In this document: in pieces, positions 1 through 64,000 of the stretch | How the letters are laid out: every line of letters begins with the position of its first letter | Position numbering within the stretch: the stretch's first letter is position 1 | Assembly: GCF_900638305.1 (NCBI RefSeq) | Contig: NZ_LR134506.1 | Location: 558,001 to 622,000, forward strand | DNA: 64,000 nt | Direction of reading: 5' to 3' | Source of the DNA: Porphyromonas cangingivalis | Lineage (GTDB): Bacteria; Bacteroidota; Bacteroidia; Bacteroidales; Porphyromonadaceae | Program-made: the position numbers and the translations under genes | The notes under the pieces: model-generated | Databases searched by the model: none | Told to the model about the DNA's origin: nothing | The model's input: only the letters and a program-made list of their open reading frames with translations

Positions 1-1
1 G

Positions 2-247
2 CTCCTTCGTGCAAGGGCGATCGATAATCAAGCCTATGTTTTGGGTTGTAACAGGGTGGGGCAGGGACCGAAGACTTTGATCTATCCCGGGGACTCTGTC
101 ATTGCCGGACCTAAAGGAGATTTACTTCACGAAATAGTCAATGATGAGGAGCGTGTGATGAGAGTAACTTTGGATAAAAGCGAACTTTCTAGTTTTAGAG
201 AAGTGTTTCCGGTACTTCAAGATGCTGATCCTTTCGAGTTGCTATGA
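2..247 (+). CDS. Carbon-nitrogen hydrolase (nitrilase superfamily), C-terminal part
   Basis: Only the last 81 codons lie in the window; the frame is open from base 2 to a TGA at 245-247. The translation opens with an arginine-rich segment followed by DNQAYVLGCNRVG and then YPGDSVIAGPKG, which matches the C-terminal part of omega-amidase/YafV-type nitrilase-superfamily enzymes that hydrolyse amides of 2-oxo acids. The catalytic Glu-Lys-Cys residues lie upstream, outside the window, so substrate and activity cannot be judged. A TTG at 41 could be mistaken for a start, but the homologous residues continue upstream of it. Confidence 0.75.
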   Translation, partial: LLRARAIDNQAYVLGCNRVGQGPKTLIYPGDSVIAGPKGDLLHEIVNDEERVMRVTLDKSELSSFREVFPVLQDADPFELL

Positions 248-260
248 CTTTTTTTCTAAG

Positions 261-277
261 CCTATCTTCCTGATAGG
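261..277 (+). terminator. Short hairpin after the nitrilase gene
   Basis: CCTATC (261-266) and GATAGG (272-277) form a 6-bp stem with a 5-nt loop, followed by TATTTTG. It sits 14 nt after the stop codon and before the tRNA promoter. The T-tract is weak, so termination is likely but not certain. Confidence 0.4.
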
Positions 278-341
278 TATTTTGTTAGCTTATCGATGTG
301 AAAAGTTGTGATAAAAAATACAAGAAAAAACGCTCTAAATG

Positions 342-373
342 TTTGGAAGGTCTGAAATAAATACCTAACTTTG
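342..373 (+). promoter_or_regulatory. Bacteroidetes-type promoter of tRNA-Pro
   Basis: TTTG at 342-345, a 20-bp spacer and TAACTTTG at 366-373 match the Bacteroidetes housekeeping sigma consensus (TTTG, 19-21 bp, TAnnTTTG). Initiation would fall near 380, just before the mature tRNA at 393. This part is host-derived, so the prophage does not disturb tRNA transcription. Confidence 0.7.
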
Positions 374-392
374 CAGAGCAAAAGAGAAAAGA

Positions 393-467
393 CGGGGTGT
401 AGCGCAGTCCGGTTAGCGCACCTGCTTTGGGAGCAGGGGGTCCCAGGTTCGAATCCTGGTACCCCGA
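393..467 (+). tRNA. tRNA-Pro (anticodon UGG)
   Basis: The cloverleaf is complete: acceptor stem CGGGGTG pairs with TACCCCG (one G-T), the anticodon stem CTGC/GCAG encloses the loop TTTGGGA with anticodon TGG, and the T arm contains GGTTCGAATCC. CCA is not encoded. The 5' half is host sequence; the 3' half from 424 is supplied by the prophage and restores a full tRNA. Confidence 0.95.
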
Positions 468-469
468 CT
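424..469 (+). repeat. attL core, 46-bp direct repeat
   Basis: Identical to 37222-37267 over 46 bases, with mismatches on both sides (423 versus 37221, 470 versus 37268). The repeat starts in the anticodon stem and ends two bases after the acceptor stem, as expected for a tyrosine recombinase that uses a tRNA anticodon-loop crossover. Confidence 0.93.
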
Positions 470-475
470 TAAAAC

Positions 476-521
476 AAAGGCGTTGATAATCAACATGATA
501 AGTTTGGTTATTAGCGCCTTT
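476..521 (+). terminator. Prophage-borne terminator of tRNA-Pro
   Basis: AAAGGCG (476-482) pairs with CGCCTTT (515-521), followed by TCTTATT. Being prophage sequence, it replaces the host terminator displaced to 37272-37314. Both hairpin loops contain ATAATCA and AGTTTGGTTAT, so the phage copy resembles the host one. Confidence 0.6.
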
Positions 522-597
522 TCTTATTGTGTTGTCACTTAAACCTCGGGGTTGTTAACAGTTTTTATGTCGAAAAGTATGCTTTTCTGCATAAAAC

Positions 598-616
598 ATC
601 TGCAAAATCCCTGCAA
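598..616 (+). repeat. 19-bp repeat near attL, candidate integrase arm site
   Basis: The 19 bases ATCTGCAAAATCCCTGCAA recur exactly at 37144-37162, just inside the right end of the prophage. The unit itself has two CTGCAA half-sites 11 bp apart. Paired copies inside each attachment site are what arm-type integrase or excisionase sites look like. Confidence 0.55.
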
Positions 617-627
617 ATGAATTCAAG

Positions 628-1842
628 ATGGCAACGACTAAATTTTACCTTGATACACGAGCAGATAAGCTCAATGGCACGTTCCCTCTCACTATATCAA
701 TCAGTCACAATGGAACCTCAGCTCTTTTACCCGTTGGAATAAACCTGAAACAGGAAGAATGGGACCCACGTGCAGAAAAAATAGTGAAGCATCCGCAGCG
801 CCAAACACTAAACACTCTTATATTGAAACGTAAGTTTGAGATTGATATTGAGCTGTTAAGCATGGTCTCTGACAAGCGCATGAAATCATATAAGGCTACC
901 GATCTAAAGCAGCTTATATTGAACCCAAGAGATGCAGGAAAAGAGGATGTTTTCTTCATGGAGCAATTCAGGCGATCTATAGATATGCGCCTCAAGGCAA
1001 GCACAAGAGAGGTGTACGAACACACATACAAGAGGATCAAAGCATTTGATCCAAACTATGAGGATATTCGTTTTGAAGACATCAATAAAGAATGGCTATT
1101 GAAGTTCGAAGCTTTTTTGGCTCAAACATCACCATCAAAGAACGCACGCAACATCCACCTCCGTAATATTCGAGCTGTATTTAATGATGCTATAGATAAT
1201 GACTACACAAGTCACTATCCATTCCGGAGATTTAAGATCAGACCTGTCCCGACCGCTAAAAGGTCATTGCCTGTTGAGGACCTCAGAATCCTTTTCAATT
1301 ATCCAGTATCCGACTCTCAGGTAAAGTATTTGGACATGTTCAAACTCACATTTTTCCTCATTGGGATCAATACAGTGGATCTTGCAGGGTTGCGATATAC
1401 AGACCTAAGGCACGATCGTATCGAGTATACTAGAGCAAAAACGAGTCGGCTGTATAGCGTGAAAGTAGAGCCGGAAGCAAGAGCCATTATTGATCGATAC
1501 AGAGGTATTAAATATCTGGTGGATATATCGGATCATTACAAAGACTACCAGAACTACCAAAAGAAGCTCAATAAAGCCCTTAAAAGGATAGGGGAGATTG
1601 ATGTATATGGAAGGGGTGGTAAATATCATTATAAAGCACTACACCCTGATATATCCATATATTGGGCACGTCATACCTGGGCAACCATAGCAGCAAGCCT
1701 CGACATACCACGAGATACCATTGCTCATGCTTTGGGGCATGGTAACAACACGGTTACGGATATATACATCGACTTCGATAGATCTAAGGTTGACGATGCT
1801 AACCGCAGGGTCATTGATTGGGTTCTATACGGTAAGAAATAA
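628..1842 (+). CDS. int: Tyrosine-type site-specific integrase
   Basis: This 404-residue recombinase most likely integrates and excises the prophage at tRNA-Pro. Its N-terminal ~90 residues look like the arm-binding domain of Bacteroidetes integrases; a SAM-like core-binding domain follows (about 110-215) and then the catalytic domain. The C-terminus shows the ARHTWAT arginine box, the LGHG motif and the nucleophile tyrosine in DIYID. The first catalytic arginine is not in its canonical place (GINTVDLAGL), a variation seen in several Bacteroidetes integrases. It lies 158 bp inside attL and reads away from the tRNA. ATG at 628 is chosen because ATTCAAG precedes it and the N-terminal domain begins directly after it. 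Confidence 0.93.
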   Translation: MATTKFYLDTRADKLNGTFPLTISISHNGTSALLPVGINLKQEEWDPRAEKIVKHPQRQTLNTLILKRKFEIDIELLSMVSDKRMKSYKATDLKQLILNPRDAGKEDVFFMEQFRRSIDMRLKASTREVYEHTYKRIKAFDPNYEDIRFEDINKEWLLKFEAFLAQTSPSKNARNIHLRNIRAVFNDAIDNDYTSHYPFRRFKIRPVPTAKRSLPVEDLRILFNYPVSDSQVKYLDMFKLTFFLIGINTVDLAGLRYTDLRHDRIEYTRAKTSRLYSVKVEPEARAIIDRYRGIKYLVDISDHYKDYQNYQKKLNKALKRIGEIDVYGRGGKYHYKALHPDISIYWARHTWATIAASLDIPRDTIAHALGHGNNTVTDIYIDFDRSKVDDANRRVIDWVLYGKK

Positions 1843-1883
1843 CACTAATACAGACTATCTTTCGACCGTCTTGTATTAGTGTT
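1841..1883. terminator. Hairpin between int and the convergent lipoprotein gene
   Basis: A perfect 12-bp stem, AACACTAATACA (1841-1852) with TGTATTAGTGTT (1872-1883), overlaps the int stop codon. It separates two convergent genes and probably acts in both directions, although neither side has a long T-tract. Confidence 0.5.
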
Positions 1884-1947
1884 AATCCCATCGTCTTATC
1901 TCTTTTATTCCATTACTTTATCATCTTGGATTTGCAAGTGTTTTGGG

Positions 1948-2571
1948 CTAGAAATCTTCACTTGATTTTTTCTTTACCTCATCATCCTTTGCTTTTTGTT
2001 CTTTCTTAACACGGCTTGCAATAGGGACATTCTCGTAATCCATATATGAAGACAAACCATTTCTTCTAAATGTAATCATCATATTATCTTTGATATAGTG
2101 ATATGATGTTTCCCCAATAATATCATCAACATAGTAGCCCCGGAAACTATTTCTTCGTTCAGACTGATTGAAAGACATCATCATCATTTCCATTTCTTTT
2201 CCAAGGTTATATTCACTGCTTAAAAAGTAAGTTATTGCATATAGGGAATCATTCTCAAATTTTGGAATAAAACTAATTTGTAAATCAAGGCTTTCTGACA
2301 GCTTAAAATCATACTTATAGGCATATTGCTCATCTGTGTACACCTTCCCTGCATTCACCAAGCTGTCAAGAAATGAATTAAGTTGCTTTTTGTTCATCCC
2401 AAACTGAAAACCCAAAAATAATTGCGTTTCGGTTTGCGGTGCTTGTTCGGCTTCTGCATATGCTTTCTCAAATGCTTCTTGCATTTCCTCTGACTTGCTC
2501 TGCTGTTTGCAACCCGAGAAGACGACCACCAGCCCGATAAGGGCAATCATTGTAAATAATAATTTCTTCAT
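1948..2571 (-). CDS. Predicted lipoprotein, prophage cargo gene
   Basis: No family is recognised. Starting at the ATG at 2571 the product has 207 residues: MKKLLFTMIAL, a hydrophobic stretch and a lipobox ending FSGC, so it should be lipidated and exported. An upstream in-frame ATG (2601) would put ten extra residues before the signal peptide and is rejected. The mature part begins with a Glu/Ala-rich helix and ends in a charged Lys/Glu tail. The gene is last in the leftward block but has its own promoter (-7 box at 2599-2606) and follows a terminator, the layout of a lysogenic-conversion gene expressed from the prophage. Confidence 0.75.
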   Translation of the reverse strand: MKKLLFTMIALIGLVVVFSGCKQQSKSEEMQEAFEKAYAEAEQAPQTETQLFLGFQFGMNKKQLNSFLDSLVNAGKVYTDEQYAYKYDFKLSESLDLQISFIPKFENDSLYAITYFLSSEYNLGKEMEMMMMSFNQSERRNSFRGYYVDDIIGETSYHYIKDNMMITFRRNGLSSYMDYENVPIASRVKKEQKAKDDEVKKKSSEDF

Positions 2572-2598
2572 TGCATTGTGTTTTGTGGTTAAACTCAA

Positions 2599-2606
2599 CA
2601 AATGTA
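2599..2606 (-). promoter_or_regulatory. -7 box for the lipoprotein gene
   Basis: The minus strand reads TACATTTG (2606 to 2599), matching TAnnTTTG. Initiation near 2592 would give a leader of about 20 nt before the ATG at 2571. No clear -33 TTG is seen at the right distance. Confidence 0.45.
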
Positions 2607-2647
2607 AATATATTTTACCATTCCGTGGCGCTCAGAATAGATAAAAT

Positions 2648-2679
2648 AATAGTGCCTACTTTCATAAGTAAGCACTATT
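2648..2679 (-). terminator. Terminator at the end of the lysis cassette
   Basis: AATAGTGCCTACTT (2648-2661) pairs with AAGTAAGCACTATT (2666-2679) with one mismatch and a 4-nt loop. Read leftward it is followed by ATTTTATC. It closes the late transcript after the candidate spanin gene. Confidence 0.6.
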
Positions 2680-2692
2680 TCAGAACAATTAT

Positions 2693-3199
2693 CTATCTCG
2701 GCATCCCTAGTGGACGCAAGAACACGACAAGAAGAGCACTTATTACAAAAATGATGATTATATAACGTAGCACGCCCGACTTGTGATCTTTGATCTTTTC
2801 GGTTATTTTGGTCTCTCTGTGCGTATCTTCGGCTCGTGCTGCGACCTTATTAGTTATAACCTCCGTTGTCTCGACATCTTTTGCCTGCTCTGTCGCATTG
2901 ATTTTGACAAGGGTCTTGCGCTCCATCTTAACACCCCCTTTCGGTGGTGGAAAAACATTGCTACTTGACTTAATACCCCCTATCGGGTCTATCGGTTCGT
3001 AGTACTCTGTCTCTGTAATAACAACAGAGCCCGAATGCTCCTTAATCCATTCTGAGATGGTTTTCCGTTCTTCTCGTGCTGTCTCCGAAGTAATCTCTTC
3101 TGTCTTGATCTGCACCTCCTCGGAGATTGTTTTGCGCTTGGAGACACAACTACTTAATAGACACGATATGACTATCAAGATTATAATGTTTTGTTTCAT
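2693..3199 (-). CDS. Candidate unimolecular spanin (lipoprotein with C-terminal membrane anchor)
   Basis: The 168-residue product has an N-terminal lipoprotein signal (lipobox LLSSC, Cys18), a polar Lys/Glu-rich periplasmic part of about 120 residues containing a short PPPKGG stretch, and one hydrophobic segment near residues 145-162 followed by basic residues. An outer-membrane lipid anchor joined to an inner-membrane span in one chain is the hallmark of u-spanins (phage T1 gp11 type), which fuse the two membranes at the last step of lysis. It lies in the lysis region with an amidase and a holin, although a toxin-antitoxin pair now separates it from them. Function is inferred from topology and position only. 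Confidence 0.65.
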   Translation of the reverse strand: MKQNIIILIVISCLLSSCVSKRKTISEEVQIKTEEITSETAREERKTISEWIKEHSGSVVITETEYYEPIDPIGGIKSSSNVFPPPKGGVKMERKTLVKINATEQAKDVETTEVITNKVAARAEDTHRETKITEKIKDHKSGVLRYIIIIFVISALLVVFLRPLGMPR

Positions 3200-3235
3200 A
3201 TGGCAAACAGGTAATTGTTAAAAGTATAATGATTA

Positions 3236-3267
3236 TTTGTTTTATAAGTTAGTTAGTTATACCTTTG
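3236..3267 (+). promoter_or_regulatory. Promoter of the Panacea toxin-antitoxin pair
   Basis: TTTG at 3236-3239, a 20-bp spacer and TACCTTTG at 3260-3267 fit the Bacteroidetes consensus well. The start codon is 30 nt downstream at 3298. The spacer contains AGTTAGTTAGTTAT, a possible operator. The promoter faces against the late operon, so the pair can be expressed in the lysogen. Confidence 0.65.
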
Positions 3268-3297
3268 TTGCAGGATAATCATTGCATGGGCATATAA

Positions 3298-3825
3298 ATG
3301 AACAACTTAGAACAATATAGCCTCATTGAAATGTCATTGTACATTTTACAGAAGACGGGAGGGCTGGATATATACCACCTGCTTAAGACACTATATTTTG
3401 CACAGAGGCATCACCTTGCTACTTATGGCATGCCACTTGTCGCAGATGAATTCCATGCTCTTAAGTATGGCCCGATCCCAACACATTTGTATGACTTATA
3501 CAAACATAAGAACTCCTCTTTTAACTGCGTCATCGGATCTGAGAATGAAGATGCGCAAGGCATACTCTTTGCCAGACGAGAACCCGATATGGATTATCTT
3601 TCCATTGCGGATATAGAGACGCTTGATTATTCAATCAGGATGTACAGCAGTAAAACCTTCCAAGAACTTAAAGAGCTGAGCCACGATGAATATTGGGAGA
3701 GGGCATTTAACAACCCTTCAAATCATATCATGTCGCATGTTGACATCGCAAACTCCGGGGGTGCACCGAGTGGTGTCGTCGAGCTGATCAACGAACACAA
3801 TTCTATCAAAAACGCCCTATCCTGA
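3298..3825 (+). CDS. Panacea-domain (SocA-like, DUF4065) antitoxin
   Basis: The 175-residue product has the Panacea/SocA pattern: an N-terminal helix (IEMSLYILQKTGG), then HLLKTLYFAQRHHL, YGMPLVADEFHALKYGPIP and a C-terminal helical part. Panacea proteins are antitoxins paired with many unrelated toxins. The stop codon is 3 nt before the next ORF, typical of an antitoxin-first pair. It is transcribed opposite to the surrounding lysis genes from its own promoter, so it is cargo rather than phage core. Assignment to the domain family is strong; the antitoxin role follows from family and pairing. Confidence 0.8.
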   Translation: MNNLEQYSLIEMSLYILQKTGGLDIYHLLKTLYFAQRHHLATYGMPLVADEFHALKYGPIPTHLYDLYKHKNSSFNCVIGSENEDAQGILFARREPDMDYLSIADIETLDYSIRMYSSKTFQELKELSHDEYWERAFNNPSNHIMSHVDIANSGGAPSGVVELINEHNSIKNALS

Positions 3826-3828
3826 AAT

Positions 3829-4275
3829 ATGCTTTTAGCAGATGGAATGCCGGAACACCTCTTGTTAGAGCGTCTTGTTAATGGACGGGTTTTTCTTATT
3901 CCAAAAGATAAAATAAAACATATCGTTTTGAAAAATGGAGATGATCAAGCTGCGAACAAGTACTATATATTCTTGGGATTGAGTTCATCTAATGGAACTT
4001 GTGCCGGTGTAATTATAAACTCTCGTATCAACAGCTTTCTCCATCAGGATCGTCGAGATCTGCAAATGCCACTGAAAGTAGACCCTGATCACTCATTCCT
4101 CCGCCATGACAGTTTTGTTGACTGCTCTTGTTTGTTCATCGTTAAAACAAGCGATATCTTCCGGCAAAAGTGTGTAGGATCAATAAGTCAAGATGTGCTT
4201 TCCGATGTTATGAGCACCGTTTCATCGTCGAAGTTTATCAAAACAAAAGATCTGAAGGAGCACGGTATCATATAG
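3829..4275 (+). CDS. Putative MazF/PemK-like toxin partner
   Basis: The 148-residue product follows the Panacea gene after 3 nt. The pattern of an N-terminal GRVFLIP strand, a YYIFLGL strand, SFLRHDSFVDCSCLF and a helical end (GSISQDVLSDVMSTV) resembles SH3-fold PemK/MazF-type proteins, which cut RNA. The resemblance is weak and read by eye; the catalytic residues cannot be fixed. That it is the toxin of the pair is inferred from gene order and from known Panacea partners. It ends 30 nt before the convergent amidase gene. Confidence 0.55.
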   Translation: MLLADGMPEHLLLERLVNGRVFLIPKDKIKHIVLKNGDDQAANKYYIFLGLSSSNGTCAGVIINSRINSFLHQDRRDLQMPLKVDPDHSFLRHDSFVDCSCLFIVKTSDIFRQKCVGSISQDVLSDVMSTVSSSKFIKTKDLKEHGII

Positions 4276-4304
4276 CCACTTTGAAGGCCACACTTGTTTT
4301 TCTC

Positions 4305-4718
4305 TTATAATTCCTTTTGCACGTTAAAGCTCGGACAAGCTTTGGGCGCAAACTCGTTGTGTCCGTGTACCGTTGCGTTGGGATAATCCCATTGCAAGGT
4401 CGCTACAAGCTCTCGAAGTGCTATGCGCTGCGCTTCGGTGCGTGTGTCCTTGGGTGTCTTGCCATCCTTGGCGACCCCTCCTACGTAGCATACACCGATA
4501 CTGTAACGGTTCTGCCCGACCGTATGCGCTCCGATCTGATCTAATGGTCGTCCCTCGTGGATAGTGCCATCGAGGTATATGAGATAGTGATACCCGATGT
4601 CTCTCCACCCCCTGCCTTGTACGTGCCATCTACGTACATCTTCCACGGTGTGATGTCTTCCCTCGGGTGTGGCCGTACAGTGGATGATGATCTTATCTAT
4701 CCGCCTATTGGTTTTCAT
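4305..4718 (-). CDS. N-acetylmuramoyl-L-alanine amidase (phage endolysin)
   Basis: A 137-residue amidase_2/T7-lysozyme-like enzyme that cleaves the amide between N-acetylmuramic acid and L-alanine in peptidoglycan. The expected residues are present at T7-lysozyme-like spacing: His13 (IIHCTAT), Tyr43 (GYHY), His120 (GHNEF), Lys126 and Cys128 (KACPSF), giving the His-His-Cys zinc site and the catalytic Tyr/Lys pair. There is no signal peptide, so export to the periplasm must depend on a holin. The ATG overlaps the stop of the upstream holin-like gene by 4 nt (ATGA), showing translational coupling. Confidence 0.93.
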   Translation of the reverse strand: MKTNRRIDKIIIHCTATPEGRHHTVEDVRRWHVQGRGWRDIGYHYLIYLDGTIHEGRPLDQIGAHTVGQNRYSIGVCYVGGVAKDGKTPKDTRTEAQRIALRELVATLQWDYPNATVHGHNEFAPKACPSFNVQKEL

Positions 4719-5212
4719 TTTTCATCTCCTTTCTTTTTCTCGGCCTGCTCCTCTTGGAGTTTGACCTTGCTAACGTTAATACCCATACGTGACATCATAG
4801 CCCCCAATATATGCAACTGCATGATCTCGACAAGGAACGGTATCACCTTACTGTCGGGGTATATCTTACCCGCGTTGTACAGCATATTGAGGATGTAGTA
4901 GTAGATGATGATCCAACTGAGGTACTTGACCACGACCGATGCCACCTCCACCTCTCCATAGAGGTGGAAAGTGAGGTGTATGAGCACCGTAAGCATGCAG
5001 AAGAACCCCATCTTGGTAATGGCATTGAAAGCCTTATTGAATTTGAACTCTTCCCCCAAGACTTTACGGTTTGCCTTAAACCCTAAAAAGACGTCCACTA
5101 TCGACATAGTAATAAGCAGCACAAGAGCCGTAGATATTGGAGAAAGGATTGAGATGACGAGGGCAAGAGCGCCTATTGTCATCTCCTTAACTCTTAGATA
5201 TACAGTGTCCAT
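4715..5212 (-). CDS. Phage holin family protein
   Basis: A 165-residue membrane protein with about four hydrophobic segments (ALALVISILSPISTALVLL, MGFFCMLTVLIHL, VVKYLSWIIIYYYIL and a weaker one near PFLVEIMQL) and a Lys/Glu-rich cytoplasmic tail, as in the toxin-secretion/phage-lysis holins of Bacteroidetes. A VDVFLGFKANR motif between the first spans fits the family. Position just upstream of the amidase supports a holin role. ATG at 5212 is preferred to the in-frame one at 5257, which would add a polar His/Asn-rich lead and a 64-nt overlap with the previous gene. Confidence 0.75.
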   Translation of the reverse strand: MDTVYLRVKEMTIGALALVISILSPISTALVLLITMSIVDVFLGFKANRKVLGEEFKFNKAFNAITKMGFFCMLTVLIHLTFHLYGEVEVASVVVKYLSWIIIYYYILNMLYNAGKIYPDSKVIPFLVEIMQLHILGAMMSRMGINVSKVKLQEEQAEKKKGDEK

Positions 5213-5718
5213 AGTAGCGTAGTGTATGTGGTTAGTATTGCGACAATCTCCGTCCAAAACAAAGCTTTAGATTTCGACAAAAAGGTCTTAATAGACACAA
5301 TCTCCTCAGCTCTCTTGAAGCGAATGACAAGATATGCGATAAGAAATCCCCATGCGAATAGGAGATAAGGTGTCAACAGGGCGACAAGGAGCTGAGAGCA
5401 AATGAGCAAAACAGTTGCTCCAACCGCATGTATCTTAGCTTCCACCGTCTCTCCCTTAAAGTGGGGAGAAACGGCAACAAACAGCATACCTCCGCATCCG
5501 AGAAATGCGAGAAACTCAACATCTTCAGGTACTATCTCCAGCATAGCCGGCATGAGAAGGGCAGCACTCGAAAACATCGCAACGCTGAATAGGCTTTTGT
5601 GCCTTAGTCGGTAGTACGTTGCGCTGATAGATGATGGTACGCTCTTGTGTGATAGGAGCGTGTACGATACGTAGGCAAGAAGTATCGCAAGTGATAGTAA
5701 GATTAGTAGTGTAATCAT
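5194..5718 (-). CDS. Multi-pass membrane protein of the lysis region
   Basis: A 174-residue protein with about five predicted membrane spans, beginning LLILLSLAILLAYV and ending with the hydrophobic segment TEIVAILTTYTTLLWTLYI. No family is recognised. It lies between the fibre genes and the holin, overlaps the next gene by 19 nt and starts within 4 nt of the previous stop, so it belongs to the late operon. It could be a second holin-type protein, an antiholin or a superinfection-exclusion protein; the sequence does not decide. Confidence 0.7.
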   Translation of the reverse strand: MITLLILLSLAILLAYVSYTLLSHKSVPSSISATYYRLRHKSLFSVAMFSSAALLMPAMLEIVPEDVEFLAFLGCGGMLFVAVSPHFKGETVEAKIHAVGATVLLICSQLLVALLTPYLLFAWGFLIAYLVIRFKRAEEIVSIKTFLSKSKALFWTEIVAILTTYTTLLWTLYI

Positions 5719-6302
5719 AGATTGTCAAAATTTAGTGGAGAGGGCATCCCCTCCTTGTAGTTATACTTATTGATTTCTTCTTCCTTTTTCAATCCTCGGA
5801 TGACCGACTCATGATACTTGATCTTTGTGTCTGCATCCGATGCGTAGACCTCCAATCGGTCAAGCATGGTCTTGACTGTCGCACAAGGCAGCGGAGTAGA
5901 CATCAGCCCCTCGATGGGTAGAGTTATGGACTCTATACCAAGTGCGATCTTAGCCTCAACAGCTTGTCGAAAGGCTATACGCTCTTGAAGACTCACCCAC
6001 ATTTTTCGCCCCATGAAGGTGAAAGAGTTCACCTCGTCACCATTGTTGTACTCGTATAGCTCCTGAAGTTTCTTTTGCCTTGTCTCTTCGATTGTATCAA
6101 CCTCAATGACTTCAAGCTTCTTGTTCCACACCTCAAGTGCAGAAGCATTAGGATACTTCTTGTGAAAGGCCACCTGCTCCGCACTCAATGGCACATACAC
6201 TCTTATAGAGTCCTCATAAGACTCTCCCAAACTATACCTTTCATCCAATTTCCAGCCAAAGGCAATAATTATGCCTTCTCTGATGTAATAATACTGTTTC
6301 AT
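5715..6302 (-). CDS. DUF4376-like protein, possible fibre-assembly factor
   Basis: The 195-residue protein has an N-terminal part of about 75 residues (KQYYYIREGIIIAFG) and a C-terminal part (NSFTFMGRKMWVSLQERIAFRQAV) resembling DUF4376, a domain found in phage tail-fibre and fibre-assembly proteins. It follows the BNR-repeat fibre gene with a 4-nt overlap. In many phages the gene after the receptor-binding protein encodes its chaperone, which makes that role plausible here but unproven. Confidence 0.6.
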   Translation of the reverse strand: MKQYYYIREGIIIAFGWKLDERYSLGESYEDSIRVYVPLSAEQVAFHKKYPNASALEVWNKKLEVIEVDTIEETRQKKLQELYEYNNGDEVNSFTFMGRKMWVSLQERIAFRQAVEAKIALGIESITLPIEGLMSTPLPCATVKTMLDRLEVYASDADTKIKYHESVIRGLKKEEEINKYNYKEGMPSPLNFDNL

Positions 6303-7246
6303 AACCCTGCGTTTATTGCGATTGCTTGTATACTGTTAGGTGATGTTGGAGTCTTGATACTGAAACTTGCACCGGAGTTGTTGGAGTAGTGCACTCTATT
6401 ACCCTTCGTATATACTTGTATCTGACCATCCTTTGACAAAGCCACTCTACTGTCATATCCACCGCCCGGAAGACCACTTGTCTCCTCCCAATTATTACCT
6501 CCATTACGAGACCTCACCATCGAAAAATTCGGTCTCACCGCAGTAAGTATCTGCCCATTATCTGATATAGATAGATCTATGCACTTAGTATAGAAGTACC
6601 TTATCCTAAAGCCTTGTGCATCGAAGTAATTATTTGACACAACATAATCTCTTCCGATATTGCCTCCAGAGAAAGCGATGATCCGTCGAGGACTCGAAGT
6701 TGCATCCATGACAACGTGTTCAGCTTTCGTATTGCTGTAGTACCGGGGAATGTTCAGAAAAGACTCTCCGTAGTCGCTACTGACATGCAGCCCATTCCCC
6801 GCCATTACACACATATACATTCCATCAGATGATATATCAATATCATATACCACACCATTCAAGCTTTTCTCTTGTACTGCGCCATTGCGATATAACAGAA
6901 TCTTTTGAAGACCGGTCCCTTTCATGGGAGCTGCGACAATATACCTGCCATCATCTGACATTGATACATTAGCGTATCCCGATGTGCTTGTCAGGCTTTT
7001 GAATGACCGACCAAAGTCCTCACTAAAGAATAACCCGCTATAGTAACCGCAATAAGCGATATATTTTCCATTGTTCGATACGGCAATTTGCCTTGCTATA
7101 TCACCGTTGAGTGGTAACATCTCCCAAGTCTCACCAAAATCCCTACTTATTGAGGATCCATGCCCATCTTGATGGATAACGATCAGTTGACCCGATTGAT
7201 AATTTTCGCCAGTAACACCACCCAAGAGCATTCTTCTCCCTATCAT
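6299..7246 (-). CDS. BNR/Asp-box beta-propeller protein, probable receptor-binding tip
   Basis: The 315-residue product contains at least five Asp-box (SxDxGxxW-like) motifs: SRDFGETW, SEDFGRSF, SSDYGESF, SRNGGNNW and SNNSGASF, each following a strand-rich stretch with SxNGKYI or SDDGRYI. This is the repeat signature of sialidase-like propellers. The catalytic Arg triad of true sialidases is not evident, so carbohydrate binding is likelier than hydrolysis. It comes right after the collagen-like fibre gene, one base apart, and is probably the part that contacts the cell surface. Confidence 0.75.
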   Translation of the reverse strand: MIGRRMLLGGVTGENYQSGQLIVIHQDGHGSSISRDFGETWEMLPLNGDIARQIAVSNNGKYIAYCGYYSGLFFSEDFGRSFKSLTSTSGYANVSMSDDGRYIVAAPMKGTGLQKILLYRNGAVQEKSLNGVVYDIDISSDGMYMCVMAGNGLHVSSDYGESFLNIPRYYSNTKAEHVVMDATSSPRRIIAFSGGNIGRDYVVSNNYFDAQGFRIRYFYTKCIDLSISDNGQILTAVRPNFSMVRSRNGGNNWEETSGLPGGGYDSRVALSKDGQIQVYTKGNRVHYSNNSGASFSIKTPTSPNSIQAIAINAGL

Positions 7247-7247
7247 A

Positions 7248-8273
7248 TCAGTAAGCTGTTATTAGATACTTGGTTGCCGTCTTGAGAACACTAATCTCTG
7301 AGACCTCACCACTTTTCAATTTCAATGATGCCTTTTTACTCACCCAATCTCCGCTGTTCGGCAACGGCAGCTCAAATTCAGCTGTCGGATATACCACAAT
7401 GTGGAGTATAGAGCCGATCGACAATGTTCCCCCAAGCGAAAAAGAGGATGCATTGCCCGTTGTTACCTCCACCAACCTCTTATTGATTGGTAGATTGGTG
7501 AAAGATGTCGCCGTATTACTGCCAACGTTTCGAGCGGACTCAAGAAGAACTGCAATAAATTCTTGCTCTGATCCCGCATAGCCGGCTTCTTGAGCTTGTT
7601 GGTAGGCACTCTTACCATCTGCACCTTTGGCGCCATCGTTGCCGTTCGCGCCTTTCGCTCCGGCTTTCCCTTTTAGGCCTACATACTGATACGACTCTTG
7701 TCCCTGTACCCTAACTCCGAGACGAGTTCCATCCCAATGAAACTCAAGAGGAAGACCCGGCTCCCCTTTGTCGCCTTTGTCGCCTTTGAGTGATTGCCGT
7801 TGCTCTTCGGTCAGCTCCTCGAAGGTCATCTTACCGTCTGCTCCTTTCGCTCCGGTTTCACCCTTGAGGTTGACATACTGATACTCGCCTTGCCCCTTGA
7901 TACGTACACCAAGCTCTGTACTACGCCAGGCAAACTCAAGAGGAAGACCCGGCTCTCCCTGGTCTCCCTTTATGGATTGTCCCGGCTCTCCCTGGTCTCC
8001 TTTTGGTCCCTTAATCCTCTCGATCGGGATAAGGATATGCCAAGAGTCGTCATCCTCTACTTGCCACATCACATTGTCGCCCTGGACGTCGAGCCTAACG
8101 GGCTTACCATCTTCGCCGTTCTTCACCTTTGCCTGAATGGCATCTACGAGCAACTGTATCGATATCCGCCCATTCTCTCCACTTGCCTGACAGACAAGAA
8201 GAAAATCAAGCAGACTTACCGCACTCAGTAGCGTGAAGTTCTGAATGTCAATCGTGTTTGCGTTTGTATTCAT
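7248..8273 (-). CDS. Collagen-like tail fibre protein
   Basis: The 341-residue protein has a globular N-terminus (1-85), then Gly-X-Y runs (GPKGDQGEPG, GDKGDKGEPG, GNDGAKGADGK) that should form trimeric collagen-like shafts, and a C-terminal globular part of about 110 residues. A module starting GLPLEF and ending near YQYV, followed by LKG and Gly-X-Y triplets, occurs twice (about residues 108-150 and 172-215), showing internal duplication. Gly-X-Y shafts are common in siphoviral fibres. It sits between the large tail-tip protein and the BNR protein and is likely the fibre shaft. Confidence 0.8.
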   Translation of the reverse strand: MNTNANTIDIQNFTLLSAVSLLDFLLVCQASGENGRISIQLLVDAIQAKVKNGEDGKPVRLDVQGDNVMWQVEDDDSWHILIPIERIKGPKGDQGEPGQSIKGDQGEPGLPLEFAWRSTELGVRIKGQGEYQYVNLKGETGAKGADGKMTFEELTEEQRQSLKGDKGDKGEPGLPLEFHWDGTRLGVRVQGQESYQYVGLKGKAGAKGANGNDGAKGADGKSAYQQAQEAGYAGSEQEFIAVLLESARNVGSNTATSFTNLPINKRLVEVTTGNASSFSLGGTLSIGSILHIVVYPTAEFELPLPNSGDWVSKKASLKLKSGEVSEISVLKTATKYLITAY

Positions 8274-8295
8274 ATAATTTATTTTTATATATTTG
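8263..8295 (+). promoter_or_regulatory. Promoter of the rightward lipoprotein gene
   Basis: TTTG at 8263-8266, a 21-bp spacer and TATATTTG at 8288-8295 match the consensus. The -33 box lies inside the first codons of the oppositely oriented fibre gene. The predicted leader before the ATG at 8320 is about 18 nt. Confidence 0.7.
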
Positions 8296-8319
8296 TGTCG
8301 AAACTAAATACTTACAACT

Positions 8320-8871
8320 ATGAGACATCTACTATCTATTTTATTGATTCTTTTTGTGGTCTCCTGCAAGACCGATAAGCCTAACGGCATGCTCAAGCAG
8401 GATGCTCAAATATCTATCAATGTCATCTCCGGCACTGCACCTCGTGCCGAGTCCGATGAGGAGCAACCTCTGACTCCTCTTGAGGTCGTTAAGCAGGCTT
8501 GGGCTGTGCACCTTATCGGTCATGGGATGACTAAAGATGCGGATCGTGTCATCCATGAAACACAACGAGACCTCGAAAACATTGCAATCAAGATGTTTGG
8601 TAGCGATATTATCGGAGATACCCCTCGCACAAAGGGACAACTGCAGAAGTTCTTTATCGGAGGTAAAGATGTCTACTTCACCACCAAAGAAGATAAAGAC
8701 ACAATTGGGTATATCCCCAATAAGGTATTGCAAGAGGCTTATACAAAAGTGATAGTTGCTTACGAAGCTGGCAACTACGAAGAGGTTTACAAACTCTTCC
8801 AGAGCGCCTATACCGCCGTTCCATGTACAGGGAAACAATACCGAGAGCTCAAAGCCAAAAATCAACATTGA
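8320..8871 (+). CDS. Predicted lipoprotein, second prophage cargo gene
   Basis: The 183-residue product starts with MRHLLSILLILFVVSC, a clear lipoprotein signal with Cys16 as the lipidated residue. The mature part is helical and charged and matches no family I recognise. It is the only rightward gene inside the tail module and carries its own promoter upstream and a strong terminator right after the stop. That makes it a self-contained cargo gene, probably expressed in the lysogen; surface modification or exclusion of other phages is possible but not shown. Confidence 0.75.
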   Translation: MRHLLSILLILFVVSCKTDKPNGMLKQDAQISINVISGTAPRAESDEEQPLTPLEVVKQAWAVHLIGHGMTKDADRVIHETQRDLENIAIKMFGSDIIGDTPRTKGQLQKFFIGGKDVYFTTKEDKDTIGYIPNKVLQEAYTKVIVAYEAGNYEEVYKLFQSAYTAVPCTGKQYRELKAKNQH

Positions 8872-8895
8872 CAGACAGTATTTCTAAAATATTTG

Positions 8896-8929
8896 AGTGG
8901 GTGTGGTCGCTACCGCACCCACTTATTTT
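8896..8929 (+). terminator. Strong intrinsic terminator after the lipoprotein gene
   Basis: AGTGGGTGTGGT (8896-8907) and ACCGCACCCACT (8912-8923) form a 12-bp stem (one G-T pair) with a CGCT loop, followed by TATTTTTT. It stops 1-7 nt before the end of the convergent tail-tip gene. Confidence 0.85.
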
Positions 8930-11900
8930 TTACACCTCCGCCACACATTGAAAGGCAAAGCCTCCGTCTTCGTAGTTCCCTGCATCATCCGATACTTCGA
9001 CCTCAAAGTACGTGCCGGTTATGTTTTTTAGCATAGCTATGAGCGTGCCACTCCCTTGTGTCGTAACGGTAGGTACGTAGTTGACATGACCGATATTGTG
9101 ATAGACCTGATACCTGCCTGTGCTATATCTGGATGCACCGGAAAAAGCACCGAGCTTTTGAAGAGCAGCACCTCTATCACTCACCCTCCCTGCAGCTACG
9201 ATCTTGATCTCCTTAGCTGGCTTGGTGACGGTGTACCCAACCGTAAACTTTCGGTATCCGGTTGTTGTCTCTTCCGTCTCCTCCATCGGGGTTATAGGAT
9301 ATAGCCCTGTGCGGTAATTGACTGATGTGAGCACACCATTGATGATCTCCTTGTAACTCCCGGTCGGGAACTCCAACAGCTCACGCACGGATGGTATAAT
9401 CACCCCTGCAAGGACTGCCCCGGGTGGTATGGTAATCTCCACAAGCTCGACCTCCTTGTGGGGGCTTTTGGCGATGTCCTGCATATAGGTGTTGATGATG
9501 ATACGCACAGCTTGATTATGGGCATTTTGGATATATGCCACCTTTCCATTGTCGTGGGCATATAGGCGGTAGGACGAGCCGTTGAAATAGTTGTAGTTGT
9601 CTCGGGTGACGACTATCGACTCCTTAACCCTCGTACCTCCGCTGTAATCCCACTGAAATGGAGCTGCCACGCTGCCACGTATAGATACGTCCCCTGTCTC
9701 GCCGTTCATGACAATGTTGGGGGTGAAAGCACCGATTTTGCCGTCTGGGACTTCCGAGATGTCCACTTCTCGCCCCTCAAACAGCCCTCTCTGAGACATA
9801 AGCTTACCCTCTTTGAAAATAAACTCTGCAAGATACGCACCGTCTGCAAGCAATAGATCAGTAGCGACCATTTCGAAGAAGTTAAATCGCTTCCAATATG
9901 AATCATCACTCCTCCCTGTAGGAGGAACGGTAACAGCAGAGTTGCTGTAATTCTTCACGACATAGGGGTAAGCCCTGTCGTCGCCTGATGCTCGGTACAG
10001 TACTATATGTCGCACCTCGTCGTTGTAAAAGTATTGACGTCCTTGTTTGTATGCTCCTGTAGGCACAGGCATAGCCCCGACACGACCGTCAGCACCTTGA
10101 GCTTTCACACCGGTGTTAATCCACTTTGTGCCATCCCAATACTCCCAATACCCCTGAGAGTTAATCCTCGGCGCCTTGCCGTCATTACCGTCTTGCCCAT
10201 TTCGCCCATTTCGTCCGTCGCCGATAATCACACCATTACTCTCGTGCAAGTACTCTGAAGCATATACGGTGCTCTCGTCGATCCATCGATATGTACGCAC
10301 CTTATAGTATAATGCCTCAGCACTAAATACCACATCCATCGATGATACATCTTTGCGACCCTCTTTGCGATTCCACGTAATGCCATCCGATGACGTATAT
10401 AACACCATCGATGTACGGATGAGATTGTTGTCATCATCCATGTGAGCAACTGTATACGATGCTGGAGTATAGCTACCTGTCTCAGATACTTTTGACATCA
10501 CGTGTGATGGGGTTAGATGAGTGCGTTTCGGCACAATCTTATATATAGCCGGAGCACTCCATGTTGGAGAAGATTGCGGATTATCTATGTCATGGAGAGA
10601 CGGGGTGATCTCGGCACGTGTCTCCCAACACACCGAGCTATCGGCACGTGTGAGACGGACGGTCGTGTATGTTTGCTCATGGGATCCCTTGCGCCTACCT
10701 CTGACGGACAGAACAATGCGCCCTCCTTGAGGTATGTGTAGTCTCAGCCCCTCGTCAAATGAGCCATACAGATGTCTATCGTAGAGCGTTTTTGCGGTAT
10801 AGAGATCGAATAGTCGGAGATATACGCCTTCTCCCGAGTGATCTCGACCCTCGACACGATAGGTTATATATTGCTCCTCTTCGTCCGTCATGTGCGAGAT
10901 GCTACCCTGGTCCGTATTAATCAGATCAAGTACATAACTACTTCCCTGCCGTGCAAAGCTACGTACATCTACGATACTGATTGTTTCCGAAGGTGCTTGA
11001 TTACTCTTACTCCACCCTTTCGGGAACCGCCCCATAGGAACCTCAGGCATATTGTCGACATGCATATATCTTGACTCTACATACCTGCCTATACCATCTT
11101 TCACAACCGTTACCCGGAAGCTTTGAGGTACAATAGCCTTCCCCTCACAGTTTACAAGGATGTCTACTTTGCCCCCCTCACTACCAACGCTGGTGATTAT
11201 GATATTTCCGGCATTGATGGTGGCTGTTACTCCAACGGCCGATAGCGTAACAGTATATGCCCCTTCTTCCACAATCTCTGAGTAGAGCAATTCTTTGCTG
11301 CCTTTCAATACGGTGATATGCGTTGAAAGATTATATTCCGACACCGTTACTTCTTTTCCACCCGTAACCACTTGATGATTCCCGGTCACAACCTTCATCG
11401 ATCGCCTTAATTCTGTCGCCCCTTCTTTCACAACCTTGTCGTAGGAAGATAGGGTGACGGAGTAGGGGCTATCCACCTTGTCGGCAATCTCCTTGATCTG
11501 CTCGGGAGATAGCTGAAGGATCGTGCCGGTAAAGTACACATTGTTCAGATAGGCTGAATAGCCATCAAGTTGCATTCCGTGCACTCGAAGATTGGAGAGG
11601 TCGCCAAACTGCATGGCTATGTTGTGCTTGCCGATCTCCCAATCATTCACCCCCTTGAGGTATCGGGTATAGCTCGTTGTACTGTATGCCGATGCTTGTC
11701 TTGAGGTGTCGAAGAAGTTGCCATAAGCAACAAAGTGGCTCATCGCCTTTGGGTGCATATCGTACCCCTCACGGAGAGCGTATCTGACCACACCGTCATT
11801 CGATACGGACAGCACCCTGAAATAGCACGTGCCAAATCCCTCGCCTGTGTTGTACACGAGCTTACAGATATCCCCAACAGCAACAGACGGATGTTCGCCT

Positions 11901-12523
11901 GCTTCCAATTTGAGTTGGAAGGACTTGTTCCCCTCATCCACACTCTCGATGATACCCCCACCTTTTGAATTCCATTCTTCACCCGTGACAACTCTAACTC
12001 GGTTGTACCTCAGCTCTGGCACCTCCAAGAATGAGCGCAAAAAGAGACTTTCAAGCTCTGCACGACCTTTGTCGTCTATATGACCTCCGAAGCCTGTAAG
12101 TCCTGGTGCATACTCTCCGAAGTTAGCACCCCTAAGGAAAGAGATAAGACCCTCTGCAGTATCATCCTCTTGACGAGACAAGAATCGTCTCCATATCGGA
12201 CTATCTTTTGCCAAGTCAAGCGCAAGGTCAGCAACTCCTGCCCTTACTTTCTCGGTCACTCTCTTCTTGTCATAAGTCCCTGCTACCGGACCTGCCTCAA
12301 ATACAGGTCGGGTAATATAGAGATAGCCTGCTCGATCTATTGTTATCGCATCTATATCCGACTTATTGTTGTGAGTATGCCCCTCAACAACCTTGGAATT
12401 ATTCATGTTGATAACATTGTTAGCAGATATATTAGCCGCCGTAATACCCAACTCTCTGAGTCGCTTACTCCTGGGACGCCCCGGAGTCGTAAACACTTTT
12501 ACCGTGAATTCTTTCTCATCCAT
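8930..12523 (-). CDS. Large tail-tip/fibre protein with a collagen-like segment
   Basis: A 1197-residue late protein. The N-terminal region (about 25-90) carries a HTHNNKSDIDAITID segment like the fibre-attachment repeats of Bacteroidetes phages; a beta-rich part follows, with Ig-like stretches around 400-520, and a short Gly-X-Y run (NGRNGQDGNDGKAP) near residue 785. A KWINTGVKAQGADG segment lies just after it. The start is set at ATG 12523, one base after the stop of the previous gene; the upstream in-frame ATG would overlap it. It probably builds the tail tip and carries the fibres encoded next. Confidence 0.8.
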   Translation of the reverse strand: MDEKEFTVKVFTTPGRPRSKRLRELGITAANISANNVINMNNSKVVEGHTHNNKSDIDAITIDRAGYLYITRPVFEAGPVAGTYDKKRVTEKVRAGVADLALDLAKDSPIWRRFLSRQEDDTAEGLISFLRGANFGEYAPGLTGFGGHIDDKGRAELESLFLRSFLEVPELRYNRVRVVTGEEWNSKGGGIIESVDEGNKSFQLKLEAGEHPSVAVGDICKLVYNTGEGFGTCYFRVLSVSNDGVVRYALREGYDMHPKAMSHFVAYGNFFDTSRQASAYSTTSYTRYLKGVNDWEIGKHNIAMQFGDLSNLRVHGMQLDGYSAYLNNVYFTGTILQLSPEQIKEIADKVDSPYSVTLSSYDKVVKEGATELRRSMKVVTGNHQVVTGGKEVTVSEYNLSTHITVLKGSKELLYSEIVEEGAYTVTLSAVGVTATINAGNIIITSVGSEGGKVDILVNCEGKAIVPQSFRVTVVKDGIGRYVESRYMHVDNMPEVPMGRFPKGWSKSNQAPSETISIVDVRSFARQGSSYVLDLINTDQGSISHMTDEEEQYITYRVEGRDHSGEGVYLRLFDLYTAKTLYDRHLYGSFDEGLRLHIPQGGRIVLSVRGRRKGSHEQTYTTVRLTRADSSVCWETRAEITPSLHDIDNPQSSPTWSAPAIYKIVPKRTHLTPSHVMSKVSETGSYTPASYTVAHMDDDNNLIRTSMVLYTSSDGITWNRKEGRKDVSSMDVVFSAEALYYKVRTYRWIDESTVYASEYLHESNGVIIGDGRNGRNGQDGNDGKAPRINSQGYWEYWDGTKWINTGVKAQGADGRVGAMPVPTGAYKQGRQYFYNDEVRHIVLYRASGDDRAYPYVVKNYSNSAVTVPPTGRSDDSYWKRFNFFEMVATDLLLADGAYLAEFIFKEGKLMSQRGLFEGREVDISEVPDGKIGAFTPNIVMNGETGDVSIRGSVAAPFQWDYSGGTRVKESIVVTRDNYNYFNGSSYRLYAHDNGKVAYIQNAHNQAVRIIINTYMQDIAKSPHKEVELVEITIPPGAVLAGVIIPSVRELLEFPTGSYKEIINGVLTSVNYRTGLYPITPMEETEETTTGYRKFTVGYTVTKPAKEIKIVAAGRVSDRGAALQKLGAFSGASRYSTGRYQVYHNIGHVNYVPTVTTQGSGTLIAMLKNITGTYFEVEVSDDAGNYEDGGFAFQCVAEV

Positions 12524-12524
12524 A

Positions 12525-14807
12525 TTAGTCTTTGTATTCGTCTGGTGACAGCTCAACATATGTCACTTGGCCTGCATCAGTGATCACATCTTGAACTTCC
12601 GACCGGATCATAAATTTTTTATTAGGTTGGTTAGTATCGATATAAGTACATAGCCTTCCGGTATCTGTGATAACCTCCCCGGAAAGAGTTGTATGCCTTG
12701 TGGCGTATTGAGAGTATATGGTTCCCATGAGCAACCGTTCTATCTGTGATGTTCGGCCGGCTCTTGTGAGCTCTGTAATCTGTCTTCCGGTATGGGCATT
12801 GAAGTATGCTCCTCTGGCTGTTGGCACACTGCCTTTCGAGCTACCACACACTGTGTCAATATCCAGAGGCTCCCTTGCAAATGGGTTTAACTCTGATGTA
12901 TACTGCACATCGTCCGTATTTATTGTCTGATCAAACTGATCATTATTTATAAGCTCCAATTTAGGAGGTTGCATGAGTATCCATGAAATCTTATTCCATA
13001 GATCACCTTCGTTCTGAACCTCTGTTTTGCTCAGTTCGTAGTCTGACTCTTTACTATGGAAGATCTCCCTATCTCCTATCACTCTATTTATGATTTGCCA
13101 TCCCTGCAACACCTCAAGCCATAGGTGACCGCCACCCCCACCAAAGTAGGGGTAGGGTATATATTGTCCTGCCGGTGCGCTTCCAATATTCGCACTAAGC
13201 TCTCTCCATGTTGGCCCTATAGCTTGTCTATTGGACTTCCATCCGACAACACCGGTTTCTACAAGTCGATCTTCAACATCATAATAAGACAAGTATCCAA
13301 CTTGATCTTTCTTCAGGGTCCAATATCCTAATGTCTTAGACAAGTCTGTGTCTGCAACAGGAGCATTCTTGGATATAACCTCAGCATTAACCCACGTGTA
13401 TATATCATCAGACCCATCCGGTTGATACCTCAATGCCACCGGCACATACACAAAGTTTCCATAAGACTTCCAATACGTTTCCCATTCCTTTTGTGGTAGG
13501 CTTTCCCAATCAACAGCACCCTCAAATGGATTTACCCTTGGATCCATCAACAATTCAATACTGATACGTATGGACAATCTTTCAGGATCTGCCACCGGCG
13601 GTATGGGTACTTTCTGAGTTCGAAATATGGGTTTACCTATGGTTGACATAGTCCCTGCCAAGTCATTCATGAGGTATCCTATTCTCCTCATTCTCACATT
13701 TGCTGATCCATTCCCTGCTGGGTGCACCGACACACTTCTGAACATGAGAGCAATGCCTTCACTCTCTTGCCCATCGTATTGTGGTACGATTTTGTAGAAT
13801 GAACTCAAGGGATTCAACAGTTCTATATTCTTACCCACAGCCGACACCCATAGGGTAAAGCCACAAGCGGAAGTATCCAGCCATCGTTCGGCCGACTCCA
13901 TATTGTAGTGGTAAGAATAGAGTCTGGCTTCTCCATAAAGCAACCCGTCCGAATTGTTTAATGCCGTCTTTCTTGAGCTTGTAGGGATAGTCCAACACTT
14001 CTCTGACAGGAGATTGCCACTTTGAGCATATGTATTCCAGGAGATATTTATGTTATTGTATACGGAGTCTACCCCCATTGTACTGCTGTCTCCATCCCAC
14101 AAAATGGGATTACCCTCAGAGTTATGATACAACGCATTAAGATCGTACACATAGATTTTCCCACAGCGTTGCACTATCTTTAATCCTAAGGGCTGATATA
14201 CCCCCTCTAAGACCTCACTTAACTCTGACGCTTCGCCATCTTCGTTGTAGAAGTTGTCACTCCTCACCTTAAGGTCTGAAAGACTCATTCTATTCCCAGT
14301 AGGGAGCAATGAGGTGCTTATGAATGCTTCATCAACCCCGGATGTGTTGATGCCACTTTGAGACAGCGCATATCTGAGGATATCATTCAGGGTCTTCATT
14401 CCTCCGAGGCCATACTTTAAGCGTTTCAGTATCCCAAAATCGCTAAATGTTAGAGAGACTGTGTAATCCTTCAGACTTTCATACGGCTCCTCATAAAATT
14501 CAGGATCCAGCATACCTGACCAATACAGAGCATTATCCCTATAGACATCCATACGAACATCAGCAATGCGTATCGTGTATAAATCCTCGAAGCGACGATC
14601 ACTGGTGCTGATGACCCTGATGCTGGCAGAGCTACCACATAAGACATCCTCCTTCTTGGTGTCTTGCCATTCTATGACAAGCGGTGATTCTGCATCAAAT
14701 ACAAGATCCTCCACGACATAAGGGAGGTCGGATTTTTGATATATCTCAACCTTCCAGACAACACCATGACGGCTGACGAACGAGCCGGAATATCTGACGT
14801 GCAACAT
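12525..14807 (-). CDS. Distal tail/baseplate-type protein
   Basis: The 760-residue protein follows the tape measure gene by one base, the usual place of distal tail and tail-associated proteins in siphophages. Its N-terminus reads like a ring-forming tail protein (MLHVRYSGSFVSRHG, YWSGMLDPEFYEEPY, SLTFSDFGILKRLKY). The middle and C-terminal parts have no recognisable enzymatic motif. A role in closing the tail tube and anchoring the tip is inferred from gene order. Confidence 0.75.
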   Translation of the reverse strand: MLHVRYSGSFVSRHGVVWKVEIYQKSDLPYVVEDLVFDAESPLVIEWQDTKKEDVLCGSSASIRVISTSDRRFEDLYTIRIADVRMDVYRDNALYWSGMLDPEFYEEPYESLKDYTVSLTFSDFGILKRLKYGLGGMKTLNDILRYALSQSGINTSGVDEAFISTSLLPTGNRMSLSDLKVRSDNFYNEDGEASELSEVLEGVYQPLGLKIVQRCGKIYVYDLNALYHNSEGNPILWDGDSSTMGVDSVYNNINISWNTYAQSGNLLSEKCWTIPTSSRKTALNNSDGLLYGEARLYSYHYNMESAERWLDTSACGFTLWVSAVGKNIELLNPLSSFYKIVPQYDGQESEGIALMFRSVSVHPAGNGSANVRMRRIGYLMNDLAGTMSTIGKPIFRTQKVPIPPVADPERLSIRISIELLMDPRVNPFEGAVDWESLPQKEWETYWKSYGNFVYVPVALRYQPDGSDDIYTWVNAEVISKNAPVADTDLSKTLGYWTLKKDQVGYLSYYDVEDRLVETGVVGWKSNRQAIGPTWRELSANIGSAPAGQYIPYPYFGGGGGHLWLEVLQGWQIINRVIGDREIFHSKESDYELSKTEVQNEGDLWNKISWILMQPPKLELINNDQFDQTINTDDVQYTSELNPFAREPLDIDTVCGSSKGSVPTARGAYFNAHTGRQITELTRAGRTSQIERLLMGTIYSQYATRHTTLSGEVITDTGRLCTYIDTNQPNKKFMIRSEVQDVITDAGQVTYVELSPDEYKD

Positions 14808-14808
14808 A

Positions 14809-17385
14809 TCAGCTACGTGATTTTAAGTTATTCTCCTTCGAAAGGATACCGACAAGGCTACGCCCCTTTATCTCAAATGTCACTCTGCCATCGAGCGATT
14901 GTGGAGCATCAGATATCATGGATCTCAACTTATCGAGCGGAGCTATCACCTCAGGATTACTGCTTGCCCCAGCATACTCTCCCACCAATGCGAGAGTAGG
15001 GCCGGTTGCAACCCCTCCTGATGCCAATGCAGGTATACCCGCAGCAGTAACAGACGCCAACATCGCAGCCGTAAATCCTGCACCTATACCGAAGCCGGCA
15101 AAGGGGATAGAAGCATGAGCCGCCATATACTTAGCAGCTGCCAACTCTTTGAAGCTCGCAGATTCAAGCTTATTGGCCGCTATAACACCCGCAGATACTC
15201 CGACACTTGTTGCGGCACTTGTCGCACGTGCTGCAGTAGCACCAACCTCAGCACCAACCTCAGCAGTTTTGGCAATAGTCAATGCCGTACTGGCACCGGT
15301 GAGGAGCTTCATTATCTCCAGCACTGTCTTAAAGCCTTGATACAAACTGAGGAAGCCATCCACTACAGTAGTCAACACTTGCCACGCAGATCCGTTACCT
15401 TCCACAGCGTCAGTGATCCTTTCTATGCTGTCTCCCATGCCTTTGATCCCGCCCCAACTCTTGTTTAGAGCTTCTTCGCTGGATATAGAGGTCTTTTGCA
15501 CCTCCTTACCTGCATTCTTGATTGCTTCAGCTTTCTTCTCCCATGCTGCTATCTGTTGATTGATCATGGATGCCTCGTTGATGCTAGCAGTCTGCAGGCT
15601 CTCATTTAATACCTCAATATTCTTGGAGATCTCTTTTAGTGTCGATGCACCTTCGTTAACGGTTCCTATCTTGGATACCTCCTTACCTGCATTCTTGATT
15701 GCTTCGGCTTTCTTTTCCCATGCCTCTATCTGCTTGTTGATCTCAACGGCTTCAATCTTGGTAGCCTTCTGCAGTTGATCATTTAGTATATTGATGTTGT
15801 CTGTAATCTCCTTCAGTGTTTGAGCCTCCGAAGACCATACCGGATCGTCATTTTCTTTCGCCTTACCTGCGTTCTTGATTGCCTCAGCTTTCTTCTCCCA
15901 TGCCTCTATCTGCTTGTTGATCTCAACAGCTTCAATCTTGGTAGCCTGCTGGAGCTTATCGTTAAGGATTTGGATATTTCCGGTGATGTCTTTTAGATTT
16001 TCTGCACCTTCTTTCCAGCGGGGCTTTTCCTCTTTTGACTTCTTGGAGACCTTAGAAGGATCTTTATAATCCTTATATTTATCGAGGAGGTTAGATACAT
16101 CCGCTCCTCCTTTGTCGTCAGTCTTAACATCAACAGTGACCTCAGCTGTACTCCCACCCAAACCAAGTAGACGCTTCAACCACTCCCATGCCTGCTTAGC
16201 CTTATCTGCAAGCCAACTGAGAGCTGCAGACAATTTCTGCATTATTAGGTCTGCCAATGGCTTTATGGCGGACCACAAACTATTAACCACAGAGCGAAAG
16301 CCCTCGAAGTGATTATATGCATATATAGCACCTGCAACCAGTGCGCCTATTGCTGTAATAAGTAGCCCTATAGGGTTTGCTGTAAGCACTGCATTTAATA
16401 TCTTCTGCACTGTGGTCCATGCGACTGTAGCAATCTGCACAGCCTTTTGCGCTACTGCTACACCGATTATTGCAGCTTTATTCTTCACAAAAGCTATAGT
16501 AGATACGGCAAATGCTTTTGTTCCACCAATGAGAGCTGCCTTCATTGAGTTGATGCCGGACACAAGCGTGATAAGGCTTGCTGTCGTTGTAGCTGCATGC
16601 GCTGCAATCGTCACAAAAGGCAATGCCCCGTTTACGAGTCCGCCTAGTTGCTCTTGTATATCTCCTAATGTATTCTCAAGCTGCTTCTGCTTACCGGATT
16701 CCGTCTTGGCCAATTCGGCATTCATATTACCGACATTGTTGGTGATGACTTGAGCCAATACCGCTGCACGCTCCTGTTCCGTACCAAACTTAAGAACCTT
16801 TTCCTCAGCTTCGGAGAATGTAACACCAACTTTGGTCAGAGCTGCAACTTGTCCCTGCATGACCTTTCCCATCAGATTCCCCACACCGACGGCATCGGAT
16901 GTTGTAGCCTCCAAGCCCTTCTGCTGAGCAATAAGGTTGTTCATTGCCGGTATGAGTGTCTCAAGGCTCGCTTTTTGATCCAAAAAGGTAGCCAACTGTT
17001 GCGCTCCTGATAGTTGCACTTCATCTCCAACTACACCCAATTCCTGCTGTGCGCTCGCCAAGTCTTTTATACTTTGAACTTCCGCTTGTGTGGCTCCCAT
17101 TCGCTGAGCCATTATGGTCTCTAACTTTCGTTCAGCTGTTTCCTGAACAGCGTAAGCTGTAGCTAATCCTTTTATCGTCTGATGTAATTGTTGGAAACTT
17201 CTTTGTGCTGCATCTATACCGGTAGCTAAAGCTGCAAAATTTATCACACTTCCTTTAAGCTGTTGAGCTTGTTTGAGAGCACCTTCCATAGACTTCTTTA
17301 GACCATCTGCACTTTTTGCAAGGTCCTGAAAGCCTTTGGCATCTCCATCCAACTTAAATGTTATCGTTACAGTACTTCCCGCCAT
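14809..17385 (-). CDS. Tail tape measure protein
   Basis: The 858-residue product is the longest helical protein of the tail module: an Ala/Lys/Gln-rich N-terminal coiled-coil region, a hydrophobic block near residues 255-360 (ALIGG, IIGVAVAQ, IGLLITAIGALVAGAIYA) and a Gly/Ala-rich C-terminus. Residues about 460-630 contain three tandem repeats of 59-60 residues, each with an EINKQIEAWEKKAEAIKNAGK-like core. Tape measures set tail length and are ejected with the DNA; 858 residues would suit a tail of roughly 130 nm by the usual rise per residue. It follows the frameshifted chaperone gene directly. Confidence 0.9.
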   Translation of the reverse strand: MAGSTVTITFKLDGDAKGFQDLAKSADGLKKSMEGALKQAQQLKGSVINFAALATGIDAAQRSFQQLHQTIKGLATAYAVQETAERKLETIMAQRMGATQAEVQSIKDLASAQQELGVVGDEVQLSGAQQLATFLDQKASLETLIPAMNNLIAQQKGLEATTSDAVGVGNLMGKVMQGQVAALTKVGVTFSEAEEKVLKFGTEQERAAVLAQVITNNVGNMNAELAKTESGKQKQLENTLGDIQEQLGGLVNGALPFVTIAAHAATTTASLITLVSGINSMKAALIGGTKAFAVSTIAFVKNKAAIIGVAVAQKAVQIATVAWTTVQKILNAVLTANPIGLLITAIGALVAGAIYAYNHFEGFRSVVNSLWSAIKPLADLIMQKLSAALSWLADKAKQAWEWLKRLLGLGGSTAEVTVDVKTDDKGGADVSNLLDKYKDYKDPSKVSKKSKEEKPRWKEGAENLKDITGNIQILNDKLQQATKIEAVEINKQIEAWEKKAEAIKNAGKAKENDDPVWSSEAQTLKEITDNINILNDQLQKATKIEAVEINKQIEAWEKKAEAIKNAGKEVSKIGTVNEGASTLKEISKNIEVLNESLQTASINEASMINQQIAAWEKKAEAIKNAGKEVQKTSISSEEALNKSWGGIKGMGDSIERITDAVEGNGSAWQVLTTVVDGFLSLYQGFKTVLEIMKLLTGASTALTIAKTAEVGAEVGATAARATSAATSVGVSAGVIAANKLESASFKELAAAKYMAAHASIPFAGFGIGAGFTAAMLASVTAAGIPALASGGVATGPTLALVGEYAGASSNPEVIAPLDKLRSMISDAPQSLDGRVTFEIKGRSLVGILSKENNLKSRS
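15508..15996 (-). repeat. Three tandem repeats inside the tape measure gene
   Basis: Conserved blocks starting with ACCTGC(A/G)TTCTTGATTGC recur at 15508, 15685 and 15865, so the periods are 177 and 180 bp (59 and 60 codons). Each encodes a core around WEKKAEAIKNAGK. The two right-hand copies are closest to each other. Confidence 0.85.
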
Positions 17386-17386
17386 A

Positions 17387-18036
17387 TTACAGCTCTTTTT
17401 CTGCTAGTCTTTTTTCCAACAATTTCATCCTTTCACGTTGCTCCTGTGGTGTTATACGCCTTCTTTGGAGAGTTGCCTTTTGATCCCAAGGGAATGGGAG
17501 CAACTTATCAGGTGTTATCTTATGTTTCTTATCTATGTGTGGCTGAATGCCGATGTATGCTACGGTACGTGTCCGCATCCAGTTATCTTTATACTCGAAC
17601 TCGCATCGGTCTGCATAGGCCTTATACACTGCCTCAAACTCATCAAAAGTCAATAGACAGAAGTCTGAGTAGCTAAGTCCTATACAGCCTAATGCGATAC
17701 CGAGATACTCATTGATGGTTAGCGTGCTTTTTTTTTCGCATCTTCGGATGCTTCTGACTTCTCGCTGACCTCTTGCATAGACAGCACCCAATCTGTCATA
17801 TCCTCCGGAAGGATGACATCTGCAAACTCCTCAAGGGTATATCCGAACTCCAGTTTGTCTGCAGCACAAGCCGAAGCTACACAACAGTACAAGTAGATAC
17901 AAAGATCTGTCACGCTGTCTGAAGACAGCTCAGTAATCTCCTTTCCCGTCTCTCTCTTAAATCTGAGCATGGCACCCATTGTCGGGCGACAGGGGTAGGA
18001 GACACCCCCTACCATGATGTGTCCTTTTTTCATCAC
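17387..18036 (-). CDS. Tail assembly chaperone, -1 frameshift fusion (G-T type)
   Basis: Two overlapping frames are joined by a nine-A run (minus strand, 17736-17728). Reading GCG AAA AAA AAA and slipping back one base continues as AGC ACG CTA ACC, i.e. KKKSTLTINEYLG, giving a product of about 216 residues. The second frame (17387-17728) has no convincing start of its own: the only upstream in-frame ATG encodes a residue string out of the conserved region. Lambda G/GT and most siphophages use the same trick to make a small amount of long chaperone that bridges tail tube and tape measure. Position between tail tube and tape measure agrees exactly. Confidence 0.85.
17719..18036 (-). CDS. Tail assembly chaperone, short form (G type)
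   Basis: The unshifted product has 105 residues, ends DAKKKAR and stops at TAA 17721-17719. It contains GGVSYPCRPTMGAMLRFKRETGKEI, split here by the family pattern of small acidic chaperones that bind the tape measure during tail assembly. Its ATG overlaps the stop of the tail tube gene by 4 nt. It should be the major form, with the fusion made at low frequency. Confidence 0.85.
   Translation of the reverse strand: MMKKGHIMVGGVSYPCRPTMGAMLRFKRETGKEITELSSDSVTDLCIYLYCCVASACAADKLEFGYTLEEFADVILPEDMTDWVLSMQEVSEKSEASEDAKKKAR
17728..17736 (-). promoter_or_regulatory. Slippery site for programmed -1 frameshift
   Basis: Nine consecutive A residues on the minus strand allow both P- and A-site tRNA-Lys to slip back. 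The zero-frame stop follows two codons later, the usual arrangement for tail chaperone genes. No clear stimulatory stem was identified downstream. Confidence 0.8.
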
Positions 18037-18494
18037 TCTACGTTGTCTGTGATTTTAGTTTCATCCATCGTGGTAGGCATACCGTCATTCTCAAGGGAAA
18101 TAGAGTAGGTGGAGTCATCTTGTGCAGGGTCTGTTCTTTCCAGACTTGAGATGACAAACTTCCCTGCAAGATAAGGTTGCGCACTGTTCTCCCTCTCAAG
18201 ACATTTAACCTCAACTGACTTTCCTGTCTTCCACATATTGAAAAGCTCTTTGAAACCCGTTTCTGTCTCATCGTAGAAAACCAAGCCTTCCGCACTGATA
18301 GACACAGATAGACCGACAACCCCCTTATTCTTCCAGAGTCCTGTAGATACACCGGCACTTGCGGGTGGCTTAACAGCTCTGTCTTTCGTTTCACTGTTGA
18401 ATGTTGTTGTATGTGTGGTGCAGCTACCGACGGCCTTACCTCCGACGAACAATAGCATATCGCTACCGTTACAATATCCACTTTTTGCTCCCAT
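18033..18494 (-). CDS. Major tail tube protein
   Basis: A 153-residue beta-rich protein of TP901-1/major-tail type: MLLFVGGKAVGSCTTHTT at the N-terminus, a central KNKGVVGLSVSISAEGLVFYD and a C-terminal FVISSLERTDPAQDDSTYSI typical of tail tube subunits (short runs listed separately: GLSVSISAEG, SLERTDPAQDD). Gene order (completion protein, tube, chaperones, tape measure) supports the call. It is 4 nt overlapped by the chaperone gene, giving coupled translation. Confidence 0.8.
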   Translation of the reverse strand: MGAKSGYCNGSDMLLFVGGKAVGSCTTHTTTFNSETKDRAVKPPASAGVSTGLWKNKGVVGLSVSISAEGLVFYDETETGFKELFNMWKTGKSVEVKCLERENSAQPYLAGKFVISSLERTDPAQDDSTYSISLENDGMPTTMDETKITDNVE

Positions 18495-18500
18495 ATTTGC

Positions 18501-18890
18501 TTAAATTTTGATGTTAAATACTAGTTGCTGAATGTATGCATCAGCTTGCCAGGTCTCCTCACCATCGACAAGAACACAACTCCTCATAGTAAGATCTCCG
18601 AGCGTACACTTCTTACCCTCCAAAGCATACCTGACAGCCTCAGCAAGCTCAACCCCTTGCGTGTACTTCTGTGTCAGACAGAGAACTTCTACCGCAATGG
18701 TATCCGCTCCTTGTCTGTCCTTTACGGGTACATTCTCTTGGCTGATGCGACGATACACGATGTATGGCAAGTCGGCCTTATCTTCGATAACAGGATAGAT
18801 CTTATTGGTCTTTTTCTTGACCTCAGCACTCTCCATAAGCAAGTGTCGTATAATCTCTCCTGCACTGATAGACGTCTTATTTACACCCAT
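18501..18890 (-). CDS. Tail completion/terminator protein (DUF3168-like)
   Basis: The 129-residue product contains the pattern KIYPVIEDKADLPYIVYRR followed by TIAVEVLCLTQKY and a C-terminal VFNIKI strand, as in DUF3168/gp17-like tail terminator proteins. These form the ring that ends the tail and joins it to the head. It overlaps the preceding gene by 14 nt and precedes the tail tube gene. Confidence 0.7.
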   Translation of the reverse strand: MGVNKTSISAGEIIRHLLMESAEVKKKTNKIYPVIEDKADLPYIVYRRISQENVPVKDRQGADTIAVEVLCLTQKYTQGVELAEAVRYALEGKKCTLGDLTMRSCVLVDGEETWQADAYIQQLVFNIKI

Positions 18891-19380
18891 ACTTCTCTGC
18901 TGTTTTTACAATGCTTGTTGTTAATTCTTGCCTTAGCTCATTTGTGACCCTGTTAGATGTGCTGTCACCGGCTCGTTTCAGATACCCATACCGCTTTAAT
19001 TTTCCCGTTGACCTCGACACTTTGGTGCGCCAATGCCTTCGGGTCTTTCGATCGGCTGTACCATCTTCAAGCCACATGAGGACCGGTTTATAGGCTTGTC
19101 CTCTGCTGTTGGTATAGTAGCCCTGGTTCTTCTTTTTATTAGTCCCCACTGTAACCTTGAACCCCGCCACACGCTTGAAGACAACGGCCCGAAGGCCTTT
19201 CTCCAGTTGCCTGTTCGATCTGATGTCCTGTCGGAGATTTGACAAGGCTTCTTTTCGAACAACACCGGCCACCCTGCGAAATGCCCCCTTTATAGCCTGA
19301 AGCCTACGTTTAGGCTCCATGTCGTAAAAGAGCTTAGACAACTTGGAGTCATCGTAATCTACTGCCATACTATTACTCAT
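18877..19380 (-). CDS. HK97 gp10-like head-tail protein
   Basis: The 167-residue basic protein has an N-terminal helix region (RRLQAIKGAFRRVAGVVRKEA) interrupted by SNLRQDIRSN and a C-terminal KAGD-type strand region, as in HK97 gp10 family proteins. It lies between the head closure gene and the tail completion gene, the usual place. A start at the next in-frame ATG (19368) is also possible; both are close to the upstream stop. Confidence 0.65.
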   Translation of the reverse strand: MSNSMAVDYDDSKLSKLFYDMEPKRRLQAIKGAFRRVAGVVRKEALSNLRQDIRSNRQLEKGLRAVVFKRVAGFKVTVGTNKKKNQGYYTNSRGQAYKPVLMWLEDGTADRKTRRHWRTKVSRSTGKLKRYGYLKRAGDSTSNRVTNELRQELTTSIVKTAEKYGCK

Positions 19381-19678
19381 TCACCCTTTCGCAGACAAGG
19401 GTATTAAACCCTCTATCTATGTTGGGTATGATTGCCACAATATTGTACAGATGACCACCAAGCTGCCTGACTCTCCAGTTCTCTTCTACGGGATGAGCAT
19501 CACGAATGTTGTACTCTATGCTGTAATCGGGAAAGTGTTCCCCAACTTCATTGCTCCTACGCCCTTGCATCTTTACTCGCTCCGCATGTACAGTTCTCTG
19601 ACGGACATAAGTCACATCTTCTGCACCCATTCGGTCTGTTGCTCTCTCGGGCTTTAGAAGCTCTAAGCGGTGTTTCAT
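19373..19678 (-). CDS. Head closure protein (SPP1 gp16-like)
   Basis: A 101-residue product starting MKHRLELLKPE, with YVRQRTVHAERVKMQGRRSNE and a C-terminal RVRQLGGHLYNIVAI typical of the SPP1 gp16/HHT head-tail joining family. ATG at 19678 overlaps the TGA of the previous gene (ATGA), so this start is preferred to the one five codons upstream. It should plug the connector after packaging. Confidence 0.75.
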   Translation of the reverse strand: MKHRLELLKPERATDRMGAEDVTYVRQRTVHAERVKMQGRRSNEVGEHFPDYSIEYNIRDAHPVEENWRVRQLGGHLYNIVAIIPNIDRGFNTLVCERVNE

Positions 19679-19998
19679 TCGTCCTGCTTGCATCGGTTAG
19701 ACAGTTTTCTGTAAGGTTTGATGAGTGCCTGTAGTGTGTATGGAACCTCACGCATTTCGGTTGTCGATACCGCTTCTCGCTGATTATACCAATGACCCGC
19801 CAATAGGAGTATCGCTTGCCGTATTTCAAGAGGTACTTTTCCACCTCCTATTTTCGTAAGTTCTGCAAGGGTTCTATTTACCGATGTCAACACATGAACC
19901 TCTGCCACATCTAAGAGATGTTGGAGATAATCATCATCTTCGGAAAACTCATCACTCCGAACATGCTTTTTCAAAAGTTCTATATTAACTACAGACAC
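19675..19998 (-). CDS. Head-tail connector (HK97 gp6-like)
   Basis: The 107-residue all-helical protein fits the gp6/adaptor family: an N-terminal LLKKHVRSDEFSEDDDYLQH, a central helix LLDVAEVHVLTSVNR and the conserved PLEIRQAILLLAGHWYNQRE segment with the family's WY pair. It follows the major capsid gene by 13 nt and overlaps the closure protein gene. It would form the ring under the portal. Confidence 0.85.
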   Translation of the reverse strand: MSVVNIELLKKHVRSDEFSEDDDYLQHLLDVAEVHVLTSVNRTLAELTKIGGGKVPLEIRQAILLLAGHWYNQREAVSTTEMREVPYTLQALIKPYRKLSNRCKQDE

Positions 19999-20011
19999 GT
20001 CTCAATCCTCC

Positions 20012-21136
20012 TTAGCCGTTAATCTTAGCGAGCGCAAATGCCTCATCCATCAATGTGGTAGTACCGTAGTCTGCGTTCATTACGAAGTCTACAGCATCTT
20101 TTCTCGCCTGCGAGTAAGGATCCACGATGAAAGAAATGTCACCGAACAATCCCATCGGTTGATATCTCCAGTCTCCAAGACCGATGTACTCTTGACCGAT
20201 GTAGTTGGTGGTGAACACCGGAAGGCCTGCGATCATGTCGTTTTCACATACCATGATACCACTACCTTTATCCTTGGGGGTAGCCTCGGCGATTGCCTTT
20301 CTGGACTTGGTCATGACCCAACACATGTGGTCTCCATCAACACCTGTTTCAAGAACCTTTGCTTTCATTTTGTTGAAGTCAAGGAATGATGGATCTCCGC
20401 TCCACTCTGTAGCTCCTGACACCTTGTCGACGAATGGACCCTTGAGGGTAGTAGCATTTGATACTGTTGTGGTACTGAACACAATCTTATTGAGAAGCTT
20501 GGAGAATGCCAATGGCATGATTTCTAGAATGATCATCTCAATGATACCTGAGGTACGGTTGATTGTCTGTCTCGTGACAGGGATAGCAATACCTACACGT
20601 TGAGGAGTTGCTGTGAGCTTGCTGAGCGTAAACTTTGTATCTGAGAGGGCAACCCCTTCGCCTGCGATAGTTGCTTCCACGGCCTCATAGGTCGGCCAGA
20701 TGTAGTCACCGGCAAGACCCGTATTAAAGGGCAATCCGACCTTATCCAGGATAAGCCCCTCAGCTAAAGGACGGATAATATCCATAACGTTAACTGGGAT
20801 GACTCCTGCAGACTGCACATCTGAGACCATCATGAAATCTCGCATCAAACGGATTTCGGTATGCTTCCCGGACTGCGCATTCTCACGGATAAGCGCTTCA
20901 GCCTCGGCTTTAGACCCAGGATTGTCTCGCACAAAATCAGCAGCAGACACTTGGATGCGCATCTGAATCATTTGATTGTCTCGGCAGAGAGTGTCAAACT
21001 CTTTTTGCTCAGCATCATTCCTTTGGCGAGCCTCTCTCTCACACAAGTCCGCAATCTCGTTAATGCGATCGCAGTTAGCCTGATACTTGTTGATCAGTTC
21101 TCTTACTAGTAGAGTTGGTTTCTTTTTCATACTCAT
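20012..21136 (-). CDS. Major capsid protein, HK97 fold
   Basis: The 374-residue protein has an N-terminal coiled-coil delta domain (about 1-95, rich in Glu/Arg/Gln, removed after assembly in relatives), then the HK97 fold with AAFVIP-like start (VIPVNVMDIIRPLAEG), GDYIWPTYE, RVGIAIPVTRQTI and a C-terminal strand around MGLFGDISFIV. It is directly downstream of the prohead protease, which would trim the delta domain. The family lysine-asparagine crosslink cannot be judged by eye. Confidence 0.92.
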   Translation of the reverse strand: MSMKKKPTLLVRELINKYQANCDRINEIADLCEREARQRNDAEQKEFDTLCRDNQMIQMRIQVSAADFVRDNPGSKAEAEALIRENAQSGKHTEIRLMRDFMMVSDVQSAGVIPVNVMDIIRPLAEGLILDKVGLPFNTGLAGDYIWPTYEAVEATIAGEGVALSDTKFTLSKLTATPQRVGIAIPVTRQTINRTSGIIEMIILEIMPLAFSKLLNKIVFSTTTVSNATTLKGPFVDKVSGATEWSGDPSFLDFNKMKAKVLETGVDGDHMCWVMTKSRKAIAEATPKDKGSGIMVCENDMIAGLPVFTTNYIGQEYIGLGDWRYQPMGLFGDISFIVDPYSQARKDAVDFVMNADYGTTTLMDEAFALAKING

Positions 21137-21150
21137 TTGTTTTTAAGGAT

Positions 21151-21813
21151 TTATAATTTGATCTTAGCTTCTCTTCGCATTTCGCTGATCTGTGCCAAGA
21201 CTTCTTTTGGGGTTTCTTTTACCTTTGGGGACTTTAGTCCATCCACCAAGTCTCGCACCTCACAAGATGTCTCAACATAAGCAGGGTTGGCAGTAAGGGT
21301 AAAGTCATATAACCCTGTAATCTTCTCTACAACGAATGTTTCCTTTACCACTCCATTTTCAGTGACAGATGACCGACTGACATAACTTAGGTCATAATAC
21401 TTCGTAGAGAATTGGAATGAACAGCCGTCAAGATCTCCTCTCTTTACCAACTCCAGAGCCTTATCCCCCTCCATAGTATGGGGAGCTTCAAACTCAAAGT
21501 ATATGCCTTTAGCATCTATACCGTACGTCAATGTCCCTTTACCGCTCTTACTCCGAGCAAGGAGCATCGAGTTGAAATGGAAAAGGGTCATCTTAATGTC
21601 TGATGCATCAAGGATATCTTGTGTAATGGCATTTCGAGAGATGATTTCGTACATCTCATACTCGTCATCCTTATACAAGGCTCTTGATGGCGTATCGAAA
21701 AGGATAGCATACCCAGCTATCGTGCGACTCTCTTTTCCCTCCTCTTGTGCTTCTCGTATGTGCACCCCTCCGGGTGTGAATAAGCTTCTTGTGATAATTT
21801 GATTCTCTTCCAT
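21151..21813 (-). CDS. HK97-family prohead protease
   Basis: The 220-residue serine protease shows the family motifs: IAGYAILFDTPS near residue 32, His79 in TLFHFN, and Ser132 in DGCSFQF, which fit the catalytic pair of U35/S78 herpesvirus-like assemblins. It processes the capsid delta domain inside the prohead. Gene order portal-protease-capsid is exactly that of HK97-type phages. Confidence 0.9.
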   Translation of the reverse strand: MEENQIITRSLFTPGGVHIREAQEEGKESRTIAGYAILFDTPSRALYKDDEYEMYEIISRNAITQDILDASDIKMTLFHFNSMLLARSKSGKGTLTYGIDAKGIYFEFEAPHTMEGDKALELVKRGDLDGCSFQFSTKYYDLSYVSRSSVTENGVVKETFVVEKITGLYDFTLTANPAYVETSCEVRDLVDGLKSPKVKETPKEVLAQISEMRREAKIKL

Positions 21814-21814
21814 A

Positions 21815-23029
21815 TTATTCGCTCTGTGCTTCTGTTATGATTTCGTTGATACCTTTTAAGTTTGCGGATACTAAGACTCTATCCCCACCTTCCACAGGAG
21901 GCTTATTCTCTTTTGCCCTCCATTCGTTGACCGTATATAGTCCCGTGGCTATGGTCTGTGATTGATAGCTGACCTTGCCAGCCAAATCCATAGCATACAA
22001 AGCTTCTCGGTTAAACTCGAACTTCCTCTTGTGTGCAAGATCTGCTGATACCAACTTACGCAAGAACTCCACCTCGATCTTTCGGAGTAGGGGGTTAAGA
22101 GTTGTTGACAGGAAGGCAGTACTCGCATTTTCGGCACTCTTGTAATTGTTCGAAGTATCGTCAAAGACAAACGATGGATGGACCCTGAAGAAGCGACATA
22201 TGTCTCTCACCGTAAACTTGCGACTCTCCAAGAACTGCATATCAGAACTACTCATGGACAGCTGGTGATATTGTACTTGTCCCGGGAGAGACACTGTATT
22301 AGCACCACCTTTGAACTTCGCATCTATGTCTATAGCTGTTTTCTCCAGCTCTGTATCTTGATACTCCCCAAAGCCTCTCACAGATGTATCATTGGATACA
22401 ATCCCCTTACTGTTGCCCCCATTTTCGAACCTCTTAAGCGTCTCTCCATCACCACTACTTGCAATATCCAAAGTGATGCGAGCGTATTCCAGCGTGGATA
22501 TACCGATCTTCCCATCAAGGGAAAAGTTCTTAACATGTATGATCTCCTCTTCGGAATAGACTCCATTAAGTACTGAGCCGGCATTGCTGACTGTGTACGC
22601 TCCCGAAGTCTTGTCATGGTTGACTTGAGTAGGGTCCAATAGGCGGAGCTCCAGCAATCCTGGATTTACGTAGTCCCATATTGGGAGCACATACGCATTA
22701 CCTTTGACATGTAGATGGATTACAAGGGTCTTCCAAAAATCAAATGCATTCATGTCGTTACAAGGTTGCACATTCAGCAGGTAGTGCATACGATCTGACA
22801 AATCATCCTCGAAGATTCCACCTTTTAGCTTCTTGTAGTGCATTGGAAGGTTGGCAACACTATCCGACAGCAAGTCTATGCAGCTGTAGACAGTGGCTAC
22901 GTTGAGAGGATTAGCCCCCAACGACACAAACCGACCATACGTGCGAGGTGTAACAGATGTATCTACAGGCTTTTTAGCAGTAGATCTGTCGCCTCGAAAC
23001 AAGGTAAATATGCCATTTAATAGTTCCAT
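21815..23029 (-). CDS. Portal protein, HK97 family
   Basis: A 404-residue phage portal with family segments NVATVYSCIDLLSDSVANLP, LHVKGNAYVLP, FRVHPSFVFDDTSNNYKSAE and NEWRAKENKPPVEGGD. It forms the dodecameric DNA gate at one capsid vertex. One base separates its stop from the protease start. A 34-bp repeat (23043-23076) sits 13 nt before the ATG and is shared with a second phage gene, hinting at a common expression signal. Confidence 0.92.
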   Translation of the reverse strand: MELLNGIFTLFRGDRSTAKKPVDTSVTPRTYGRFVSLGANPLNVATVYSCIDLLSDSVANLPMHYKKLKGGIFEDDLSDRMHYLLNVQPCNDMNAFDFWKTLVIHLHVKGNAYVLPIWDYVNPGLLELRLLDPTQVNHDKTSGAYTVSNAGSVLNGVYSEEEIIHVKNFSLDGKIGISTLEYARITLDIASSGDGETLKRFENGGNSKGIVSNDTSVRGFGEYQDTELEKTAIDIDAKFKGGANTVSLPGQVQYHQLSMSSSDMQFLESRKFTVRDICRFFRVHPSFVFDDTSNNYKSAENASTAFLSTTLNPLLRKIEVEFLRKLVSADLAHKRKFEFNREALYAMDLAGKVSYQSQTIATGLYTVNEWRAKENKPPVEGGDRVLVSANLKGINEIITEAQSE

Positions 23030-23042
23030 GTTGTATAGTGCT

Positions 23043-23076
23043 TCTACTATACCGATGAAACATGGTTTTTGGTACC
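23043..23076 (-). repeat. 34-bp repeat, copy A, upstream of portal
   Basis: 32 of 34 bases match 25924-25957; only two adjacent positions differ. Read leftward it starts GGTACCAAAA and ends CGGTATAGTAGA, 13 nt before the portal ATG. Unlike copy B it is not part of a gene. Confidence 0.8.
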
Positions 23077-23084
23077 ACTTTTTT

Positions 23085-24791
23085 CTACCTTTCGTAGTCG
23101 ATAAAGAGTCTTAAACACATCAGCTTGGTTATAACTCCGTCTATCTTAGCGGTTTGCTTTCTTTTAATTGGCTTTTTATTTTCTAATTTATCTTCGTCGA
23201 TTATCGCATTTCCGAAGCAATATGCGTTGATTGGGTTGTCATCGATGATTATCTTACCTGTCTTTGCTCCATGCTCAAAGCTTTCGACGGGGGCTGTAAA
23301 GTTTCCATAGGTTTGCTTGACCCCCTTAAGCACGTTTGCTGCACCTGATGCAGCAAGCATATTGACAACCTCCTGACTCTTCCATGGGTCATACCCAATG
23401 CCAAGTATTCTAATATACTGATTGAGATAGAGCACATACTTAACAATCTCTGAATAGTCAATAACCTCGCCTTTAGTCAGTTTTAGGTATCCCTTTTCTG
23501 CCCATAGTCGGTAAAGAGACTCGTTGGGATGATCTGATAACGCCCCCTCGGGAAAGAAGTAGGCCGTATGGAAACTGAATGACTTACCCACTGTGTTGTA
23601 CATCGCCATAGTGACTGCACTGAAGTCATCACTCTCACTGAGGTCAATGGCCACCATCGCATCCGGACGTCCCTTGATACTAGAGACATTGATGTGTCGG
23701 CTGATATGTCGGGCCAGTGTACTGCTGATCCATGACTTCTGTTGGTTCTCCGAATATACGTTCAGTAGCTTGGTCCTGAAAGCCAGCATCGCATCTCCAC
23801 CGTTACGCAGAGCCTTCCTGTACTCCTGCCGGTAGAAGTCCATACTCACAGTTACGCCAAGATGCGGGTGCACTTTGCGCCACGTATCCTCGCTGTCTTC
23901 GGGATCATCCAAATCAGGCTCAAAGATGTGCACAAAGACACTATCGTCTTCATACTCTCCTAGTAGGATCGACTTGTACCCCTGTAACATCTCATAGAAT
24001 GGTCCATCGAAGACATCTGATGCAGTGGTGATGATGACGGTTAGGGGGTTCTCCCGAACACCCATAGAGGTCGTTAGCACGGTTAGGAGCTCACTATTTC
24101 GTGCCTGACTGAACTCATCCAGGATAACGGTACTTGCATTGAGTCCGTCTTTGGTGCGTGCATTGGCCGTAAGACACTGAGCAAAGGCAGATCGATCCTT
24201 GCGACGGCTTTTGATGGTTTGTTCGTTTACGACATATCGACGCCCCTTGGGATCAAGTCGCCTCATACATCCCCTTATAACGTCAAAACACTTCTTTGCT
24301 TGATCATGGCTATTCGCGCCTGTGTAGCTCTCCGCATTGGCATCCCCATATAGTAGATCATCTATAGCCAAGGATGCACTGCTGGTCGTCTTGCTAAATT
24401 TACGAGGCACATATAGCAGCGCTTCACGAACGACCCTTTTACCCTCATGCCAAAAGGCATATATGCTCGCAAACTGAAAAGTCTGTACAGGCGTAAGTCT
24501 ATAGGTTCGTTCTCCTCGTGTCCCCGGAAAGTATAGGCTTTCATACAAGGTGAAGAACCTTTGTACCTCAGTGACATTAACCCCATACTTGTCGTACATC
24601 CGAAGGAAGCGCATAACAGACAACTGCTCGAACAGGTTGTGTCCATCAGGATTGCCGGCTACTTCACGGATATAGCTATCAATCCTTTGGTCAACTTGTT
24701 CGAGCTTGTAAGCAGACAGTTCGACATCGGATAACTCCTGTGTGATGTCTACTTTGGCTTGCTTTAGTTTGTCTTTATCCTCTTCGGTCAT
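23085..24791 (-). CDS. Terminase large subunit
   Basis: A 568-residue packaging motor. The N-terminal ATPase shows a Walker A-like PRKFSKTT (129-136), Walker B/catalytic VILDEFSQA (222-230, Asp225-Glu226) and a coupling segment around VIITTAS. The C-terminal nuclease domain begins near AMVAIDLSESDDF with metal-binding aspartates, and a second Asp lies near IDDNPINAYC. It overlaps the small-subunit gene by 4 nt. This is the HK97-like terminase type that usually cuts at cos sites. Confidence 0.93.
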   Translation of the reverse strand: MTEEDKDKLKQAKVDITQELSDVELSAYKLEQVDQRIDSYIREVAGNPDGHNLFEQLSVMRFLRMYDKYGVNVTEVQRFFTLYESLYFPGTRGERTYRLTPVQTFQFASIYAFWHEGKRVVREALLYVPRKFSKTTSSASLAIDDLLYGDANAESYTGANSHDQAKKCFDVIRGCMRRLDPKGRRYVVNEQTIKSRRKDRSAFAQCLTANARTKDGLNASTVILDEFSQARNSELLTVLTTSMGVRENPLTVIITTASDVFDGPFYEMLQGYKSILLGEYEDDSVFVHIFEPDLDDPEDSEDTWRKVHPHLGVTVSMDFYRQEYRKALRNGGDAMLAFRTKLLNVYSENQQKSWISSTLARHISRHINVSSIKGRPDAMVAIDLSESDDFSAVTMAMYNTVGKSFSFHTAYFFPEGALSDHPNESLYRLWAEKGYLKLTKGEVIDYSEIVKYVLYLNQYIRILGIGYDPWKSQEVVNMLAASGAANVLKGVKQTYGNFTAPVESFEHGAKTGKIIIDDNPINAYCFGNAIIDEDKLENKKPIKRKQTAKIDGVITKLMCLRLFIDYER

Positions 24792-25162
24792 TCCTTTTTC
24801 AGGATGGTGGGTTTGGTTCGCTTCTTGTTTAAGGTCTTTGTTAAGTTCACAAGTGGGTCTTCTTCATCACCACCACCAAGCTCCTCAACGGTCAGCCCCA
24901 GAACTTTCATTTGTCTTGTGATAAGCTCTTGACTTTCTTTTGCTATTTTGAAAACAGGGTGAGGCGCCATTTTCTTGCCATACCTTGTCTCCTCCAAAAC
25001 TGTTGTCTCCTCCAACGTATCTATTTGTTCATTCGACATATCAAGATTACGCATTGCACTTGCAAGAGATTTGATCTGCAAATCGAGAGCCTTGCTGTAC
25101 GTTTTTTGGGATTTCAGTATCCGAATAATATCTTTTTTGTAATCATCTACCTTCTTTGCCAT
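24788..25162 (-). CDS. Terminase small subunit, P27 family
   Basis: The 124-residue product resembles P27-family small terminases: an N-terminal helix pair KDIIRILKSQKTYSKALDLQ, the HPVFKIAKESQELITRQMK segment and VLGLTVEEL near the C-terminus, ending in a basic tail. It recognises phage DNA for packaging. It is downstream of an HNH endonuclease, with a G-rich 133-bp gap between them that may be the packaging site. Confidence 0.85.
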   Translation of the reverse strand: MAKKVDDYKKDIIRILKSQKTYSKALDLQIKSLASAMRNLDMSNEQIDTLEETTVLEETRYGKKMAPHPVFKIAKESQELITRQMKVLGLTVEELGGGDEEDPLVNLTKTLNKKRTKPTILKKE

Positions 25163-25230
25163 CTTGTCTTGTTTTTATTCCTCAGTGTCAAAAGTTCCGC
25201 AAATCCAAAAATCTTCTCACAAACACGAAA

Positions 25231-25290
25231 GGGGGCGGGGTGAGATATGCAGGGGTAGGGGGGCTTAAAAAATACCCCCCCCAGGGGCAT
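25231..25290. promoter_or_regulatory. G-tract region, candidate cos/packaging site
   Basis: The plus strand has G-runs of 5, 4, 4 and 6 within 25231-25263, then eight C residues at 25275-25282 and GGGG at 25284-25287. The last G-run can pair with the C-run across CTTAAAAAATA. The region lies between HNH and terS, where HNH-bearing HK97-type phages have their cos site. No cleavage position can be read from the sequence. Confidence 0.4.
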
Positions 25291-25294
25291 GGAA

Positions 25295-25627
25295 CTATTC
25301 TAAAAACTTTTTAATAAATCCATCAACCTGAACTTTCGCTCTTTCCTTTGAGATAACCTTACCGCTGCGCCCCATCTCCGTGTGTATTGCCACGTGACAA
25401 GCCCTACAGACCGACATAAGATTATGAACATCATACATCCGTTGTTCCTTCTCTGTCACGGTATAGGCTTCTTCTACGGGGTGTATGTGGTGAACCTCCG
25501 TTGCCGATGTCACACTATCATCAGCGAGACAACGTTCACACAAAGGATTCTGAGACAATTTGCATTTTCTCAACCGCCTCCACCTTTCACTAGAGATCAT
25601 CTTGTTATATGTGTCATCTTTCGCCAT
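25295..25627 (-). CDS. HNH endonuclease
   Basis: A 110-residue HNH nuclease: two CxxC-type zinc knuckles (CERC and CRAC) bracket the catalytic EVHHIHPVEEA core and HNLMSVCRACH. Phage HNH proteins next to terminase genes help nick DNA at cos during packaging. ATG at 25627 is preferred to the one two codons earlier because it reduces overlap with the previous gene and starts MAKDD. Confidence 0.88.
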   Translation of the reverse strand: MAKDDTYNKMISSERWRRLRKCKLSQNPLCERCLADDSVTSATEVHHIHPVEEAYTVTEKEQRMYDVHNLMSVCRACHVAIHTEMGRSGKVISKERAKVQVDGFIKKFLE

Positions 25628-25910
25628 AATCATTAAGACTTTTGTTATTATGCCTCACGGGCACCTCACCAACCGGTTGAGGCTCTACATCCGACAAGGA
25701 GGAGAACATCCCATCAATATACTCTGCGTCAGACTCTGAGAGATCATACACTTGCATGTCTTTAGATCGTTGCCTATCAACGAACACCCTGACAAGAGAG
25801 GTGACAATCTCACAGGTATTACGAAAGCCATAAGTTCGCTGTGCAAGCTGAAGCTCCTTGTATGTATCCACATCTATAGAGAGATTAATTCTCCTTCTGC
25901 CCTTGCCCAT
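25614..25910 (-). CDS. Small protein with ribbon-helix-helix-like N-terminus
   Basis: The 98-residue product starts GKGRRRINLSIDVDTYKEL, a strand followed by helices as in ribbon-helix-helix DNA-binding proteins, and ends in an acidic Ser/Asp-rich part. No exact family is recognised. It sits between a RuvC-like nuclease and HNH, overlapping both. Its ATG is 13 nt after copy B of the 34-bp repeat. A role in controlling packaging or late genes is conceivable. Confidence 0.55.
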   Translation of the reverse strand: MGKGRRRINLSIDVDTYKELQLAQRTYGFRNTCEIVTSLVRVFVDRQRSKDMQVYDLSESDAEYIDGMFSSLSDVEPQPVGEVPVRHNNKSLNDYGER

Positions 25911-26454
25911 ATCGTTTACCTGCTCTACTATACCGATGAAACATGTCTTTTGGTACCCGCAAGCGAGTAATAAGTATCAGACACGCATCCCGAGTTTCTT
26001 GATTAGTCCTCCGAAATGGCGGAAACCCGTAGGTGGAAAGGACCTGATTAAGCTCCTCATGAGTAATTTTTCTATCAGGACCATTCCATGACTTGATCAA
26101 TGGCTTCTGCTCCTCGACCTCAAGGTTGAGATACTTGCACACTTCAACAATCTTTCGGCCTATCTCTTGATTCCTCCCGGTACGATTGCCGGTCTCTGCA
26201 ATAGCTCTTGCTCCTACACCTCTACGGATATGCCAATTTGACACATTCAGCCATCCGGCCTCAACAACTACTAGGACAGACTTACCTGCTTCAGTGCTTG
26301 ACTTGAGATTATTCAAGTTCTCAAGCACAAGCTCCGGGAATCCGATGTTGGACAGAGATATAGTATTCGCATCTCTTTCATACAAGCAGAACCCCGACTT
26401 ATCCACATCAGGATCTATCGCAACTATCACGTCATATTTAGTATCAGACGACAT
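25885..26454 (-). CDS. RuvC-like (RNase H fold) resolvase
   Basis: With start at ATG 26454 the product has 189 residues and opens DVIVAIDPDVDKSGFC, the first-strand Asp of RuvC-type nucleases; VVVEAGWLN supplies the Glu and QETRDACLIL a late Asp, so the DED set is complete. It would cut branched phage DNA before packaging. An upstream ATG (26586) lies inside the previous gene in another frame and adds 44 unlikely residues. The last codons contain copy B of the 34-bp repeat (VPKDMFHRYSR). Confidence 0.75.
   Translation of the reverse strand: MSSDTKYDVIVAIDPDVDKSGFCLYERDANTISLSNIGFPELVLENLNNLKSSTEAGKSVLVVVEAGWLNVSNWHIRRGVGARAIAETGNRTGRNQEIGRKIVEVCKYLNLEVEEQKPLIKSWNGPDRKITHEELNQVLSTYGFPPFRRTNQETRDACLILITRLRVPKDMFHRYSRAGKRYGQGQKEN
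25924..25957 (-). repeat. 34-bp repeat, copy B, upstream of the RHH-like gene
   Basis: Matches 23043-23076 at 32 of 34 positions. It encodes the C-terminal residues VPKDMFHRYSR of the RuvC-like gene and ends 13 nt before the ATG at 25910, the same distance as copy A from the portal ATG. Confidence 0.8.
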
Positions 26455-26464
26455 CACACTACTC

Positions 26465-26752
26465 TTATTTATCCTCAACCATTTTCTCCACCTTCTTTGC
26501 CGTAAGGGTTGTATAATACTTACCGTTATACTTCCTACTACGAGCTGAGAAGACCACCTTAACCCTATCACCGGTCTTAATATCATCTACCGGATCGTAC
26601 CACATTGTAGGGAAAAGGACGAAGTACACTTCACCATCGGAGTCATCATCCGGCTCGATAGTAAACTCTCTCTTCTTTAGTTCCCGACCATCCCTTGTAA
26701 GGACAAAGGTTCGCTTATAAACCTCTTTAACAACCCCCTTTACCTCTATCAT
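26465..26752 (-). CDS. OB-fold-like small protein, possibly single-strand DNA binding (DUF3127-like)
   Basis: From ATG 26752 the product has 95 residues: IEVKGVVKEVYKRTFV, REFTIEPDDDSDGE, VYFVLFPTMW, GDRVKVVFSARSRKYNGKYYT. The alternation of strands around a short acidic linker resembles DUF3127 and other OB-fold proteins that bind single-stranded DNA. The assignment is by pattern only. It follows an unknown gene with a 26-nt overlap and precedes the RuvC-like gene by 10 nt. Confidence 0.5.
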   Translation of the reverse strand: MIEVKGVVKEVYKRTFVLTRDGRELKKREFTIEPDDDSDGEVYFVLFPTMWYDPVDDIKTGDRVKVVFSARSRKYNGKYYTTLTAKKVEKMVEDK

Positions 26753-27308
26753 CGTCTTTATACCTAACTTGATTAATAAACTTATCGTACAACTCCTTAG
26801 CTTGGGCTTCACACTCCCCTTTGTTAAGGTAGTAGTTACCTCTCATATGACGTTCATTATCTACGTACACCATTACTTCTATGGCAAACGATACAGAAAA
26901 GCGATCATTAATAAAGTAGTACACTTCACCCACCCCAGCACGAGGAGCCAAACGATACAACACCCTCCTTTCAGGGCTCCAATCATACCCTAATGCATTA
27001 AGCCCTCTTAAAAAGATCTCTTTCTCCTCATTGGTTGCTATCGCTATATGATCAAATGGCAGCGAACTATCTTTATCGTGGATAATAGCCTTGCCTGCCT
27101 CAGCTCGCACGACGGAAGCTGACAAACAAACCCTTTCACCATTAATCCGTTCGAAAATACCAATGTGGCTCCAGACCCCTAACGATATAGTAACGATATC
27201 TCCTGCACGAATAGCACTTGATATTATCACACTGCTGTCTACAACCTCAGCTTTATACCCTGGTGGTATTGGGATAACGCTTTCTCCCATTACTTTTATC
27301 TCTTTCAT
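26727..27308 (-). CDS. Hypothetical prophage protein
   Basis: No family is recognised for this 193-residue product. Its N-terminus (VMGESVIPIPPGYKAEVVDSS) is beta-rich; the middle has a HIAIATNEEKEIFLRGLNALGYD segment and the C-terminus is helical with Glu/Lys. No signal or membrane segment is seen. It is the first gene after PcfJ in a tightly packed leftward operon (9-nt gap) and likely acts in DNA metabolism. Confidence 0.6.
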   Translation of the reverse strand: MKEIKVMGESVIPIPPGYKAEVVDSSVIISSAIRAGDIVTISLGVWSHIGIFERINGERVCLSASVVRAEAGKAIIHDKDSSLPFDHIAIATNEEKEIFLRGLNALGYDWSPERRVLYRLAPRAGVGEVYYFINDRFSVSFAIEVMVYVDNERHMRGNYYLNKGECEAQAKELYDKFINQVRYKDDDRGKGGC

Positions 27309-27316
27309 TTCAGTAT

Positions 27317-28624
27317 TTATTTCACCTCTGCCAACTCCTGTATTTTTCTCGCATTATTATTTACAAGCCTGATTATAGCATCATGATATTCCGTGTTGCT
27401 ATTGCACACTCCACGAGACTGGACCACCTGAAGAGACTTTAGGCTGAACTCTATAGTCTCGATGCGCTGCCCATCTTTTTTTGCCGACAGTATAAGCCTG
27501 TCATCAAATCGAAAATATCTGGACTTATAGACACAATGGTGCATTGCGTCTCCCTCCTGCTTGAACTCCTCTATACTCTTTAGTGGCTCAATAGTCAAGC
27601 CTGCACCGGTGATTTTCAGACCATCAAACTTAGAGATGTGATTCTTAAACCCCTTCTTATACGTTGCCTCCTCTTTGGCTAATTCCCTTCGCTCTCTGCC
27701 GAGTCGCGCCTGTTCAAAATCTTTTTGTCGTTTCTTTTGGTACAGATCCACATATTTGTCATGCTCTTTTTTGAGATCCTTAGGGCATATATATTTGGCG
27801 TTATACACATCCTTTCCAAGACCTTGAAGTGCATCCAAATAATCCACCCACATGCTTGTATCATGTATCGTGTAGTTATTACGATTACATATACAGATTG
27901 ACCTCCAATACTTATTGACGTTATAGTATGAATGGAAGTAATACCTCAGCGCATCGTATTGTTTCATCTTCAGGAGGGATTCCGCCCTGTTATCGTTGGG
28001 AACTTCCACAAACAATCTCAAGGGAGAAACTTCCCCAAAACCCAAGTGAAGATGATACTTTTCGAATTGCTCATGTATCCGGTACTTAGGATATACCCCA
28101 TCGGCGAAGATGAGGAATGGCGATCTATACAGATCCCGTCCTGAAGGCCTAATCTCCATCTCTCCGGACCAAAACGGAGAGTACAATCCCAAGGTTCGCC
28201 TTCTTCCATAAACGATGTATTTCGATGAGTCGAGTACCCAGTGCTGACATATCTCCCAGGTTGTGACCCTGGCAGACTCGCCCCACCTGTGATTTGTTCC
28301 CAAGTACACATAGCGGATGAGCTGAAACTCTCCAACGACATCTACTATCGCATAGTACACCTCCTGGTGAAGTTTAGCCTTCCTTGTGTCGCATATGTTG
28401 AGCTTCTTGCTACAGTTAGGACACTTGCAGGTCTTTCGTCTTTCATCGCCTTTCTCCCTCGACCACACATACCCACATTCGAGACACGCAATCTCTTTCT
28501 TCCTCCTGTAAGCAACATGATCTATCAGGCGACTATATGCCCACTCTTTTTGGGCATCCGTCACTTCAGGTAGTCCCATTGCGAGCTCACACACACGTCT
28601 CTGTATTTTTGTTCTCGGTCTCAT
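27317..28624 (-). CDS. PcfJ-like protein
   Basis: A 435-residue protein of the PcfJ family. It has an N-terminal four-cysteine zinc ribbon (CLECGYVW ... CKCPNC, residues 48-70) and the diagnostic DAMHHCVYKSRYF segment near residue 365 with conserved His-His-Cys. The family was named on plasmid pCF10 and is frequent in Bacteroidetes and Firmicutes mobile elements; its biochemical role is not settled. Its ATG overlaps the PcfK-like gene by 4 nt. Confidence 0.85.
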   Translation of the reverse strand: MRPRTKIQRRVCELAMGLPEVTDAQKEWAYSRLIDHVAYRRKKEIACLECGYVWSREKGDERRKTCKCPNCSKKLNICDTRKAKLHQEVYYAIVDVVGEFQLIRYVYLGTNHRWGESARVTTWEICQHWVLDSSKYIVYGRRRTLGLYSPFWSGEMEIRPSGRDLYRSPFLIFADGVYPKYRIHEQFEKYHLHLGFGEVSPLRLFVEVPNDNRAESLLKMKQYDALRYYFHSYYNVNKYWRSICICNRNNYTIHDTSMWVDYLDALQGLGKDVYNAKYICPKDLKKEHDKYVDLYQKKRQKDFEQARLGRERRELAKEEATYKKGFKNHISKFDGLKITGAGLTIEPLKSIEEFKQEGDAMHHCVYKSRYFRFDDRLILSAKKDGQRIETIEFSLKSLQVVQSRGVCNSNTEYHDAIIRLVNNNARKIQELAEVK

Positions 28625-29007
28625 AGGTCAAACAGTGGCATTTGAATTGATGATGCAACAGGAGAGATCTTTTTCTCCGACTTCCTTTTCCTCTTGATGT
28701 CTCCGGTCTGTACAGATGAGTCAGATGACACCACGACACGACACCGTGGTGCCTTGCCGACCTTGATATCCTCTTCGTCATAGTAGTGTACCGCCAGCCC
28801 ATATACCTCAGCATCGGAAAGACACTCGACCTTCATGTTCTTGACTTCGATCAAGATGTAGTTCAGGCACTCATCGAGAGTCTTGCTTTTATTTTGATAC
28901 TTGATCGCAAATAGCTCGTCTGTGCTAGCCCTATCCTCAAGGTAAGACTTGACTGCTGCCCTGAAACCTTCACTTACTGCCATAACTTTGTTCAATTTCT
29001 TTTTCAC
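28621..29007 (-). CDS. PcfK-like protein
   Basis: The 128-residue product matches the PcfK pattern: FRAAVKSYLEDRASTDELFA, then NKSKTLDECLNYILIEVKN and a VYGLAVHYYDEEDIKVG segment, ending in a basic linker and MPLFDL. PcfK and PcfJ genes occur together in many mobile elements, so a joint function is likely. ATG at 29007 or the in-frame ATG at 28983 could be used; the second starts closer to the conserved part. Confidence 0.85.
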   Translation of the reverse strand: MKKKLNKVMAVSEGFRAAVKSYLEDRASTDELFAIKYQNKSKTLDECLNYILIEVKNMKVECLSDAEVYGLAVHYYDEEDIKVGKAPRCRVVVSSDSSVQTGDIKRKRKSEKKISPVASSIQMPLFDL

Positions 29008-29032
29008 GACTTGCCGTATATCGGCACAACGA

Positions 29033-29470
29033 TCACTTACTAATCCCTTTCAAAAAACGATCGACCATCTCATTGAGGTGCGTTTCGGCAAGAGCTTTCG
29101 CTTCTGCAAGGGTTTGTGCTTCTCCGACCTTGTGATGCAGATCTCCACTTAGGATCACTGTGTACCTGAAGTATTGCCCGCCCCATCCATCTACATGATA
29201 CCCAAGTTTGAAAGGGAATCCATGAAGTGGGCAATAAAATTCTGACTTACCAACCTCAGCCCAGTCTTTGAGATGATATCTCAAGTCGCAAAACTCAAGA
29301 TCCTCCACATTCTCTTCGAAAACATCACCGTCATTACCGTCAAAGTCAAGGTTAACAGTACCTTTCTTTGGGTCATCTCCAAGGGTGGTAAATATCCCGA
29401 CAACGGTCATTGGAAACTTCGTTGCCTTATATTGGACCATATCACCTATACGCAAATCTTGTATGTTCAT
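29033..29470 (-). CDS. Hypothetical early prophage protein
   Basis: A 145-residue soluble protein opening NIQDLRIGDMVQYKA, a short beta-barrel-like start often seen in phage proteins that bind nucleic acid, and ending in a helix rich in Ala/Glu (TLAEAKALAETHLNEM). I do not recognise a named family. It lies alone between the helicase loader (199 nt upstream) and PcfK (25 nt downstream). Confidence 0.6.
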   Translation of the reverse strand: MNIQDLRIGDMVQYKATKFPMTVVGIFTTLGDDPKKGTVNLDFDGNDGDVFEENVEDLEFCDLRYHLKDWAEVGKSEFYCPLHGFPFKLGYHVDGWGGQYFRYTVILSGDLHHKVGEAQTLAEAKALAETHLNEMVDRFLKGISK

Positions 29471-29668
29471 ATTCTTTTCCTTGTTTGTTTTTAGCTCGTT
29501 ATCGTCGAGATTATTTTCTTCGTGATAACTTGTTCGTCTTTTTGATTATTTCAACACCTGCGAAGCGTCAGAGGGTAAATTCCGTGTCTCTGTCAGTTGT
29601 CCTGCATTCGCAAACTTTCTTTTTCTCGGTTTTACACCATGTCGAGGAACTCCTCGGTATGGTCTCTG
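29471..29668. other. 198-bp gap between helicase loader and hypothetical gene
   Basis: No open frame longer than about 20 codons fits the operon here. A small inverted repeat CGAGGA-act-TCCTCG lies at about 29642-29656. No TAnnTTTG box was found on the minus strand. The stretch may be an untranslated leader for the genes to its left. Confidence 0.4.
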
Positions 29669-30331
29669 TCACTTCCGGTAACTCTCACCCTGGAAGTTGA
29701 TTTTCGCACAAACCTCCCGAAGTCTATCATCTATTCGAGCTCCGTATCGCTCTCTGATCTGAGTGTCGGAAATGTTTGAGGTGATTATCGTTGTCCGGCG
29801 ATTGTCGTATCTCTTGTAGAGAAGTTCCAGCAACGGTGAGTATTCGTTACCGAAGTCTTTGACCGATGCAGGGTCGATCCCCATGTCATCGATGAAGAGA
29901 GTATCACATGCAGCATATCTCCTGTATTGTTCCTTGTCATCGATGTAAGACTTGCAGAGGTCTATTGCCGTAACCTGTCTGGCGACCGTCCTTAGGTTAG
30001 GGTAGGGGCTCTTGTTGTCGTAAAAGTAGTTCATCAGACTGCATATCGCTCTCGCAAATGTTGTCTTTCCGGTTCCGCACTCCATCCCGTACATCAGGAT
30101 CCATGGTCTCTTACTTTGGATCAGCCACATTGCCACAAGCTTCATCCGCTCGATTGTCGCCACATCTCGAACAAGCTCACCTCCTCTGCGCTTGACCTCG
30201 TGCTCATAGCAAACCCACAAGTATTCCTCAGCGACGTCGATGGTGATATGGCTTGGCAACTTAGAGACTGGTCGTATAGTCGCCCCCGATTGTAGGTGGC
30301 TCGCAAGAGCGCTGTATGCTGTTCTTTCCAT
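29669..30331 (-). CDS. DnaC-like helicase loader (AAA+ ATPase)
   Basis: The 220-residue protein has Walker A GMECGTGKTT (82-91), Walker B LFIDDMG (145-151), a sensor-I-like IITSN and a C-terminal Arg-rich sensor region (RIDDRLREV). It should load the host DnaB-type helicase at the phage origin. It overlaps the replication initiator gene by 71 nt, so the two are made together. Confidence 0.88.
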   Translation of the reverse strand: MERTAYSALASHLQSGATIRPVSKLPSHITIDVAEEYLWVCYEHEVKRRGGELVRDVATIERMKLVAMWLIQSKRPWILMYGMECGTGKTTFARAICSLMNYFYDNKSPYPNLRTVARQVTAIDLCKSYIDDKEQYRRYAACDTLFIDDMGIDPASVKDFGNEYSPLLELLYKRYDNRRTTIITSNISDTQIRERYGARIDDRLREVCAKINFQGESYRK

Positions 30332-31016
30332 ATTTTCGGCTTTGATTTTGTTGTTCGTTGTACTTGTCCTTCACCCATCCCCTTATCGCCATGTAGTCGC
30401 TCTTGTACTTGACTCCTTTTGACCCTTTGTAGCAGTCGAGGATGTCGATCAGCTCTTTTACCACATCGTCCCCATATTCCTCGATGAGCTTTTTGTGCTC
30501 TTTTTCGGTCAAGAGTACGTATTCGGCATAAGCTTTTTTTTCATCCTCTTTTTTTGCGGGCGGGCTTTTCTTTGGTATATCTTTAGATATACTTTCTTTT
30601 GTTCTTATATTCTTATATTCTTTATTTGGGTCATTCGGGCGGTCATTCGGGCGGTCATTCGGGCGGTCATTCGGGCGGTCAACTGAACATCCATAAGAGT
30701 CGTAATTACAGATAGTTATAATACATTCTGACCCGTAAAGAACTTTGCGAGTTATAAGACCATCACTCTGCAGGTTTGAGAGGTAAAGTGTTACAGTTGG
30801 CTTACTCTTTCCCCAACGCTTAACTAAAAATGGCACAGATGCGACAAATTGACCCGGCTCCAACTCGACTACATGAGAGCGCAAAATCACCTTGGTCTTG
30901 ACATATGTAGCCATGATAAGCATATCCAACCACCACTTAAGACGGTCAGAATCCTGCCACAACCAATGATTGGTTATATCACGGTTTAGCTTTATCCAGC
31001 CACTGTTAATCAGCAT
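30261..31016 (-). CDS. Phage replication initiator (DnaD/replisome organiser-like)
   Basis: The 251-residue protein has a winged-helix N-terminal domain (SGWIKLNRDITNHWLW, VPFLVKRWGKSKPTVTLYLSN) as in phage replisome organisers, a linker with four DRPN repeats and a C-terminal helical part. Such proteins bind origin repeats and recruit the helicase loader, which is the next gene here. The DRPN linker is encoded by 12-bp tandem DNA repeats at 30629-30681 that may be the origin itself, as in the lambda O gene. Confidence 0.8.
   Translation of the reverse strand: MLINSGWIKLNRDITNHWLWQDSDRLKWWLDMLIMATYVKTKVILRSHVVELEPGQFVASVPFLVKRWGKSKPTVTLYLSNLQSDGLITRKVLYGSECIITICNYDSYGCSVDRPNDRPNDRPNDRPNDPNKEYKNIRTKESISKDIPKKSPPAKKEDEKKAYAEYVLLTEKEHKKLIEEYGDDVVKELIDILDCYKGSKGVKYKSDYMAIRGWVKDKYNEQQNQSRKYGKNSIQRSCEPPTIGGDYTTSL
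30601..30681. repeat. 12-bp iterons plus AT-rich stretch, candidate phage origin
   Basis: GGTCATTCGGGC is repeated four times without interruption (30629-30640, 30641-30652, 30653-30664, 30665-30676) and followed by a partial GGTCA. Next to it, 30595-30627 is AT-rich with two TTCTTATA units. Iterons inside the initiator gene beside an AT-rich unwinding region are the layout of the lambda origin. Confidence 0.6.
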
Positions 31017-31017
31017 A

Positions 31018-31209
31018 TTAGTAACCCTCTCTTTTTAGCTCCAACCTGACCTCCCAAGCAAGCCATACAAGACCGAAAAAGACACCGGACGTCAAAAGCT
31101 TCAGATATACATTTCCCTTGCTGAATATGACCACACCTGTCATATAGGCAAAGACTACAAGTACCGTTACAATGCCTGCCATCTGCAGGTTATATTTCCA
31201 ATTTTTCAT
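31018..31209 (-). CDS. Small two-span membrane protein
   Basis: The 63-residue product has two hydrophobic segments (AGIVTVLVVFAYMTGVVIF and LLTSGVFFGLVWLAW) separated by a short Lys-containing loop, and a charged end. No family is recognised. It is the gene just upstream of the replication initiator (1-nt gap) in the leftward early operon. Confidence 0.6.
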   Translation of the reverse strand: MKNWKYNLQMAGIVTVLVVFAYMTGVVIFSKGNVYLKLLTSGVFFGLVWLAWEVRLELKREGY

Positions 31210-31225
31210 AGCTTCATTGTTTGAG

Positions 31226-31456
31226 TTAAAATGAACCGTAAACTCTTATGATCTCACTACCAAGCACACCACGCTTATACATAGTCCTACCGCAGCATCC
31301 ACGCTTTGGCTTGAGGGTGCTTACCTTATCTTGTATAATGCCGTTGTCTATATACGTTTGGATGGTACCCCTATGCTTCCCGAGAATACGTGCCGTCTCT
31401 GATATGTTATACAGCTTCTTGGGGTGTACGTCATCGATTGTGATGTTCTTTATCAT
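31226..31456 (-). CDS. Helix-turn-helix protein, excisionase/MerR-like
   Basis: The 76-residue protein has a winged helix-turn-helix (LYNISETARILGKHRGTIQTYIDNG) of the MerR/excisionase type and a basic GCCGRTMYKR wing. Proteins like this serve as excisionases or small regulators in temperate phages. It overlaps the antirepressor gene by 4 nt. Whether it directs excision or controls replication genes cannot be told from the sequence. Confidence 0.7.
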   Translation of the reverse strand: MIKNITIDDVHPKKLYNISETARILGKHRGTIQTYIDNGIIQDKVSTLKPKRGCCGRTMYKRGVLGSEIIRVYGSF

Positions 31457-32217
31457 AGCTTTCCCTCCTTTCTGAGTTGGAGTAAGAATTGTCGCCCTTT
31501 CTCAGTCCACCGAGTCTGAGGGTTATTGCCCATAGTGCCGTCTGCACGGGTATAGTATTGGGGAATGACTTTGATGTAGTCTTTACCATCATACTTGCTG
31601 TACAAGAACCATGTGCCGTTACGCTTGAACTGGATACCGAGGACATGAAGCTTTTGATTTAAGGCCTGTGCGTTGGTTCCGAGATCTTTTGCTATGGCCG
31701 TGGTGGAGTAGGTGGCACTGCTATCCATCGCAGCATCATAATACGCTACCTTCGGAGCCTGTATCCGCAGCTGTTCACTTTGTGTCTCTATACATGCTTG
31801 CTGTGTCTCTATACATCTTTTGCCCTCCTCGATCCTGCGGTGAAGTATCTCTATCGCCTTGATGATTGCTTCATCGTCGGTGGCGGTCGTTGTCACTCCG
31901 TCACGCATGAGCTCTTTGATACGGTCGTTGCACCAGATTGCAAAGGCCGGAGACAACCAGCGGGCAAACTCTATGGCAACATCTTCGTGCATCCAGGTGC
32001 CGTTATCTGACCCTCCGTGTCTAACTTGCACTAAGTCATCCAAGTTGCAAATTCGCAACTTGCTTAATTCGTCCAGGTAATCTTTTGCTTGCTGATTTCT
32101 AAGCCAATGTGTAGCCGATTTCCCAAAGCTCTTTGCCATTTCAGTGGCATTGACCATCACCGATGATCCTTTTTGGAATGTGATGTCAGAGTTGTTATAG
32201 TTGAACGTTTGTATCAT
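31453..32217 (-). CDS. KilA-N / ANT-domain antirepressor
   Basis: The 254-residue protein joins an N-terminal KilA-N DNA-binding domain (VNATEMAKSFGKSATHWLR, then NGTWMHEDVAIEFARWLSP) to a coiled-coil middle and a C-terminal ANT/KilAC domain (STTAIAKDLGTNAQALNQKLH, RWTEKGRQFLLQL). Antirepressors of this kind bind or displace the phage repressor and favour lytic growth. It is transcribed leftward; the opposite-facing small gene at 32330 starts 112 bp away. Confidence 0.88.
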   Translation of the reverse strand: MIQTFNYNNSDITFQKGSSVMVNATEMAKSFGKSATHWLRNQQAKDYLDELSKLRICNLDDLVQVRHGGSDNGTWMHEDVAIEFARWLSPAFAIWCNDRIKELMRDGVTTTATDDEAIIKAIEILHRRIEEGKRCIETQQACIETQSEQLRIQAPKVAYYDAAMDSSATYSTTAIAKDLGTNAQALNQKLHVLGIQFKRNGTWFLYSKYDGKDYIKVIPQYYTRADGTMGNNPQTRWTEKGRQFLLQLRKEGKL

Positions 32218-32258
32218 ATCCGCTTGTTTTATAGATAGGTAGGGGGGTGGCTATAAAT

Positions 32259-32280
32259 GTCACTAAATAGCTTTTGCATA
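32259..32280 (+). promoter_or_regulatory. Operator-like repeat 1
   Basis: Twenty-two bases (GTCACTAAAT...) match 32308-32329 at 19 positions, 49 bp apart. This copy covers the -33 TTTG (32273-32276) of the rightward promoter. Confidence 0.55.
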
Positions 32281-32303
32281 ATCTCCCCCTTTACCTATCT
32301 TTG
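32273..32303 (+). promoter_or_regulatory. Promoter of the small rightward gene
   Basis: TTTG (32273-32276), a 19-bp spacer and TATCTTTG (32296-32303) match the consensus closely. Initiation near 32310 falls inside repeat 2, leaving a very short leader of about 20 nt before the ATG at 32330. Confidence 0.7.
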
Positions 32304-32307
32304 TGGT

Positions 32308-32329
32308 GTCACTAAATAAATTTTGCATT
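32308..32329 (+). promoter_or_regulatory. Operator-like repeat 2
   Basis: The second copy of the 22-bp repeat ends exactly at the ATG of the gene at 32330. A protein bound to both copies would cover the promoter from -33 to the start codon. Confidence 0.55.
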
Positions 32330-32542
32330 ATGAATGATCAGAAAGTTTTAACCTTTGTTAAATCAACATCTTCTTTTAAAGATGGCGAGAAGTATGATTG
32401 GTCTGCAGCGCTGAATTCTATCCCAGAAGGATACAGAATTCAAGATATTTCTGTCTCTGTTGCCACTATTTACAGAGGCTTGGGAGCCAGCAAAACCCCC
32501 AGCCATGATGTCTTGACGCTTACCGTGTTTTTAACCAAGTAA
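32330..32542 (+). CDS. Small hypothetical prophage protein with its own controlled promoter
   Basis: The 70-residue product starts MNDQKVLTFVKSTSSF and has a mainly beta pattern (YRIQDISVSVATIYRG). No family is recognised. ATG at 32330 is chosen over an upstream in-frame codon because the promoter lies at 32273-32303. It is the only rightward gene among the leftward early genes, lies back to back with the antirepressor and converges with the gene at 32546 (3-nt gap), so its transcription could oppose that gene's. A regulatory role is plausible. Confidence 0.6.
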   Translation: MNDQKVLTFVKSTSSFKDGEKYDWSAALNSIPEGYRIQDISVSVATIYRGLGASKTPSHDVLTLTVFLTK

Positions 32543-32545
32543 CCA

Positions 32546-32932
32546 TTACTCCACCCACAGATGCTCTTTAAGTTGGTCATAGGCCTCTTGGAGAGCATCT
32601 GTGTCATTGTTATGTAGGTATCTGTGATAGGCCAATAGGACCGAATTGCGGAAGTGAAGGATGAGGTTCAGCCTTACAATCTGATCATTATCAAGCCCCA
32701 TCCGCCTGAATTCCTCAAAGTGTTTAATGGCTGTAGGGCATCCTGGAAAACCCGGGAAACTGATTAAGTAATCTGTCCGCTTATTCTTCTCCTCCTCTTC
32801 AACGAGATTTCTTAGTGCCTCCTCACTTCCAGTTAGCACATATTCCAACGCAGGTGCTACTTCTTTCGGGTATAGCGAGAGAATAAGAACAAGCTTTAAT
32901 TTTGAGTGAATTTTTAACAGTGTGCTATCCAT
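32546..32932 (-). CDS. Hypothetical early protein
   Basis: The 128-residue helical protein has a run of acidic residues near the middle (NLVEEEEKNK) and hydrophobic helices (LKLVLILSLYPKEVAPALEYV, LNLILHFRNSVLLAYH). No family is recognised and no signal peptide is convincing. It is the second gene of the leftward early transcript, 2 nt after the first. Confidence 0.55.
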   Translation of the reverse strand: MDSTLLKIHSKLKLVLILSLYPKEVAPALEYVLTGSEEALRNLVEEEEKNKRTDYLISFPGFPGCPTAIKHFEEFRRMGLDNDQIVRLNLILHFRNSVLLAYHRYLHNNDTDALQEAYDQLKEHLWVE

Positions 32933-32934
32933 GA

Positions 32935-33147
32935 TTACTCCTTTACTTTAGAAATTACCAATGTTCCATTTTTGAAGTCGGCAGAGGTCACGATCTTGTA
33001 GCCGTCTTCCACCTCCTTGTTCGAGTTCATTTGATACGCCAGGGCCTGTGCGCTTCTAATTTTAAGCCCTGAGCCGGGTACATAAATCTTCTTACACCCA
33101 GGCTTGATCAGCCTGATACTGTCTTTAGTCACCTTGTTTACCGTCAT
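32935..33147 (-). CDS. Hypothetical early protein, first gene of the leftward transcript
   Basis: The 70-residue basic protein (TKDSIRLIKPGCKKIYVPG, SAQALAYQMN) is the first gene after the divergent control region. Its position is that of Cro in lambda-like phages, but no helix-turn-helix is evident, so the name is not used. It follows a structured leader of about 175 nt. Confidence 0.55.
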   Translation of the reverse strand: MTVNKVTKDSIRLIKPGCKKIYVPGSGLKIRSAQALAYQMNSNKEVEDGYKIVTSADFKNGTLVISKVKE

Positions 33148-33178
33148 GATTATTTCGTTAGTTTGTTTGTTAAAAGTT

Positions 33179-33313
33179 AACTAAAGTGAAACGGGATAAG
33201 AAAAAAGCTGTATATTAGTGTCGCAAAAGTGTTGCACGGGCGTTGATTACGTGCTTAATCAGAGATACCACCGTTTCTCTGACAGCCTTTTTTATACCCG
33301 TTTAACCTTAGTT
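33179..33313 (-). ncRNA. Structured leader of the early transcript
   Basis: Arms 33179-33211 and 33282-33313 are an imperfect inverted repeat of about 32 nt (core AAACGGG/CCCGTTT and AGCTGT/ACAGCC). Between them lie two smaller hairpins, CAGAGA/TCTCTG (33269-33280 region) and GCACG/CGTGC. Together they can fold into a three-way junction. The region lies between the early promoter and the first ORF, so it would be the leader RNA. It could act in antitermination, attenuation or translation control; no known RNA family is recognised. Confidence 0.5.
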
Positions 33314-33329
33314 AGTTAGTTTGATAATG

Positions 33330-33359
33330 CAAATATAGACAAAAGTGTATAATAATCAA
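33330..33359 (-). promoter_or_regulatory. Leftward early promoter
   Basis: On the minus strand TTG (33359-33357), 19 bp and TATATTTG (33337-33330) match the consensus. The operator at 33334-33351 lies across the spacer and -7 box, so repressor binding would block it. Confidence 0.65.
33334..33351. promoter_or_regulatory. Operator 1 (TATAGAC-AAAA-GTGTATA)
   Basis: The arms TATAGAC and GTGTATA are inverted repeats with one mismatch around a 4-bp centre. It overlaps the leftward early promoter, as expected for a C1-type repressor site. Confidence 0.55.
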
Positions 33360-33368
33360 GTGGAATAA

Positions 33369-33384
33369 TAGACATTTTTGTATG
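33369..33384. promoter_or_regulatory. Operator 2 overlapping the repressor start codon
   Basis: TAGACA-TTTT-TGTATG has the same core (AGACAnnnnTGTA) as operator 1, 35 bp away, and includes the ATG at 33382. Binding here could limit repressor synthesis. Confidence 0.5.
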
Positions 33385-34116
33385 GCTAATAACATTACTG
33401 CAGATGTCTCATTGAATATCAAAGAGATAATTGATTATTACAAACTCAAAAATTTCTCTGAATTTGCCAAAATTATAGGAGTTTCCGATGATTTACTCAG
33501 CAAATGGAGAAAGAGGAATAGTTATGATATAGACAGAATTGTCGATAAATTTCCAGGCATATCCACAACGTGGCTACTCACAGGAGAAGGAGATATGCTA
33601 ATCTCGGAAGAGAGTAACATCCTCAAGGATGGCAAAGAACTTGACGAGGAGGATTACCGCAAGGCCATAGCGATTGGCTTGCCCCTTATCCCTGAAAGAG
33701 AAGCAGCCTTTAGAGGTGGGGACATTGGAGAGGTTAACTTATCATCTCCCATAGTGTCTTATTGGTATATCCCCAACATACCTAAGAATAGCGAAATCAT
33801 AACGGTATATGGCAACTCCATGGACCCACGAATACCATCGGGATCACGTATCGCCATATGTCCTTACTCTTTCAGGATCGATGAGCCTACAGCCATCGAG
33901 TTTGGCCGAATATTCGCTGTAGTCCTCGAAGACCGAACAACCGGCGAATATCGATCATTTGTCAAGTACTTGAGACGACACACCGACAAAGCCCTTGAAA
34001 AGAAGTATTGGGTGGCACGCAGCGAGAACCAAGAAGAGTATGATGACTTCGAGGTCGAGATATCTCAAGTGCGAGGACTCTATGTCGTTGAGTCGATCAT
34101 CAGCATGGCGAGATGA
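33382..34116 (+). CDS. C1-type phage repressor (HTH plus S24 peptidase domain)
   Basis: The 244-residue protein has an N-terminal helix-turn-helix (FSEFAKIIGVSDDLLSKWRKR) of the Bacteroidetes phage repressor type and a C-terminal LexA-like S24 domain with Ser146 (YGNSMDPRIPSG) and Lys195 (FVKYLRR). This should keep the prophage silent and be inactivated through self-cleavage after DNA damage. It lies back to back with the early leftward genes around two operator-like palindromes. Its last codons are part of a 63-bp repeat found again at 35179. Confidence 0.92.
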   Translation: MANNITADVSLNIKEIIDYYKLKNFSEFAKIIGVSDDLLSKWRKRNSYDIDRIVDKFPGISTTWLLTGEGDMLISEESNILKDGKELDEEDYRKAIAIGLPLIPEREAAFRGGDIGEVNLSSPIVSYWYIPNIPKNSEIITVYGNSMDPRIPSGSRIAICPYSFRIDEPTAIEFGRIFAVVLEDRTTGEYRSFVKYLRRHTDKALEKKYWVARSENQEEYDDFEVEISQVRGLYVVESIISMAR

Positions 34117-34169
34117 TAGCAGCCTACAATACCAGAGAATTAAGTTAATTATTCGTTTTGCCTCAGCAA
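34107..34169 (+). repeat. 63-bp direct repeat, copy 1
   Basis: 55 of 63 bases match 35179-35241 with no gaps. This copy includes the last codons and stop of the repressor gene. The two copies flank the exonuclease-BRCT gene. Confidence 0.85.
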
Positions 34170-35156
34170 TGCAAGATCATGAGTTTTTCACACCAGGACA
34201 TCATAAAAAGAATCAGATATAACTTACCAAAAACGACCTATGAACGCAATAAGATCATAGTCATTGATTTTGAGACGGCTACAAGGGATCATATGCCATG
34301 CCAAATAGGAATAACTCCTGTTCATTATAAGAGAGGACTCGGTATGACTGAAACATTCCTTATTAAGCCTCCTCAGAATTACTATGATAAAAGTATGTTC
34401 CGGTATCATGGTATACGTCCTGAGATGACAGAAGAGGCTTTTGAATTTCCTGGAGTGTGGAATCAGATAAAACACCATTTTGATGATGCCGTTGTGGTGG
34501 CACATAATGCAGTATTTGATTTGAACGTCCTCATGAAAACAATAGATCGATATGAGCTTGAGAGGCCGAAGATAGTAGATGTTATAGATACTTATCACCT
34601 CACTGGATTAAAACTTCAGGTAGCTTGTAATGTTATGGGGATAGATTCTGGACTTGCGCATGATGCAGGGTGCGACTCAAGAGCATGCGCTCAACTACTC
34701 CAATTATACATGACCGAGGATGAACAGCGTTTATTGGAGCTAAACTCTCTTATGGAAGAGGCATTGGATAATACCTCTAATAGGGGTGGTAGTCGCAAAA
34801 AACACTATGGACGTGACGGAGTTAATGAAAGCACGGAGAGCAGTTATCACAAAAAAATAACCATGGATCAGAGTAGCATCTTCTTTGATAAACGAGTGTG
34901 TGTAACCGGGGTATATTCCATGATTAGCAGAGATGATATTAAAGAAAGTCTAAGAAAAATCGGTGCAAAAGTAACAGCAATGGTCTCTACTAAAACTGAT
35001 TTTTTAGTGATGGGTAATGAACCTGGCCCCAAAAAGATGATGACCGCTTATAAACTCAACAGTTCCGGTGATGCAAAGATCTGCCTTGTGACAGAGAGTC
35101 AATTGCTAAAAGAATTAGACAGATCCATAGAGATTGCAAAGAATACTCAAGGTTAA
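34158..35156 (+). CDS. DEDDh exonuclease with C-terminal BRCT domain
   Basis: The 332-residue protein has a DnaQ/RNase T-like exonuclease domain: ExoI Asp37-Phe-Glu39 (VIDFETA), ExoII AHNAVFDLN and ExoIII AHDAGCDSRA with His and Asp. After a linker of about 50 residues a BRCT domain follows (RVCVTGVYSMISRDDIKESL, GAKVTAMVSTKTDFLVMG). DnaQ-BRCT proteins occur in bacteria and phages and likely act in DNA repair or end processing. The gene is flanked by 63-bp direct repeats, a sign of later insertion into the lysogeny module. A start at 34179 is also possible. Confidence 0.88.
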   Translation: MPQQCKIMSFSHQDIIKRIRYNLPKTTYERNKIIVIDFETATRDHMPCQIGITPVHYKRGLGMTETFLIKPPQNYYDKSMFRYHGIRPEMTEEAFEFPGVWNQIKHHFDDAVVVAHNAVFDLNVLMKTIDRYELERPKIVDVIDTYHLTGLKLQVACNVMGIDSGLAHDAGCDSRACAQLLQLYMTEDEQRLLELNSLMEEALDNTSNRGGSRKKHYGRDGVNESTESSYHKKITMDQSSIFFDKRVCVTGVYSMISRDDIKESLRKIGAKVTAMVSTKTDFLVMGNEPGPKKMMTAYKLNSSGDAKICLVTESQLLKELDRSIEIAKNTQG

Positions 35157-35178
35157 ATTGCGCCGACAAAGCATAACA

Positions 35179-35241
35179 GGCGAGATGATAACCACCTACA
35201 ATGCCAAAGAATTCAGTTAATTATTCGCTTTACCTCAGCAA
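35179..35241 (+). repeat. 63-bp direct repeat, copy 2
   Basis: Copy 2 lies between the exonuclease gene and the ImmA/IrrE gene, 1072 bp after copy 1. It keeps GGCGAGATGA, equivalent to the last codons and stop of the repressor, although no repressor frame precedes it. Confidence 0.85.
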
Positions 35242-35311
35242 AAGACAATAATCAACCATCTAACACTTATGACAGCAAAGAGCATTTATCAAACATATAA
35301 TGCGAATACCC

Positions 35312-35319
35312 TATCTTTG
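35312..35319 (+). promoter_or_regulatory. -7 box for the ImmA/IrrE-DUF4411 pair
   Basis: TATCTTTG at 35312-35319 is 21 nt before the ATG at 35340. No good -33 element is seen; the surrounding DNA is AT-rich. Confidence 0.5.
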
Positions 35320-35339
35320 TAGAAAAAGGAGATAGAGCT

Positions 35340-36470
35340 ATGGCAAAGAAAAGAATAGAGGTTCGCCCGGAGATGTTGAAGTGGGCGATAGAGAGAGCAG
35401 ATAGGAACTTAGACGAAGTGATGAGCACTGACAGCAAGGTGGAGAGCTGGATACTCGGGGAAAAACACCCAACCCTTAAACAGCTTGAGGATTTTGCAAG
35501 CTCCTTTCATATCCCATTCCCATACTTACTACTTGACGCCCCTATAGACGAACCAGTGCCTATACCACTCTTCCGTACTTCGGGAAGGTCTGACACTATG
35601 AGTCTTAATCTGCGAGATATGATCGCCAACGTTCGGTATCGACAAGAGTGGGTCCGAGAGTATATGGAAGAGTTAGAATTTGACCCTCTACCCTTTGTTG
35701 GCAGGTATGCCGGAGAGAGTAACGTAGACTACAAAGAGGTGGCGGCAGATATTCGTAACACACTCGGGCTGCCGTCTCCCCTCGCTATGGATGCAAATAA
35801 TTGGGAGGATGCGAAAAAAATACTCAAGCAACACATAGAAGAGGCTGGCATCTTTGTCTCCATAAGTGGAACGGTTGGTACCAATACTAGACGAACTATA
35901 GATGTAGAGGAGTGTCGAGGCTTCGTGCTCATAGATGACATAGCTCCATTCATCTTTGTGAATGGCAGAGATGCACAGGCGGCACAGTCGTTTACATTGG
36001 CGCATGAGCTGGCTCATGTATGGCTGGGTAATAGCCGCGCTTTTTCTGGAGTATTGACCGAACTTGCAAATGATAAGGATGAAGCCCTTGCAGATAAGAT
36101 AGCTGCAGAGTTCCTTGTCCCAGAATCTGACTTACTCAGTCTCTCCCCAAAGTCAGGGAATATCCCCTCTCTCGCAAAGAGTTTCAAGGTGAGTCAAATA
36201 GTAATTGCACGCCGTCTTCTTGATCTCGGCATACTATCTCGCTCTGAATTCTTTGACTTCTATAGAGAACAACAGCAGAAAGCAAATAAGCCTAAGACAA
36301 GTAGTGGAGGCAACTTTTATGCAACCCACAAGTTGAGACTAGGGGAACGGTTTACCGCTTTCCTTAACAGTGCTGTAACCTCCAACAATATTCTATACAA
36401 AGATGCATTCAGACTATCTGGGCTATCTGCTAAAACATACGATAATCTCCTCAATAAATCTCACTTATGA
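35340..36470 (+). CDS. HTH protein with ImmA/IrrE metallopeptidase domain
   Basis: The 376-residue protein has a degenerate XRE-like N-terminus (1-65), a linker and an ImmA/IrrE zinc peptidase domain with HELAH at 222-226 and a following Glu (DEALADKIAAEFLVPE). Members cleave repressors or act as the antitoxin half of pairs. The next gene, overlapping by 4 nt, encodes a DUF4411 PIN-like protein, and this XRE-COG2856/PIN pairing is a predicted toxin-antitoxin class. In a prophage it could instead help induction by cutting the repressor. Confidence 0.88.
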   Translation: MAKKRIEVRPEMLKWAIERADRNLDEVMSTDSKVESWILGEKHPTLKQLEDFASSFHIPFPYLLLDAPIDEPVPIPLFRTSGRSDTMSLNLRDMIANVRYRQEWVREYMEELEFDPLPFVGRYAGESNVDYKEVAADIRNTLGLPSPLAMDANNWEDAKKILKQHIEEAGIFVSISGTVGTNTRRTIDVEECRGFVLIDDIAPFIFVNGRDAQAAQSFTLAHELAHVWLGNSRAFSGVLTELANDKDEALADKIAAEFLVPESDLLSLSPKSGNIPSLAKSFKVSQIVIARRLLDLGILSRSEFFDFYREQQQKANKPKTSSGGNFYATHKLRLGERFTAFLNSAVTSNNILYKDAFRLSGLSAKTYDNLLNKSHL

Positions 36471-36955
36471 ACAAGCACCTGATCGACACAAGCATACTCG
36501 TTGAAGCTCACCGCCGGCATTACCCTTTTGATGTGGTACCGTCCTTTTGGAATAGTATTCTAGGCATAAAGAATGATGGCAATATTGTTAGTATTGACAA
36601 GGTTTTTCAAGAGATTAAAAATGGTGGAGATGACCTGTTGGATTGGTGTAGGACACGGTTGCCTCAAGATTTTTTTCTTGATAGTTCGGTTAGTGTTTCA
36701 GAATTTCAACAGATCTCACAGTGGATCAATAATTCGAACTACAAAGAAGAGGCAAAACGGAAGTTTCTCAATGATTCGGTTGCTGACATTTGGCTTATTG
36801 CGTATGCTAAAAAGAATGGCTACACAATAGTTACAGAGGAGATCTCCACACCACAATCGAAGAAGAAGATAAAAATCCCCGATGTCTGTGCACAGTTCGG
36901 CATCCCATGCATCAACACTATAGACATGTATCGAGGTCTAGGGAAGCACTTCTAA
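36467..36955 (+). CDS. DUF4411 (PIN-like) putative toxin
   Basis: The 162-residue product starts KHLIDTSILVEAHRRHYPFD, giving the first PIN aspartate at residue 7, with further acidic residues at IDKVFQEI and DSVADIWLIAYA, and ends near VCAQFGIPCINTIDMYR, all typical of DUF4411. PIN toxins cut RNA. The ATGA overlap with the ImmA/IrrE gene shows coupled translation. Toxin activity is inferred from family and pairing. Confidence 0.82.
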   Translation: MNKHLIDTSILVEAHRRHYPFDVVPSFWNSILGIKNDGNIVSIDKVFQEIKNGGDDLLDWCRTRLPQDFFLDSSVSVSEFQQISQWINNSNYKEEAKRKFLNDSVADIWLIAYAKKNGYTIVTEEISTPQSKKKIKIPDVCAQFGIPCINTIDMYRGLGKHF

Positions 36956-37017
36956 ATCCTCTGCAAGCATTTGGCACTGACATCTAAAGATTAATTAAAT
37001 ACTTAAATTAATACGCT

Positions 37018-37128
37018 ATGACACTAACAAAACTTATAATTGCTACCATCTGTATGATGATTTTCGGTGGCGTAATGTTTGGCATTGCAGGAGCTCTTCG
37101 CCCGAAGAAGAGAAATAAAAGGGATTGA
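37018..37128 (+). CDS. 36-residue single-span membrane peptide
   Basis: ATG at 37018 to TGA at 37128 encodes a 36-residue peptide with one hydrophobic segment (LIIATICMMIFGGVMFGIAGA) and a strongly basic end (RPKKRNKRD). The length, single span and basic tail resemble small phage membrane peptides and type I toxins. It is 62 nt after the DUF4411 gene and just inside the right end of the prophage. No promoter of its own is clear. Confidence 0.5.
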   Translation: MTLTKLIIATICMMIFGGVMFGIAGALRPKKRNKRD

Positions 37129-37143
37129 TACCATCATTCCGCA

Positions 37144-37162
37144 ATCTGCAAAATCCCTGCAA
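37144..37162 (+). repeat. 19-bp repeat near attR, candidate integrase arm site
   Basis: Identical to 598-616. It lies 59 bp inside the right attachment core; the left copy lies 128 bp inside the left core. Confidence 0.55.
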
Positions 37163-37221
37163 GTTCAAAACATAAGAATATAAGAGGTTAAATATCAACG
37201 CTATAAAGCTGATTCCTGAAA

Positions 37222-37267
37222 GCTTTGGGAGCAGGGGGTCCCAGGTTCGAATCCTGGTACCCCGACT
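37222..37267 (+). repeat. attR core, displaced 3' end of host tRNA-Pro
   Basis: 46 bases identical to 424-469. Upstream sequence does not complete a tRNA, so this is the host 3' fragment left after integration and not a second tRNA gene. Confidence 0.93.
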
Positions 37268-37271
37268 CTTT

Positions 37272-37314
37272 AAGAAAGACATCAATAATCAGTTTGGTTA
37301 TGGGTGTCTTTCTT
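37272..37314 (+). terminator. Original host terminator of tRNA-Pro
   Basis: AAGAAAGACA (37272-37281) pairs perfectly with TGTCTTTCTT (37305-37314), followed by CTTTTA. It now lies behind attR, without its tRNA. Confidence 0.6.
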
Positions 37315-37402
37315 CTTTTATGTAATATGGTAAAAACACCTAAAGATCTCGACTCTATAGGTGTTGTAAGAAGTGGTTGAGGTATTTTCGCTATTGAATA
37401 AT

Positions 37403-37924
37403 TCACCACAAGGGAAAGGCCATCGTGAGATATCGTCCGACTTCGATCGAGCATCCCGCGTAGAAACCAAATTTTGTATACGTGGCGTATAGGTTTATGT
37501 TTTTCAGATCTATGATCATCATTGCTCCGAAATCTAAACTTTTCTTTCTTTCGAAACCTTCATGATCATATTTGCGGAAAGATGCATAGCCAATCACCGG
37601 AGCAAGCCTAAATCTGTCGTGAAAGGGAATTTGATACCCTGCATGAAGGAGTGTACCTTTGGTCTTAATCTTGCTGCCAATCCCATCCGAATACTGCTCT
37701 TTGGGCAAACCTATCATGTAGCTGATGAAACCACCACAAAAATTTATGCTAAGTACAACACCGAGGTTCGACTCCAGATCTTTTTGCATTTTCATTGTGC
37801 CCAGACCTACACCGATGAAGGACTCATGATAGACATCCTCAAAATTGAAAAAGGGGCTTGTTTGAGCTTTGATGGAGCATGACATGAATAGAGTGATAAA
37901 AAGAAGGCTGAGCTTTGCTTTCAT
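37403..37924 (-). CDS. Predicted outer membrane or periplasmic protein
   Basis: The 173-residue product has a signal peptide (LSLLFITLFMSCSIKA, probable cut before QT) and short alternating strands (FIGVGLGTMKM, GVVLSINFCGGFISYMIG, FRLAPVIGYASF) ending in a hydrophobic strand with aromatic residue near the C-terminus, suggesting a small beta-barrel. No family is recognised. It is the first host gene right of the prophage and stands alone on the minus strand. Confidence 0.65.
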   Translation of the reverse strand: MKAKLSLLFITLFMSCSIKAQTSPFFNFEDVYHESFIGVGLGTMKMQKDLESNLGVVLSINFCGGFISYMIGLPKEQYSDGIGSKIKTKGTLLHAGYQIPFHDRFRLAPVIGYASFRKYDHEGFERKKSLDFGAMMIIDLKNINLYATYTKFGFYAGCSIEVGRYLTMAFPLW

Positions 37925-38083
37925 TGTGATAAAGAGTTTAGAATTTTAGAGTGCCGATTCAAGATACAAATTTTACACGATTGGTATTATCTTAGGTCAG
38001 ATTTTGATCGTAAAAGAAATCCCTGCACCTTAATCAATGAATGATAAAAGTGCAGGGGGATTAGTTTGTATCTGTCAGGACAA

Positions 38084-39571
38084 TTATTCTTTTAGTATAA
38101 CATCGTGTGCACCACCTTCTACAATGGATGTGCTGGAGACCAATGTTATCTTTGCATATTTTCTCAGATGGTTGAGATCTGTTGAGCCACAACTACACAT
38201 AGTAGCTTTCATCTTACCCAAAGTGACAGCAAGGTTGTCCTTCATGGCTCCTGCATACGGCACATAGCTATCTACCCCTTCCTCAAAGGTTAGGCCTTCC
38301 TCACCTCCACTGTCGTAGCGTTGCCAATTTTTAGCCCTATTTGAGCCTTCACCCCAGTACTCTTTCACGTAGTTATTCCCTACCTTAAGAACTTTTGTGG
38401 GACTTTCGTCAAAGCGAGCAAAATAGCGTCCCATCATCAAAAAGTCTGCTCCCATGGCTAAGGCCAAAGTCATGTGGTAATCATGAACGATACCACCGTC
38501 ACTACATAGAGGGATATATGTACCGGTCTTTTCGAAGTATCTGTCACGAGCCTCTGCAATTTCAATGACTGCTGTTGCTTGTCCACGACCTATACCCTTT
38601 TGTTCGCGAGTGATACAGATTGATCCACCGCCGATACCAACCTTGATGAAGTCTGCTCCTGCTTCGACAAGATAAAGGAAACCTTCTTCGTCGACAACAT
38701 TACCTGCACCGACAGGGATATCATATCGCTCCTTGATCCACTTGAGACATTCTGCTTGCCACTCACTATAACCGTCAGAAGAGTCAATACATAGAACATC
38801 CGCTCCGGCTTCAACAAGGGCGGGAACACGTTCCTTATAGTCCCTCGTGTTAATCCCTGCACCTACCAAGAGGGTTTTATCCTTCTTGTCAGATAGCTCA
38901 TAAGGGTTTTGTCTATGACTATCATAGTCTTTGCGAAAAACAAAGTAGCAAAGGCGTCCTTGTTCATCTATAATAGGAAGTGTATTGAGCTTATGTTCCC
39001 AGATTATATCGTTGGCTTCCGATAGGGTAATCCCTAATTTGCCGACAGTGAGTTTCGCAAAAGGTGTCATAAACTCTTCAATCTTACGATCTCTGGAGTC
39101 CGTACTGAGGCGATAGTCTCGACTGGTGACTATCCCGAGAAGTTTGCCATTAGGGTTGCCGTCATCAGTGATCGCTACCGTGGAGTGCCCGGTCTTTTTT
39201 ACCAATGCAAGTACATCTGCCAATGTGTGTGCTGGTGTAAGGTTAGAATCGCTGGTGACGAATCCGGCTTTGAACTTCTTCACCTTATGTACCATCTCTG
39301 CTTGTGAGGCTACACTCTGAGAGCCAAAGATAAATGAAAGACCACCATTTCTTGCAAGTTCGATAGCCAACGTATCATTAGAAACCGACTGCATGATTGC
39401 AGAGACGAATGGTATATTGAGGTACATCCCTGCCTCGGGATTATTTTTTGTAAACTTGGTGAGTGGAGTTCTTAGGCTTATGTTGTCCGGAGTACATTGC
39501 TTAGTGGTTAATCCGGGGATCAACAAGTATTCGCCAAAAGTGCGAGAAACGTGTTCGGTGTAGATAGCCAT
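38084..39571 (-). CDS. guaB: IMP dehydrogenase
   Basis: The 495-residue enzyme converts IMP to XMP, the first committed step to GMP. A TIM-barrel with two inserted CBS domains (about residues 98-215) is visible; the catalytic loop has Cys319 in [10 protein letters not shown], then GIGRGQATA, and a flap near [17 protein letters not shown]. The loop differs from the common GPGSICTTR and is closer to a less common IMPDH type. It stands alone; a -7 box TATTTTTG (39621-39614) lies 43 nt upstream on the minus strand. Confidence 0.93.
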
Positions 39572-39694
39572 ATTACTTAGAGGTTTTCAAATTGAGAAAA
39601 AACAATTTGCCTACAAAAATACGAAATAATTCTCTGATAACTTACATACCTACGTGCGGAACTACATCTTGCAGGTACAAGTGTAGATTATAGC

Positions 39695-39740
39695 AACGTA
39701 AAGGGGCGGTGTCAATTTGTTGACATCGCCCCTTTGCGTT
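39695..39740. terminator. 21-bp hairpin between guaB and rng
   Basis: Arms 39695-39715 and 39720-39740 are inverted repeats with three mismatched or wobble positions around a TTTG loop; the core is AAAGGGGCG/CGCCCCTTT. It follows rng on the minus strand and precedes guaB, so it likely ends rng transcription, though the T-tract is poor. Confidence 0.6.
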
Positions 39741-39805
39741 TACTGGTCTTTCCTAATCTGGAGAAGACTTCTATGTGTTCTCAAAACAGTTAAACTAGTG
39801 CTATA

Positions 39806-41383
39806 TTATTCTTCCAAGAAATGCGACAAACTGTCGTGTTCGCCGTCATAGAACTCGTAGCTCAACATTCCTAAAGACTCATCGGGAATGACTGTGAGTC
39901 CCTTGCCATATTTACTTCTCCACTTGGTGTACAGTGAAGAGCCTAAGCCTACAAGCCCTTTTCTCTTCTGTATATAGGCTGCCACGTAAGGATGTACATG
40001 CAGTGCAAACTTTTTGATCTTTTCGTACTCTACCAAGTGGCGGATCTTTTGTTCCAACTCATCGGTGAAGAACAATGATGGTTGTACCTGACCTGTGCCG
40101 TGGCAAGTGGGACAAGTTTCCTCGGTTTCGATCGCCAAAGCCTGTCTTACTCTCTGTCTCGTAATCTGCATGAGTCCAAACTTTGTGATAGGCAATACTG
40201 TGTGCTTTGCCCTATCGTTTTTCATGTACTCATTCATTTTTTCGAAGAGCTTCTGACGATTGGCAGCTTGTGACATATCGATAAAGTCTACAACAATGAT
40301 ACCACCGATATCTCTCAGGCGCAGCTGCCTTGCAATTTCTTCGGCTGCTGAGAGATTGACGTCTATTGCTGTGTCCTCTTGTTGATTGCTACCCTTGGCT
40401 CTATTTCCGCTATTTACATCGATCACATGCATCGCTTCTGTCTGTTCGATGACCAGATATGCTCCACTCTTATAGGTTACAGTTTTACCAAAAAGGTGTT
40501 TAATCTGTTTTGTGACATCAAAGGCATCAAATATCGGACTTGATTCCTTGTATAGCTTGACAATACTTCCTTTGCCCGGATCGATCAGTTCGATGTAGTC
40601 TCTTGTTTCTTCCGCAAGCTCTTTGTCATTGATGTAGATATCCGTGAATGTGGAGCTGTAGGTGTCTCTTAGCAAACTTAGCGTACGACTGCTTTCTTTG
40701 TATAGTATGCGAGAGGTCTTTTTCTTTGCAATATTTGCTATTGTGTTGTTCCATCTCTTCACGAGCATCCTGATTTCATGATCAAGCTCTGCTACCTTGA
40801 CCCCTTCGGCAGAAGTGCGTACTATGACGGTTACATTTTTAGGCTTGATGCTAAGGATGAGCTGTTTGAGACGGTTACGCTCTTCGGCTTTTTTGATTTT
40901 GTTGGATACTGAGACTTTGTCCGAGAAGGGTAGGAGAACCAAGTATCTCCCAGCAAAGGATAGTTCGGCAGACAGTCTTGGGCCTTTTGTTGATATCGCC
41001 TCCTTGGTTATCTCTACCAAAACCTCATCTCCGGGTTTGAGGCGATCGGCTATCGACCCATCCTTATCTATTTCTTTTTCCAGTTTAACTCTTTCAGGTG
41101 AGAAGTTCTTTCCATATTTGGCGTGAGACTCGAGGAAGCTTTGTGCAGACAAAAAGTTGCTTCCTAAATCTCTGTAATGTAGGAAGGCTTCTTTTTTGTG
41201 TCCGATGTCGACGAAAGCTGCATTGAGTCCCGGCATGATTTTCTTAACCTTTCCGAGATAAATATCTCCGACGGAAAACTCGATGTTTTGTTTTTCCTGC
41301 TGGAGCTCTACCAATCGCTTATCTTCCAAGACTGCGATTGATACCTCTTTAGGTTGGACATCAATGATTAGTTCACTTTTCAC
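39806..41383 (-). CDS. rng: Ribonuclease G
   Basis: The 525-residue endoribonuclease of the RNase E/G family matures rRNA ends and helps decay mRNA. An S1 domain with insert lies at about 36-125 (SVGDIYLGKVKKIMPGLNAAF), the DNase-like catalytic part shows VIDVNSGN and IVVDFIDM with metal-binding Asp, and CPTCHGTG is the zinc-link. Start is GTG at 41383; the N-terminus aligns with RNase G. It lies downstream of HU and the small ribosomal peptide on the same strand, with a large hairpin in between. Confidence 0.93.
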   Translation of the reverse strand: MKSELIIDVQPKEVSIAVLEDKRLVELQQEKQNIEFSVGDIYLGKVKKIMPGLNAAFVDIGHKKEAFLHYRDLGSNFLSAQSFLESHAKYGKNFSPERVKLEKEIDKDGSIADRLKPGDEVLVEITKEAISTKGPRLSAELSFAGRYLVLLPFSDKVSVSNKIKKAEERNRLKQLILSIKPKNVTVIVRTSAEGVKVAELDHEIRMLVKRWNNTIANIAKKKTSRILYKESSRTLSLLRDTYSSTFTDIYINDKELAEETRDYIELIDPGKGSIVKLYKESSPIFDAFDVTKQIKHLFGKTVTYKSGAYLVIEQTEAMHVIDVNSGNRAKGSNQQEDTAIDVNLSAAEEIARQLRLRDIGGIIVVDFIDMSQAANRQKLFEKMNEYMKNDRAKHTVLPITKFGLMQITRQRVRQALAIETEETCPTCHGTGQVQPSLFFTDELEQKIRHLVEYEKIKKFALHVHPYVAAYIQKRKGLVGLGSSLYTKWRSKYGKGLTVIPDESLGMLSYEFYDGEHDSLSHFLEE

Positions 41384-41412
41384 TCAAAAATAGTTTATTG
41401 TAGTAATAAAAA

Positions 41413-41466
41413 GCGAACAAACCGATGTTATTCGGCTTTCTATCCTTAAATAACATAGGTTTGTTC
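41413..41466 (-). terminator. Hairpin upstream of rng
   Basis: GAACAAACC and GGTTTGTTC, with an inner ATGTTATT/AAATAACAT, form a two-part stem; leftward it is followed by GCTTTTTATT. It may end the HU-small ribosomal peptide transcript or attenuate rng. Confidence 0.5.
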
Positions 41467-41560
41467 AGCTATGATAAATCTAAACTCTGTGCTTGAATGA
41501 GGATTAACCTCATCAACATTCACACAAGATAGACTAGTATAAAAGCCAGTTCTCAGGTCT

Positions 41561-41653
41561 TTATTTTTTCTTTTTGTGTCTATTCTTTCTGAGTCTTTTT
41601 TTACGTTTGTGAGTAGACATTTTATGTCTTTTTCTTTTTTTTCCGCTTGGCAT
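41561..41653 (-). CDS. AURKAIP1/COX24-domain small ribosomal peptide
   Basis: A 30-residue, extremely basic peptide opening MPSGKKRKRHKMSTHKRKK and ending in a Lys run. It matches the short AURKAIP1/COX24-domain protein of Bacteroidetes, related to the small-subunit peptide bS22 of mycobacteria. It should bind 16S rRNA in the 30S subunit. It lies 38 nt after HU and upstream of rng on the same strand. Confidence 0.85.
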   Translation of the reverse strand: MPSGKKRKRHKMSTHKRKKRLRKNRHKKKK

Positions 41654-41691
41654 AGCTTTAATTTATTTAGTTTGACTTTTAGTTATTTCTC

Positions 41692-41964
41692 TTATTTCTT
41701 GTCCAATGTGAACGCCTTAGATGGCTTGAATGCAGGGATCTTGCGCTCTGGAATCTGTATCGTTAAGTTCTTTGAAATATTACGTGCTGTCTTAGGAGCT
41801 CTTGTCTTTACGATAAAGCTACCGAAGCCACGGAGATAGACATTTTCCTCTGCCACGAGTGAGTCTCTCACAACATCCATAAACACTTCGACAGTCTCTA
41901 GGACAAGACGCTTTTCCAAACCAGTACGTTTGCTAATTTCGTTGACAACTTCCGCTTTAGTCAT
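41692..41964 (-). CDS. HU-family DNA-binding protein
   Basis: Starting at ATG 41964 the product has the usual 90 residues: TKAEVVNEISKRTGLEKRLV, then VYLRGFGSFIVKTRAPKTARN with the HU signature and the IPAFKPSKAF end. It bends and compacts DNA as a dimer. An in-frame ATG 30 codons upstream would add a non-homologous segment and is rejected. A -7 box (42154-42147) lies about 180 nt upstream. Confidence 0.93.
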   Translation of the reverse strand: MTKAEVVNEISKRTGLEKRLVLETVEVFMDVVRDSLVAEENVYLRGFGSFIVKTRAPKTARNISKNLTIQIPERKIPAFKPSKAFTLDKK

Positions 41965-42146
41965 AACTTGTTTCTTTATTTGTACAATTAATATGTTATA
42001 TGCTTTTATCTCTGCTTTCTCATAGGGTGCACTTATGGATCGATCGGTGATCATCGATCACTTATAAGGTCTTCCCTACTTGGTTGTCTTGAGGTTGTCT
42101 GTGAGTCTTCTCTAAGACTATCGATCTGTCACACCGCAAGGTTTTG

Positions 42147-42154
42147 CAAAGATA
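42147..42154 (-). promoter_or_regulatory. -7 box for HU
   Basis: Minus strand TATCTTTG (42154-42147) matches the consensus exactly; the -33 element is unclear. The leader to HU would be about 175 nt. Confidence 0.5.
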
Positions 42155-42316
42155 AACCTTTTTATTCGGTTTTCTTATAGTTGATCTCGTTTTTTTTCGT
42201 CTAATCACTTATGTTTCTATCATTTGTATGAAGTGAAGAGTGTGACTTTTTGACGAATTGTGAAGTCTCTCTTGAAAGTCTTCAAAAAACTATCATTGCT
42301 ATCCTAAAAGAAAAAA

Positions 42317-42349
42317 GACTCGATGTCGCTGAATAGCAGACATCAAGTC
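42317..42349 (-). terminator. Terminator of tRNA-Arg
   Basis: GACTCGATGTCGC (42317-42329) pairs with GCAGACATCAAGTC (42336-42349) with small mismatches; on the minus strand it is followed by TTTTTTCTTTT. Confidence 0.75.
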
Positions 42350-42360
42350 CTTTTGGTTTG

Positions 42361-42434
42361 TGATCAGGCTGGGATTCGAACCCAGGACCCACAGCTTAGA
42401 AGGCTGTTGCTCTATCCAGCTGAGCTACCCGACC
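42361..42434 (-). tRNA. tRNA-Arg (anticodon UCU)
   Basis: On the minus strand GGTCGGG pairs with CCTGATC (two G-T), the D arm is GCTC/GAGC, the anticodon stem ACAGC/GCTGT encloses CTTCTAA (anticodon TCT) and the T arm is CTGGG TTCGAAT CCCAG. A -7 box TATCTTTG lies at 42455-42448, about 14 nt before the 5' end. Confidence 0.95.
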
Positions 42435-42447
42435 ATCAATTACGGTG

Positions 42448-42455
42448 CAAAGATA
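42448..42455 (-). promoter_or_regulatory. -7 box for tRNA-Arg
   Basis: TATCTTTG on the minus strand places initiation close to the mature 5' end at 42434. Confidence 0.6.
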
Positions 42456-42583
42456 GAAATAAATCTCAAAATACGAAAGAGAATATGGGCTTTTCTTGCC
42501 CAAATGACTGCTTTCGTTGGAGCTCCTATGTCTAAGTATTGATAGATGAATAGGATGAGGGAACCTTCGATCCTTAACGTAAA

Positions 42584-42620
42584 AACCTCCCGAGATGTCT
42601 TGGAGGCGTCTCGGGAGGTT
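42584..42620 (-). terminator. Terminator of rpsP
   Basis: AACCTCCCGAGA (42584-42595) and TCTCGGGAGGTT (42609-42620) form a perfect 12-bp stem; on the minus strand TTTTTACG follows, and on the plus strand TTCTTATTTG. Confidence 0.85.
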
Positions 42621-42645
42621 TTCTTATTTGTTATTGCTGTTAAGG

Positions 42646-43218
42646 TTACGCTTCGGCTTCTGCAGGTGCTTCTTCTGTAGCTTCCTCTGCTGCGGGTGCT
42701 TCAGCAGCCTCTGCCTCTGCTCTTGCCGCTGCTTCTGCTTCAGCCTTAGCCTTTGCTTCTTCTGCACGCTTTTCAGCGAGAGCTTCGGCCTTAGCCTTAT
42801 TTACTTCCTTTTCAGCTTCGAGACGCTTCTTGTCTTCGGCCTTCTTAGCTTCGATAGCCTTGTCCTTGATAGAAGCAAGACCTTCTTTTTTGTCCTTGAG
42901 CCATGCTTCGAACTTGGCTTTTGCTGTTGCCTCATCAAATGCACCCTTACGGACACCACCTTGGAGGTGCTTCATGAGTAGTACCCCTTCTTTTGAAAGG
43001 ATGCTACGCACAGTGTCTGATGGTTGTGCACCGACATTGATCCAATACAAAGCTCTATCGAAGTCCAAATCTATTGTAGCAGGATTAGTATTCGGATTAT
43101 AAGAACCTAATCTTTCAATAAATTTTCCATCACGTGGAGCCCTGCTGTCTGCGACTACGATCTTATAGAATGGGTAGTTCTTACGACCGTGTCTTTGCAA
43201 TCTAATTCTTGTTGCCAT
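42646..43218 (-). CDS. rpsP: 30S ribosomal protein S16 with long Ala/Glu tail
   Basis: The first ~85 residues are typical S16 ([45 protein letters not shown]), a 30S assembly protein. The remaining ~105 residues are Lys/Glu/Ala-rich and end in an Ala/Glu run, a known extension in Bacteroidetes S16 proteins. A promoter (43331-43302) and a strong terminator bound it as a single-gene unit. Confidence 0.95.
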
Positions 43219-43301
43219 TAAATTGGTTGTTTAGCTGTTTATAAAACTTTGTATGCCATACCCACTCGGGAGATACATCCCTTTTTGGGTATTTTCGGGT
43301 G

Positions 43302-43331
43302 CAAAGGTATTGATAATCTTTCAAATATCAA
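43302..43331 (-). promoter_or_regulatory. Promoter of rpsP
   Basis: Minus strand TTG (43331-43329), 19 bp, TACCTTTG (43309-43302). Predicted leader is about 75 nt. Confidence 0.6.
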
Positions 43332-43345
43332 TATCTCTACTGATC

Positions 43346-45202
43346 TTATTTTCTTTTTTGTTGCTTTTGAAGTTCCATTTGCTGCTTTTGCATCTCCTCA
43401 AGGCGTTGCATAAACTTGGATTTCTTCATTGGCTTCTTTTTGTTTTCCTCCATCTGAGCGAGGAGCTTCTTCTCATTGATTGCGAGTCTGAATACTCCGG
43501 TCTGAGCGATAGAGATAAGCATCGAAAGGAGATAGTAGTAGCTGAGCCCCGATGCATTTTGGTTAAGGAAAACAAAGAGCATGATAGACATCATATAAGG
43601 CATGAGCTTCATAGCTTGCATGCCCGGAGCATCGGGTTGGTTTGCCTGACTGATCTTCATATAGATCACCTGAGTGATGGTCATGAGGAGACAGAAGAGA
43701 CTGATGTGACTACCGATGAATGGGATCTCGAAGGGGAGATGGATGATGTCGTCGTAAGTCGAAAGGTCACTAGCCCATAGGAAGCTCTCACCACGGAGGT
43801 TGATGCTCGTAGGGAAGTATTGATACATCGCGATGAGGAACGGCATTTGGAGAAGCATTGGCAGGCAGCCACCGAGAGAACTTGCTCCTGCACGTTTGTA
43901 GAGCTCCATAGTCGCTCGCTGACGTTGCATCATATTGTCATCACCCGGATACTTTTTGTTGATTTCCTCTACCTGTGGCCGAAGGACTCTCATCTTTGCT
44001 TGTGCGATGAAAGACTTGTAGGTGAAAGGACTGAGGAGAAGCTTGATGAATAGTGTAAGCAGGAAGATGATGAGACCATAGTTACTGAACATTGTCTCCA
44101 GGAAGTTGAAGACAGGTATGACAAGCCAGATGTTGATAAACCTGAACCAGTCTCCCATGTCTACGATCTTTGCAAACTGAGTATCCCTTCCCATATCAGC
44201 ATCGATAGACTTTAGGAGGGAGTAGTCATTCGGTCCCAAGTACATTGTGAGCATGGGTTGCGCCTCGCCGGTCTTGCCCAAAGGCAACACAAACTTTGAC
44301 TCCAACATCTTTAGGTGGTTCTCATCTGAGTTGAGTTTGCTGTTGAGTGACACGCTCTCCAGGCCGAGATCACTGTACACAATGGTGGAGAAGAACATAT
44401 CTCTGAATGCGATCCACTTCACCGATCCACTGATATCCTCCTTGACATCCTTCCCGGTATTTAGTTTTTCGACGTCTCCACTACTATGTTCGTAAGCAAG
44501 TCCTGAGTAGTTGCTTTCTGTCTTACGACTCTTCTCATTTTGGTAAATAGGGAGTTTGATTTGGCCATCAAGGTAGAAGGCATTAGAAGCTATCACTTGT
44601 TCGAAGCCCTTGTTCTCGACCTGAACATTCACTCTATAACGATCCGTCAGGCGGTAGACAAAAGCCAATTCTCTGCCATTCTCGGTGATTAGACTCATGC
44701 GTATGGTCTTATCATCGACCCTCCGAGGGGAGAAGAACAAGTCCTTGGTGTTTATTATTCGGTTTGTATTGGTGATGAACGTGTAGTTGAACTCGGCTTC
44801 ACCCTCGCGGATGAGCCTCACATTTTCTCCTCTATAGTCCTTGTACTTCTTTAATTCAGAAGAGACGATCATCCCACCTTTGGTCGATAGGGATATTGAG
44901 ATCGAATCATTCTCGAGTGTGAGTGTCTCCTCTGTCCCTGAGGTCGCTTGTGCAAGGTCGCCAAATACACGCATACGTTCGGCGATAAGAGCAGAGTCAC
45001 TCATCTCTGTGAGGGGTAGGGTAGTTGGTGCCGTTTCAGCTATAAGGGTAGCCTCAGCTTCTTTCTTCTGTTGTACTGCGGCAATAGAATCGTTGTAACG
45101 CTGCTGCTCCGCCAACTGCTCTTCGGATGGACGTCCCAACCATGTGAAGAGCACAAGTACCGCTCCCATGAGGACAAATCCAATGATCGTGTTTCTATCC
45201 AT
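43346..45202 (-). CDS. yidC: Membrane protein insertase YidC
   Basis: The 618-residue Gram-negative type YidC has an N-terminal membrane span (TIIGFVLMGAVLVLFTWLG), a large periplasmic beta-sandwich (about 60-340) and a C-terminal insertase with five spans: IIFLLTLFIKLLLSPFTY with the conserved Arg/Lys region after it, the LGGCLPMLLQMPFLIAMY hairpin and later spans. It inserts inner-membrane proteins alone or with Sec. It ends in a Lys/Gln-rich cytoplasmic tail that can touch the ribosome. It is downstream of pyrG with a 70-nt gap. Confidence 0.96.
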   Translation of the reverse strand: MDRNTIIGFVLMGAVLVLFTWLGRPSEEQLAEQQRYNDSIAAVQQKKEAEATLIAETAPTTLPLTEMSDSALIAERMRVFGDLAQATSGTEETLTLENDSISISLSTKGGMIVSSELKKYKDYRGENVRLIREGEAEFNYTFITNTNRIINTKDLFFSPRRVDDKTIRMSLITENGRELAFVYRLTDRYRVNVQVENKGFEQVIASNAFYLDGQIKLPIYQNEKSRKTESNYSGLAYEHSSGDVEKLNTGKDVKEDISGSVKWIAFRDMFFSTIVYSDLGLESVSLNSKLNSDENHLKMLESKFVLPLGKTGEAQPMLTMYLGPNDYSLLKSIDADMGRDTQFAKIVDMGDWFRFINIWLVIPVFNFLETMFSNYGLIIFLLTLFIKLLLSPFTYKSFIAQAKMRVLRPQVEEINKKYPGDDNMMQRQRATMELYKRAGASSLGGCLPMLLQMPFLIAMYQYFPTSINLRGESFLWASDLSTYDDIIHLPFEIPFIGSHISLFCLLMTITQVIYMKISQANQPDAPGMQAMKLMPYMMSIMLFVFLNQNASGLSYYYLLSMLISIAQTGVFRLAINEKKLLAQMEENKKKPMKKSKFMQRLEEMQKQQMELQKQQKRK

Positions 45203-45272
45203 TCGTTGTCTTAAAGTAAATTCTTCGTTATGTGTAAAGTTTTGATTTTCTCTATGATGTTTTTAATGTCTC

Positions 45273-47021
<1,749 letters not shown>

Positions 47022-47120
47022 TCAAAAGAACGGGCAATCACATATAACTGAACAAGAAAATGCTCCTACCTAAGCTCCCTTTTACACGTTGTATGAAGAC
47101 TACATTATGAATACTATAGG

Positions 47121-47702
47121 TTATCGCAGTCGATAGTTGAATCCAATCGAGAGGCTGATGAGGTCAGGATATCCGGGTACGAATGTGCAAGCGAGATCCC
47201 ACCTGTCAGTGATTTTGTAACGATAGTCAAAATCACCTGCATACCAAATAAATAGATGTTGAAAGATGGCATCTTGTCCTCCTTTGAAATATCCGGGGTC
47301 TTTGTATTCCGGTATTTTTAGCCAGTTTTTGCGAAAGATGAGGGTTGGTCCCAAGCCCCCATACAAGGAATGTCGACCGAGGGTAAAGATGCGTGCTCGG
47401 AGTCCCAAGTGTACGAATCCTCCTAACTGTGCCGCACAGTCTGAGTACAAGGCTATAGCCGTCTTAGTAAGAATAAAATCCTTGTATATGGGAAGTTCAT
47501 AGGAGAGGATACCACCAAGATTTTGAACAAAATAGGCCTCCTTATCCAGACGTAGAGGCATGATCGAGGCATTCTCAGCCTCTCCATGTGGATGTATGCT
47601 GAGACCAAAGAATCTCAGACCGATGCTTTCTTGAGCTTTGGCCGAGGTGAAAAGCGATAGAATTATTATGAGGATGCAGTACTTGAAAAGCCTTGATTTC
47701 AT
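47121..47702 (-). CDS. Predicted outer membrane beta-barrel protein
   Basis: The 193-residue product has a signal peptide (KYCILIIILSLFTSAKA, probable cut before QE) and alternating amphipathic strands ending in LISLSIGFNYRLR, a C-terminal pattern typical of outer-membrane barrels. It is similar in size and style to the protein at 37403 but not evidently homologous. Function unknown. A -7 box (47807-47800) lies about 100 nt upstream. Confidence 0.65.
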   Translation of the reverse strand: MKSRLFKYCILIIILSLFTSAKAQESIGLRFFGLSIHPHGEAENASIMPLRLDKEAYFVQNLGGILSYELPIYKDFILTKTAIALYSDCAAQLGGFVHLGLRARIFTLGRHSLYGGLGPTLIFRKNWLKIPEYKDPGYFKGGQDAIFQHLFIWYAGDFDYRYKITDRWDLACTFVPGYPDLISLSIGFNYRLR

Positions 47703-47799
47703 ACAGAGATGATTAGCTGTTTGATTCTTAAAAAGTTTGGCGGTAAGTCTAAATCGATCCGATACGTGCTCAGGCCTTTTGTGGTGACTTACGATAAGT

Positions 47800-47807
47800 C
47801 AAAGTTA
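47800..47807 (-). promoter_or_regulatory. -7 box for the outer-membrane-like gene
   Basis: Minus strand TAACTTTG (47807-47800); no clear -33. Confidence 0.5.
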
Positions 47808-47848
47808 TGACAATACTTAATTGGGAATACATGAGAGACCGAAAAAAA

Positions 47849-47925
47849 GTTGTAGGAGGAGATAAATCAAGTCGTAAGACTTAACGATGAAAGTCGTAAG
47901 ATTCGTTGTATCGAGTCGTAGGACT
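47849..47925. repeat. Four repeats with 22-bp period upstream of the sphingolipid gene
   Basis: GT(C/T)GTA(A/G)GA begins at 47849 (GTTGTAGGA), 47871, 47893 (both GTCGTAAGA) and 47915 (GTCGTAGGA), exactly 22 bp apart. Copies 2 and 4 sit in small inverted repeats (AAGTC-GTAA-GACTT, AGTC-GTAG-GACT). The array lies between two divergent promoters. Confidence 0.75.
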
Positions 47926-48032
47926 TTATTTACACCATTTATCTCCCTCATAACCAGGCCTGCTTTTGGATGGGTACTTTCGTCACATCAAGTTATGTCT
48001 ATTTGACTCTCTTCTCGCACAAATATGATGTG

Positions 48033-48063
48033 ATTGTGCTTTGAGTGTTTTTTCCTAACTTTG
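48033..48063 (+). promoter_or_regulatory. Promoter of the serine palmitoyltransferase gene
   Basis: ATTG (48033-48036), 19 bp, TAACTTTG (48056-48063). The leader to the ATG at 48113 is about 43 nt. Confidence 0.65.
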
Positions 48064-48112
48064 TCGCTTGAATACAAAGAACCTCACAAACGAATAATAT
48101 ATAAAATACCCT

Positions 48113-49297
48113 ATGGGAATACTACAAGAGAGACTCGCGAAGTTCAATACACCCAAAGAGTACATGGAGCGTGGGCTGTATCCCTATTTTCGTGAAATAG
48201 AAGGGAAACAGGGCACTGAAGTAGACATGGGAGGAAAGAAAGTCCTGATGTTTGGCTCCAATGCTTACACCGGGCTTACCGGCGACAACAGAGTGATAGA
48301 GGCAGGTGTCGAGGCTTTGCGGAAGTATGGTTCGGGCTGTGCCGGATCAAGATTTCTGAATGGTACGCTTGACCTTCACGTGCAGCTGGAAAAAGAACTT
48401 GCCGAATTTGTCGAAAAGGACGAAGCTTTGTGTTTCCCGACCGGGTTTACCGTCAATTCGGGTGTGATCCCTTGCTTGATTGGTCGTAATGACTATATCA
48501 TCTGTGACGATAGAGACCATGCTTCTATTGTAGATGGGCGCAGATTGTCGTTTTCACAGCAGTTGAAATACAAGCATAACGACATGGAGGATCTCGAAAA
48601 GCAGCTCCAAAAGTGTGATCCCAATGCCGTCAAACTCATTATTATAGATAGCGTCTTCTCGATGGAAGGAGATCTTGCAAATCTCCCTGAGATCGTCAGA
48701 TTGAAAAAGAAGTACGATGCTACTCTCTTGGTAGATGAGGCTCATGGTATAGGAGTCTTTGGGAAGCAGGGCAAGGGGGTCTGTCACCATTTCGGGCTTA
48801 CCGAAGAAGTGGATCTCATTATGGGGACATTCAGTAAATCTCTTGCTTCGATCGGAGGATTTATTGCCGGTGACAGTACGCTGATTAACTGGATACGTCA
48901 CAACGCCCGCACATATATCTTCAGTGCTTCGATCACTCCTGCAGCTACAGCAGCAGCATTGGAAGCTCTACGTATCATAAGGACGGAGCCTGAGAGACTT
49001 GATCACCTTTGGGATGTGACTCGTTATGCACTCAAGAGGTTTAGAGAAGAGGGCTTCGAGATCGGACCTACAGAGTCGCCTATCATCCCTCTATATGTAA
49101 GGGATATGGAGAAGACTTTCATCGTGACGAAGTTAGCATTCGATGCCGGGGTATTCATCAATCCCGTGATACCGCCCGCCTGTGCTCCCCAAGATACATT
49201 GGTGCGTGTCGCTCTGATGGCGACTCATACCAAGGAGCAGGTCGATGAGGCTGTTATGCGCCTGAAGAAGTGTTTCCAAGAGTTGGATATTCTGTAA
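48113..49297 (+). CDS. spt: Serine palmitoyltransferase-type PLP aminoacyl transferase
   Basis: The 394-residue alpha-oxoamine synthase joins an amino acid to an acyl-CoA. The N-terminus (LQERLAKFNTPKEYMERG then YPYFREIEG) and FGSNAYTGLTGD are as in Bacteroidetes serine palmitoyltransferases, which start sphingolipid synthesis; glycine C-acetyltransferase (kbl) usually has NNYLGL here. PLP-binding Lys242 lies in TFSKSLASIGG and DEAHGIGVFG supplies the cofactor Asp. It should act in the cytoplasm on serine and a long-chain acyl-CoA. Confusion with kbl or bioF cannot be fully excluded. Confidence 0.85.
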   Translation: MGILQERLAKFNTPKEYMERGLYPYFREIEGKQGTEVDMGGKKVLMFGSNAYTGLTGDNRVIEAGVEALRKYGSGCAGSRFLNGTLDLHVQLEKELAEFVEKDEALCFPTGFTVNSGVIPCLIGRNDYIICDDRDHASIVDGRRLSFSQQLKYKHNDMEDLEKQLQKCDPNAVKLIIIDSVFSMEGDLANLPEIVRLKKKYDATLLVDEAHGIGVFGKQGKGVCHHFGLTEEVDLIMGTFSKSLASIGGFIAGDSTLINWIRHNARTYIFSASITPAATAAALEALRIIRTEPERLDHLWDVTRYALKRFREEGFEIGPTESPIIPLYVRDMEKTFIVTKLAFDAGVFINPVIPPACAPQDTLVRVALMATHTKEQVDEAVMRLKKCFQELDIL

Positions 49298-49351
49298 GCT
49301 ACCTTTTCTGTTTTTTATACGGTCGATGGGATGACTTGTATGTCATCATTG

Positions 49352-49382
49352 TTGGCTGATCGCGAGAATAGATGTAACTTTG
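49352..49382 (+). promoter_or_regulatory. Promoter of the mltF-like gene
   Basis: TTG (49352-49354) and TAACTTTG (49375-49382), about 20 bp apart. Leader about 20 nt. Confidence 0.6.
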
Positions 49383-49407
49383 TGGAGATTACAAGTTACT
49401 TCGATAT

Positions 49408-50820
49408 ATGAAGACAGTCGAAAGTCTATTCATAACAGGCTTGTTGTTATGCACAAGCCTGATGAGTGTTTCCTCATGTGTCAATGGTAGTACAGATGAG
49501 GCAGATCGAAGTTTTAGGACCTGGGAAGACATTAAAAATAGTGATACTTTGCGGATAGGGACGACAACGTCCCCATCCGCATTTTTTATATATCGTGGCA
49601 AGGAAATGGGTGCTGAGTACTTCAAGATCCGTGACTTTGCAGCAGATAAGGGCTTAACTCTGTCCATAAGACTGTCTCACTCCTTGGATACCCTCAAACA
49701 GTGGGTGAGGGATGACTCCATTGACATTTGCATCACTCCTATGGCGATGACAAGAAGCCACATGGAAGATTTTTTATTCTGCGGACCCACACTGAATACT
49801 TCATTGGTCTTGCTTCAGAGAAAAGGGGCTCAGAAGGTGGCTTCAGTCCTTGATCTTGCAGATAAAAAGATCCATGTCGTGAGGAACAGTGTCGAGGATT
49901 TTCGTCTTCGGCAGATAGAGGATGAAATAGGCCCGGATAAAGACTTCACCATAGAATATGTGGACACCCTCTCTGTCCCTGATCTTTTGACTTTGGTAGC
50001 GCAGGATAGTATCGACTACACTGTAGCCGATCGCCATATCGCCGGTATGTTTGCTCAGCATTACAAGGGGTTGGACGTCAAGACAAAGCTAAGTACGCCG
50101 ATACGCTATGGATGGGTGACTCACAAAGGAAACACCTCACTTGCTGATACTTTGGCGGCCTTTTTTGATAGCAAAAATTTGAGTAGAGAGGCTGAAAATA
50201 CGATGAATTTTGCTCTTTACTTTGGCGATCCGGTGGCTTACCCCAGATATACCAAGGTCGATATACCTGAGGGGGCAATATCTCCCTATGATGATCTCTT
50301 CATCAAAGAGAGCGAGAGGTTGGGGTGGCATTGGACTATATTGGCAGCGATTGCTTTTCAGGAATCCGGATTTCAGAGTGATATAGTGGGGTGGAGTACA
50401 GCTACCGGACTTATGGGTATCATGCCGGCAACAGGTCGGGCATTCGGAGCCACTGTGGAAGAACTCAAAGATCCCGCAGTATCTGTCCGTGTTTCTGTCG
50501 ACTGTCTTTTAGCCATAGCAAAAAGCTATCAGGATATCGAGGATGAGAATGAGAGGATAAAGTTCATCTTGGCTTCGTACAATGCAGGGCCTGCACACAT
50601 ACAGGATGCCCGCCGATTGGCGAAGAAGTATGGTGCTTCGCCGGATCTCTGGGATGACAATGTCAGAGAGTATGTGCTTCTGAAGAGCAATCCGAAGTAT
50701 TATAATGATCCTGTATGTAAGTACGGCTTCTTGAGAGGTAGAGAGACAGTGGCCTATGTCTCAAACATCATGGCTCGAAAGGATGTCTACAAGGCTATCA
50801 TGCACAACAAAGAGAAATAG
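49408..50820 (+). CDS. mltF: MltF-like membrane-bound lytic transglycosylase
   Basis: The 470-residue lipoprotein (lipobox LMSVSSC) has a periplasmic solute-binding domain (about 45-280; DTLRIGTTTSPSAFF, IDICITPMAMTRS) and a C-terminal SLT domain with catalytic Glu in AFQESGFQSD, GLMGIMPATGRAFG and ASYNAGPAHI. It cuts peptidoglycan glycan strands, forming 1,6-anhydro-muramic ends, and may be controlled by a ligand of the N-domain. It is followed 48 nt later by upp. Confidence 0.92.
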   Translation: MKTVESLFITGLLLCTSLMSVSSCVNGSTDEADRSFRTWEDIKNSDTLRIGTTTSPSAFFIYRGKEMGAEYFKIRDFAADKGLTLSIRLSHSLDTLKQWVRDDSIDICITPMAMTRSHMEDFLFCGPTLNTSLVLLQRKGAQKVASVLDLADKKIHVVRNSVEDFRLRQIEDEIGPDKDFTIEYVDTLSVPDLLTLVAQDSIDYTVADRHIAGMFAQHYKGLDVKTKLSTPIRYGWVTHKGNTSLADTLAAFFDSKNLSREAENTMNFALYFGDPVAYPRYTKVDIPEGAISPYDDLFIKESERLGWHWTILAAIAFQESGFQSDIVGWSTATGLMGIMPATGRAFGATVEELKDPAVSVRVSVDCLLAIAKSYQDIEDENERIKFILASYNAGPAHIQDARRLAKKYGASPDLWDDNVREYVLLKSNPKYYNDPVCKYGFLRGRETVAYVSNIMARKDVYKAIMHNKEK

Positions 50821-50867
50821 GAATAGAAAGAAATCAGACTTTAATACATCACACAAAATATTGTAAA

Positions 50868-51521
50868 ATGAAAGTTATAAATCTATCGGAGCAACATTCG
50901 TTGCTTAACAGATTCGTGTCCGAGCTCAGAAACGTGAACATCCAAAACGATCGGCTTAGATTTAGACGTAATATCGAAAGGCTTGGTGAAATCATGGCTT
51001 ATGAGATCAGTAAAACATTGTCTTACAAAGAGTATGATATCCAGACACCTCTTGGTATATCTCGTGAGTCTTTGGACGAAGATAAGGTCGTGATCGCCAC
51101 AATATTGAGAGCGGGTCTACCATTCCACCATGGATTTGGTAACTACTTCGATCGTGCTGAAAATGCATTTGTGTCAGCTTACCGTAAGTACAAGGATAGA
51201 TTGAACTTTGACATCCATATCGAATATATTGCCTCACCATCACTCAACGACAAGACCATCATACTCTCTGACCCGATGCTGGCAACTGGTGGATCTATGG
51301 AATTGGCATATAGAGCTTTGCTCACAAAGGGAGAACCTAAAAATGTCCACTTTGCTTCCATCATTGCAAGTCAGCCTGCAATCGACTACTTGCAACAGCA
51401 ACTTCCTGAAGACAGCACCCTTTGGGTGGCCGCGATAGATCCTGTGATCGATGATCACTCATATATCGTGCCGGGTCTTGGCGATGCCGGAGACCTCGCT
51501 TTCGGTGAGAAGCTGGACTAA
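50868..51521 (+). CDS. upp: Uracil phosphoribosyltransferase
   Basis: The 217-residue enzyme salvages uracil to UMP using PRPP. ATILRAGLPF, the PRPP loop SDPMLATGGSM and the C-terminal uracil site around IVPGLGDAGDLAFG are clear. It is the usual length. It may share a transcript with the mltF-like gene upstream (48 nt) and the U32 gene downstream (22 nt). Confidence 0.95.
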   Translation: MKVINLSEQHSLLNRFVSELRNVNIQNDRLRFRRNIERLGEIMAYEISKTLSYKEYDIQTPLGISRESLDEDKVVIATILRAGLPFHHGFGNYFDRAENAFVSAYRKYKDRLNFDIHIEYIASPSLNDKTIILSDPMLATGGSMELAYRALLTKGEPKNVHFASIIASQPAIDYLQQQLPEDSTLWVAAIDPVIDDHSYIVPGLGDAGDLAFGEKLD

Positions 51522-51543
51522 TCTTTTTCGGATCAATACCTGA

Positions 51544-53394
51544 ATGGATCGTCAACTTGAACTTCTTGCTCCGGCAAAAAATGCAGATTATGGCATCGAG
51601 GCCATCAGGCATGGGGCTGACGCTGTGTACATCGGAGCTCCATCTTTTGGGGCTCGAGCCGGTGCCGGAAATTCGCTTGAGGACATAGAGCGTTTGATTT
51701 CTTTTGCGCATATTTTCGGTGCAAAAGTTTACGTTGCACTCAACACCATACTCAAGGATGAAGAATTGTCTGAAGCCCGAAAACTGATCCATCAACTCTA
51801 CAATATAGGGGCAGATGCAATCATCATCCAAGATTATGGTTTGTTGATGCTGGATTTGCCTCCGATACCTTTGCACGCCAGCACCCAGATGGACAATGTG
51901 TCTGTCGAACGTATAAAGTTCATCTCCGATCAAGGTTTTGAGCAGGTTGTCATTCCCAGAGAGTTCAGCCTTAATCAAATACGAAGGGTGCATAGGACTC
52001 TCCCCGATATCAGGTTAGAGTGCTTTGTACACGGAGCTTTATGTGTCTCTTATAGTGGAAGGTGCTATGCTGCAGCCGAGTTTCACGATCGAAGTGCTAA
52101 TCGAGGTGCATGCTCACAGGTCTGTCGTCTGCCATTCGATTTGATAGACGGAAAGGGTAGGGTATTGCAGCGTAACAAACACCTACTTTCTATCAAAGAC
52201 CTTAATCGTACAGAACTGATTGCCGATCTCATAGAGGCCGGGGTTACCTCTTTCAAGATAGAAGGAAGACTCAAAGATTTATCTTATGTCAAAAATGTTG
52301 TCTCTCATTATAATCTGGTAATCAATGCTTTTATAGCCGAACATCCTGAATATTCGAGGCGTTCTCATGGAGAGGTGGATTTGAAGTTTATTCCACAGAT
52401 TGATAGAGTTTTCAATAGGGGATATACGGCCTTTGCCCAAAATGGTCGTAAGGAGGATAATTTGGCAGCCTTTGACAGTCCCAAGTCGATGGGTGAAAGA
52501 GTAGGGACTGTCACGTCAATAAAAGGCAGTGTTATCAGGTTACAACGGGAGCCTGGCAAGATCATCTCAAATGGAGATGGTTTGGCATTTTATTTGCCAC
52601 AGGGAGGCACTTCGGGGATAAAGGTAAATGTTTCAGAAGGAGATAAGATAACATTGAATAAACCTTCCGAAGGCTTGAAAATCGGCATGAGTCTATATCG
52701 AAATTTTGATATAGATTTTGAGCGACAGATGGCAAAAGAGACAGCTGAAAGAAAGCTACCGATACACTTTCGCCTTTATGAACAGGAAGATAATAAACTA
52801 TGTCTCTCTGTAGAGACATTTGATGGTATTCGGACATCGGTTGTAGAATCCATTAAGATGGAAAAGTCGCTGAGTGGAGATGCTATTACCTCTATTACTA
52901 ATGTCCTCAATAAGTGCGGAAACACTTTTTATAAGGTTTCCGACATCAATATCAGTCCCGGATTGGACGACATCTTCATTCCAAGAAGTCTGTTGACCGG
53001 TATGCGTCAAAAGGCTTTGGGACAGTTGAATGACGAATTGAGATCTTTTGCGCTAAAAATACGTCCGACCAGACCTCAACCACTAAACGACAGCACGTAT
53101 CCTGAAGCTACGGTGAATTATACCGCAAATGTATTTAATCGATCTGCTCAGTTATTTTATGCGAAACATGGCTCTACTGTAACTGAGATGGCTTACGAGA
53201 TGGAAAAACGATCACAGAAGCCTTTGATGTATACCAAACACTGTATACGTTATAGTCTCGGTATGTGCCCACATTTGCAGGGATATCAAGGCTGCTTTTA
53301 TGAGCCGTGGCTATTAAAATCAACTCATAGTGATCTTACAATGAGGATATCCTTTAATTGTCAGGAGTGCTCGATGAGTCTCTATAAATATTGA
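51544..53394 (+). CDS. U32-family protein, RlhA-type 23S rRNA hydroxylation factor
   Basis: The 616-residue protein has an N-terminal U32 domain (LELLAPAKNADYGIEAIRHG, GADAVYIGA) and a cysteine cluster (HGALCVSYSGRCYAA, RGACSQVC), followed by a DUF3656-like C-terminal half. U32 proteins of this length include RlhA, needed for hydroxylation of a cytidine in 23S rRNA, while shorter ones (TrhP) act on tRNA uridine 34. A former label of the family is collagenase. The RlhA assignment follows length and domain layout. Confidence 0.85.
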   Translation: MDRQLELLAPAKNADYGIEAIRHGADAVYIGAPSFGARAGAGNSLEDIERLISFAHIFGAKVYVALNTILKDEELSEARKLIHQLYNIGADAIIIQDYGLLMLDLPPIPLHASTQMDNVSVERIKFISDQGFEQVVIPREFSLNQIRRVHRTLPDIRLECFVHGALCVSYSGRCYAAAEFHDRSANRGACSQVCRLPFDLIDGKGRVLQRNKHLLSIKDLNRTELIADLIEAGVTSFKIEGRLKDLSYVKNVVSHYNLVINAFIAEHPEYSRRSHGEVDLKFIPQIDRVFNRGYTAFAQNGRKEDNLAAFDSPKSMGERVGTVTSIKGSVIRLQREPGKIISNGDGLAFYLPQGGTSGIKVNVSEGDKITLNKPSEGLKIGMSLYRNFDIDFERQMAKETAERKLPIHFRLYEQEDNKLCLSVETFDGIRTSVVESIKMEKSLSGDAITSITNVLNKCGNTFYKVSDINISPGLDDIFIPRSLLTGMRQKALGQLNDELRSFALKIRPTRPQPLNDSTYPEATVNYTANVFNRSAQLFYAKHGSTVTEMAYEMEKRSQKPLMYTKHCIRYSLGMCPHLQGYQGCFYEPWLLKSTHSDLTMRISFNCQECSMSLYKY

Positions 53395-53432
53395 TTTTGG
53401 GTATTTCCTTTATTGATTTTGGGATTTCCTTT
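53390..53432 (+). repeat. Tandem duplication at the end of the U32 gene
   Basis: ATTGATTTTGGGTATTTCCTTT and a copy lacking one T follow each other (22 and 21 bp). The first copy contains the U32 stop codon. Confidence 0.7.
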
Positions 53433-53662
53433 AATCTCTTTTATAAGAGCTTATTCAACATTTATCAATGGGTTTATAATCACCGTTATGTTAAGTTTAT
53501 TAAGGGCGAGGCAAAGAACATACGGATCAAATCAATATTCATACAAAATAACCATAGAGGTATCTTGAGATTCAACATAGAAAATAGACATCTTAGCATG
53601 AGAAATCTCAATATCTTCAAATCTTTTGATTGAAAAGTACTGACAATTATAGAAAACCCTAT
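53433..53662. other. AT-rich intergenic stretch
   Basis: 230 bp between the U32 gene and the fabK promoter. A rightward frame of 80 codons (53391-53633) exists but has no family likeness, a low-complexity Ile/Asn composition and no start signal. No hairpin of note. Confidence 0.5.
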
Positions 53663-53670
53663 TAACTTTG
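53663..53670 (+). promoter_or_regulatory. -7 box for fabK
   Basis: TAACTTTG at 53663-53670. It lies right on the codon that a longer version of the fabK frame would use, which supports the later start at 53736. Confidence 0.6.
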
Positions 53671-53735
53671 TGGGTGTTGAGGTAATTTTACTCAATGAAA
53701 AATACAAGACTAAAGCATTAAAGAGCGTTTTTACA

Positions 53736-54683
53736 ATGAAAAATCGAGTAACAGAACTATTTCAGATACAATACCCTATCATCTCCGGTGGTATGGTTTG
53801 GTGTAGTGGTCATGAACTTGCAACAGCTGTCTCAGAGGCCGGTGGTTTGGGTCTCGTTGGAGCAGGCTCAATGTATCCTGAGATACTCAGAGGACACATT
53901 CAAAAAACTAAAAAAGCAACCAATAAGCCTTTTGGTGTCAACATACCTTTGATGTATCCAGATGTTGATGCTATCATGAAGATTATTTTGGACGAACACG
54001 TCCCTATTGTTTTCACCTCTGCTGGTAATCCCAAAACATGGACAAAGACCTTACAGGCGGAAGGTATAAAAGTTGCACATGTGGTGAGTAGCAGTAAATT
54101 TGCACTCAAGAGTCAAGATGCAGGTGTGGATGCTGTTGTGGCAGAGGGTTTTGAGGCCGGTGGACATAACGGTCGCGAGGAGACAACCACAATGTGTCTT
54201 ATCCCTTCTGTAGTGGATGCAGTGGAGATTCCGGTGATTGCGGCCGGAGGCATTGGATCGGGACGTGCCATGATGGCAGCCTTCAGTCTTGGTGCTGAGG
54301 GAGTTCAGGTCGGAACTGCCTTTGCGCTTAGTGAGGAGAGTTCGGCTCATCCCGATTTCAAGGCCAGATGTCTCACTCTTCAAGAGGGAGATACGAAACT
54401 TGTTTTGAAGAAGGTTTCCCCTACTCGTCTGTTGACGAGCGACTTCCTTACTGCTGTCGAAGAGGCTGAAGGTAGAGGGGCAACGGCAGATGAACTGAGA
54501 GAACTCTTAGGGCGAGGTCGTAGTAAGAAAGGTATTTTTGAGGGAGATATGGTAAATGGAGAACTTGAGATTGGCCAAATCAGTGCTGCTATCGACGAGA
54601 TTTTGCCCGCTTCACGCATTCTTGAAAATATGATTAAGGAGTTTTATGAAGTACAAGAAAAAATCCGCAATTATACTCGATAA
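53736..54683 (+). CDS. fabK: Enoyl-ACP reductase FabK (2-nitropropane dioxygenase fold)
   Basis: The 315-residue FMN protein reduces enoyl-ACP in the last step of fatty acid elongation. YPIISGGMVWCSGHELATAV, KPFGVNIPLMYP, AEGFEAGGHNGREETTT and AAGGIGSGRAMMAAF are FabK-type motifs (FMN barrel). Porphyromonas gingivalis has a FabK enzyme of this kind. Nitronate monooxygenase is the alternative, but the GGHNGREETTT context favours FabK. Start ATG 53736 follows the promoter; a GTG 22 codons earlier is rejected. Confidence 0.85.
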   Translation: MKNRVTELFQIQYPIISGGMVWCSGHELATAVSEAGGLGLVGAGSMYPEILRGHIQKTKKATNKPFGVNIPLMYPDVDAIMKIILDEHVPIVFTSAGNPKTWTKTLQAEGIKVAHVVSSSKFALKSQDAGVDAVVAEGFEAGGHNGREETTTMCLIPSVVDAVEIPVIAAGGIGSGRAMMAAFSLGAEGVQVGTAFALSEESSAHPDFKARCLTLQEGDTKLVLKKVSPTRLLTSDFLTAVEEAEGRGATADELRELLGRGRSKKGIFEGDMVNGELEIGQISAAIDEILPASRILENMIKEFYEVQEKIRNYTR

Positions 54684-54710
54684 GTAAAAACAGACAAGAC
54701 ATATTAAGAT

Positions 54711-54755
54711 AAAAACATGGTGTAGTGAAATTCATTTTCGCTACACCATGTTTTT
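54711..54755. terminator. Bidirectional terminator after fabK
   Basis: AAAAACATGGTGTAG (54711-54725) and CTACACCATGTTTTT (54741-54755) form a perfect 15-bp stem with a partly pairing loop. A- and T-tracts on both sides suit termination in both directions, ending fabK and the convergent amidotransferase gene. Confidence 0.85.
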
Positions 54756-54885
54756 ATTGTTTTGGATAAACAAATTATAAGTGGCTAAGACTTGATGACG
54801 AGGGGTGGTGGGTACATAAACAAAGCTGAAGATTGTAAGCAATAGCACACTTAATATCACGAAAGCTCTTTTCTGTATTTACGTC

Positions 54886-55464
54886 CTACTTTAACCAATT
54901 GTCTATTATTGCCCGACCTTGTTCCGTAATCACAGATTCCGGATGAAACTGTACCCCCCAAATCGGATATTTCTTATGTGACAACGCTGCAATATTGATG
55001 TCTTCATCATAAGCATCTATACTCAAACAAGAAGGCAAATGCTCTTTGCTGACAACCCAAGAGTGGTACCTCGCTACAAATATAGGTGCTGAAAGCCCTT
55101 CGAACAACTTTCTACTTCCGTTGTCACTGATGGTTATCCGGCTTTTGTGTCCGTGTTTTGGCTTCGGCAAGCACTCTATTTTTCCTCCAAATGCAAGTGC
55201 AATAGCTTGCATTCCCAAGCAAACTCCAAGTATGGAGTGCGTTTCCACACATCTTAGAATTGTAGGAATCAGGTGAGGAAACTCCTCCGGATGTCCCGGC
55301 CCGGGAGAAAGTAGGATATATTCATAATCTTTCAACAAACTTAAATTTTCATCTAAATCCTCTGTATTTATAAACTTATAAGCACAGTCTGTCCGTTCTC
55401 GTATGATCTGTACGAGATTGTATACGAACGAGTCATGATGATTGATTATGAGTATTCGTTTCAT
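54886..55464 (-). CDS. Glutamine amidotransferase PabA/TrpG
   Basis: From ATG 55464 the product has 192 residues, typical for the glutaminase subunit of aminodeoxychorismate or anthranilate synthase. ILIINHHDSFVYNLVQ, SPGPGHPEE, the catalytic Cys in LGVCLGMQ and the QFHPES His-Glu complete the triad. It supplies ammonia to a partner (PabB or TrpE) that is not in this window, so folate or tryptophan use cannot be decided. An ATG 14 codons earlier is rejected as non-homologous. Confidence 0.9.
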   Translation of the reverse strand: MKRILIINHHDSFVYNLVQIIRERTDCAYKFINTEDLDENLSLLKDYEYILLSPGPGHPEEFPHLIPTILRCVETHSILGVCLGMQAIALAFGGKIECLPKPKHGHKSRITISDNGSRKLFEGLSAPIFVARYHSWVVSKEHLPSCLSIDAYDEDINIAALSHKKYPIWGVQFHPESVITEQGRAIIDNWLK

Positions 55465-56124
55465 TTGCTTTGGATTGTTTTTCTCTCCTTTTATTATCAG
55501 CCCCAAATTTACAGCTTATTTCGTTATCATACCTACCATACCTAATATCCTCGTTCATTTTGACTGTTTCTCGATACATGAAAAAGATACCAATGAATAC
55601 ATCGCAATATTTATGTTTGTGAATAGTTTTGGGTGATATGGTTGTACATATATAAACACCTTTAGGAGATTAGACATTTGAGTTGACATGAATTGATATA
55701 TGTATACACATATAATACTCTTGTTTTTATCTGGTATATTATACTCATCATTAAACTTAATATTTAGTTATATTTGAAGGTATAACCCCTCATATGATTG
55801 ATCCAATCAAATGGTAATCAGTTGTTTGCTCTTATTTTGGTGTAAATATTATAATACTGATAGGTTTTCGCTTACATCTCAATATAAGTTACATGTAAAC
55901 AAACGTCTTTAAATGTTTTTATTTTGTTTATTGTCAGTTGCTTATATGTATTTTTCTATATGTGGTAACAGTATCTTCTATGATGAGATGTAACTATTGT
56001 GATTATGATCTGAATGTATGAGTATATGTGTATATGTATTGTTATGGACTTGTGTATGTGGATATATATGTGTACTTTTACAAATGGGAAATATCTTTCT
56101 AAATTAAGATACTTTTAGTGTTCT
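55465..56124. other. 660-bp AT-rich stretch without genes
   Basis: No convincing frame on either strand. The sequence is very AT-rich with alternating stretches such as TATATGTATACACATATA (near 55695-55712) and several TATATGTGTA-like runs at 56015-56072. No exact TAnnTTTG box was found close to the ATG at 56125; TACTTTTA (56110-56117) is the nearest. Confidence 0.55.
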
Positions 56125-56580
56125 ATGGATCATATTGTTATTCGCATAAAGGAAATAATAGAGCAAGAAGGAGTCAGTCAAATTTTGTTTGCAGAAAAGA
56201 CAGGCATTAACAAATCGACTCTAAGCCATGTCCTCACAGGACGTAATCATCCAAGCTCCAAAGTCATTCAAAAGATATTGACAGCCTATCCTCACTATAG
56301 GCACGAGTGGCTACTTAGCGGTGAATTTCCAATGGTGAAAGAAGGCTATAGAGAGCAACAAGCTAAGCAGACCAATATCCCGTTGTTTACTGAAATGACG
56401 GAAAATGTCTTTTCGGAGTCCCCTCATGTGCCCTCTTATCAGCCCCCTACTCTTCAAATTTCGCCTGCACTCACACCCCAAATCGAGGTTGTCACTGCGC
56501 AGGTGGCTCGAAAGGTCGAAAAGATCATCGTTTACTACGATGATAATACTTATCAGACTTTTATGCCACTTGAAGACTGA
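56125..56580 (+). CDS. XRE-family transcriptional regulator
   Basis: The 151-residue protein has an N-terminal helix-turn-helix (VSQILFAEKTGINKSTLSHVL then TGRNHPSS) of the XRE type and a HEWLLSGEFPM motif common in Bacteroidetes relatives, then a Pro/Gln-rich linker and a short C-terminal strand region (KVEKIIVYYDDNTYQTF). Its target is unknown. The long AT-rich region before it may hold its control sites. Confidence 0.8.
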   Translation: MDHIVIRIKEIIEQEGVSQILFAEKTGINKSTLSHVLTGRNHPSSKVIQKILTAYPHYRHEWLLSGEFPMVKEGYREQQAKQTNIPLFTEMTENVFSESPHVPSYQPPTLQISPALTPQIEVVTAQVARKVEKIIVYYDDNTYQTFMPLED

Positions 56581-56803
56581 GGTGACAGTACTTGAAGTTA
56601 TTGCTCGTTCGTCTTTTTTACTACAGGTTAATCTCATTGTAAGTGAATGATTTAATGAAGAGTAATCAAGTGAGGGCATGTGTGATAGGGATACCTTATT
56701 TTATATCACTGTGAAGTTTTCTTAGGTTTGAGTATGCTCTGGGAGATTGCTTAGGCTTCAAAATGATTGTGACAGATATGCTGATAATTAAGAAAATATG
56801 ACT

Positions 56804-56811
56804 ATCTTTGC
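56804..56811 (+). promoter_or_regulatory. -7 box for rpmE2
   Basis: TATCTTTG at 56804-56811; the leader to the ATG at 56873 is about 55 nt. The -33 element is unclear. Confidence 0.55.
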
Positions 56812-56872
56812 GCAGAAATTATCCGGTTACCGCACAACGAAAGAAATATAAACAACAAATTAATATACAGCA

Positions 56873-57127
56873 ATGAAAAAGGACATCCATCCTGAAAATT
56901 ACCGCAAGGTTGTCTTCAAAGACATGTCTAACGAAGAAATCTTCATCACACGTTCGACTGCAAATTCAAGAGAAACCATCGAGATCGACGGTGAGACTTA
57001 TCCACTCATCAAGGTTGAAATCTCCAGCTCTTCACACCCTTTCTATACAGGTAAGGCTAAGCTTGTCGACACTGCAGGACGTGTAGATAAGTTCATGAAC
57101 CGTTACGGTAACAGAGCAAAGAAGTAA
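56873..57127 (+). CDS. rpmE2: 50S ribosomal protein L31, type B
   Basis: The 84-residue protein matches type B L31: [41 protein letters not shown]. The zinc-binding cysteines of type A L31 are absent. It contacts 5S rRNA and the 30S subunit. The gene stands alone between its promoter and a terminator. Confidence 0.95.
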
Positions 57128-57210
57128 TAAAGTTCATTGCTCCATTTTATATACTTTGATGGAGTAAGAGCTTAGCTAATTGTGATCGGTAGCGTATACC
57201 GATGCATAAG

Positions 57211-57250
57211 GCGAGGGTACATGAGTCTGAAGACAATGCACCCTCGCTTT
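57211..57250 (+). terminator. Terminator of rpmE2
   Basis: GCGAGGGTACAT (57211-57222) pairs with ATGCACCCTCGC (57236-57247) with one mismatch, followed by TTTGTTTTATT. Confidence 0.8.
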
Positions 57251-57283
57251 GTTTTATTCATAATACAGCTGTTTGTTTAGATT

Positions 57284-58690
57284 ATGTCGTTTTACTCCAT
57301 CAATCAAACGATTTGCGCACTTGCTACTCCCATGGGGAGATCAGCCATTGGCGTCATAAAGATATCGGGGACTATTGCCTTTGATGTACTCAAAAGGGTA
57401 TTTAAGCCTTTGAGCAAAAAGGACTATGATCCCCTATCCCAACACGTGAGTTATGGATGGATTGTGGATCCCCAAAATGATGAGTATATCGACGATGTCG
57501 TGGTCGTCACTTACGTCAACCCTAAATCCTATACCGGAGAGGATATGGTGGAGATATCGTGCCATGGTTCACCGTACATCTTGAGTGAGGTTATGAAGTT
57601 GCTGATTGCTTCGGGTGTACGACCTGCAGAGGGTGGAGAGTTCACGAAAAGAGCCTTTGCCAATGGTAAGATGGACCTTAGCCAGGCCGAGGCTGTAGCA
57701 GATGTCATCTCAAGTACGAATAAAGCTGCTCTCAGGATGTCTATGAGTCAAATGCGTGGACATTTTAGCAGAAAGATAGAAGCCCTTAGAGAGACCCTTA
57801 TCAGGTTTTGCTCGTTACTTGAATTGGAGTTGGATTTCAGTGAAGAAGATGTCGAATTTGCAGATCGAAAGGCTCTGACAGATTCTTGTTCTTCGATTTT
57901 AGGTGAACTGAAGGAGTTAAGCAGTAGTTTTGAGAAAGGCAGGGTCATCAAAAACGGGATCCCTATTGCCATTGCAGGGGCTACAAATGCCGGTAAGTCT
58001 ACCCTTTTGAACGCACTTTTGGAAGACGATAGAGCCATTGTCTCGGATATCCATGGCACTACCCGCGATGCGATAGAGGATACGGTGATACTCGGAGGAC
58101 GAGAGTTCAGGTTTATAGATACAGCCGGTATACGAGATACAGATGATCCTATCGAAAGCATCGGGATTAACAGATCCTTTGAAAAGATCAATCAAGCCTC
58201 TCTCACCCTTTGGATGATCGATGCCTCAGACAAAGAGCTTGATCTACATACACTCCTTCAGAACATAACCCAACATGCCTCCAAAAGTAGTATTTGTGCT
58301 CTGATCAATAAAAGGGATATAGTGAGTGCCCATGAAATAGAGCAAATAACTCATGTGCTCAAACAGTCAGGCATATCTACGATCATGGCGATAAGTGCGA
58401 AAGATCACCAAGATATTGCCAAAGTCAAGGAAGAGATACTCCGACATTTTGAAGATCTGAATGTAGGAGAAAATGATATCATTGTCTCAAATCTTCGCCA
58501 TGCGACAGCGATACAAGATGCCATGGTTCATCTCGAAACAGTCCTCAATGGTCTTTCTTTAAGTATTCCTGGCGACCTTTTGGCACAAGACCTAAGAGCT
58601 GCCATAAACCACCTCGGAGAAGTCGTAGGCAATGTATCTTCAGACGACATCCTTCACTCCATCTTCAAAAACTTCTGCATCGGCAAGTAA
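57284..58690 (+). CDS. mnmE: tRNA modification GTPase MnmE
   Basis: The 468-residue GTPase works with MnmG to modify the wobble uridine of tRNAs. The N-terminal folate-binding domain (QTICALATPMGRSAIGVIKIS), the inserted G domain with G1 GATNAGKST and DTAGIRDTDD, and the C-terminal FCIGK with its essential Cys are all present. The last codons (TGC ATC GGC AAG TAA) are the left repeat of a small island, so the natural C-terminus is preserved despite the insertion. Confidence 0.96.
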   Translation: MSFYSINQTICALATPMGRSAIGVIKISGTIAFDVLKRVFKPLSKKDYDPLSQHVSYGWIVDPQNDEYIDDVVVVTYVNPKSYTGEDMVEISCHGSPYILSEVMKLLIASGVRPAEGGEFTKRAFANGKMDLSQAEAVADVISSTNKAALRMSMSQMRGHFSRKIEALRETLIRFCSLLELELDFSEEDVEFADRKALTDSCSSILGELKELSSSFEKGRVIKNGIPIAIAGATNAGKSTLLNALLEDDRAIVSDIHGTTRDAIEDTVILGGREFRFIDTAGIRDTDDPIESIGINRSFEKINQASLTLWMIDASDKELDLHTLLQNITQHASKSSICALINKRDIVSAHEIEQITHVLKQSGISTIMAISAKDHQDIAKVKEEILRHFEDLNVGENDIIVSNLRHATAIQDAMVHLETVLNGLSLSIPGDLLAQDLRAAINHLGEVVGNVSSDDILHSIFKNFCIGK

Positions 58691-58727
58691 TTTCTGATTT
58701 TTTCTCACTGCGCTGATTTGGCACTTG
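58676..58727 (+). repeat. Left direct repeat of the mnmE island
   Basis: Starts TGCATCGGCAAGTAATTTCT, which includes the mnmE stop codon. Three mismatches to the right copy, all between 58704 and 58712. Confidence 0.85.
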
Positions 58728-58837
58728 ATACTTGAATCTGCAGATTACGAAGCATATCACTTTTCATTGCTTTCGTCACCCCTACGCCATGATACAGATT
58801 TCTCTTGGTACAGATATTTATACGGTATCGAAGATGC

Positions 58838-60115
58838 TCACTCACTAAATATCACAAAGATTATTTGAATGAATTTAGAATCTATATGTTCGGTGATACA
58901 GATTGGAAATCTCTTTTTTATCGCTAGATCTATTAGAACGTCAGAGCTAGGATGCCCATATGTGTTACTTGTACCATAAGAAATTGGGCACAAGAAGCTA
59001 GTCCCTCTAGGACAGTCAAAATCATGTGATCTTTTGCTTCCATGGTGAGCAATTTGAATCGTACCTACATTGTTCCACAATCCATCTAGCCATTTCTTCA
59101 GTTTTTTTTCCTCATAGTTGGAATCACCATTATAAATACAAGCGACACGCCATTTGAGAGAGTGATCGTCTTTAAGAAAGTCTGAGCAGGAAATAGAACA
59201 AGTCGTTAGATTGTGATAGAGTTGATTATGGGCCTGCTCGACCTTCTGATGATAAAAATGATTTCGATAGGCCTTCTGTTCTATTGGACCGGAGTACAAC
59301 ACTAGGGAGTGGGGATTGATTTTGCCTTCCAACTGATCATAGATATCATCCTTTAATTTCGTCTTTACTGATTTATCCTTGATAATATCGTTTACCTTTT
59401 GTGGATCTCTCAAGACATCCAAAGCTTCCTCCACGGAAATGTCACGCTCCACTCCTAATGTGTTTTTGAAGTACTCCTGAAAGTCTTTGTCATTACACAA
59501 CTTTTTTGCTAATTCTTCTCGAAACTCTTTGCTCGAGTAGTAATTAAAAGGGATATAACACCAAAATTTTAGTCCCTTTAGTGATAGCTTTTTTCCACTA
59601 GATAAGAGGGGATCAATACTTGAGGTATCTTGATCAAGAAAGAGAATATCTTGGTTCATATTCTCCCTTGGGACATCTTCCTCTACCGAACGAATTCGCC
59701 ATACTTTTGTCTCTTTATTAAAGTACTCTTCTGGTGATGTTATAATCTGTACGACCTTTCCTTTAATATCCTTCAAGGCTTTGGGAAAGTTGACAAGAGA
59801 GAGCAAAATAGGATAATCATTGTCCACATGGGGCAAGACAACATTGCGAACCTCCTTTACACTTTCGATTAGAGTGGGGATTAGAGAGATGTGATCCCAA
59901 TCCAAATGAGATATGAATAATATATCTATAGTGTCTTTTTTGGAGAAGGCCTGTTCAATTACTTCCTGTTTAATGACTTTCTTTCTTTCCGCTGATAATG
60001 GAGTAGTTCCACAATCATACACCACTTTATAGCTCCCCCCATCCGATGTATAAAAATGTTCAGAATAAAATGCCCCCTGACCTACAGGATGAAAAAATCG
60101 CTTTATTATATTCAT
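58838..60115 (-). CDS. MBL-fold metallohydrolase, island cargo
   Basis: The 425-residue protein has the metallo-beta-lactamase fold: VVYDCGT near residue 32, a metal motif SHLDWDH with His70, Asp72, Asp74 and His75 (the HxDxDH form seen in ComEC-like domains), a central Lys-rich helical insert (about 190-290) and a late QIAHHGSKRSHDF with the next ligands. No signal peptide or membrane span is seen, so it is cytoplasmic. The substrate is unknown; nuclease or phosphodiesterase activity fits the fold. Island position makes a defence role possible. Confidence 0.8.
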   Translation of the reverse strand: MNIIKRFFHPVGQGAFYSEHFYTSDGGSYKVVYDCGTTPLSAERKKVIKQEVIEQAFSKKDTIDILFISHLDWDHISLIPTLIESVKEVRNVVLPHVDNDYPILLSLVNFPKALKDIKGKVVQIITSPEEYFNKETKVWRIRSVEEDVPRENMNQDILFLDQDTSSIDPLLSSGKKLSLKGLKFWCYIPFNYYSSKEFREELAKKLCNDKDFQEYFKNTLGVERDISVEEALDVLRDPQKVNDIIKDKSVKTKLKDDIYDQLEGKINPHSLVLYSGPIEQKAYRNHFYHQKVEQAHNQLYHNLTTCSISCSDFLKDDHSLKWRVACIYNGDSNYEEKKLKKWLDGLWNNVGTIQIAHHGSKRSHDFDCPRGTSFLCPISYGTSNTYGHPSSDVLIDLAIKKRFPICITEHIDSKFIQIIFVIFSE

Positions 60116-60165
60116 GACTTTTCAAAACAATATAATAACTTGTACATGAGTCCGACTAACTAATA

Positions 60166-60173
60166 CAAATGTA
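60166..60173 (-). promoter_or_regulatory. -7 box for the MBL gene
   Basis: Minus strand TACATTTG (60173-60166), about 50 nt before the ATG at 60115; no clear -33. Confidence 0.45.
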
Positions 60174-60240
60174 CTCTTTCTTATATAAATAATCTATAAC
60201 ATCCATCTGATATTTTACTAGTATTTTCCCTCATTTATAC

Positions 60241-60426
60241 AAGAGATCGCAACCTCAGCTTCTGACTGAGTTACCCGAAAGCTTTCAGACCGCCGAAGCC
60301 CTTCTGATCGCAGAGCGTATCGGAATTAAAGAACGAGCCTTTAAGGATTTTCTCAGTCGCAATATCGGGACGCTTTTTACCAAGGAACGACACGGTGTCT
60401 ATCGAAAACTCGGCCTACAAACCTGA
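60241..60426 (+). pseudogene. 3' fragment of a DUF3987-like island gene
   Basis: The frame ending at TGA 60424-60426 translates to a segment with LLTELPESFQTAEALLIAE, RIGIKERAFKDFLS and GTLFTKERHGVYRKLG. This resembles the C-terminal end of DUF3987-type proteins of Bacteroidetes mobilisable islands. No start or upstream domain is present, so it is a leftover of a larger gene. Confidence 0.55.
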
Positions 60427-60980
60427 TGCACTTTCTGCATTTCTGTATTTCTTCCCCTATTGACAGATTGAAAGTACACAAAGTGTGGATAGTGCCTGAA
60501 AATATAGGCCCCATGAAAAAACGTTGTCTAATCTGATGACGACAGTTGCCTAAGGTGATGCGACAAGTTAGACAACGTCAGTTCGATATAAGGAAGAGAT
60601 ATAATGTGTTGATTATTATGATGTTTGTTTTTTACGCATTTTTTAGATGCTTACATTGCTCTCATATGTCTTTTTACTTGTGTCTGGCTCCCAAAGACTT
60701 AGATATTGGCTCTTCTTTGCGATTATCCTATTGAAATAGAAAGTGTAAATATATTGATTTACAGATACTTAGTTGTATTGTGACATATTTTCTTAGAACG
60801 AACTGGCGTATTTATAGAGTGCAACACCTGAAAGAAGATTGAACGATTAAGAACTAAGAAACGCAATTTAACTGCACAACCTATATAAAACAGTGAGATT
60901 GGGATAATTTTTCATTTATTCTATGGGGGCTTCTACCGATTAAAAAGCTAATCGCCTAATTGATAGAGAGGTAAATATAT
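60427..60980. other. Gene-poor right part of the island
   Basis: About 550 bp with no supported gene; a 62-codon frame at 60546 has no likeness to a family. It contains the inverted repeat at 60521-60578. Confidence 0.5.
60521..60578. repeat. Inverted repeat in the island
   Basis: ACGTTGTCTAA (60521-60531) and TTAGACAACGT (60568-60578) are perfect inverted copies 36 bp apart. Length and spacing resemble a recombination or regulatory site more than a terminator, as no T-tract follows. Confidence 0.6.
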
Positions 60981-61032
60981 TGCATCGGCAAGTAATTTCT
61001 GATTTTTTGTGACTGAGCTGATTTGGCACTTG
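60981..61032 (+). repeat. Right direct repeat of the mnmE island
   Basis: Copy of the mnmE end without the preceding codons. It lies about 100 bp before ftsE and marks the original host junction. Confidence 0.85.
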
Positions 61033-61100
61033 TTGGTTTACGAACCTACGTTGAGCCTTTGTATCATTTTTCATCCCGAATGTATGTCATTCTTTTTACG

Positions 61101-61108
61101 TAATTTTG
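61101..61108 (+). promoter_or_regulatory. -7 box for ftsE
   Basis: TAATTTTG at 61101-61108, 30 nt before the ATG at 61138; -33 unclear. Confidence 0.5.
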
Positions 61109-61137
61109 TGGACACTCTGCAAAATAGATCAGAAGTT

Positions 61138-61821
61138 ATGGCTACACCTATATTATCTCTCGAAAATATCACCTTATGCAGGGATGAGAATGTTATTTTG
61201 TCCGGAGCCTCTTTGGATATATATCCGGGCGAGTTTGTCTACCTTATCGGTAAGGTCGGATCCGGGAAGTCTACGCTCATAAAGTCGATTTATATGGATA
61301 TCCCTATAAAGGATGGTGATGCGAGATTTATGGACTTTGATTTGCGAAGGATCAAGAGAAAAAGAGTACCCTATTTGAGACGTAACTTAGGTATTGTATT
61401 TCAGGATTTTCAGTTGCTGGCAGACCGCTCTGTATACAAAAATCTTGAATTTGTACTCAAGGCTACCGGATGGAAGGATAGTAAGGAGATTGCTCTAAGG
61501 ATTAATCAGGTGCTGGATCAGGTCGGCATGGCCAGTAAGGGATACAAGATGCCCCATGAACTCTCAGGGGGAGAACAGCAACGAGTCGCTATATCGAGAG
61601 CTCTTCTCAATACTCCGAGTCTGATCATGGCCGATGAGCCTACCGGTCACCTTGATCCCGAGACCGGAGAACAAATCATCCAATTGCTTCAAAACATTGC
61701 AGAGAATGGCACAGCTGTACTTTTGATAACTCACAACTATGCCTTGGTGAAGAAATATCCTGCTCGCATCATAAAGATAGACAACGAGAAACTCATCGAG
61801 ATGCAAATCCAGGCAGATTAA
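61138..61821 (+). CDS. ftsE: Cell division ATP-binding protein FtsE
   Basis: A 227-residue ABC ATPase: Walker [11 protein letters not shown]-loop VFQDFQLL, signature LSGGEQQR, Walker B SLIMADEP and switch His in ITHNY. With FtsX it controls peptidoglycan hydrolases at the division site. The closely related lipoprotein transporter LolD is an alternative, but [22 protein letters not shown] and [14 protein letters not shown] are FtsE-like. ATG 61138 is chosen after the promoter; the longer frame reaches back into the island repeat. ftsX is not next to it; lysC follows after 27 nt. Confidence 0.85.
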
Positions 61822-61848
61822 AATGACAATTACGGTACGATATAAACG

Positions 61849-63171
61849 ATGTTGATCATGAAGTTTGGAGGGACGTCTGTGGGTACCTCCGAAAGAATAA
61901 AGGAAGTGGGGCGTCTCATCAATGATGCTAAGACGAAGATCGTGGTTCTCTCTGCGATGGGAGGTGTTACCAATATTTTGGTAGAGATCTGTGAACACTT
62001 TCGTCATCAAAACCCTCAGGGAGCACTTTCTTTGATCGAAGTGCTATCCGATAAATACAAAGGGGTCATAGATTCATTGTACTCTTCTGCAGAGTCTCGA
62101 GTGCGGGTCACGGCTTTTGTCCAAGAGAAGATGGACTATATCGAAAGCTTCAAGAACGAACTTTTTTCAGACTTTGAGGAAAAGTGTGTCTTAGCTCTTG
62201 GAGAACTGATCTCCACGGAAATGATGAAAGTTCATTTGGCCGAGATCGGTGTCGCCGCAGTCAAACTTCCGGCATTGGACTTTATGGTGACCAATAAGTT
62301 CGGTGAGCCGGATCTTGAACGCATTTCGGAATCCCTCAAGAAGCTACTCTCTCAATATCCTGATACTAAACTTTTCCTTACGGAGGGTTATATCTGTCGT
62401 AATGCTTATGCCGAGATCGATAATCTCAAACGTGGGGGGAGTGACTATACGGCTTCTATCTTGGGGGCTTGTATAGATGCGAAGGAAGTGCAGATATGGA
62501 CAGACATCGATGGTATGCATAACAATGACCCTCGAATTGTCGAGGGGACATCTCCCGTGCGTAATCTTCACTTCGATGAGGCTGCCGAACTCGCTTATTT
62601 CGGAGCAAAAATCCTCCACCCTACTTGTATCCATCCGGCTAAGATGCAGAACGTCCCTGTGCGTCTTCTCTACACCATGGATCCATCCGCACCCGGAACA
62701 TTGATCTCCAATGTCATCGAACCTGAAAAGATTAAGGCGGTAGCAGTGAAGGATGGTATCACAACAATTAAGGTGCTGAGTACGAGACTACTATTGGCTC
62801 ATGGCTTCTTGAGTAGAGTTTTTGAAGTTTTCGAACGACATCAGACACCCATCGATCTTGTTACGACATCAGAAGTGGCTGTAACAGTGGCGATAGACAA
62901 TCAGAGCAGACTGGAAGAGATCCTTTCGGAGCTGAAGCGTTTTGCTACAGTCTCCATCGACAATAATATGTCCATAATTTGTATCGCAGGGGATCTCAAC
63001 TGGAAAAATGTCGGATTTGAGGCGGATATCATCAAAGCTCTCGAAGATATACCGGTACGTATGATTTCTTATGGAGGATCCAATCACAATGTATCCATGG
63101 TGATACGTACCGAGGATAAGATAGATGCTCTTCAAAAACTCAGCAAAAAACTATTCAGTCCTAAAAAGTGA
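61849..63171 (+). CDS. lysC: Aspartate kinase, monofunctional
   Basis: The 440-residue enzyme phosphorylates aspartate, starting the lysine/threonine/methionine and diaminopimelate pathway. KFGGTSVG (5-12), the GGSDYTASILGACIDA segment and WTDIDGM form the kinase; two C-terminal ACT domains (about 300-435; TTIKVLSTRLLLAHGF, SIICIAGDL) suggest feedback control by an amino acid. No homoserine dehydrogenase part is fused. Its stop codon overlaps the next gene (GTGA). Confidence 0.94.
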   Translation: MLIMKFGGTSVGTSERIKEVGRLINDAKTKIVVLSAMGGVTNILVEICEHFRHQNPQGALSLIEVLSDKYKGVIDSLYSSAESRVRVTAFVQEKMDYIESFKNELFSDFEEKCVLALGELISTEMMKVHLAEIGVAAVKLPALDFMVTNKFGEPDLERISESLKKLLSQYPDTKLFLTEGYICRNAYAEIDNLKRGGSDYTASILGACIDAKEVQIWTDIDGMHNNDPRIVEGTSPVRNLHFDEAAELAYFGAKILHPTCIHPAKMQNVPVRLLYTMDPSAPGTLISNVIEPEKIKAVAVKDGITTIKVLSTRLLLAHGFLSRVFEVFERHQTPIDLVTTSEVAVTVAIDNQSRLEEILSELKRFATVSIDNNMSIICIAGDLNWKNVGFEADIIKALEDIPVRMISYGGSNHNVSMVIRTEDKIDALQKLSKKLFSPKK

Positions 63172-64000
63172 ATTCTTCCGGCACGGTCTCAAACAATCTA
63201 TCTACTCCCCCATCACGACGATCATTTCTGAAGACTTGGTGGTATGCTATTCGTCCACATACTTTGGGAGCTTCGATCGCACCACTCATTATTGCCGGAG
63301 GGGCATTATGGGCAGACGAGAGCTTTAGGTTTTTGGAGTACTTCTTATGTCTGATCGTTGCTCTCAGTGCTCAGATTTCGAGTAATATCGCAAATGACTA
63401 CTTCGACTATAAAGGAGGGAAAGACACTGCAGATCGTGTTGGCTTTGAGAGGCTTTTGACCAAAGGGGTTGTGACTCCGGGACAAATGTTCGGTGCACTC
63501 GTTATTACGACTTTGACCTGTGCTCTTGCAGGTGGCATTTTGGTCTGGATGGGCGGATGGATTATCCTTTTGATCGGCTTAGCCACACTCTTAGGTATCT
63601 TTGCTTACTCTTCGGGACCATTTCCCCTATCCCATCATGGTTTAGGAGATTTGGCTGTTGTTATTTTCTTTGGGCTCATCCCTGTCTTGGGCACTTACTA
63701 TGTCGTAGCCGGTCCCCCGCCTTTGCATCTCATGTTTTTGGCTCTCGGTATTGGCTTATGGGAGGCTAACATACTGGTCGTAAATAACTATAGAGACTAC
63801 CAAGAAGACTCTAAAAGTGGAAAGAAAACTATCATTGTGCGTATGGGAGTAAAGTCCGGCCCTCGCCTATATGCACTCAATACATTGCTATCGATCTTTG
63901 TGATCATGTTAGGGCTTTATACAGAGGGTAGTACCATTGCAGCTATTATTGTTGCCCTATTATTGACTTTCGTTTGTTTTGTTGCTGTCTATGGCATCCA
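63168..64000 (+). CDS. menA: 1,4-dihydroxy-2-naphthoate prenyltransferase, 5' part
   Basis: The frame opens with GTG at 63168, overlapping the lysC stop by 4 nt, and stays open to the window end (277 codons). WWYAIRPHTLGASIAPLIIAGG and the Mg-binding NDYFDYKGGKDTAD motif identify a UbiA-family MenA, which attaches the isoprenoid tail in menaquinone synthesis; a second Asp-rich motif lies at NNYRDYQEDSKSGK. Several membrane spans are visible. No ATG fits the conserved start better than GTG. Confidence 0.9.
   Translation, partial: MNSSGTVSNNLSTPPSRRSFLKTWWYAIRPHTLGASIAPLIIAGGALWADESFRFLEYFLCLIVALSAQISSNIANDYFDYKGGKDTADRVGFERLLTKGVVTPGQMFGALVITTLTCALAGGILVWMGGWIILLIGLATLLGIFAYSSGPFPLSHHGLGDLAVVIFFGLIPVLGTYYVVAGPPPLHLMFLALGIGLWEANILVVNNYRDYQEDSKSGKKTIIVRMGVKSGPRLYALNTLLSIFVIMLGLYTEGSTIAAIIVALLLTFVCFVAVYGI

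Follow-up and report, generated by a model that had tools for sequence, protein, structure and literature searches.

A probable PanAT-type toxin-antitoxin module antisense among the lysis genes of a Porphyromonas cangingivalis prophage

In the 64,000-nucleotide stretch of the P. cangingivalis genome analysed here (the window; NZ_LR134506.1, positions 558,001 to 622,000), two adjacent plus-strand genes lie amid the minus-strand lysis genes of a prophage, and we consider it probable that they constitute a self-contained, type II-like PanAT toxin-antitoxin module that the prophage carries as a moron (extra gene unit). The pair combines a Panacea-domain protein with a protein of predicted MazF fold, its gene order recurs elsewhere, its spacing is tight, and a promoter motif precedes it. 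The second protein belongs to a remote MazF-fold toxin family that regularly accompanies Panacea antitoxins in Bacteroidales genomes and phages, and Pfam misses most of the tested members of this family.

Results

The first gene, panA (3298-3825, plus strand), encodes a Panacea (DUF4065/SocA-like) antitoxin candidate of 175 residues that matched PF13274 at E = 1.2e-19, scoring 71.7 bits where the cut-off is 25.7, and thus has the Panacea domain that characterizes PanAT. The original prediction had described this gene as Panacea/SocA-like and had placed two rightward genes, 3298-3825 and 3829-4275, amid leftward lysis genes; the HMM search and the ORFs at these coordinates bear out both points. 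The panA product is the one PF13274 match in its own genome, and a Panacea profile built from relatives found nothing in the other 11 genomes of the genus. A PanA profile had no match among PDB sequences at E 1. Assignment of the pair to SocAB proper was rejected, as the SocA equivalog NF047745 scored 34.2 bits where 190 are required.

The second gene (3829-4275, plus strand) starts 3 bp after panA and encodes a MazF-fold toxin candidate of 148 residues. Its likeness to MazF is weak by sequence (phrog_1936, 0.0093), and a profile of the toxin family searched against PDB sequences returned chance-like matches only, with no MazF chain. PF02452 (PemK_toxin) matched 3 of 11 members of the family, the best at 0.005, and did not match the window protein, for which Pfam gave no match of note, and for that reason we class the protein as MazF-fold rather than as a member of PF02452. 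The AlphaFold2 model of the toxin candidate has a pLDDT of 84.6 and its predicted fold matches MazF-type PDB structures; a profile alignment of the toxin family with MazF was also obtained. What had been predicted as a weakly MazF/PemK-like protein is therefore weak by sequence and clear by predicted fold, and the case that the original prediction had named against itself, a second gene that is non-toxic and has no structural match to a toxin fold, does not apply, since the predicted fold provides such a match.

Homologues of the toxin, searched for without making a Panacea neighbour a condition, were found at 25 places outside the window, comprising 10 loci (L002, L003, L004 and L009-L015, some of them near-duplicates) and a further 15 spread over 14 genomes of the order. 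At 24 of the 25 a Panacea ORF lies directly upstream on the same strand, as in a conserved two-gene operon, the exception being the MazF-type protein at L029, and the panA and toxin ORFs of the relatives overlap or sit at most 3 bp apart. One more match, L028, was marginal for toxin and Panacea alike and stands outside the 25. The distribution is patchy, with the toxin present in 15 of the 393 genomes searched in the order, own genome counted; the single window toxin sequence as query found it in 4 of 149 relatives, again counting its own, and confirmed no relative in viral contigs.

Eight other phage loci, from three lineages, carry the pair, co-oriented with its neighbours in every case, which leaves the window as the sole phage locus of nine in which the pair is antisense to the genes around it. 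In the P. gingivalis prophage records BK068104 and BK068105 and in L009 the pair lies downstream of an endolysin gene and a small ORF on the same strand; a spanin gene also precedes it in BK068105 and L009, while BK068104 has no room for one there. The pair follows a neck-like gene on the same strand in L010-L012, with a tape-measure-like gene next in L010 and L012, and in Serratia phage OS31 and contig L013 it stands between the genes for antiterminator Q and a methyltransferase, again on the same strand, with a holin gene thereafter. In the genomes of the order, as judged from ORF listings without library annotation, the pair sits amid varied genes. Since related pairs occupy many other places, the position within the lysis cassette of the window looks incidental.

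The window genome comprises 2.40 Mb in one contig, and its prophage of approximately 36.8 kb is bounded by two exact 46-bp att repeats, of which one (424-469) lies in the 3' part of a tRNA-Pro gene (393-468) and the second (37222-37267) at the opposite prophage end. An att site of the same kind, likewise at tRNA-Pro, is described for the proposed P. gingivalis phage family Nixviridae (PMC10367356). A tyrosine integrase gene (628-1842, plus strand; PF13102, 2e-17; PF17293, 8.8e-9) lies near the first repeat, and a PHROGs scan of 10 prophage proteins placed the terminase, portal, major head, major tail and tape-measure-like genes all on the minus strand. The domain types of the integrase, like the type of promoter described below, point to a Bacteroidota host. 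The tail-fibre region includes a beta-propeller-like protein with BNR/Sortilin repeats (6299-7246); an ORF with collagen-like Gly-X-Y stretches (7248-8273) probably encodes a tail-fibre protein, and between the integrase and spanin genes there is a predicted lipoprotein (1948-2601) with only a weak match, to DUF2481 (0.016).

Three minus-strand genes surround the pair. A holin-like membrane protein with two transmembrane (TM) segments by rule is encoded at 4715-5257 and matches PF05105 (0.0034, below the curated cut-off) and phrog_15037 (1.4e-16), a PHROG of unknown function. The endolysin gene (4305-4718) encodes an N-acetylmuramoyl-L-alanine amidase (PF01510, 2e-17; PHROG amidase, 2.4e-58), and a second amidase of the same family, 46% identical, is present elsewhere in the genome (1827407-1827805). 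Beyond the pair lies a u-spanin-like gene of 168 codons (2693-3199) whose product has the N-terminal lipobox and C-terminal TM segment of a unimolecular spanin (PMC6139136) under a simple regular-expression and hydropathy rule. Its top PHROG spanin match is just 0.081, with no clear family, and no sequence homologue of it was found in phage records, viral contigs, family-level genomes or the comparison of amidase neighbours; within each spanin type, more than 40% of the families are reported to be singletons (PMC6139136). Family-level genome searches with the holin and with the spanin each found their own genome alone (1 of 38), and the holin as query gave one weak phage record and no confirmed relative in viral contigs.

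A Bacteroidota-type (sigma-ABfr-like) promoter motif, TTTG-N20-TACCTTTG, is located on the plus strand at 3236-3267 and ends 30 bp before the panA ATG; it fits the sigma-ABfr consensus (PMC7366714), and 33 of 5000 shuffles of 3200-3297 contain such a motif. Among the 100-nt regions upstream of 18 Bacteroidota-type loci, with the gene start set at the first start codon of the ORF, TANNTTTG occurs in 9; shuffling gave 1.7 on average and at most 7 in 500 trials, and the reverse strand has 3; the complete -33/-7 motif is rare upstream of relatives. The consensus promoter ascribed to the pair by the original prediction stands insofar as this motif is concerned. The site that was probably meant, however, is TAGACA-N18-TATAAT at 3158-3187, within the spanin gene, which agrees with the sigma-70 consensus at 11 of 12 positions, and we rejected it as a sign of independent transcription because sites of 9/12 or better number 8 against a shuffle mean of 8.1.

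The pair, with its own promoter motif amid minus-strand genes, is antisense to the lysis genes as had been predicted. On the minus strand a terminator scan found no terminator-like site from 4305 to 3200, whereas an intrinsic terminator with a 14-pair stem follows the spanin gene (2648-2679, minus strand; z -6.1), so that late leftward RNA probably crosses the pair; on the plus strand no terminator-like fold lies 3' of the toxin gene, and the two transcripts therefore probably converge. With this layout and these motifs the region could be a noncontiguous operon, and a minus-strand TANNTTTG at 3508 is a possible extra element.

An alternative that we judge unlikely takes the pair, nested antisense in the lysis operon, for a lysis-coupled switch: it would guard the lysogen and be silenced at induction by late leftward transcription, or its toxin would affect the timing of lysis, or, in reverse, panA-panT transcription would hold back the spanin and delay lysis. 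The lack of terminator-like sites on the minus strand between amidase and spanin and the probable overlap of transcripts would suit such a switch, and the antisense shut-off of Tha in S. aureus prophages is a precedent (PMC11087260). Against it stand the co-orientation of all eight other phage loci and the minus-strand TANNTTTG at 3508, which might act as a separate promoter for the spanin gene. In BK068104, moreover, the pair is insulated by a hairpin terminator, a hairpin and U run between the small ORF and panA (-16.7 kcal/mol, z -4.0) that the terminator scan missed and that was spotted by eye and then folded. Together with the neck and tail site in one lineage, these observations do not sustain the predicted link between the state of the pair and lysis, which amounts to a position effect seen once.

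A second alternative, slightly less probable again, holds that the pair is not a toxin-antitoxin system and that the MazF-fold protein is non-toxic or inactive, with another role such as regulation. In its favour, the sequence is only remotely related to MazF and the catalytic Arg is replaced by Lys. Yet residues 19, 44 and 64 are Gly, Lys and Asn, respectively, in 21 of 21 sequences, while 18 have Ser and 3 have Thr as residue 65. The first three strands of the model span residues 20-25, 43-51 and 57-64; strand 2 opens at K44 and S65 comes just past strand 3, places that we take, by strand order and not by coordinates, to be those of MazF Arg25 and Thr48. Arg25 and Thr48 are key MazF residues, and in M. 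tuberculosis MazF4 has Lys for the Arg and MazF7 has Ser for the Thr (PMC7354611). The invariance of Lys44, Asn64 and Ser/Thr65 suggests that the active site is kept, and the constant pairing of the toxin gene with Panacea likewise argues against a non-toxin role.

A phage related through its structural proteins, L192, the sole one found in this way, matched the window prophage in terminase (1.5e-214), portal (5e-94) and head protein (7e-80). Downstream, by eye, it has overlapping same-strand genes for a holin-like protein, an endolysin-like protein of a type different from the window amidase, and a 129-residue lipobox-plus-TM protein, and no Panacea or toxin match was found in the 22 kb examined. 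The comparison with relatives lacking the insert that had been proposed at the outset is thus available for one syntenic relative. That the pair belongs to the core lysis machinery of such phages, the other outcome named against the original prediction, is highly improbable and was rejected: the pair does adjoin lysis genes in the window and the two P. gingivalis records and precedes a holin by a few genes in OS31, but it is missing from the contiguous lysis-like genes of L192, adjoins neck and tail genes in L010-L012 and sits among varied genes in chromosomes.

We also surveyed the neighbours of related amidases in the best 80 of at least 597 viral loci, of which 6 were too near a contig end and 74 were assessed; the contigs include duplicates and near-duplicates (e.g. 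L094/L096, L102/L103 and L099/L101). By rule, a u-spanin lies directly past the amidase in 14 of 74, at gaps of -48 to +15 bp, and a protein with a C-terminal TM segment without a lipobox in 8, of which four (L085, L099, L101 and L136) are lipoprotein-like by reading, giving four more u-spanin-like cases, and four are not. The remaining neighbours are an ORF with an N-terminal TM segment (24/74), another ORF (11/74) or none (17/74), and a u-spanin by rule was found at none of three genome loci with a related amidase (L077-L079). With 14 cases, and four more by reading, among the 74, amidase followed by u-spanin is a recurrent though non-majority order, and the window breaks it. A spanin candidate of BK068105 (L003 4405-5022) has a lipobox and C-terminal TM segment like that of the window, and, counting these two with the 14 amidase neighbours, phages of this sort may often use a single-protein spanin. 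The viral-contig, phage-record and family-level genome searches yielded no close relative whose empty site could be matched by sequence. The GC content of the pair genes (0.43 and 0.40) is below that of the amidase gene (0.52) yet near the prophage mean (0.45), and hence gives no strong sign of the pair's origin.

Discussion

For the preferred reading, a PanAT module carried as a moron, we infer the binding, toxicity and RNase activity, together with the trigger, the benefit and the insertion event, as follows. In the lysogen, the promoter at 3236-3267 would yield a two-gene mRNA, and PanA would bind the MazF-fold toxin and keep it inactive. Should PanA be lost with the prophage, or should something such as an infecting phage break its hold, the freed toxin, probably an RNA-cutting enzyme, would stop translation, and cured or infected cells would cease to grow. 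The unit would have been inserted in reverse orientation, with the endolysin and spanin genes on either side, at a place that is probably incidental.

Among the closest known systems is PanAT with a MazF-like PanT, in which a Panacea gene likewise lies directly beside a toxin gene (Kurata 2022, PMC8832971; Ernits 2023, PMC10440598). Modules of this kind were validated by Kurata 2022, where HHpred identified two PanTs as MazF-like, those of Pseudomonas moraviensis and Bifidobacterium ruminantium, and both are shown with the translation inhibitors (PMC8832971); we liken the window toxin to them by description rather than by sequence. The window pair differs from PanAT in its antisense nesting in a lysis operon, an arrangement for which no description appeared in PMC titles and abstract openings among the matches listed. 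Ernits 2023 lean towards a sensor role for the Panacea domain, with cues yet unknown (PMC10440598). PADLOC models gave no match.

The pairs of BK068104 and BK068105 have the same genes in the same order, with 54-55% (PanA) and 39-41% (toxin) identity, and lie past the endolysin region as in the window, but are co-oriented with the lysis genes. None of 18 window prophage proteins matched the 24.6 kb of BK068104 at 1e-3, the integrase comparison not being counted. In both records (L002 19464-20441; L003 5464-6441) the gene annotated 'hypothetical protein' that directly precedes the 'MazF-like' one encodes a Panacea protein, and by sequence this gene is likely the missing partner of that toxin. 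Matrishin 2023 describe singleton toxins in P. gingivalis phages whose partners are expected nearby, MazF not being named in the text (PMC10367356), and for the 'MazF-like' gene of these records a likely partner is now indicated. BK068104 also has HicAB genes near its integrase end (L002 22370-23264), and so carries two TA-like pairs.

With MazEF and PemIK (Kid) the window toxin shares the predicted MazF fold, but its sequence is remote, its presumed catalytic positions hold Lys and Ser/Thr, and its antitoxin is Panacea rather than MazE or PemI; the MazF-like system of PMC12829572 is a different one. With type VI SocAB the Panacea domain of the antitoxin is common, whereas the window partner has a MazF fold. 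As for Tha/Ith of S. aureus prophages, homology to the window pair is not to be expected from the domains. Tha is a HEPN RNase of the cI operon whose dedicated inhibitor is encoded on the opposite strand, and antisense overlapping operons turn off this toxic anti-phage enzyme at induction, a precedent for a life-cycle switch in which a prophage-borne function is also antisense to phage genes (PMC11087260). By analogy, the unlikely switch in the window would resemble Tha/Ith in its logic, with transcription of the lysis genes itself as the off signal that spares the phage its own toxin, and a nested antisense position, if indeed functional, would offer a simple setting in which to test how prophages escape poisoning by their own defence genes when induced.
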